Shown: positions 1-35,662 of the stretch, one piece after another
Position numbering within the stretch: the first letter of the stretch is position 1
Layout: every line of letters begins with the position of its first letter
DNA from: Elusimicrobia bacterium RIFOXYA2_FULL_50_26
GTDB lineage: Bacteria > Elusimicrobiota > Endomicrobiia > Endomicrobiales > XYA2-FULL-47-53
Assembly (NCBI GenBank): GCA_001800355.1
Contig: MGVF01000098.1
Location: forward strand, 1 to 35,662
Direction of reading: 5' to 3'
Length of the DNA stretch: 35,662 bases
Program-made: the position numbers and the translations under genes
Notes under the pieces: model-generated
The model's database searches: none
What the model was told of the DNA's origin: nothing
The model's input: the letters and a program-made list of their open reading frames with translations, nothing else

Positions 1-80
1 TTACGAAAATTTTAAAAAATCCGCCACCCGCGCGCCAAAAGAAACCGCCCGTGCCAAAAACGTCATACTGTTTACTAACT

Positions 81-187
81 GATGTTACGCAAGAAATGCC
101 AAGACTGCTGTCATTGCGAGCGAAGCGAAGCAATCTCGCTGTTTCGTATTAAAAAGACTAGATTGCTTCGCTTCGCTCGCAATGACA
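81..187. repeat. Palindromic repeat, family 2 (copy R1), with perfect 28-bp inverted arms
   Basis: tgtcattgcgagcgaagcgaagcaatct (109-136) is the exact reverse complement of agattgcttcgcttcgctcgcaatgaca (160-187), with a 23-nt loop. The left extension gatgttacgcaagaaatgcc (81-) recurs inverted at ~28450-28472. Confidence 0.9.
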
Positions 188-272
188 CTCCATTGACGTA
201 TAAGGCCGGATCGTTTTGGGAACGATCCCTGCAAAAGTCAATATTGCACTTACTGAAAAGGGAGAACATTAA

Positions 273-1010
273 ATGATTTATTTTCTGCTGCCGGCTTACA
301 ATGAGGAAAATGACCTGCCGCGACTTTTAGAGGAGTTTATCTCGGTGCATTTTTCATTCCCGTACCATATTATTATAGTCAACGACGGCTCAACCGATAA
401 AACACCGGCGATAATCGAGGAATATAAAAACAAGTTGTCGCTTTCTGCCGTGCATCACGACAAGAACCGGGGGCTTGGCAAGGCCTTAAGCACGGGGTTT
501 TCGGAGATACTGGCGCGCATAAAGGATTCCGATATTCTAATTACAACCGATTCCGACGGCACTCATCCTCTCGATACGGTTTACGCCATTATAAATAAAA
601 TAAAAACCGGCGCGGACGTCGTGGTGGCGTCACGTTTTGTTTCCGGCGGACAGGAAAACGGCGTTAATCTTTTCAGGCGGCTTTTAAGCCATGTCGCAAG
701 TTCAGGCCTCGGCATTCTCTGGCCGGTTGAAAATATTCGCGACTATTCATCCGGATTTCGCGGATATTCATATGCCATGATTACAAGGCTTCATGCCATG
801 TTCGGGGAAAAGTTGGTCGAGGAAAGCGGCTTTTCGTCAACCCTGGAATTGCTTCTGAAAGCGAGCCTTGCGGGCGGAAAATTCGACGAGGTGCCGCTGA
901 AACTCAGATACGACAACAAAAAAGGCGCAAGCAAAATGAAGGTAACAAGAACCATACTCGCCTACTTCAAACTAATCGTACGCTTGAAGAGGTTAAAACC
1001 CGCAAAATGA
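273..1010 (+). CDS. Family 2 glycosyltransferase (polyprenol-phosphate glycosyltransferase-like)
   Basis: N-terminal LLPAYNEENDLPRLLEEF, VNDGSTDKT and a DSDGTHP motif. Confidence 0.85.
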   Translation: MIYFLLPAYNEENDLPRLLEEFISVHFSFPYHIIIVNDGSTDKTPAIIEEYKNKLSLSAVHHDKNRGLGKALSTGFSEILARIKDSDILITTDSDGTHPLDTVYAIINKIKTGADVVVASRFVSGGQENGVNLFRRLLSHVASSGLGILWPVENIRDYSSGFRGYSYAMITRLHAMFGEKLVEESGFSSTLELLLKASLAGGKFDEVPLKLRYDNKKGASKMKVTRTILAYFKLIVRLKRLKPAK

Positions 1011-2122
1011 CTTCATACAGGATAGCGCACATTTATTCATCCCGCACATCCGGCGGCGCGGAGAAGGTTATGCTGGATCTTGCTTCCGGGCTTGAACGGC
1101 AGGGGCACCGGAACGTTATTGCCGCGCCGCCTGACAGTTTTCTGTTCGCGCAGGCCGGCGCCATGGGGCTTGCGCGCCGCGCTTTAGTCATTCGCGGGTC
1201 GTTCGACCCTGTCGGCATTGCGCGGCTTTTGTCAATAGTTGTAAGTGAGCGCATTGATATTATACACGCCCATCAGGGCAAGGTTTTCTGGCCGTGCATA
1301 TTCATGAAAGTTCTGTCCCTGTTCCGGTTAAACTTAAAGGTAGTATTTCACCGTCATGCGCAACTGCCTCATCGTTTTTACAGCCGCCTGCATTACCGGC
1401 TCGCGGATAAAGTGATAGCAATTTCCAGGGTAGTTGCCGAAGGGCTTGAAAAAAGGGAAAAAGTGCCGCATTCGAAAATCGAGGTTGTTTATAACGGTAT
1501 AGATTTACAACGGTTTAGCCCGGGCGTAAGCGCGGACGGCATACGCGCGCGCTACAATCTCGCTTCTTACCCTGTGGTAGGCACGGTAGCCGCGATGAAC
1601 CCGCCCAAAGGCAAAGGCCAGCAGTATCTTATCGAGGCGGCGCAACTTATTTCCAGGCAGTATCCCGATACCCGTTACCTTATAGTCGGCGACGGCCCTT
1701 TGCGCGCGCGCCTTGAGCAGATGGCCGGGCAGACGCCGCTTGCTGATAAAATCATCTTCACCGGCCACACGGAAAAAGTCGAACAGTTCATCGCCGCCAT
1801 GGACATCGTTTGCCTGCTTTCGTGGGATACGGAAGGTTTCGGCCAGGTTCTTGTCGAGGCGCAGGCGATGGGCAAACCGGTGATAGGCACTAATGTGGGC
1901 GGCATACCCGAAACTTTTTCAAATAACGAGTCAGGGCTTCTTGTCCCGCCCGAAGACGCGCCGGCGCTGGCCGTGGAAATATGCCGGCTGCTCGGGGATA
2001 ACGGCCTGCGCGCCCGCATGGGCAACAATGGTTTTGAGCGTGCGCATAAATATTTCAGCATTGACTCAATGGTAAAAGCCGTAAATAAAATATATGACGA
2101 GGCGATAAATGAGCGAACGTAA
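1007..2122 (+). CDS. Family 4 glycosyltransferase (GT-B)
   Basis: SSRTSGGAEKVMLDLASGL N-terminus; C-terminal EGFGQVLVEAQAMGKPVIGTNVGGIPE typical of GT4. 4-nt overlap with the previous CDS. Confidence 0.88.
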   Translation: MTSYRIAHIYSSRTSGGAEKVMLDLASGLERQGHRNVIAAPPDSFLFAQAGAMGLARRALVIRGSFDPVGIARLLSIVVSERIDIIHAHQGKVFWPCIFMKVLSLFRLNLKVVFHRHAQLPHRFYSRLHYRLADKVIAISRVVAEGLEKREKVPHSKIEVVYNGIDLQRFSPGVSADGIRARYNLASYPVVGTVAAMNPPKGKGQQYLIEAAQLISRQYPDTRYLIVGDGPLRARLEQMAGQTPLADKIIFTGHTEKVEQFIAAMDIVCLLSWDTEGFGQVLVEAQAMGKPVIGTNVGGIPETFSNNESGLLVPPEDAPALAVEICRLLGDNGLRARMGNNGFERAHKYFSIDSMVKAVNKIYDEAINERT

Positions 2123-2885
2123 AGTTTCCGTGTACATTATTACATTTAACGAGGAAAAGAAAATCAGGGCATGTCTTGAAAGCGTAACCTGGGCTGACGA
2201 GATCGTGGTGCTGGATTCATTCAGCACCGACAAAACGGTTGAGATCTGCCGGCAGTTCACCGACAAAATCTACCAGCATGAGTTCAACGGGTTCGGCGAG
2301 CTCAGGAACACCGCATTGTCCCACGTTACCAATGACTGGGTGTTAAGCATAGACTCCGACGAACGCGCCACGCCGGAGTTGCGCGACGAGATCCGCGCCA
2401 GATTGTCCGGCGACGGGCCGGATGCCGACGCCTACCTTGTGCCGCGCAAAAGCTATTTTCTAAACCACCTGGTTAAACATTGCGGATGGTACCCGGATTA
2501 CCGCCAGCCGCAGTTTTTTAACAGGCAAAAAATGAAGTACACGTTGCAAAAAGTGCATGAGACATATATTCTCGACGGTAAACTCTCGCGTCTCAACGGC
2601 CATGCTTTGCAGTTCCCGTTTTTATCCATGGACCAGTTCTTAAAGAAAATGGACCGTTATTCAGCCTTGCGGGCCGGGGAAATGTTTGCGGACGGCAAAC
2701 GCTTTAGAATCCATCACCTGCTGGTTAACCCCGCCGCCATGTTTTTCAGAATGTATGTGGCAAAGCTCGGATTCCTGGACGGCAAAGTCGGGCTTATACT
2801 CTCTCTTCTCTACGGCTATTACACCATGATCAAATACATAAAACTATGGGAACTAGTGGACGTTACCACTCCGAAAGAAGGCTGA
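2109..2885 (+). CDS. Family 2 glycosyltransferase, WaaE/KdtX-like LPS core type
   Basis: SVYIITFNEEKKIRACLESVTWADEIVVLDSFSTDKT...SIDSDERATPEL, typical of WaaE-like GT2. Confidence 0.85.
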   Translation: MSERKVSVYIITFNEEKKIRACLESVTWADEIVVLDSFSTDKTVEICRQFTDKIYQHEFNGFGELRNTALSHVTNDWVLSIDSDERATPELRDEIRARLSGDGPDADAYLVPRKSYFLNHLVKHCGWYPDYRQPQFFNRQKMKYTLQKVHETYILDGKLSRLNGHALQFPFLSMDQFLKKMDRYSALRAGEMFADGKRFRIHHLLVNPAAMFFRMYVAKLGFLDGKVGLILSLLYGYYTMIKYIKLWELVDVTTPKEG

Positions 2886-2888
2886 GAT

Positions 2889-4094
2889 TTGTTTAACCTT
2901 AATAATATTTTCATCAGTTTGAGGTCATTGCGAGCGCAGCGAAGCAATCTCGACGTTGCTTCTGATGAAAAGCGAGATTGCCGCGCCCTTTGGGCTCGCA
3001 ATAACGACGACAACTTTAAAACGCTAACGAGACACATTTTCATAAGCGTAACATTGCTTCCGTTGTCGTTTCTTTACGGCGTGGGAACACGCCTTCACAA
3101 GATGTTTTCAAAGCCGAAGGCCTTGCCGCGTCCGGTTATAAGCGTTGGCAACCTGACGTGGGGCGGGACGGGGAAAACACCGGTGGTAATTTCGCTTGCA
3201 CAGTTTCTTGAACGCAATAATATACAAGCCTGCATACTTTCCAGGGGCTACCTCAGGAAAAAGCGCGCAAGGAAACCACTGGTAGTCAGCGACGGAAAAA
3301 ACATCATCGCAACGCCTTTTGACGCGGGCGACGAACCGGCGTTGATCGCGCGAAGCGTGCCGGGCGCTATCGTAATGTCCGGCGCAGACAGGTTTTCAGC
3401 CGGCATGGCTGCCGCAGAAAACTTTAACCCCGGCATTTTCATACTTGACGACGGCTTCCAACACTGGGAATTGCGCCGTAATTTTGATATAATCTGTGTT
3501 AATGCGGGCAACCCGTTCGGCAACGGACGTCTTATACCGGCAGGCATTTTAAGGGAGCCTGTTTCCGCCTTGCGCCGTGCGCAGGCAATCGTAATAACTA
3601 ATGCCGATACGGTTGAAGCAGGTGCGTTGGCCGCCCTGAAACAAACGATCCGGCGTCAAACCGCCGTCCCGCTGACTGCAACGCGATATGCTCTTACTTC
3701 TTTAGCACAGCTTACCGACAACACCCCTATGAACGTTTCAGATATAATACCCCAACCGGTAACAGCCCTCTCCGCGATAGCCGATAATAACCGCTTTACG
3801 GCCACTCTTAAGAACCATGGTTTCATCGTGGAGCGGCATTTAGCCTTCCGTGATCATCACTGGTTTACATCCCGTGAACTTAATACGCTTCTAACCGCTG
3901 CCGCCAACAAACCGATAGTTACGACGGAGAAAGATGCCGTCCGCCTTGCGCCGCTTCTTGAAGGCCTTGCGCCGGAGAAGACGCGACATTTTTATGCGGC
4001 AAAAATCAGGCTTGAATTCATGCCCGGAGAACCAACGTGGGAAAACATCCTGCAAAACGCCCTGCCGTCTTTATTGACAGGGACGGCACGCTAA
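2889..4094 (+). CDS. lpxK: Tetraacyldisaccharide 4'-kinase with a repeat-encoded N-terminal insertion
   Basis: LLPLSFLYG and PVISVGNLTWGGTGKTPVV (Walker A of LpxK), DDGFQHWEL. TTG start 2889. Residues ~9-51 are encoded by repeat copy R2. Confidence 0.9.
   Translation: MFNLNNIFISLRSLRAQRSNLDVASDEKRDCRALWARNNDDNFKTLTRHIFISVTLLPLSFLYGVGTRLHKMFSKPKALPRPVISVGNLTWGGTGKTPVVISLAQFLERNNIQACILSRGYLRKKRARKPLVVSDGKNIIATPFDAGDEPALIARSVPGAIVMSGADRFSAGMAAAENFNPGIFILDDGFQHWELRRNFDIICVNAGNPFGNGRLIPAGILREPVSALRRAQAIVITNADTVEAGALAALKQTIRRQTAVPLTATRYALTSLAQLTDNTPMNVSDIIPQPVTALSAIADNNRFTATLKNHGFIVERHLAFRDHHWFTSRELNTLLTAAANKPIVTTEKDAVRLAPLLEGLAPEKTRHFYAAKIRLEFMPGEPTWENILQNALPSLLTGTAR
2915..3035 (+). mobile_element. 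MITE-like element family 1, copy R2 (121 bp, forward, left end shortened)
   Basis: cagtttgaggtcattgcgagcgcagcg...ctcgcaataacgacgacaactttaaaacgctaacgagacac, flanked by perfect 8-bp direct repeats ATTTTCAT (2907-2914, 3036-3043). Confidence 0.9.
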
Positions 4095-4603
4095 TCCGCG
4101 AAAAGAACTACCTGAGTAAAATCAGGGACGTGCGCCTTATTGCCGGCGCTGTCGAGGCGCTTAAGCTGCTGCGCCGGGCAGGCTATGCGCTCATAATGGT
4201 AACAAACCAGTCCGGTATAGGCCGCGGTTATTTCACCGAGGAGCAACTGCGCAAGGTGCATCTCCATTTATCGGCGCTTTTGAAAAAGAAAGGTGCAGCC
4301 CTTGATGCGATATATTACTGCCCGCACCACCCGGATGAGGATTGCAAGTGCCGCAAGCCCGGGCTTGGAATGGTAAATGCGGCAAAAAAAGAATTTAACC
4401 TGGATCTGCGCCGTTCGTATGCCGTCGGCGATCATACCAACGATTTCCTGCTGGGACAGAACATGGGCGGGAAAGGCATATTCGTGCTTACCGGACACGG
4501 CAGGCGGGAAAGAAAGAAGATTGAAAGCAGCAAAGGAGAACTGTCGCCGGACAAAACATTCAGGAATTTGTTCGCAGCCGCGAAGTGGATTGCCCGGCAA
4601 TAA
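4037..4603 (+). CDS. gmhB: D-glycero-D-manno-heptose 1,7-bisphosphate phosphatase (HAD family)
   Basis: FIDRDGTLIREKNYL, TNQSGIGRGYF, CPHHPDEDCKCRKPGLGM (GmhB zinc loop). GTG start, 58-nt overlap with lpxK. Confidence 0.9.
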   Translation: MGKHPAKRPAVFIDRDGTLIREKNYLSKIRDVRLIAGAVEALKLLRRAGYALIMVTNQSGIGRGYFTEEQLRKVHLHLSALLKKKGAALDAIYYCPHHPDEDCKCRKPGLGMVNAAKKEFNLDLRRSYAVGDHTNDFLLGQNMGGKGIFVLTGHGRRERKKIESSKGELSPDKTFRNLFAAAKWIARQ

Positions 4604-4605
4604 TC

Positions 4606-5433
4606 ATGTGTAAAAAAAATAGTATTCATCGAAAGATAGCGGCAGCGGCCTGTTTGTGTTTTTATCTCATTACGCCGTTGCCGTCCAATGAAACGGACCC
4701 GGCCGTGCCCGCAAACGTGCCTGAGATCGTTGCGCCTGCATTTGCATGGCTACAGGAGACAAACACCGCGTTTTCACCCGGGGAAGTATTGCAATTTAAC
4801 GTTCGTTGGCAGTTTCTCACCGTCGGCTCGGCCTCGATGGAGATTGACAGTATTGTTGATTTTAACGGCAGGAAAGCATACCACATAGTAACAAAAGCAT
4901 CCTCGGCGCCGTTTTTTGACACCTTTTTCAAGGTGCGCGACACCAACGAGGCATGGATGGATACCGAGAGTTTAAGCTCGCTTAAATTCTCAAGTCACAT
5001 ATCGGAAGGCAACTATAAAAAAGACGAAACCATAATAATTGACCAGCAAAACCGGAAATTTACGATAACCGAATCGGGGAAAACCGGAAACACGCCGGCA
5101 TGGGTCAAAGACGTGCTGTCATCCATGTATTACCTGCGCACACGCGACCTTGCCGTTGGAAAAGAATATTCCATTGACGCGCATTCGGGCGACAAATCCT
5201 GGCCGCTGATAGTTAACGTTACGGGACGCGAAAAAGTAAAAACAGCGGCCGGCAATTTTACCTGCTGGGTCGTGGAACCCGCATTGCGCGATGGAGCCGG
5301 CATTTTCAAGGCAGACGGCAAACTCAAGGTCTGGCTGACCTGCGACGAAAAAAAACTTCCCGTACTGATGCGCTCAAAAGTAAAGGTAGGCGCCATAGAA
5401 GCCCGCCTCGTAGAAGTTAAGTTTAACGACTAA
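4606..5433 (+). CDS. DUF3108-like periplasmic protein
   Basis: Signal-like N-terminus followed by GEVLQFNVRWQFLTVGSASMEI...FFKVRDTNEAWMD, with the organisation of DUF3108 proteins. Start taken at ATG 4606 rather than 4585. Confidence 0.65.
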   Translation: MCKKNSIHRKIAAAACLCFYLITPLPSNETDPAVPANVPEIVAPAFAWLQETNTAFSPGEVLQFNVRWQFLTVGSASMEIDSIVDFNGRKAYHIVTKASSAPFFDTFFKVRDTNEAWMDTESLSSLKFSSHISEGNYKKDETIIIDQQNRKFTITESGKTGNTPAWVKDVLSSMYYLRTRDLAVGKEYSIDAHSGDKSWPLIVNVTGREKVKTAAGNFTCWVVEPALRDGAGIFKADGKLKVWLTCDEKKLPVLMRSKVKVGAIEARLVEVKFND

Positions 5434-5470
5434 CGGCTTATGTTTATCAAGCAGTTATATAGTCATTTAG

Positions 5471-5573
5471 CGGTTTCAATCTGCGGCCTGCAACTTCGGA
5501 AAATGTGGGCTCACGTAGCTACCGCTACGCCGCGCCCACCTTTTCCTGCGTTTCGGCTCGCATATTGAAACCG
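5471..5573. repeat. Imperfect palindromic repeat, third type
   Basis: Ends cggtttcaat (5471-5480) / attgaaaccg (5564-5573) are perfect inverted repeats; inner gtgggc...gcccac and gtagctaccgctac core symmetry. Confidence 0.8.
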
Positions 5574-5596
5574 AACAGCCTTATTGTTCGAGTTTC

Positions 5597-5727
5597 GTGT
5601 CTCTTTGGCGTTTTGAAGTTGTCGTCGTCATTGCGAGCCCAAAGGGCGCGGCAATTCGCTTTTCATCAAAAGCAACGTGGAGATTGCTTCGCTCTCGCTC
5701 GCAATGACCTCAAACGACTAAAGAGAA
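5597..5727 (-). mobile_element. MITE-like element family 1, copy R3 (reverse, degraded right end)
   Basis: gtgtctctttggcgttttgaagttgtcgtcgtcattgcgagcccaaagggcgcggcaattcgc...ctcgcaatgacctcaaacgactaaagaga; no clear target duplication seen. Confidence 0.8.
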
Positions 5728-5762
5728 CTGCGTAACACCAGTTATTAATTTGGAGAAAAATT

Positions 5763-6707
5763 ATGAAGAGCAGGATTGACCTTTCCAGGATTACCACCGT
5801 TTCACTGCATAAGAGGCCGAGCAAGGTTAAAACGGATCATTTTGCGAAAACGTTAAAATCGCCTGTAAAGTTTAACGATTTTCTTGATTCGATACCCGGC
5901 ATTCTTATTGGAAATAGTTTCAAAAATTTGGTAAAATCAGTCCTTGCTGCGAGGAAGAAAAATAAACCCGTCATTTTGACGTTTGGCGCGCACCTGCTTA
6001 AATGCGGGCTTGGGCCTCTTGTCATAGATCTTCTGGAACGCGGGTTTATTACGGCTATTGCCACAAACGGCGCCTCAAGCATCCATGACTTTGAACTCGC
6101 CTGCACGGGACGCACATCCGAAGATGTTTCAGCGCGGCTAAAGGACGGCTCTTTCGGCATGACGCGCGAAACCGGCGAATTCCTAAACAACGCCGCCGCC
6201 CGCGCGGCGAGCGAAAACCGCGGCCTCGGCGAAACCATAGGGCGCTGCATAGAAGAAGCCAGACTGCCGCACAGAAATTTAAGTGTTTTTGCGGCTGCGC
6301 ACCGGCTTAAAGTTCCTTTAACGGTCCACGTAGCCATAGGAACTGACATCATTTACCAGCATCCTCAATGCGACGGCGCGGCGTGGGGAAAAGCCAGTTA
6401 TAATGATTTTCTAAAGTTCGCGGATTCAGTTTCCCGCATGGGTTCCGGCGGGGCGCTGCTTAATTTCGGAAGCGCCGTTATACTGCCCGAGGTTTTCCTT
6501 AAAGCGCTTACCGTTGCGCGCAACCTGGGTTATAAGGTTTTTAATTTTACGACCGCAAATTTCGACATGATCCGCCAGTACCGCCCGCACCAGAATATAG
6601 TAAGCAGGCCGACGGAAGGCAACGGGCGCGGTTACGATTTTACAGGCCATCACGAAATAATGTTTCCGCTGTTATATGCATCGCTGATTGACGGAGTGGA
6701 AAAATGA
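5763..6707 (+). CDS. Deoxyhypusine synthase-like family protein (function unknown in bacteria)
   Basis: ATNGASSIHDFELA (NAD-binding region), VHVAIGTDIIYQHP, GSGGALLNFGSAVILPEVF, GHHEIMFPLLYASLIDG resemble the DHS fold layout. RBS-like ggagaa upstream of the ATG. Confidence 0.65.
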   Translation: MKSRIDLSRITTVSLHKRPSKVKTDHFAKTLKSPVKFNDFLDSIPGILIGNSFKNLVKSVLAARKKNKPVILTFGAHLLKCGLGPLVIDLLERGFITAIATNGASSIHDFELACTGRTSEDVSARLKDGSFGMTRETGEFLNNAAARAASENRGLGETIGRCIEEARLPHRNLSVFAAAHRLKVPLTVHVAIGTDIIYQHPQCDGAAWGKASYNDFLKFADSVSRMGSGGALLNFGSAVILPEVFLKALTVARNLGYKVFNFTTANFDMIRQYRPHQNIVSRPTEGNGRGYDFTGHHEIMFPLLYASLIDGVEK

Positions 6708-7686
6708 AAAAGCTTACCGACCTGATACCGAAGTTTACGCGCCACAAAATCATTGTTCTGGGCGACCTTATGATAGATAAGTTCGTCTGGGGAAAAGTTT
6801 CGCGCATATCGCCGGAAGCCCCCGTTCCGGTGGTGGAAATAACCAGGGAATCCTACGCCTTTGGCGGCGCCGGCAACGTGGCGAACAACCTGCTCGGGCT
6901 TGGCGCCGAGGTGGCGCTGGTAGGCGTTGTCGGAAATGATCTCTCCGGTGATAAATTGTTTAAGGAGTTTCTTGAAAAAAAGATTGACGTTCGCGGGATA
7001 GTAAGGGACGACGAACGCCCCACAATAGTAAAAACCAGGATAATAGCCTCCCACCAGCAGATCGTGCGCGTTGACAAGGAAATTAAGGGTGATTTTTCGC
7101 CGCGCATCATAGCCAATATCATTCAAACGCTTGAGCGCATTATTCCCGAGGCGCACGCGATAATAATTTCAGATTACGGCAAAGGCGTCGTAAACAAGCC
7201 GGTGCTGACCAGGGCTATACAGCTTGCAAATCAGCACAAGATACCGGTTACGGTTGACCCTAAAATAGAGCATTTCCTTCGCTACCGCAAGGTTAGCTGT
7301 ATCACTCCGAATATGGCCGAAGCCATAGCAGGTATGCGTTGTCGTGACATAGCGGGCGAAAGTGAAATATATGATCTCGGCAAAAAAATACTTAAGCGGC
7401 TGCAATCCGATTCCGTGCTTATCACCCGTGGTGAAAAGGGCATGACCCTGTTTGAACCCGGCAATAAAATTACGCATATTCCGACAAGAGCCAAGGAAGT
7501 TTACGACGTTACGGGCGCGGGAGATACCGTAATTTCCACTTTTACGCTGGCTCTTGCGGCAAAAGCAAGTTTTGTCGAAGCGGCCGAGATATCCAATTTT
7601 GCCGCCGGGGTGGTAGTGGGCAAACTTGGCACTGCCACGGTTTCCCCGGAAGAACTGCGCAACGCGATATTGAATTATAAAGCTTG

Positions 7687-7687
<1 letters not shown>
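6704..7687 (+). CDS. rfaE1: D-glycero-beta-D-manno-heptose-7-phosphate kinase (PfkB family, HldE domain I type)
   Basis: VLGDLMIDKFVWGKVSRISPEAPVPVVEI, GGAGNVANNLLGLGAEV, DVTGAGDTVISTFTLALA. Confidence 0.92.
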
Positions 7688-10863
<3,176 letters not shown>

Positions 10864-10865
10864 GG

Positions 10866-10999
10866 GTGTCTCTTTAGCGTTTAGAAGTTGTCGTCGTCAT
10901 TGCGAGCCCGAAGGGCGCGGCAATCTCGCTTTTCATCAGAAGCAACGTCAAGATTGCTTCGCTCTCGCTCGCAATGACCTCAAACTGCTAAAGAGACAC
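10866..10999 (-). mobile_element. MITE-like element family 1, copy R4 (134 bp, reverse)
   Basis: Terminal inverted repeats gtgtctctttagc / gctaaagagacac; perfect 8-bp direct repeats AAATAAGG (10858-10865, 11000-11007). Confidence 0.95.
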
Positions 11000-11025
11000 A
11001 AATAAGGATAATATTGGAGAAAAGC

Positions 11026-11268
11026 ATGAAATGCCCGAAATGTCAGATTGATAACAAGGAAGGAATAAAGTTCTGCCGCAAATGCGGGACGGACATGACA
11101 CCCGCGCCATTATGGAAGCCTTCCTGGAAATGGCACGCGCAAACGCTGCTTGTCATTTACGCATCGCTCATCGTATTGTTTTTTGCGCTTAACCACGTCC
11201 TGAAACCATACTTGCGCCAGATTCCGAAGGACATCACCCCGTGGCTGAAAGAGATGCCGAAACAATGA
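11026..11268 (+). CDS. Small zinc-ribbon single-TM protein
   Basis: MKCPKCQIDNKEGIKFCRKCGTD (CxxC...CxxC) then hydrophobic TLLVIYASLIVLFFAL. ggag upstream of the 11026 ATG; ATGA overlap with kdsC. Confidence 0.75.
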   Translation: MKCPKCQIDNKEGIKFCRKCGTDMTPAPLWKPSWKWHAQTLLVIYASLIVLFFALNHVLKPYLRQIPKDITPWLKEMPKQ

Positions 11269-11795
11269 AAAAAACTATTATAAGCAAAGCGAAAAAAGTC
11301 AGGTTGATTGCGACCGACGTTGACGGTGTTCTCACCGACGGCAGCATAATTATCCGGGAATCCGGCGAGGAAGTAAAAACATGGAACGTGAAGGACGGGC
11401 TTGGGCTTTACCTTGCCAAACGCTCCGGCGACGGAATAAAATTTGCATGGATCACGGGGCGCAAGTCGCGCCAGGTAAAAGAGCGGGCAAAGGACATGGG
11501 CATTGACATCCTGGTGCAGGACTGCATGAAAAAAAGGGATGCGATGGAAACTATCATAAAAAAACTTAAAATTACGCCGGAAGAAGTTATCTACATCGGC
11601 GATGACCTTGTTGACATACCGGTTTTCCGCTACGTGGGGCTGTCGGCCTGTCCGAAAGACGCGCCCATGGAAGTCAAACGCGAAGCCACGTTCATAGCCT
11701 CATGCGAAGGCGGCAAAGGCATCCTGCGCGAAGTGGTGGAACTGGTGTTAAAATCCCGCGGCCTATGGGAAAAAGCGACTCGTGGATACATTTAA
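11265..11795 (+). CDS. kdsC: 3-deoxy-D-manno-octulosonate 8-phosphate phosphatase (HAD)
   Basis: LIATDVDGVLTDGSIII, WITGRKSRQVKERAKDMGI, YIGDDLVDIPVFRYVGLSACPKDA. Confidence 0.92.
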   Translation: MKKTIISKAKKVRLIATDVDGVLTDGSIIIRESGEEVKTWNVKDGLGLYLAKRSGDGIKFAWITGRKSRQVKERAKDMGIDILVQDCMKKRDAMETIIKKLKITPEEVIYIGDDLVDIPVFRYVGLSACPKDAPMEVKREATFIASCEGGKGILREVVELVLKSRGLWEKATRGYI

Positions 11796-12831
11796 TTTAA
11801 GGTGTCTCTTTAGCAGTTTGAGGTCATTGCGAGCGCAGCGAAGCAATCTCGACGTTGCTTCTGATGAAAAACGAGATTGCCGCGCCCTTCGGGCTCGCAA
11901 TGACGACAACAACTTCAAAACGCTAAAGAGACACAATTTAAGAAAAGTATTGCGCAGAGGTTACTATCTCCTTGCCGCATTGCTGTCGAAATTTATATTG
12001 CTGATACCGTTGAGGATAGCGGTAACGGCCGGGGGGCTTCTGGGGTTGGCGGCATACTATGTTACCGGTGCCTCGCGCCGGCGCGCAATACTAAACCTTT
12101 CCGCGGCATTTCCAGGGAAAAACGAGGTTGAAATTCGCGCAATGGCGCGCTCGGTTTTCTTAAACCAGGGAAAAAATTTATTCGAATTGTTTTCGTTTCC
12201 CAAACTAAGCAATGATAAAATGCTTTCGTTGTGCAGGATTTCAAACCGCGAAATCATGACGGAAGCGTTTAAGAAAGGCAAGGGCGTTCTGATAGCAAGC
12301 GCGCATTGCGCCAACTGGGAAATGATGGGCGCGACGCTTTCGCTGTCCGGTTTTCCGATAAACGTCATCGCGCGGCGCATTTATATAGAAGAATTGAACA
12401 ATATGCTGGTGAACCTGCGCCTCTCAAAGGGCGTCCGCGTCATTTTGCGTTCAGGCAAAGAATCGGCGCGGGAAATACTGCGCAGCCTGCGCCATAACGA
12501 GGCCATCGGCATTCTCATAGACCAGGACACCGCCGTGCCGGGAGTGTTCGTTGATTTCTTCGGAAAAAAAGCATGGACGCCGTCGGGACTCGCCACGCTT
12601 GCCATGCGCACCGGCGCAAGCGTGGTGCTTGCGCTCGACGTGCGCCTTCCGGATGACAGCCACGAAGTTGTTTTGTCCGGCCCTTTCGATTTTGAGCGCA
12701 CGGGAAATGACGAAGCCGACATAGCCAGACACGTACAACTTATTACACAAAAAATCGAGGATCACATCCGCGTTTATCCCGGCCAGTGGGTATGGATGCA
12801 CGACCGCTGGAAAACCAGAGAAAATGAATAA
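11782..12831 (+). CDS. lpxL: Lipid A biosynthesis lauroyl/myristoyl acyltransferase with a repeat-encoded N-terminal insertion
   Basis: SAHCANWEMMGATLSLSG (HX4D/E-type motif), GILIDQDTAVPGVFVDFFGKKAWTPSGLATLAMRTGA. GTG start 11782 overlaps kdsC; codons ~7-51 from repeat R5. Alternative TTG start at 11950. Confidence 0.85.
   Translation: MDTFNLRCLFSSLRSLRAQRSNLDVASDEKRDCRALRARNDDNNFKTLKRHNLRKVLRRGYYLLAALLSKFILLIPLRIAVTAGGLLGLAAYYVTGASRRRAILNLSAAFPGKNEVEIRAMARSVFLNQGKNLFELFSFPKLSNDKMLSLCRISNREIMTEAFKKGKGVLIASAHCANWEMMGATLSLSGFPINVIARRIYIEELNNMLVNLRLSKGVRVILRSGKESAREILRSLRHNEAIGILIDQDTAVPGVFVDFFGKKAWTPSGLATLAMRTGASVVLALDVRLPDDSHEVVLSGPFDFERTGNDEADIARHVQLITQKIEDHIRVYPGQWVWMHDRWKTRENE
11802..11934 (+). 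mobile_element. MITE-like element family 1, copy R5 (133 bp, forward)
   Basis: gtgtctctttagcagtttgagg...acgctaaagagacac; perfect 8-bp direct repeats AATTTAAG (11794-11801, 11935-11942). Confidence 0.95.
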
Positions 12832-13360
12832 CTTAACGTTAAACCTAATCCTATTGCTATCCGCGCTGTTTTTTACCTCGTGTGCCAAGAGGGAAGAAAT
12901 TACTAACGATAACCCGGCCGTTCCTGAGCAGGCCATTGAGCAATTTACGGTTATGGAAACGCGCCACGGCAAGCCAAGCTGGACGCTTGACGCGGCCTCA
13001 GCCCAGATCATCGAAACTGAAAAAATCGCCATCGTCCAGTCTCCGAAAATCATGTTTTACCAGGAAGGCAAATACGTTTCGACCCTGGTTGCCGAGCGTG
13101 GCAGGATAAACACCGAAACATACGACATATGGGGCGAAGAAAAATGTATAGTAACAACCGCAAAAGGCGAGAGGCTTGAAACGAGAAATCTTCATTACCG
13201 CTCCGATATACGAAAAATTATTACGGACGAAAAGGTAAAACTGGTGCGGCCGCAGGAGATAATTTACGGCCAGGGCATGGAAGCGACGCCTGATCTTGAA
13301 AGCATTATTATAAAGAAGCAGCGGGTAGAACTAAAGGAAGGCGATGAAGTTAAAAAATAG
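12824..13360 (+). CDS. lptC: LPS export periplasmic protein LptC-like (possible lipoprotein)
   Basis: LSALFFTSCAKREE N-terminus; ETRHGKPSWTLDAASAQI, WGEEKCIVTTAKGERLETRNLHYRSDI (LptC/YrbK-like). Immediately upstream of lptA-lptB. Confidence 0.8.
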   Translation: MNNLTLNLILLLSALFFTSCAKREEITNDNPAVPEQAIEQFTVMETRHGKPSWTLDAASAQIIETEKIAIVQSPKIMFYQEGKYVSTLVAERGRINTETYDIWGEEKCIVTTAKGERLETRNLHYRSDIRKIITDEKVKLVRPQEIIYGQGMEATPDLESIIIKKQRVELKEGDEVKK

Positions 13361-14147
13361 GTGTCTCTTTAGCAGTTTGAGGTCATTGCGAGCGCAGCGA
13401 AGCAATCTCGACGTTGCTTCTGACGAAAAGCGAGATTGCCGCGCCCTTCGGGCTCGCAATGACGACGAGAACCTCGGAATGCTAAAGAAACACAAAAATA
13501 TACTGATATTGCTGCCGGCGGTTTTTTTTGTTTGCGCTGCCGCCACTGTGCGACAGCCTAAAGCCGTTATAACTGGCGACGAGATGGAGATAATTAAAAA
13601 CGGATCGGCTGTCATTTTCAATGGAAACGCGATGGTAAAACGCGGCGACAGCTCTTTGAAGGCCGAAAGAATAGTGCATGACAAGGCAAACAATACCGTT
13701 GAAGCTACGGGTAACATAATCTTCGACACGGTTACCGAAAAAAACGAGCCGCTTCATGCCACGGGGCAAAAAGCCAGGTACTCCGTTACGCTTGGCGAGG
13801 GCGAATTAAGCCAGGGCAGGCCGCACGTTACCTGGCACGTGAGGGAATCAACGACGCCCGTGCAGATATTCGCCGATGTAATACGCTTCGACAAGCAACG
13901 CGAGGAAATAACCGGCGAAGGCGGCGTAGAGGTAATATCTTCGTCCGCATGCGCCTACGCGCCCCGCGTCATGTTCATGCAGCGCAGCAATGAAGCATTT
14001 CTTACCGGCTCCCCTCAGCCAAAGATAGTTTACCACAGCAGCAACAGGGGTGAATACAGCGCAGACTCCATAACGATATTCATGAAAGATCATTCTGCGG
14101 AACTGAAAGGGAACGTTCACGGGATATTATATGATTTTAAAAAGTAA
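13344..14147 (+). CDS. lptA: LptA/OstA-like LPS transport protein with repeat-encoded N-terminus
   Basis: [50 protein letters not shown] (OstA repeat). In-frame ATG at 13479 inside the repeat end gives a clean signal peptide [22 protein letters not shown]. Confidence 0.85.
13361..13493 (+). mobile_element. MITE-like element family 1, copy R6 (133 bp, forward)
   Basis: gtgtctctttagcagtttgagg...atgctaaagaaacac; 8-bp flanks AAAAATAG (13353-13360) / AAAAATAT (13494-13501), 7/8 identical. Confidence 0.9.
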
Positions 14148-14850
14148 CGGCCTGCAAAAAATGTACCGCAAAAGGGCGGTCGTCAACGGCATAAGCATCG
14201 AGGTGCGCCAGGGCGAGATTGTCGGACTTCTCGGGCCCAACGGCGCAGGGAAAACAACCACGTTCTACATGACGGTGGGGCTTATCTCTCCCGACGGCGG
14301 GCAGGTGCTTATTGATGATACTGACGTTACAACCATGCCAATGTACCAGCGTGCGCGCATGGGTGTAGGCTACCTGCCGCAGGAACCTTCAATTTTCAGG
14401 CGGATGACGGTAGAGGAAAACCTCCAGGCAATACTTGAAACCCTGCCGATTTCAAAGCAGGAACGCAAGGCAAAGGCCGAGACGCTGTTGTCCGACCTCG
14501 GGCTTTCGCACCTGCGGGGACAGCTTGCCGTAACACTTTCCGGCGGCGAAAAAAGGCGCTGCGAGATAGCGCGCGCCCTTGTTACCGATCCAAAGTTCCT
14601 GCTCCTGGATGAACCGTTTGTAGGCATTGATCCTATAACGGTTGCCGATATCCAGCAGATTATTGCCCGCCTGAAGGCACGCGGGCTGGGAATACTTATA
14701 ACGGATCATAATGTGCGTGAAACCCTGCAAATAATTGACCGCGCATACATCATACATGAAGGCAAAATACTGCTTGAAGGCAACGCAAGCGACCTGCTGG
14801 AAAGCGCCGAGGCGCGCCGTGTATACCTTGGCGAAAACTTCAAAATGTAA
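14131..14850 (+). CDS. lptB: LPS export ABC transporter ATP-binding protein
   Basis: [64 protein letters not shown]. Confidence 0.96.
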
Positions 14851-14857
14851 AAATTTG

Positions 14858-15041
14858 ATATCTTTTTAGCATTTTGAAGCAACATGCTGTCATTGCGAGG
14901 AACGAAGTGACGAAGCAATCTCGTCTTTATCATCGTCAAACAACAAGATTGCTTCGCTTCGCTCGCAATGACATTCCTTATAAGATATAAATTTTCAGGT
15001 GAATTGATCTCGACGACAACTTCTGAATGCTAAAGAGACAC
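14858..15041 (+). mobile_element. Mosaic element R7: family 1 outer ends with a family 2-like hairpin core (184 bp)
   Basis: Left atatctttttagcattttgaag, core tgtcattgcgaggaacgaag...cgcttcgctcgcaatgaca, right gacgacaacttctgaatgctaaagagacac; perfect 8-bp direct repeats AAAATTTG (14850-14857, 15042-15049). Confidence 0.88.
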
Positions 15042-15121
15042 AAAATTTGATAATTTGTTCATAATTTGATATATTTCTGATTAACCTGTCTGACTCTTCA
15101 ACACTAATGGAGGATAGATAC

Positions 15122-15676
15122 ATGCAAGTAAATATCACCGCAAGACATCTGGAACTTACCCCTGCGCTGGCAAACTATGTTTATAAAAAGATTGAAAAAT
15201 GCGAGCATTTTTCTGATCACCTTGTATGGGCGCAGGTTATTTTATCCGTGGAAAAGTACCGGCAGGTGGCTGAACTCGTTATTCATGCAAGCAAAATAAC
15301 ATTCCGTTCCAAGGAAGAGTCAACCGACATGTACGCCGCGATTGACCTTGCCGTTGATAAAATGGACAAGCAGTTGCGAAAACACAAGGAAATAGTAAAG
15401 ACAAACAGGAAATCAAAAAGCGCCGCTTCTTCCCGAAAACGCCTCAAATCATCCACACAACCCGCAACGTTCACCGAGCCTGAAACAGGCAGACATCTTA
15501 TAAGCGAAGTAAAACGTTTTAGCATAAAGCCGTCTTCCGTAGATGAAGCCATTGACGAAATGGAACTGCTGGGACATAGTTTCTTCATGTTTCTTAATGC
15601 GGAAACGTCACAGTTAAATGTCGTGTATAAACGCGATAACGGTTCCCTCGGGCTTATTGAACCGGAGATGGAATAA
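15122..15676 (+). CDS. hpf: Ribosome hibernation promoting factor, long form
   Basis: MQVNITARHLELTPALANYVYKKIEK N-domain plus C-terminal KRFSIKPSSVDEAIDEMELLGHSFFMFLNAETSQLNVVYKRDNGSLGLIEP. ggagg at 15109-15113. Confidence 0.92.
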   Translation: MQVNITARHLELTPALANYVYKKIEKCEHFSDHLVWAQVILSVEKYRQVAELVIHASKITFRSKEESTDMYAAIDLAVDKMDKQLRKHKEIVKTNRKSKSAASSRKRLKSSTQPATFTEPETGRHLISEVKRFSIKPSSVDEAIDEMELLGHSFFMFLNAETSQLNVVYKRDNGSLGLIEPEME

Positions 15677-15720
15677 CGTATTGTGTCCGGCCGGCAAGCG
15701 GCGGACGAGGGAGAAAACGG

Positions 15721-16179
15721 ATGAAAATTATGGATTTTCTTTGTCCTGAGACCATAACTATAGACCTGAAGGCACAGGACAAAAAATCGGCCATAAACGA
15801 ACTGGCCGAAATGCTTCACAAAACAAAAAAAACCAAAAAGGTCGCCGAGGTTGTGGAAGCTGTTCTTGAGCGCGAAAAACTGGGGTCAACCGGCATAGGC
15901 CAGGGCGTAGCCATACCTCACGGCAAAACCAACGCCGTCTCCGAGCAGATCGGCGTACTCGGTATATCCCAAAAAGGCGTTGATTTTCATTCGCTTGACG
16001 GTGAACCGGTATACCTTATATTCCTTCTTGTAGGCCCCACCGAGATCGCCGGCCAGCATTTAAAAGCGCTGGCAAGGATCTCACGGTTGTTCAAAGACAA
16101 ATTCTTCCGACAGGCGCTCCGCGACGCCAAATCCACCGAGGAAATAGTAAAAATCATTCAGCAGGAAGATGCGTATTAG
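15721..16179 (+). CDS. ptsN: PTS EIIA-Ntr/fructose-type (PtsN-like)
   Basis: GSTGIGQGVAIPHGKTNAV (phospho-His), LVGPTEIAGQHLKALARISRLFKD. Confidence 0.9.
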   Translation: MKIMDFLCPETITIDLKAQDKKSAINELAEMLHKTKKTKKVAEVVEAVLEREKLGSTGIGQGVAIPHGKTNAVSEQIGVLGISQKGVDFHSLDGEPVYLIFLLVGPTEIAGQHLKALARISRLFKDKFFRQALRDAKSTEEIVKIIQQEDAY

Positions 16180-16197
16180 CGTGTTATCTCGCCTTAT

Positions 16198-17133
16198 ATG
16201 CCAGAAATAACCGTAGGAACATTTTTACAGGAAAAAAGTGAAGATTTAAAGCTGGAGCTTATCACCGGCGTTGAGGGGTTGCCGCGCCTTATTAAAGTAT
16301 CGGAAATTAACCGGCCAGGCCTTGCTTTTACCGGATACATGGAACATTTTCCGGCCGAGCGTATCCAGATAATAGGGCTTTCAGAATACTCGTATTTAAG
16401 CTCGCTTGCCCCGGAAATACTTACCGAAACGCTTGAAAGAATTCTGTCCTATCCGTCGCTCCCCTGCGTGATACTTGCACGCGAATTCGATCCGCTGCCG
16501 GAAATGCTGCGGCTTCACCAGAAATTTAAAATACCGCTGCTGCGCACGGGGATGAAACCTTCGCCTCTCGCCGGAGAGCTGATCTTTTACCTTGAAGACA
16601 AGATGGCCGCATCGACGTCCCTGCACGGAGTGCTGGTAAGCGTATACGGGCTGGGGGTTCTTCTTATAGGAAACGCCGGCATAGGAAAATCCGAGTGCGC
16701 GATGGAGCTGGTAAAGCGCGGGCACATGCTGGTAGCCGACGACGTGGTTGAGGTGCGCCAGCGTTCCGGCGGCATTCTTATCGGCCAGGGCGAGGAGATA
16801 GTCCGCCATCATATGGAAGTGCGCGGCCTTGGTATTATAGACGTTCGCAGCCTGTTCGGCATAGGATTCATACTTGACCAGTCGAAGATCGAGCTTGTTA
16901 TCCGACTTGAAGACTGGGACGCCAACCGCGAATACGAGAGGGTGGGGTTGGAAGAGCATTATACCACTATCCTCGACGTTAAGGTTCCTGAAGTAATTTT
17001 GCCGGTGCGCCCGGGAAGAAACCTGGCCGTTCTCGTTGAGATTGCAAGCCTCAACCAGCGCCTGAAAAACCGCGGCCACTACACGGCGCAACAGCTAAAC
17101 CAGCGCCTTATACAAATAATGTCGCAAAGATAA
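16198..17133 (+). CDS. hprK: HPr kinase/phosphorylase
   Basis: GNAGIGKSECAMELVKRGHMLVADDVVEV (Walker A), EVRGLGIIDVRSLFG (HprK signature). Confidence 0.97.
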   Translation: MPEITVGTFLQEKSEDLKLELITGVEGLPRLIKVSEINRPGLAFTGYMEHFPAERIQIIGLSEYSYLSSLAPEILTETLERILSYPSLPCVILAREFDPLPEMLRLHQKFKIPLLRTGMKPSPLAGELIFYLEDKMAASTSLHGVLVSVYGLGVLLIGNAGIGKSECAMELVKRGHMLVADDVVEVRQRSGGILIGQGEEIVRHHMEVRGLGIIDVRSLFGIGFILDQSKIELVIRLEDWDANREYERVGLEEHYTTILDVKVPEVILPVRPGRNLAVLVEIASLNQRLKNRGHYTAQQLNQRLIQIMSQR

Positions 17134-17136
17134 ATC

Positions 17137-17259
17137 GCAGTTTGAGGTCATTGCGAGCGAGAGCGAAGCAATCTCGGCGTTGCTTCTGATGAAAAGCGAG
17201 ATTGCCGCGCCCTTTGGTCTCGCAATGACGACGACAACTTCAAAATGCTAAAGAGGCAC
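17137..17259 (+). mobile_element. MITE-like element family 1, copy R8 (123 bp, forward, left end shortened)
   Basis: gcagtttgaggtcattgcgagcgagagcgaagcaatctcgg...caaaatgctaaagaggcac; perfect 8-bp direct repeats GATAAATC (17129-17136, 17260-17267). Confidence 0.93.
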
Positions 17260-17288
17260 GATAAATCTGATTAACGGGGAATTATTAT

Positions 17289-18155
17289 ATGCAGTTTTAC
17301 ATTGTTACAGGGTTATCGGGGGCGGGCAAAAGCCAGGCGTTGAAAATCCTGGAGGATATGGGTTTTTTCTGCGTGGACAATCTCCCCGTTGCGCTGGTGC
17401 CGCGTTTTGCCGACCTTTGCAGGGCGCAAGGCGCCAAATTTTCGCGCGTTGCGCTGGGCATAGATATTCGCGCCGGCAAACCATCCCTGGATTCACTCGA
17501 CGGCGTTCTTTCTGAAATCAAAAAAAAGGGAATAAAATACCGTATAATTTTTTTCACGGCCAACGACTCGACACTGTTGCAGCGTTATTCCGAAACCCGC
17601 CGCCGTCACCCGCTGGGACGACGCATAGTGGACGGAATTCACAAAGAAAGAAAGTTGATGGAAAAGGTGCTTTCCATTGCAGACCAGGTTATAGACACGT
17701 CGCACCTTACACTGGCGGAATTAAAGGAAATACTTGCGCGTGTAATGGGAATATCATACATACGCAAGATAATGATCTCCACGCTTTCATTCGGATATAA
17801 ATACGGCATTCCCACGGACGCGGATCTTGTCATAGACGTCCGCTTCCTGCCAAACCCGAACTATGTTCCGTCCTTGCGCTCTAAAACAGGGCAGGACGTG
17901 GCGGTAAAAAAATACGTGCAGCGGCAGAAACCGGCCAGGGAGTTTTTTCGCCGTTTCCTGGATCTGATAAATTTCCTTATTCCCCGTTACGTGCGCGAAG
18001 GAAAAAGTTACCTGACTATCGCCGTCGGATGCACCGGCGGACGCCACCGTTCCGTCGTCGTGGCGGAACATATCGCCCAGTTCCTCAGGAAAAGCCGGTA
18101 CCCGGTTAAGATTTACCACCGTGATATCGAGCGGGGCGTGGAAGCGTACCGCTGA
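17289..18155 (+). CDS. rapZ: RNase adapter RapZ / YvcJ family nucleotide-binding protein
   Basis: VTGLSGAGKSQALKILEDMGFFCVDNLPVAL, IAVGCTGGRHRSVVVAEHIA. Confidence 0.96.
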   Translation: MQFYIVTGLSGAGKSQALKILEDMGFFCVDNLPVALVPRFADLCRAQGAKFSRVALGIDIRAGKPSLDSLDGVLSEIKKKGIKYRIIFFTANDSTLLQRYSETRRRHPLGRRIVDGIHKERKLMEKVLSIADQVIDTSHLTLAELKEILARVMGISYIRKIMISTLSFGYKYGIPTDADLVIDVRFLPNPNYVPSLRSKTGQDVAVKKYVQRQKPAREFFRRFLDLINFLIPRYVREGKSYLTIAVGCTGGRHRSVVVAEHIAQFLRKSRYPVKIYHRDIERGVEAYR

Positions 18156-18159
18156 AATC

Positions 18160-19137
18160 ATGAGCGATAACACACATTTCGAACCGCACATAGTTGCCCT
18201 CGGCGGGGGGACGGGCCTTTCCAATCTGTTGAGGGGGTTGAAGAGGTATACATCGAGAATAACGGCCATCGTGGCCGTTACAGACGACGGCGGCAGTTCC
18301 GGCACACTGAGGCGGGAACTTGGGATACTGCCACCCGGCGACATAAGGAATTGCCTCGTAGCCCTTTCAGAAGAAGAAAACCTGATGGCGCAACTGTTCC
18401 AGTACAGGTTCCCATACGCAGGTTCGCTTTCAGGCCATTCGTTCGGTAATCTTTTTTTGACGGCAATGTCGGCGCTGGCCGGCGGTTTTGACACCGGCAT
18501 AGCCCGCGCGGGCGAAGTGCTTGCTATCCGGGGCAGGGTGCTTCCCGTTACCCTGCGTTCCGTAACGCTCCGGGCAAAGCTTGCCAATGGCAGGATTGTC
18601 AGGGGGGAAAGCAATATTTCACGTTCCGATAAACGAATTACGTCCCTGCATATTCATCCTTTTCCGCCGCCGGCCGCTCCCCAGGTGCTGGAGGCAATAG
18701 CGAATGCCGACGCAATAGTGCTGGGGCCGGGTTCTTTATATACTTCAATAATATCCAACCTGCTTGTCGAGGGTGTTGCAGAGGCCATGAATAATAACAA
18801 GGCGCCGAAAATATACGTAGGCAATATAATGACGCAACCTGGCGAGACAAGCAACTATTCGCTGCACGATCACGTCCGTGCTATTGAAAAACACGCCGGC
18901 GGCAGGTTCCTGGATCACGTAATAATAAATTCCGCGCCGATACCCGCCGCCGTTGCCAGGCGTTACGCGCGCAAGGATTCATACCCCGTGGCGGCGGGAC
19001 TTGACGAACGGCTGCGGAAGCTTTCAGTAATTAAGGCGGACGTCATATCAAACTATGAATACGCACGCCACGATTCCGACAAGCTGGCATCCGCAATATT
19101 CCGGTTAATAAACAGGCGACGGAGCGTTGTGCTATGA
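18160..19137 (+). CDS. yvcK: YvcK/CofD-like gluconeogenesis factor family protein
   Basis: IVALGGGTGLSNLLRGLKRYTSRITAIVAVTDDGGSSGTLRRELGILPPGDIRNCLVAL; directly after the rapZ/yvcJ homologue. Start ATG 18160. Confidence 0.93.
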   Translation: MSDNTHFEPHIVALGGGTGLSNLLRGLKRYTSRITAIVAVTDDGGSSGTLRRELGILPPGDIRNCLVALSEEENLMAQLFQYRFPYAGSLSGHSFGNLFLTAMSALAGGFDTGIARAGEVLAIRGRVLPVTLRSVTLRAKLANGRIVRGESNISRSDKRITSLHIHPFPPPAAPQVLEAIANADAIVLGPGSLYTSIISNLLVEGVAEAMNNNKAPKIYVGNIMTQPGETSNYSLHDHVRAIEKHAGGRFLDHVIINSAPIPAAVARRYARKDSYPVAAGLDERLRKLSVIKADVISNYEYARHDSDKLASAIFRLINRRRSVVL

Positions 19138-19553
19138 TAAATATCTTAATCATCACACACGGGCATCTTGGCGCGGAACTGGTTCGCACGGCCGAAAGCA
19201 TCGTGGGAAGGCAGGAAGGCGTGGCGGTTCTGCCGTTGCAGCAGGAAGACAGCCTTGCAACCATAAGCGCCAGCACTGAAAACATATTGCGCTCTCTCGA
19301 CAGTTGCGACGGCGTGCTGGTATTAACCGACATGCTTGGCGGAACGCCGTGCAATGCTTCCCTGCCGTTCTCGGTAACGCATAATATCGAGATCGTGTCA
19401 GGCATAAATTTGTACATGCTGCTGTCGGCTTTTATGAATCGCCAACGCATGACGCTGGCTGAACTTGCAAAAAAAGTCATGACGGATGCCGCCAAAAACA
19501 TAGCGAATGTCAAGGCGATATTCCTGCAGAAAATGAAACCGAAAGAGGTGTGA
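19134..19553 (+). CDS. PTS mannose-type EIIA
   Basis: ILIITHGHLGAELVRTAESIVG (phospho-His), VLTDMLGGTPCNASL. Confidence 0.92.
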   Translation: MINILIITHGHLGAELVRTAESIVGRQEGVAVLPLQQEDSLATISASTENILRSLDSCDGVLVLTDMLGGTPCNASLPFSVTHNIEIVSGINLYMLLSAFMNRQRMTLAELAKKVMTDAAKNIANVKAIFLQKMKPKEV

Positions 19554-19563
19554 GGTAGTCATT

Positions 19564-20094
19564 ATGTCCATCATTCTTGTCAGGATTGACGACCGCCTTA
19601 TTCACGGTCAGATTGTCGAAGGTTGGCTTAAACCGATAAATGCCAATCACATTCTGGTGATCTCGGACGACGTCGCAAGAGACCGCATGCAGCAGATATT
19701 GCTGGGCATGGCCGTGCCGAAGGGCGTTAAATTTACAAGCCTGTCCGTAGACGAAGGCTCAAAAAAAATAAATGACGGGTTTTTTAACAAGGACCGCGTA
19801 TTGCTGCTGGTTCCCGGCCCCGAACCGTTGCTGCGCCTGCTGCGGCTGGGAGTAAAATTCGAATCCGTCAACGTAGGTGGCATGCATTACGGCCCCGGGA
19901 AGAAACAGATACTGCGCACCTTATGCGTGGATAAGGACGACATTGATACGCTTATGGAAATCGGAAAACAGGGCGTGGAACTTGAGGGGCGCGTATTGCC
20001 CGACGACGAACGCATAAATATCATGGAAGTTATAGGACGTGAGACACAACCGCCGGCAGCCGGCGATGATGTCAATAAGGAAGCCAATGAATAA
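19564..20094 (+). CDS. PTS mannose-type EIIB
   Basis: LVRIDDRLIHGQIVEGWLKPINANHILVISDDVA (phospho-His), VNVGGMHYGPGKKQIL. Confidence 0.93.
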   Translation: MSIILVRIDDRLIHGQIVEGWLKPINANHILVISDDVARDRMQQILLGMAVPKGVKFTSLSVDEGSKKINDGFFNKDRVLLLVPGPEPLLRLLRLGVKFESVNVGGMHYGPGKKQILRTLCVDKDDIDTLMEIGKQGVELEGRVLPDDERINIMEVIGRETQPPAAGDDVNKEANE

Positions 20095-22168
20095 ACTATA
20101 CTTTTTATTCGGCATTCATAATCATCAGCCTGTCGGCAACTTTCCCGAGGTTTTCGAGAAAGCTTACAACGACGCGTACCTGCCGTTTCTCCAGGCAATG
20201 AACAGGCACCCCAAATGCAAATGGTCGCTGCATTGCAGCGGGGTACTGTGGGATTTTATCGTCGAGAAACATCCCGAGTATTGCGATATTGTAATGGAAA
20301 TGGCCGCGCGCGGGCAGGTGGAGCTTCTTACGGGCGGCTATTATGAACCTATAATTACAAGCATACCGGACGCGGACAAAAAAGGCCAGATAGAAAAACT
20401 TACATCCTTTCTTCGCAGCCGGTTCAACGTTGAGGCAAAGGGCATGTGGCTTGCCGAGCGTATATGGGAACCGCATATAGCAAAAATTCTTTCCGAATCC
20501 GGCGTAAAGTATACGATAGTGGACGACGCTCATTTCGCCGCCGCCGGCAGGGATGTTGAAAAATTGCGCGGCTATTACATAACCGAAGAACAGGGAACGG
20601 CACTTTCAATTTTTCCCATAAGCCAGCGGCTGCGCTACGCGATACCGTTTGAACCCGTTGAGAGAACTATCGAGTACATGGCCTCATGGGCGAAGGAAAC
20701 GCCGAATGCCGCCATGGTAATGGCTGACGACGGGGAAAAATTCGGCCTGTGGCCGGAAACTTTCAAGCACGTATACCAGGACGGATGGCTGGACAGGTTT
20801 CTTGACACTATTGAACGCAACGGTGAATGGATTGAAACCATGACTTTTTCGGAATACCGCGACAGGTTCCCCGCGCTGGGCAGGGTGTATATACCGGCAG
20901 CATCCTATTTTGAAATGTCTGAATGGTCGCTGCCGTCCGCCGCGCAGGAAGATTTTGAAGCGATCGTGAAGGAGTTCTCGGGGCGTCCGGACGTAAAGCG
21001 TTTCCTGAGGGGCGGGTTCTGGCGTAATTTTCTTACCAAGTACGCCGAATCCAATAACATGCATAAGAAGATGCTCTATGTCAGCGATAAACTCGCACGG
21101 GCGCTTAATAAAGCCACCCCGAAGGCAAAAAAGGCCGTCCAGCGCGCCGCCGCTGTCAAACTGCAAAAAGCGACTGATGCATTGTATGCGGGACAGTGCA
21201 ATTGCGCCTACTGGCACGGCGTATTCGGCGGCTTGTACCTGCCGCACCTCAGAACAGCCGTTTACCACGAGCTTATAAAAGCCGAATCCGCCCTTGGCGC
21301 CCACTCATCGGCATGGAACAGTTTTGACTTCGACAAGGATGGAAACGATGAATTTATTTATGAAAGCGATAAACAGAACCTCTACGTTTCGCCGTCCGGC
21401 GGCGGTTCTATTTTCGAATGGGACATTGTTCCGCTGAAATTGAACATCCTTAACGTTTTAACCCGGCGCCCGGAGGCTTATCACAAGCGCCTGCGCGAAT
21501 TTCTCTCTAATCCCGGCAACAACAATTCGGGAATTAAAACCATTCATGATATTGTAAAAGTAAAGGAAGACAACCTCGACAAGAGCCTTCATTTCGACTG
21601 GTACCGGCGCGCATCGCTGCTGGATCATTTCCTTCACCCGGACACCACGTTCGATAATTTCCGCACAAACCAGTACGGCGAGCAGGGTGATTTCATACTC
21701 GGCTCATACGTGGCGGAGACAGGAAACGAGGGGCTTACCCTGCGGCGGCAGGGATCTATATGGAACGGCAATGCGGCAACTCGCATAGAAGTAAGCAAAA
21801 CCATAATGCCTTACGACGGCGGAATAAAAGTGCGCTACTCGATAAAAAATCCCGGGGAACACCCGGCAACTTTTCTGTTCGCGCCGGAATTTAATTTTGC
21901 GTTTTCCTGTCCGGCCGGCGATGACAACGGCGCCTTTTCCGCAGTAACGGAATGGGTTCGCAAGGATAACCATGCCGGCCTTGAGCTGAGGATGAAATTT
22001 CATTCCCCGGCTGATTTGTGGGTGCATCCGCTTGAAACCGTGTCGCTTTCGGAAGGCGGGTTTGAAAAAACCTGCCAGGGAACGGTTCTCCTTGCGCTTT
22101 ACCGTCTCACCCTTGCCGCCGGCGCTTCGGAGACAATTGCTATTGACGCGGCAACAAAAATTTTATGA
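20087..22168 (+). CDS. Glycoside hydrolase family 57, 4-alpha-glucanotransferase/alpha-amylase type
   Basis: FGIHNHQPVGNF, GMWLAERIWEPHI (nucleophile Glu region), MVMADDGEKFGLWPETF (acid/base Asp region); long C-terminal beta region. ATG 20087 overlaps the EIIB stop. Confidence 0.9.
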   Translation: MNKLYFLFGIHNHQPVGNFPEVFEKAYNDAYLPFLQAMNRHPKCKWSLHCSGVLWDFIVEKHPEYCDIVMEMAARGQVELLTGGYYEPIITSIPDADKKGQIEKLTSFLRSRFNVEAKGMWLAERIWEPHIAKILSESGVKYTIVDDAHFAAAGRDVEKLRGYYITEEQGTALSIFPISQRLRYAIPFEPVERTIEYMASWAKETPNAAMVMADDGEKFGLWPETFKHVYQDGWLDRFLDTIERNGEWIETMTFSEYRDRFPALGRVYIPAASYFEMSEWSLPSAAQEDFEAIVKEFSGRPDVKRFLRGGFWRNFLTKYAESNNMHKKMLYVSDKLARALNKATPKAKKAVQRAAAVKLQKATDALYAGQCNCAYWHGVFGGLYLPHLRTAVYHELIKAESALGAHSSAWNSFDFDKDGNDEFIYESDKQNLYVSPSGGGSIFEWDIVPLKLNILNVLTRRPEAYHKRLREFLSNPGNNNSGIKTIHDIVKVKEDNLDKSLHFDWYRRASLLDHFLHPDTTFDNFRTNQYGEQGDFILGSYVAETGNEGLTLRRQGSIWNGNAATRIEVSKTIMPYDGGIKVRYSIKNPGEHPATFLFAPEFNFAFSCPAGDDNGAFSAVTEWVRKDNHAGLELRMKFHSPADLWVHPLETVSLSEGGFEKTCQGTVLLALYRLTLAAGASETIAIDAATKIL

Positions 22169-22797
22169 CTGAAATCATTCTCCTCTCGCTGCTCGCGGCG
22201 GTGATAAGCCTTGATGTTACGGCCTTCGGGCAGTTCATGATTTCCCGCCCCATAGTATGCGGCCCTTTGTTCGGGTACATAATGGGAGACATAAAAGCGG
22301 GGCTATGGCTGGGCATGATAATCGAATTGTTCTGGAGCGGTGAAATACCAATGGGCGCCGCCATACCGGCAGACACTACGACTGTTACAATACTCGCGAT
22401 TGCATGGAGCCTGTTTTCGCTGCCAGGGCAGAAAAGCGCGCTGGTTTTATCCACCGCGCTTGCCATACCTGCCGGCATACTGTTCAGGCAGGGGGACATA
22501 CTGTTACGTTCATACAACGTCCGGCTTGTTCATTGGGTTGAAAAAGGCGTAAAAGAGGGCAATGAGAGCCGTATTGCAGCCGGCGTTTATATCGGGCTGG
22601 CCTTGTTTTTTTTAAAGGCGCTCGTGTTTTTCATTTTTCTTATTATGGCTGGCCAGTGGGCGCTGCCGCAGGCGCACGCACTGTTGCCGGCATCATTTAT
22701 TTCAGGCCTTGAATTGTGCTGGAAACTGCTGCCTATAGCGGGTTGCGGCATGATTTTCCTGAATCTGAGGAAATCCAAATTCCCATGCTTCAAATGA
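22165..22797 (+). CDS. PTS mannose-type EIIC
   Basis: SLDVTAFGQFMISRPIVCGPLFGYIMGDIKAGLWLGMIIELFWSGEIPMGAAIPAD. Confidence 0.9.
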   Translation: MTEIILLSLLAAVISLDVTAFGQFMISRPIVCGPLFGYIMGDIKAGLWLGMIIELFWSGEIPMGAAIPADTTTVTILAIAWSLFSLPGQKSALVLSTALAIPAGILFRQGDILLRSYNVRLVHWVEKGVKEGNESRIAAGVYIGLALFFLKALVFFIFLIMAGQWALPQAHALLPASFISGLELCWKLLPIAGCGMIFLNLRKSKFPCFK

Positions 22798-23558
22798 AAC
22801 GGATATTATTCCAGTCAACTTTCTGGCGTTCATTTTTTATCCAGTCAACCTGGAACTTTGAACGCATGCAAAACGTCGGGTTTGTTTTTTCGCTGCTTCC
22901 GTTCTTTCGCAAGCTCTATCCGTACAAAAACGAACGCCGCCACGCGCTGCTGCGCCACATGGGCTTTTTTAATACGCATCCCTACATGGTAAGCATAATC
23001 CTGGGCATTGTCGCATCAATGGAAAATGATATCGTTGAAAAAAAATCAAGCGACTATACCGAAATGGACACCCTTAAAACCAACATGGCAGGCCCGCTTG
23101 CCGCGATAGGCGACACGTTTTTCTGGGCTACATGGCGGCCGTTTACGGCATTGCTGGCCGCAAGCCTGATTTTTTTCTTCTATCATTCCGAAACGTTTCG
23201 CGGCACGTGGCTTGCGCCGCTGTTTTTCCTGGTTTCGTTTAACCTGGTGCATCTTTCGTTCCGCTACTGGAGCCTGAGGCTAAGCTATCACCTGCGCGCA
23301 CGGATGATTCGCATAATAGCGGGGCTTGAGTTCCAGAAAGCGATAGATATAGTGCAGTTCGCCGGGCTTATAGTGCTTGCCGTCATAGTATTGTTTTACA
23401 CGTTGGGGTTCGGCCACTCATTATACGAACGCGCGTTATTCGTAGTATTTTTTTTAGCGACTGTTTTACTGGGATGCCTCAGGATACCGGCGTCCGTAAT
23501 GTTTTACATAATTATTCTTTCGGGCATGGCAATCACCTGGCTGCACGGAAAGATCTAA
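22794..23558 (+). CDS. PTS mannose-type EIID
   Basis: FFIQSTWNFERMQNVGFVFSLLPFFRKLY, LLRHMGFFNTHPYMVSIILGIVASMEND. ATGA overlap with EIIC supports start 22794. Confidence 0.92.
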   Translation: MKRILFQSTFWRSFFIQSTWNFERMQNVGFVFSLLPFFRKLYPYKNERRHALLRHMGFFNTHPYMVSIILGIVASMENDIVEKKSSDYTEMDTLKTNMAGPLAAIGDTFFWATWRPFTALLAASLIFFFYHSETFRGTWLAPLFFLVSFNLVHLSFRYWSLRLSYHLRARMIRIIAGLEFQKAIDIVQFAGLIVLAVIVLFYTLGFGHSLYERALFVVFFLATVLLGCLRIPASVMFYIIILSGMAITWLHGKI

Positions 23559-23573
23559 CGAGGAAAGACTACA

Positions 23574-23840
23574 ATGCAAGAGAGAACTGCTCTGGTAAGG
23601 AACAAACTCGGGTTACATGCGCGGCCCGCGGCGCTTATGGTGCAGGCCGCGGCACGCTTTAAATCCCGCATAAAAATACTCAAAGACGACCAGGAAGTTG
23701 ACGGGAAAAGCATTATGGGGCTGATGACGCTTGCCGCGGCGCATGGCGCGAATGTCCGCATAATGGCGGAAGGTGACGACGAGATTGATGCCGCGAATGC
23801 CATAGTCGCCCTGTTCGAAACAGGATTTGGAGAAGAGTAA
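23574..23840 (+). CDS. HPr phosphocarrier protein
   Basis: NKLGLHARPAALMVQAA (His15 site) and DGKSIMGLMTLAA (Ser46 site). Confidence 0.95.
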   Translation: MQERTALVRNKLGLHARPAALMVQAAARFKSRIKILKDDQEVDGKSIMGLMTLAAAHGANVRIMAEGDDEIDAANAIVALFETGFGEE

Positions 23841-23869
23841 TGTCTTTATTGATGAAGGGGGATTTATAA

Positions 23870-25621
23870 ATGCCTGACAGAAAAACGCTTATATTGCAGG
23901 GTATTGCGGCTTCGCCCGGTATTGTAATCGGCAAGGCGTTCCTGATGGAAGACGAGGAGCTATGCCTCGTTCAAAAAGAAATATCGAAGGAAGACGCCAA
24001 AAAAGAGGTAATACGGTTCCGTGAAGCTATTTCAAAAACCCGCGCGGAGATGATTGCAACGCAGGAAAAAATATATAAAACTCTCGGCAAGGAATATGCC
24101 CGCCTTTCGGACGCATACCTGCTGATTCTTGAAGATCCGTTAATAACAAGGGACGTGATAAAGAAAATCGCGGAAGGCGTCAACGCCGAATACGCGCTGT
24201 TCCGTATCCTTGAAAAAGTTATCCATTCCTTCGAGATGATAGACGACGAGTATTTCCGCGAGCGCAAGCACGATATACAGGATGTCGGAAAAAAGATCCT
24301 GCGTCACCTCCTGGGCAAAGAACGCCGCGTACTGGCGGACATTACCTCGGAATCGGTAATAGTTGCGCACAACCTTACGCCGGCAGACACGATATCCATG
24401 CGTGAAAACCTGGTCAAAGGTTTTACCACGGATATAGGCGGGCGCACGTCCCACACCGCTATCGTGGCACAGGGTCTGGAGATACCGGCCGTAGTGGGGT
24501 TGCGCAACATAACAGGCCAGGCAAGGGAAGGCGACGTAATAATCGTTGACGGTAACCAGGGGATAGTAATAGTAAATCCCACAGCCGAAATGCTTGAAAA
24601 TTACCGGCGCGAGCAGGAGATCCAGCTGGCGCAGATACGCGAGCTTGAAAAGTTGCGCGATCTGCCCGCGCAGACAACGGACAGCCATCGCGTTACGATA
24701 GCCGCCAACATTGATAACCCCGAGGAAGTCAAATCCGTGCTCAGCCACGGGGCGGAAGGCATAGGCCTTTACCGCACGGAATTTTTGTATTTTAACCGCT
24801 CGACACTTCCGACGGAAGACGAGCATTACGAGAACTACCGTCGCGTAGCACAGAAGATGCTGCCCTACAGCGTCATAATCCGCACCATAGACCTGGGCGG
24901 GGACAAGTTATCCCACCTGGGACTCGAGGGAATAACTGTTGAGAATAACCCGTTTCTGGGTTTACGCGCCATAAGGCTTTGCCTGAAATATCCCTCTATA
25001 TTTAAAACGCAGCTCCGCGGCATTCTGCGCGCCTCGGCCGAGGGAAGAATACGCCTTATGTACCCGATGATATCCGGCATATACGAATTGCGCGCCGCCA
25101 ACAAAATACTGGAAGAGACAAAGGATGAATTGCGGCGCGAGGGCAAAAAGTTCGATGAAAACATAGAGGTTGGCGCCATGATCGAGGTGCCGTCCGCGGC
25201 GTTGACGGCGGATCTCATAGCCAGGGAAGCCGATTTCCTTTCAATAGGCACAAACGATCTTATCCAGTACACGCTTGCCGTTGACCGCGTGAACGAAAAT
25301 GTCGCGTCCCTGTACGAGCCTCTGCATCTTGCGATTTTGCGGCTTCTAAAAACCGTAGTTGATGCCAGCCACAATGCCGGCAAATGGGTGGGAATGTGCG
25401 GTGAAATGGCCGCGGACACCAACTTTACAATGGTTCTCGTCGGGATAGGTTTAAATGAATTCAGCGTTTCTCCGGCGCAGGTGCCTAAGATAAAGAAAAT
25501 TATACGAAACATCTCGCTTTTGGAAGCGAAAGCGCTTGTTACTGAAATACTAAACTCCACGGAACGCGAGGTTATCATCCAGAAAATCAAGCGCCGCGAG
25601 TTCAAAGGAACTAATATATAA
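23870..25621 (+). CDS. ptsI: PTS Enzyme I (phosphoenolpyruvate-protein phosphotransferase)
   Basis: [57 protein letters not shown]; no N-terminal GAF-like extension (583 aa). Confidence 0.97.
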
Positions 25622-25623
25622 CA

Positions 25624-27408
25624 ATGGAAATACGCAATTTTTGTATCATTGCCCACATAGACCACGGTAAAAGCACCCTGGCCGACCGCCTGCTTGAATA
25701 CACCGGCACAATATCGCGGCGCGAGATGAAAGACCAGATTCTTGACGGCATGGATCTGGAGCGCGAACGCGGCATCACCATCAAGGCCAAAGCCATCCGC
25801 ATGAATTACCGCGACGAGAACGGCACGGATTACATATTAAATCTTATTGACACGCCCGGCCACGTAGACTTCACTTACGAGGTTTCCCGCGCGCTGGCGG
25901 CCTGCGAGGGCGCGTTGCTGATAGTTGACGCATCCCAGGGAGTTGAAGCCCAGACGCTGGCCAACACGTTTCTGGCGCGCCAGGCCAAACTGAAAATAAT
26001 ACCAGTCATAAACAAAATCGACCTGCCTACAGCCAACATAGAGGAAACCTACGAACAGATTCATGAAGGGCTCGAGATTTACGATGAACCGATCCTTGTA
26101 AGCGCCAAGGCAGGCAAAGGCATACCGGACGTCATAAAAGCCATTATCGAACATGTGCCGCCGCCTTCACAGAAGAAGGATGAGCCTCTTGCAGCGCTGG
26201 TATTCGATTCGTTTTACGACCCATACAGGGGCGCGATAGTTCTCGTCCGGGTAATTGACGGCGTGGTCCGCCCCAAAATGAAGCTGAAACTCGTATTCTC
26301 AGGCACCGTGTACGAGGCAATAGAGGTCGGCTACATGAAACTCAAAACCATGCCGTCGGACTATATTTCCGCCGGAGAAGTGGGTTATATCGTGGCCGGC
26401 ATAAAGGATATCCACGATATTAAAATCGGCGACACCATTACCGAGGCGGGACGCCCCACCACGAAACCCCATCCCGGTTACCGTGAGATAAAACCGTTCG
26501 TTTTCGCCGGACTTTATCCTGTCAATTCATCGGATTACGATGCGCTGAAAACCGCGCTTGAGAAACTGCACCTTTCCGATTCGTCGCTGTTCTATGGGCC
26601 GGAAACGTCCACGGCGCTGGGCTTCGGTTTCCGGTGCGGTTTCCTGGGATCGCTTCATCTTGAAATAGTCAAGGAACGGCTGGAGCGCGAATTCGGGCTT
26701 AACCTGCTTATTACCGCGCCCAACGTTATATACCATGTTACCACGGCAAAAGGGGTTTCCGTGATAGACAACCCGGCAAAGTTCCCGCCTTACGGCGATA
26801 TACTTGAGATAAATGAACCCTATGTCGCTGCCACGATAATCTGCCCGTCGGACTACCTCGGGCAAATACTTGAGCTGTGCCAGAAACGCCGCGGAACGCA
26901 GACGCACCTGCGCTATATAGACACAAAACGCGTCGTCATTAAATACGAGCTGCCGCTTGCCGAAATAATAGTAGGTTTTTATGATGCGCTCAAATCTGTT
27001 TCGAAGGGGTACGCCTCGTTCGATTACGAGCATATCGGCAGCCGCCCCGGCGATCTTGTCCGGCTTGAGATACTTGTAAACCAGGAAATGGTTGATGCGT
27101 TTTCCCTGATAGTTCACAGGGATAAGGCCTCGGCCGCAGCCCACATGCTTGCCGAGAAACTGCGCGGCATAATTCCCAGGCAGATGTTCGAAATACCGAT
27201 ACAGGCGCGCATCAACAACAAGATAATAGTGCGCGAAAACATTCACGCCCTGCGCAAAGACGTGCTTGCCAAATGCTACGGCGGCGACATAACGCGCAAA
27301 CGCAAGCTTCTGGAAAAACAGAAAGAGGGAAAAAAGAAAATGCGCCAGTTCGGAAAAGTCGAAATCCCTCCCGAGGCATTTATAGCCGTACTTAAAATAA
27401 GCGAATAA
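25624..27408 (+). CDS. lepA: Elongation factor 4 (LepA)
   Basis: [51 protein letters not shown]; LepA C-terminal domain to [15 protein letters not shown]. Confidence 0.98.
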
Positions 27409-27421
27409 AAGGATACTCTCA

Positions 27422-28195
27422 ATGGAATTCAAACTGCTGATCGCCGGCATCGCGCTGTTCTTTTTATCACTCCTCATGAAACGTTGGCGCCCCACCGACA
27501 CCTCGACGCGCGGGAAGAAAATTTACAACGAAATATACGAATGGGTGGAAACGGGCTGGTCTGCCGTGCTTCTGGCCGCATTCCTGATGTATTTCTTTAT
27601 CCAGGCCTTTAAAATACCGTCGGGAAGCATGCGCTCCACACTGCTTGAAGGCGACCACCTGTTCGTCAACAAATTCGTATACGGCTTTCATATGCCGCTT
27701 TCAGGCGGCGTGCGTAAATGGCCGCTGCGCAAAGTGCAGCGCGGCGACATAATAATTTTCCAATGCCCGCCCGAGGGGCTGTCTCTTACCGAACGCGAGA
27801 AAAAAATCAAAAAGGATTTTATTAAACGTTGCGCGGCGGTAGGGGGAGATATGGTGCAGATTAAGGACAAGCAATTGATAGTAAACGGCACGCCGGTAAA
27901 CGAACCCTATGCCCAGTTCGTGGACGAAAACGTTTATCCGCCGCTGCAATTTTTCTCATCTTCGGAACAGTACCAGCGCTCATGGGAAAGCGGCAAATTC
28001 GCAAACCTTTCCCCGGATATGATACGCGACAATTTCGGGCCGATAATAGTGCCGCCCGGCCATTATTTCGCGCTTGGAGACAACCGCGACCGTTCGTTTG
28101 ACTCGCGCTTCTGGGGCCCGGTGCCGGACAACCTTCTCAAAGGCCGCGCGCTGCTTTTGTATTGGCCACTTTCACGCTTTCGCATAATCCGCTAA
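27422..28195 (+). CDS. lepB: Signal peptidase I
   Basis: FKIPSGSMRSTLLEGDHLFVNKFVYG (catalytic Ser), KKDFIKRCAAVGGD (catalytic Lys region), FALGDNRDRSFDSRFWG. Confidence 0.95.
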   Translation: MEFKLLIAGIALFFLSLLMKRWRPTDTSTRGKKIYNEIYEWVETGWSAVLLAAFLMYFFIQAFKIPSGSMRSTLLEGDHLFVNKFVYGFHMPLSGGVRKWPLRKVQRGDIIIFQCPPEGLSLTEREKKIKKDFIKRCAAVGGDMVQIKDKQLIVNGTPVNEPYAQFVDENVYPPLQFFSSSEQYQRSWESGKFANLSPDMIRDNFGPIIVPPGHYFALGDNRDRSFDSRFWGPVPDNLLKGRALLLYWPLSRFRIIR

Positions 28196-28202
28196 CGTTA
28201 CG

Positions 28203-28472
28203 TGTCATTGCGAGGAGCCTTCGCGACGAAGCAATCTCGTCGTTTTGATATGAAACAACAAGATTGTTTCGCTTCCAGGTTGTGTCATAATTGCCTTTTG
28301 CTCCGTCCGTCATACCGGAAATGCCTTAATCCGGTATCCAGTCTCGACGGAAGATCTGGACTCCGGCTTTCGCCGGAGTGACGAAAACAGTGGCTTTTGA
28401 CTATAAAATGTAATTATGACACGGCCTGTACGCTCGCGATGACAGTAACTTTGGCATTTCTTGCATAACATC
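28203..28472. repeat. Nested repeat R9: family 2 palindrome interrupted by a second palindrome that contains a third
   Basis: Outer tgtcattgcgaggag...caacaagattgtttcgcttcc | insert | gctcgcgatgaca...taacatc; insert ends aggttgtgtcataatt (28277-) and aattatgacacggcct (-28427) are inverted repeats. Confidence 0.85.
28308..28383. repeat. Innermost CGTCAT-ACCGG...CCGGAGTGACG palindrome
   Basis: cgtcataccggaaatgccttaatccggtatccagtctcgacgg...ctggactccggctttcgccggagtgacg, resembling the common interspersed CGTCATTCCGG/CCGGAATGACG type. Confidence 0.75.
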
Positions 28473-28499
28473 GGTTGCTTAATATAACGGGAGGTTAAA

Positions 28500-28928
28500 A
28501 TGGCGTGTTCAACATGGATTATAGCGGCGGTAATATTGCTTGTTATAGAAATTCTGACGCCGGGTGTTTTCTTTTTCGCATGTTTATCCATCGGCTCACT
28601 CGGCGCGGCGGTTTCCTGTTACGGGCATCCTCCGTATTGGATTCCATGGCTTGTGTTCGTGTTTGTTTCCATGCTTTCCATATATTTCCTGCGGCCGATA
28701 GCGCGCAGGTTTTTTGTGGTTTCGCCGCGCAAGTCAAACGTTGATTCCCTTATCGGGCAGAAAGCCTGGGTGATAGAACCCATACGCCCGCCGCAGCCGG
28801 GAACGATAAAAATACAGGGAGACGTCTGGCGCGCATTTTCAGACGTTGAAATAAGTGAAAACTCGTATGTCGAAATAGTTGCAGTAAAAGGCACGCATCT
28901 CGAAGTAAAGAAATCTTCAACTAATTAA
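28500..28928 (+). CDS. NfeD family protein (short form)
   Basis: TM segments then DSLIGQKAWVIEPIRPPQPGTIKIQGDVWRAFSD (OB-fold NfeD C-domain). gggagg RBS upstream. Confidence 0.88.
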   Translation: MACSTWIIAAVILLVIEILTPGVFFFACLSIGSLGAAVSCYGHPPYWIPWLVFVFVSMLSIYFLRPIARRFFVVSPRKSNVDSLIGQKAWVIEPIRPPQPGTIKIQGDVWRAFSDVEISENSYVEIVAVKGTHLEVKKSSTN

Positions 28929-28940
28929 AGGAGGCTTACC

Positions 28941-29813
28941 ATGCCACCGGCATTATTACTTATTCTTGCAATTTTCGCAGTGATTTATGTTTTCAGGGCT
29001 GTTCGCATTGTTCAGCAGTATGAAAAGGCGTTAATCGAGACCCTGGGGCAGTACACCCGCACCGCGGACCCCGGACTTGTAATTATTTTTCCGCCGTTCC
29101 AGGCCATTCGCAAGATTGACATGCGCGAGCAGGTTATTGACGTGCCGCCGCAGGATGTTATAACCAACGACAATGTTCTTGTTACCGTAGATGCCATTAT
29201 ATATTTCCAGATTACGGATCCGACGAGGGTTGTATACAACGTCGCAAATTTTGCAATCGCGGCGCTGAAACTTGCACAGACCAACCTGCGTAACGTCATC
29301 GGCGACATGGAGCTTGACCAGACGCTGACCTCGCGCGAACAGATAAACGTGCAACTGCGCAAAGTAATGGACGAAGCCACCGACAAGTGGGGCGTAAGGG
29401 TTTCCCGCGTTGAGATACAGAAAATTGATCCGCCCCAGGATATTACCGATTCGATGTCCAAGCAGATGAAGGCCGAACGCGAAAAACGCGCCGCGATACT
29501 TGACGCCGAAGGGTTCAAACAGGCCGCGATACTGAAAGCCGAAGGCGCGAAACAGTCTGCAATTCTTGAGGCCGAGGGAAAATCGGAGGCGATTCGCCGC
29601 GTTGCCGACGCGGAAAAATACCAGATAGAAATTGTTTACAATGCAATTCATTCCGGTAAGCCTTCAAACGACCTTATCGCAATAAAATACCTTGAGACGC
29701 TGCAAAAAGTCGCCGACGGTAACGCGACAAAGATATTCCTGCCGCTTGAGACAAGCGGAGTCATGGGTTCCATTGCGGGCGTAGCCGAACTATTCAAGGA
29801 AAAAGCAAAATAA
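28941..29813 (+). CDS. SPFH/stomatin-like (slipin/QmcA type) membrane protein
   Basis: [74 protein letters not shown]; paired with NfeD. Confidence 0.95.
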
Positions 29814-29818
29814 ATTTA

Positions 29819-30931
29819 ATGTTACGCAAAAATGCAATAAGCCAGCGCGTTCCCGCCGGGTTATACATTCATATCCCGTTTTGCAGGCGCAAATGCGGCT
29901 ATTGTGATTTTTATTCCACGGACTTCAATCCCCGCCATGCCGCTTCTTTAATAAATGCGGTGATAAATGAAATGTCATTCCACGGCGGCGCGCGGGCAGG
30001 CACGGTTTATCTGGGCGGCGGTACGCCCAGCATCCTTCCCGCCCGCCTGCTAAACAAATTGTTTGCCGCGATGCGCTCAAGTTTTGACATAAGCGAATCA
30101 GCAGAGGTAACCGCCGAAGCAAACCCCGAATCGCTAACCGCAGCCGCATGCAAGTCATTCGCTGAAAACGGCGTTAACCGCCTGAGCATAGGAGTTCAAT
30201 CCTTTAACGACAGCGAACTGGCCATGCTGGGACGAATCCATACGTCACGCGATGCCGTCGCCGCATTCCTGCGCGCGCGCAAGGCGGGTTTCAAAAACGT
30301 AAGCATTGATCTCATCTACGGCCTCCCCGGGCAAAGCGAACGCGCATGGCTTGAAAATCTTAAACGCGCAATGGCTCTCGGCCCCGACCACCTGTCAATC
30401 TACCCTCTGACAATAGAACACGACACTCCTTTAAGCCGCGCCGGCACGGTTGTTTCGCAGGACAGCCAGGCCGCCCTTTATGAGATTGCGATGGACTATC
30501 TCCAAAGCTGCGGATTTGAGCAGTACGAGTTGTCCAACTGGGCAAAGCCGGGCTACGCCTGCCGGCATAACCTTGTGTACTGGAATAACGAATCGTATAT
30601 CGGCCTTGGCCCCGCTGCCGCCTCTTATCTAAACGGCCGCAGGTTCAAGAATATTGATTCCGTATCCGGCTACATTTCTGCGATTAAGAGCGGAAAAAAC
30701 GCGGTATCGGAAACCGATGAAATCAGCACGCGGGTTAAACTTGCTGAAGAGATGATACTGAAACTCCGGCTTAACGGTGGCGTTGCGCTTAGAACCGGCA
30801 TAACCGACATCTACGGCGACTCCATTAAAAAGCTTACATCCAGCCGCCTTATCGAAACAGCAGGTTCGCATATCCGTCTTACGCGCAAGGGGAAACTTCT
30901 TGCAAACCAGGTATTCATGGAGTTTGTATGA
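29819..30931 (+). CDS. hemW: HemW-like radical SAM protein (coproporphyrinogen III oxidase-like)
   Basis: GLYIHIPFCRRKCGYCDFYS, TVYLGGGTPSILPARLL, NRLSIGVQSFNDSEL. Confidence 0.92.
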   Translation: MLRKNAISQRVPAGLYIHIPFCRRKCGYCDFYSTDFNPRHAASLINAVINEMSFHGGARAGTVYLGGGTPSILPARLLNKLFAAMRSSFDISESAEVTAEANPESLTAAACKSFAENGVNRLSIGVQSFNDSELAMLGRIHTSRDAVAAFLRARKAGFKNVSIDLIYGLPGQSERAWLENLKRAMALGPDHLSIYPLTIEHDTPLSRAGTVVSQDSQAALYEIAMDYLQSCGFEQYELSNWAKPGYACRHNLVYWNNESYIGLGPAAASYLNGRRFKNIDSVSGYISAIKSGKNAVSETDEISTRVKLAEEMILKLRLNGGVALRTGITDIYGDSIKKLTSSRLIETAGSHIRLTRKGKLLANQVFMEFV

Positions 30932-32067
30932 CCGATAAACCGGTGGAAATTTCAGTAGTCATCCCATGCCTGAACGAAGAAAAAACCATCGCGGCCTGCA
31001 TCCGTAAGGCAAAAACGGGATTTGAGCGCGCCGGCCTTGGCGGCGAAGTAGTTGTCGTTGACAATGGCTCAACCGACGCATCAGTAGAGGTCGCCCGGCG
31101 CGAAGGCGCCCGCGTGTTGTTTGAAACGCGAAAAGGATACGGCAGCGCCCTTCGCCGCGGCATAGATGAGGCTTACGGCAAGTTTATAATAATGGGCGAC
31201 GGCGACGATACGTATGATTTTTCAATGGCAGATCAGTTTGTAGCCCCATTGCGGCAGGGCTGCGATCTTGTCATGGGTTCGCGGTTCAAGGGGAAGATAC
31301 TTCCCGGCGCCATGAGCTGGTCCCACCGTTACATAGGAAACCCCATACTCTCCGGCATATTGCGCCTATTTTTCGGAGGCACGGTTTCCGATTCCCATTG
31401 CGGCCTTCGCAGCTTTACAAAAGAAGCTTACGCAAGGATGAACCTTCACACCACCGGCATGGAATTTGCGTCGGAAATGGTTATTCATGCACTCAAGAAA
31501 AAACTTAAAATAGCCGAGATTCCCATAACTTATTACCCGCGAATGGGGGAATCCAAGCTTTCTTCGATTCGTGACGCCTGGCGGCATATGCGTTTTATGC
31601 TTCTGTACTCGCCCGGATACGTGTTTTTATGGCCGGGACTTGCCATATTTATCACAAGCTTCATAGCGTTCGCAAGGCTGCTTGCCGGCCCGGTTATGCT
31701 TTTCGGCAGGCCATGGGACCTCCATGTCATGGTGTTTTGCTCGCTATTTACGCTGCTGGGCTGGCAGATATTGCACCTCGGCCACGCCGCAAAATTATTC
31801 GCCCATGCCATCGCCCTCGAGCAGGATCCCGCCACCAAAAAGATACTCGACATGATTACCCTTGAACGTTCGCTTGTTACCGGCTTGATTTTCATACTTG
31901 CCGGCACGGCCGGCATAGGCTACATTGTTTACGTATGGGCGCAAAACAACTTCGGCCCCCTGGCCCAGGTAAAAACCGGACTGTTTTCCCTTACCCTCAT
32001 AGTCATGGGAATTCAAACAATCTTTACAGCCTTCCTGGCAAGTATGCTCAACATCAAATACCGTTAA
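30928..32067 (+). CDS. Family 2 glycosyltransferase with C-terminal TM helices
   Basis: VVIPCLNEEKTIAACIRKA, VVDNGSTDASVEVA, MGDGDDTYDF; C-terminal hydrophobic segments. Confidence 0.9.
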   Translation: MTDKPVEISVVIPCLNEEKTIAACIRKAKTGFERAGLGGEVVVVDNGSTDASVEVARREGARVLFETRKGYGSALRRGIDEAYGKFIIMGDGDDTYDFSMADQFVAPLRQGCDLVMGSRFKGKILPGAMSWSHRYIGNPILSGILRLFFGGTVSDSHCGLRSFTKEAYARMNLHTTGMEFASEMVIHALKKKLKIAEIPITYYPRMGESKLSSIRDAWRHMRFMLLYSPGYVFLWPGLAIFITSFIAFARLLAGPVMLFGRPWDLHVMVFCSLFTLLGWQILHLGHAAKLFAHAIALEQDPATKKILDMITLERSLVTGLIFILAGTAGIGYIVYVWAQNNFGPLAQVKTGLFSLTLIVMGIQTIFTAFLASMLNIKYR

Positions 32068-32097
32068 TTTACAACACTATCCAGGAGTACCTTTAAT

Positions 32098-33555
32098 TTG
32101 AAAATACTTGTAATCAACGAACCTTTTGTGCCTGACTTCTGCCGGACACAGCGCTGGGCTGCGCGTACGCGGGGCAGGGTGTTGCGCGCGCCGGACTGGC
32201 TTGCGTACGCAACGGCCGTGCTTGAACGCGATATAAAGAACGCGCAGGTTAAGCTGTATGATTTCCCTGCGATGAACTGGGATAAATCAAAGTTCGCGCA
32301 AGTAGTGCGTGCGGAGCGTCCGGATTACGTCGTTCTTGATTCTACCACTCCCTCGATAGATTCCGACATCGAGTGCGCTTCCATTGTTAAAGAAGTTTCC
32401 GGCGCAACGGTTATAATGGTGGGGCCTCATGTGTCCTCGTTGCCGGAAGAAACCTTGCTCAAGGCGCGCGGCAGCGTTGACGTTGCCTGCATCGGCGAAT
32501 ACGATTACACCGTGCGGGATGCGATCATAAATATCAAAAACCCCGCTTCCGTGCCGGGCATAGCATATTACAACGGCGGCAAGGCGCACATTACAGCGCC
32601 AAGGCCGCTTATAAATAACCTCGACGAACTGCCATTCCCCGCATGGCAGCACCTGAACCTGTTAAACTACTTTGACGGGGGGAAACTATACCCGTACATA
32701 GATATAATATCCGGCCGCGGCTGCCCGAACAAGTGTATCTTCTGCCTCTGGCCGCAGGTGATGCACGGATATAAATACCGTTTCCGCAGCCCGGCAAACG
32801 TGGCCGATGAAATAGAGCATGACATCCGCCTTTGCCCGCAGGTGTTAAAAGGCGGGGAGTTTTTCTTCGAGGACGACACGTTTACCGTTGACAAGAACAG
32901 GGCATCGGCCATTTGCGAGGAGATACTGCGCCGCAACCTCAAAATTACATTTTCGGTAAACGCACGTGTTGATACCGCAGACCGTGAGCTGTTCGGCCTC
33001 ATGAAACGCGCCGGCTGCCGCGAGCTTCTGGTCGGCTTTGAGTCCGGATCGCAAGGCGTGCTGGATGCCATGCACAAAAACATAACAATTGAACAATCCC
33101 GCAACCTCACCGCGCTTGCCAAAGAGGCAGGGCTTGCAGTGCATGGGTGTTTCGTCATCGGCCTGCCCGGCGAAACCCCTGCCACGGCGCGTGAAACCAT
33201 ATCATTTGCCATGTCGCTTGGCCTTAACACCGCCCAGTTTTCCGGCGCCGTACCTTTCCCCGGCACCGAATTCTTTACGCTTTGCGAACAAAGCGGCTGG
33301 CTGCGCACCAGGGAGTGGAGCCGCTGGCTGAACGCCTCCGGCGAACAGCAGGGCGTAGTATCCTATCCCAACATATCGCAGAAGGAAATAAATTATTTCG
33401 TTGACAAAGGACTAAAATCCTTCTATTTGCGCCCCGCCTTCATGCTGCGTTTTCTCTTTTCAACAAAATCATTGCCGGACCTCTACCGGAAGATGAGAGG
33501 AGCGGTAAACTTTTTTTCGTACCTGTTCGGAAAAATATGGAAACTCCGCAAATAA
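32098..33555 (+). CDS. B12-binding domain radical SAM protein, HpnJ-like motif
   Basis: N-terminal B12-binding-like region; SGRGCPNKCIFCLWPQVMHGYKYRFRSP (CxxxCxxC); TTG start. Confidence 0.85.
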   Translation: MKILVINEPFVPDFCRTQRWAARTRGRVLRAPDWLAYATAVLERDIKNAQVKLYDFPAMNWDKSKFAQVVRAERPDYVVLDSTTPSIDSDIECASIVKEVSGATVIMVGPHVSSLPEETLLKARGSVDVACIGEYDYTVRDAIINIKNPASVPGIAYYNGGKAHITAPRPLINNLDELPFPAWQHLNLLNYFDGGKLYPYIDIISGRGCPNKCIFCLWPQVMHGYKYRFRSPANVADEIEHDIRLCPQVLKGGEFFFEDDTFTVDKNRASAICEEILRRNLKITFSVNARVDTADRELFGLMKRAGCRELLVGFESGSQGVLDAMHKNITIEQSRNLTALAKEAGLAVHGCFVIGLPGETPATARETISFAMSLGLNTAQFSGAVPFPGTEFFTLCEQSGWLRTREWSRWLNASGEQQGVVSYPNISQKEINYFVDKGLKSFYLRPAFMLRFLFSTKSLPDLYRKMRGAVNFFSYLFGKIWKLRK

Positions 33556-34256
33556 GCATCGTTATCCCCGCCTATAACGAATCGGGGCGAATTTCCCTGA
33601 CCCTGGAAAAAATCATTAATTATTTTCGCGCGTCCAATGCGGCATTTGAGATAATCGTCGTAGACGACGGCAGCGTGGACGGCACTGCGGATGTGGCGCG
33701 CTCAGTCTGCGACAGGTTATCTTTCCCTGTAAAAATTATCGCTGACAGGCCAAACCGCGGCAAGGGCTGCGCGGTAAAAACGGGTATGCTTGCCGCAAAC
33801 GGGGAGTACGTCCTTTTTACGGACGCAGACCTGTCAACGCCGATAGAGGAATTCGCCGGCATGAAAAAAGAAATTGACGGCGGCTGCGATATTGTAATAG
33901 GTTCGCGCGCATTGAAGGATTCCCTCATCGCATTGCGCCAGCCGTTCTACAGGGAATGGATGGGGAAAATATTCAACCTCTTCATGCGCCTTATCGTGGG
34001 GCTTAATTATCGCGATACGCAATGCGGCTTTAAATTGTTCAACCGGCGCGCGGCCACGGGAGTATTCGGCGACATGCTTACCTCAAATTTTGCGTTCGAC
34101 GTTGAAGCGCTTCTCATCGCGCAGCGGCGCGGTTTTAAAATAAAGGAGCTGCCGGTAAAATGGCTTAACTCGCCGGTATCCCGTGTGCATATTTTACGCG
34201 ACAGCTTTGCAATGTTCTCAAGGCTGCTTGCTCTGCGGAGGCTGTATCATCCATGA
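33537..34256 (+). CDS. Family 2 glycosyltransferase (dolichyl-phosphate glucosyltransferase-like)
   Basis: SIVIPAYNESGRISLTLEKII, VVDDGSVDGTADVA, FTDADLSTPIEEF, DTQCGFKLFNR. Confidence 0.9.
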   Translation: METPQISIVIPAYNESGRISLTLEKIINYFRASNAAFEIIVVDDGSVDGTADVARSVCDRLSFPVKIIADRPNRGKGCAVKTGMLAANGEYVLFTDADLSTPIEEFAGMKKEIDGGCDIVIGSRALKDSLIALRQPFYREWMGKIFNLFMRLIVGLNYRDTQCGFKLFNRRAATGVFGDMLTSNFAFDVEALLIAQRRGFKIKELPVKWLNSPVSRVHILRDSFAMFSRLLALRRLYHP

Positions 34257-35662
34257 CTTTTCTTGCCATTAACATAGCGCTGGTTGTATTCGGGCTGGTA
34301 ACGCTTACCGGAAAACCCGCCATTCTATCGCCTTATATTGCCATAGGGTTCTACTATTATATATTCATTTACCTGCCGGGTTATTTTCTCGCTAAAGTTT
34401 TTCTTAAAAACAAGGAATACGACCTGCTTGAGATAATACCATACAGCCTGTGCGCCGGCTACGTTTTTATATTTCCATGGACTACTCTCGCCTATGTGAC
34501 GAAACTCGGCGTCGGCTCTTTTTGCGCGATTTATCTTTCCGTCGTGCTTGTCTGGATAGTTTTTTATGCGCTTTACATTAAAAAACGCCGCGCAGTTTAT
34601 TCTACCGCAATGCGTATGGAGTCATGGACGGCCTTGCTGCTGGGCGCGATAATCCTTGCGGGCGTGCTTATGGCGGACTATTTCGGCGGATTTACAAGCG
34701 GGAATTTCCTGGTGCATGTAAGCGCAATACGGAAAATAGCCGCGTTCGGTTTTTTTGAGCAGCACTCGTGCTATTTCAAGGATTTCCAGCACAATCTAAA
34801 CCTTTACAATTCATATTACGGGCTGATGGGCGCCATTTCCTGGATAACGAAAATTGATCCCGTGAAAATATGGATTTACCTGCCGCAGTTTATAGTCCCC
34901 ATAGGGCTTCTGGCACAGTTTATTTTCGCGCGCAAGCTGTTCGGCAGCAACCGGCTTGCGGTTCTTTCGCTGCTTTTTTATTTTGTTTATTATTACGTGT
35001 ATAACCCCAATGCGCCGGCCGGCGGCCAGGCATGGCTGCTTTCGGAACTTGCCGCCTGCAACAACTATATTTCCATTGGAATTTTTCTGCCAGTGATCCT
35101 GACTCTTGCGCTGGATTACGTTTCGGCGGGCAACAGGCGGCTGCTTTTCTTCTTCCCGCTGCTTTTTCTTGCGGACGGCACGATACATTTATATATTCAA
35201 TCCAAAACTTACTTTCTCCTGTTTGCATTTCTTTTCTGGGCGCTGCTGGCGAGGCCGCAATTTATAAATATTAGAAGGCTTTCAGCCGTCGCGCTTGCTT
35301 CCTGCGCGGGGCTTGTGTTGTTCGCATACGGTTTCCTTGTGCTTACACCGAATATAAATCCGGCATACCTTACGGTTAACGGCACCGGCGGAAGCTGGCC
35401 TGTCGCCTATTACGGAAAATGGCCGGTTGTCGCTCTTAATACGCTGGTTTTAGACCCGCTGGTTACGGCGGCGGTTGTCTCATTTACTTTCGTTGTTTTC
35501 TCTGCCAGATCCGGCCGCGCGGCGCTGTTCATTTTCTCAAGCATTCTATCAATAGCTTTCGTCATATATAACCCTATTATTATGAAACTGGGCGGCATAG
35601 TTCACCCGGCTTATGAGCGTATTACAAGGTTATATAATATTATTCCATTCACGCTTGCAATC
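34253..35662 (+). CDS. Multi-spanning membrane protein, truncated by window end
   Basis: Manual translation from ATG 34253 (MTFLAINIALVVFGLVTLTGKPAILSPYIAIGFYYYIFIYLPGYFLAKVF...) stays open to 35662; 4-nt overlap with the preceding GT2. Absent from the supplied ORF list because it lacks a stop. Confidence 0.85.
   Translation, partial: MTFLAINIALVVFGLVTLTGKPAILSPYIAIGFYYYIFIYLPGYFLAKVFLKNKEYDLLEIIPYSLCAGYVFIFPWTTLAYVTKLGVGSFCAIYLSVVLVWIVFYALYIKKRRAVYSTAMRMESWTALLLGAIILAGVLMADYFGGFTSGNFLVHVSAIRKIAAFGFFEQHSCYFKDFQHNLNLYNSYYGLMGAISWITKIDPVKIWIYLPQFIVPIGLLAQFIFARKLFGSNRLAVLSLLFYFVYYYVYNPNAPAGGQAWLLSELAACNNYISIGIFLPVILTLALDYVSAGNRRLLFFFPLLFLADGTIHLYIQSKTYFLLFAFLFWALLARPQFINIRRLSAVALASCAGLVLFAYGFLVLTPNINPAYLTVNGTGGSWPVAYYGKWPVVALNTLVLDPLVTAAVVSFTFVVFSARSGRAALFIFSSILSIAFVIYNPIIMKLGGIVHPAYERITRLYNIIPFTLAI

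What the first reader, a model, noticed from the sequence alone, without database searches (positions are those of the whole stretch)
2889..13560. One mobile element has inserted in-frame into the first codons of lpxK, lpxL and lptA
Copies R2, R5 and R6 lie within the first ~10 codons of three different LPS genes, all in the same orientation. The consensus forward strand has only one open frame: gtg tct ctt TAG and gtc tct tta gca gtt TGA close early, while tgt ctc ttt agc agt ttg stays open. All three genes use that frame. Element plus 8-bp duplication is 129, 141 and 141 bp, all multiples of 3. Deleting element plus one duplication reconstructs plausible native N-termini: LpxK MFNLNNIFISVTLLPLSFLYG, LpxL MDTFNLRKVLRRGYYLLAALLSK, Lpt[21 protein letters not shown]. 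The inserted peptide is ~[40 protein letters not shown]. This resembles the reported Rickettsia palindromic elements that invade coding sequences, but here with transposition footprints and clustering in one pathway.
Basis: partly seen in the sequence, partly recalled or inferred. Interest (0 to 1): 0.88.

Follow-up and report, generated by a model that had tools for sequence, protein, structure and literature searches.

The report
Mobile repeats inside gene-start codons
A small jumping DNA repeat, present in over a hundred copies in an uncultured Elusimicrobia genome, has landed just after the start codons of several cell-envelope genes in a way that keeps the genes readable, probably giving each protein a 43-47 amino-acid leader; this resembles what is known from Rickettsia, and the genome-wide pattern suggests why it is tolerated.

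Summary
Copies at 2915-3035, 11802-11934 and 13361-13493 have 8-bp duplications, and element plus duplication is 129, 141 and 141 bp. They lie after codons ~9, 7 and 6 of lpxK, lpxL and lptA. The element is a MITE-like palindrome (~134 bp) with at least 117 copies in this Elusimicrobiota draft genome; 68 of 114 examined copies have an 8-bp duplication with at most one mismatch.

Pathway clustering is not the explanation. Genome-wide, copies sit at gene junctions: 25 of 69 lie within about 10 nt of a stop codon, against 1.8% for random points. Where operon genes overlap or abut, that position is also the first codons of the next gene. I find three more good in-ORF cases outside LPS (M16 peptidase, fibronectin-type secreted protein, PMT_2 glycosyltransferase) and two weaker ones, in both orientations. 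All six good cases are frame-preserving and stop-free, although only about one third of other copies have a compatible length. All lie directly before a signal peptide or first membrane helix.

Best reading: an RPE-like MITE tolerated as a basic extension of the cytoplasmic n-region. Translation through the element is inferred, not shown; a downstream start remains possible, most clearly for lpxK. New member of a known kind.

The parts
2907..2914 (+). left target-site duplication of R2 (ATTTTCAT)
2915..3035 (+). element R2, 121 bp, left ~12 bp lost, in frame after about codon 9 of lpxK
3036..3043 (+). right target-site duplication of R2 (ATTTTCAT)
2889..4094 (+). lpxK ORF (TTG start, AAGG 7 nt upstream) containing R2
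11794..11801 (+). left TSD of R5 (AATTTAAG), overlapping the end of the kdsC-like gene
11802..11934 (+). element R5, 133 bp, in frame after codon 6-7 of lpxL
11935..11942 (+). right TSD of R5 (AATTTAAG)
11782..12831 (+). lpxL-type acyltransferase ORF (GTG) containing R5
13353..13360 (+). left TSD of R6 (AAAAATAG), holding the stop codon of the lptC-like gene
13361..13493 (+). element R6, 133 bp, in frame after codon 5-6 of lptA; carries an in-frame ATG near its right end
13494..13501 (+). right TSD of R6 (AAAAATAT, one mismatch)
13344..14147 (+). lptA ORF (ATG, AAGGA 5 nt upstream) containing R6
10866..10999 (-). full-length 134-bp copy R4 just after the kdsA-like stop codon, TSD CCTTATTT
5597..5726 (-). 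intergenic copy R3, no clear TSD
17137..17259 (+). copy R8 just after the HprK-type gene, left end shortened, TSD GATAAATC

Best explanation
A non-autonomous DNA transposon (MITE; 133-134 bp, 13-bp terminal inverted repeats GTGTCTCTTTAGC, 8-bp target duplications, strong hairpin) has spread to more than 100 sites in this genome (shown). Surviving copies sit at gene junctions, often over or next to a stop codon, so that the upstream gene stays intact (shown statistically). In tightly packed operons the same spot is the first codons of the next gene. There only copies of a minority, frame-neutral and stop-free length class are found; they add about 43-47 codons and are translated from the native start (inferred). 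The added peptide is basic (+5 or +9) and lies in front of a signal peptide or first membrane helix, i.e. in the cytoplasmic n-region, where it is tolerated and, in secreted proteins such as LptA, would be removed with the signal peptide (inferred).
For: TIRs, and TSDs in 68 of 114 copies. Six of six good in-ORF copies have (element+8) divisible by 3 against 20 of 63 others (Fisher p=0.002; 8/8 and p=2e-4 with two weaker cases). A random copy, strand and phase would be frame-preserving and stop-free with probability about 0.10. In the M16 peptidase and the fibronectin-type protein no downstream start leaves a basic n-region before the hydrophobic segment, whereas a GGAG/TTG start or an ATGA junction lies upstream. 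Orthologues lack the insert: LptA 25 residues to KAVITGD in both; LpxL MFRKLLRKIYYLL; M16 MKKLLPVIPAFF. N-terminal hydrophobic segment in 6/6 host proteins against 25-34% of genes. Junction bias: 25/69 near stops and 17/69 just upstream of starts against 1.8% and 1.9% of random points.
Against: No expression data. Possible downstream starts exist in lptA (ATG within the element), lpxK and lpxL (TTG) and the glycosyltransferase (GTG with AGGA). Six to eight cases is a small number and start sites are partly judged by eye. One cytosolic gene (L064) seems to have moved its start to the element edge. The hydrophobic-segment association was noticed before it was tested. No autonomous partner was found.
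Confidence: 0.68

Rival explanations
1. Leader insertion with start-site shift: the elements separate the old start from the gene, and translation now begins inside or just after the element; the open frame through it is incidental.
For: lptA has ATG CTA AAG AAA inside R6 giving a good signal peptide [22 protein letters not shown]; lpxK and lpxL have TTG codons after the element; LpxK orthologues start near that TTG. L064 is a likely real case. Many copies sit just upstream of intact starts.
Against: Does not predict that all in-ORF copies keep the frame (6/6 or 8/8, p=0.002 to 2e-4). Downstream starts mostly lack Shine-Dalgarno matches, and for the M16 and fibronectin-type proteins leave no basic n-region. 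The lpxL TTG would be 4 residues before YYL, against 7-9 in orthologues.
Confidence: 0.25
2. Pathway-specific adaptive insertion: the element was recruited to LPS genes to regulate or modify envelope biogenesis.
For: Three LPS genes in 10.7 kb carry in-frame copies; 7 copies in the window against 2.1 expected.
Against: Equal cases outside LPS, in the other orientation too. The window was chosen because of the finding. Gene-junction placement and frame filtering explain it.
Confidence: 0.04
3. Assembly artefact at repeats.
For: A 138-contig draft; some copies lie at contig ends.
Against: Matching 8-bp duplications, and continuous genes on both sides; lpxK, lpxL and lptA occur in the same order on one G001 contig.
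Confidence: 0.03

Closest known systems
Rickettsia palindromic elements (RPEs), as summarised in PMC10969869 (citing Ogata et al. 2000, 2002)
   Same: About 130-150 bp palindromic repeats, many copies, in-frame in unrelated genes, encoding a similar peptide at each site.
   Different: Here 8-bp target duplications are clear, only about 5-7% of examined copies are in ORFs (nearly half for three RPE families per the review), the in-ORF ones are N-terminal before signal or membrane segments, and the terminal 22-mer was not found in any of 84,980 species genomes scanned (exact match).
MITEs of prokaryotes with in-frame fusions (ERIC, BOX, QMITE1, Anabaena MITEs; PMC10969869)
   Same: Short, non-coding for transposase, TIRs, TSDs, high copy, occasional ORF fusions.
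   Different: New sequence family; transposase source unknown; systematic gene-junction position and length-class filtering documented here.
Widespread CATTGCGAGC...GCTCGCAATGAC palindromic repeat (core)
   Same: The element's core is this repeat, found in 28 of 150 genomes of the phylum.
   Different: Only in this genome did I see it enclosed by the GTGTCTCTTTAGC ends with TSDs.

Membership tests
MITE | terminal inverted repeats | tested here: met
   GTGTCTCTTTAGC/GCTAAAGAGACAC at both ends
MITE | target-site duplications | tested here: met
   8 bp, at most one mismatch in 68 of 114 copies
MITE | short, no transposase gene, high copy number | tested here: met
   133-134 bp, 117 core copies
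MITE | related autonomous element supplying the transposase | tested here: inconclusive
   none found by searching for the TIR without the MITE interior; draft genome about 92% complete
Rickettsia palindromic element (works like) | palindromic ~150 bp repeat | tested here: met
   133-nt copy folds at -62.8 kcal/mol, z = -7.2
Rickettsia palindromic element (works like) | in-frame within protein genes, giving a conserved peptide | tested here: met
   six good cases, but two peptide readings (one per strand) and a small share of copies
Rickettsia palindromic element (member of) | shared sequence and presence in Rickettsia | tested here: not met
   terminal 22-mer absent from 84,980 species genomes (exact match only); host is Elusimicrobiota
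Rickettsia palindromic element (works like) | inserted segment is translated | not testable with these tools
   needs proteomics or ribosome profiling

The most novel reading that the evidence does not exclude
Gene-junction MITEs act as a recurrent generator of N-terminal leader extensions, with n-regions of signal peptides and membrane anchors as a general safe harbour for in-frame transposon insertion in compact bacterial genomes; the element's two stop-free readings are basic, so it is effectively pre-adapted to this niche.
Probability: 0.3. Interest if true: 0.65.

Novelty: new member of a known kind. Interest (0 to 1): 0.47.

Why it matters
It gives a well-footprinted case, outside Rickettsiales, of a transposable element living inside essential envelope genes, and offers a concrete and testable reason why such insertions are tolerated: they fall at operon gene junctions, keep the frame, and add only to the disposable cytoplasmic end of signal or anchor sequences. 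It also warns annotators that the first ~45 residues of such proteins may be transposon-derived, or that the start is misplaced.

Tried and rejected
An exact double-TIR pattern in the own genome gave nothing, being too strict. Searches for an autonomous transposon with the same ends found only a second MITE type with a CTCTCCC core and lone TIR-like matches. An exact 22-mer scan of GTDB species found none. Copies at L079, L081, L089, L098, L074, L075, L084 and L112, which look in-ORF by stop-to-stop reading or in the empty site, were rejected because a proper start lies downstream of the element. The PAP2/PMT_2 'fusion' (L059) looked like an interdomain insertion; relatives mostly have two adjacent genes, so it was reclassified as an insertion after codon 3 of the glycosyltransferase. 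Rfam finds no known RNA family in window 1-18000. The Genome Research RPE paper was not in the library.

Full report
Identity of the genome. The window is contig 98 of a 2.01-Mb draft in 138 contigs. Its only same-family genome held, G001, has a 132,850-base contig that matches in length and position Elusimicrobia bacterium RIFOXYA2_FULL_47_53, and the same-order genome G007 matches an Endomicrobiales MAG, so the host is an Elusimicrobiota bacterium.

Observation. Searches confirm the three copies and their duplications. R2 (2915-3035) has lost about 12 bp of the left end but keeps a perfect duplication; R5 and R6 are 133 bp. All three extend the ORFs of lpxK, lpxL and lptA (Pfam) at the N-terminus. 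The 133-bp form, one base shorter in the GCG(A/C)AGCG stretch, has an open reading on each strand.

Genome-wide survey. A 27-base core pattern has 117 matches (55 forward, 62 reverse; reversed control 0). I fetched 72 stretches around the listed copies and modelled the element: 114 copies, 68 with an 8-bp duplication of at most one mismatch, duplications about 70% A+T. No exact match to the terminal 22-mer exists in the 84,980 other species genomes, while the inner core is widespread in the phylum (28 of 150 genomes). The element therefore looks like a lineage-specific MITE that carries a common palindromic core.

Where copies sit. After removing each element and one duplication in silico and calling genes with a simple codon model, 25 of 69 insertion points fall within about 10 nt of a stop codon and 17 within 40 nt upstream of a start; random points give 1.8% and 1.9% (binomial p about 5e-26 and 1e-14). 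Relative to non-coding space alone the stop-codon excess is about threefold (my arithmetic), so survival explains much of it. In lptA the element starts directly behind the lptC-like stop codon; in lpxL the upstream stop codon starts 9 nt before the element; in the M16 peptidase and fibronectin-type gene the upstream stop overlaps the start codon (TTGA, ATGA) and starts 13 and 16 nt before the element. So at overlapping or abutting operon genes, a stop-codon insertion is automatically an early-codon insertion in the next gene.

In-ORF copies. Using reconstructed empty sites, start codons with Shine-Dalgarno checks and orthologues, I accept six: lpxK, lpxL, lptA, an M16 peptidase (L061), a fibronectin-type secreted protein (L053) and a PMT_2 glycosyltransferase (L059); families. 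Two more are possible: a prepilin-like gene (L069) and a ZnuA-like gene (L088), both with a good downstream ATG. Half of the six are in the opposite orientation to the LPS cases. Element plus 8 bp is divisible by 3 in 6/6 against 20/63 of others (p=0.002; with the two extra, 8/8 and p=2e-4). All are stop-free in the frame used; for a random copy, strand and phase, being frame-preserving and stop-free has probability about 0.10. This is the main evidence that the native start is still used and read through.

What follows the insert. Each of the six inserts lies between the start and the first hydrophobic segment. Only 25-34% of genes called here have such a segment in the first 45 residues (p about 3e-4 to 2e-3 for 6/6, post hoc). 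The peptides are basic (net +5 and +9), in keeping with a cytoplasmic n-region (general knowledge of signal peptides and the positive-inside rule). In LptA, M16 and the fibronectin-type protein the extension would leave with the signal peptide (inference).

LptA of G001 starts MKKFSAVFLVSAAFYAFSAAENTSEKAVITGD, 25 residues before KAVITGD, the same as the reconstructed MKLKN(R/I)[19 protein letters not shown]. LpxL orthologues start MFRKLLRKIYYLLALVFSK and the like, matching LRKVLRRGYYLLAALLSK with 7-9 residues before YY. LpxK orthologues start about 5 residues before PLS, between the two possible starts here, so lpxK is the weakest of the three.

Rival. Start-site shift remains open gene by gene: lptA has an ATG within R6, lpxK and lpxL have TTG codons behind the element, the glycosyltransferase a GTG with AGGA, and L064 is a probable true example. 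It does not explain the frame bias. The element RNA is a strong hairpin (-62.8 kcal/mol, z -7.2 for R5) which a translating ribosome would have to open.

Known context. A 2024 review states that in-frame fusions by MITEs are not unusual and that RPEs do so at unusually high frequency (PMC10969869). Literature searches for MITE insertions in signal peptides or palindromic repeats in Elusimicrobia gave nothing directly matching (open-licence papers only). I therefore call this a new member of a known kind, with the gene-junction and n-region pattern as the new and testable part.

Noticed in passing
window 14857-15045; also L116 near 2832: Composite copies: the same kind of outer ends (CTTTTTAGC / GCTAAAGAGACAC) enclose a different CATTGCGAG palindrome, so ends and cores are mixed between families.
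   Followed up: partly
L084 5780-5913 (G000:C59) and L204 about 1745 (G000:C127): A second MITE type with the same terminal repeat but a CTCTCCC core, suggesting one transposase served several cores.
   Followed up: partly
window 2915 and 17137; L092 1369, L102 803, L113 2524: Several copies keep a target duplication but lack about 12-16 bp of the left terminus, as if that end were preferentially lost after insertion.
   Followed up: no
L064 about 2564-2700 (G000:C29): A copy at the start of a cytosolic gene has a mutated end that supplies ATG AAT GTA CAT, a probable relocated start codon.
   Followed up: partly
L088, gene leader beyond the element copy at 2555-2687 (G000:C67): Behind the MITE, the ZnuA-like leader also contains a second repeat-like reading (TLGDRKEVRGRG), so two repeats may be stacked before one signal peptide.
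   Followed up: no
window 1-35662: Seven copies of this element in 35.7 kb where 2.1 are expected from the genome average (Poisson p about 0.005, window not chosen at random).
   Followed up: partly
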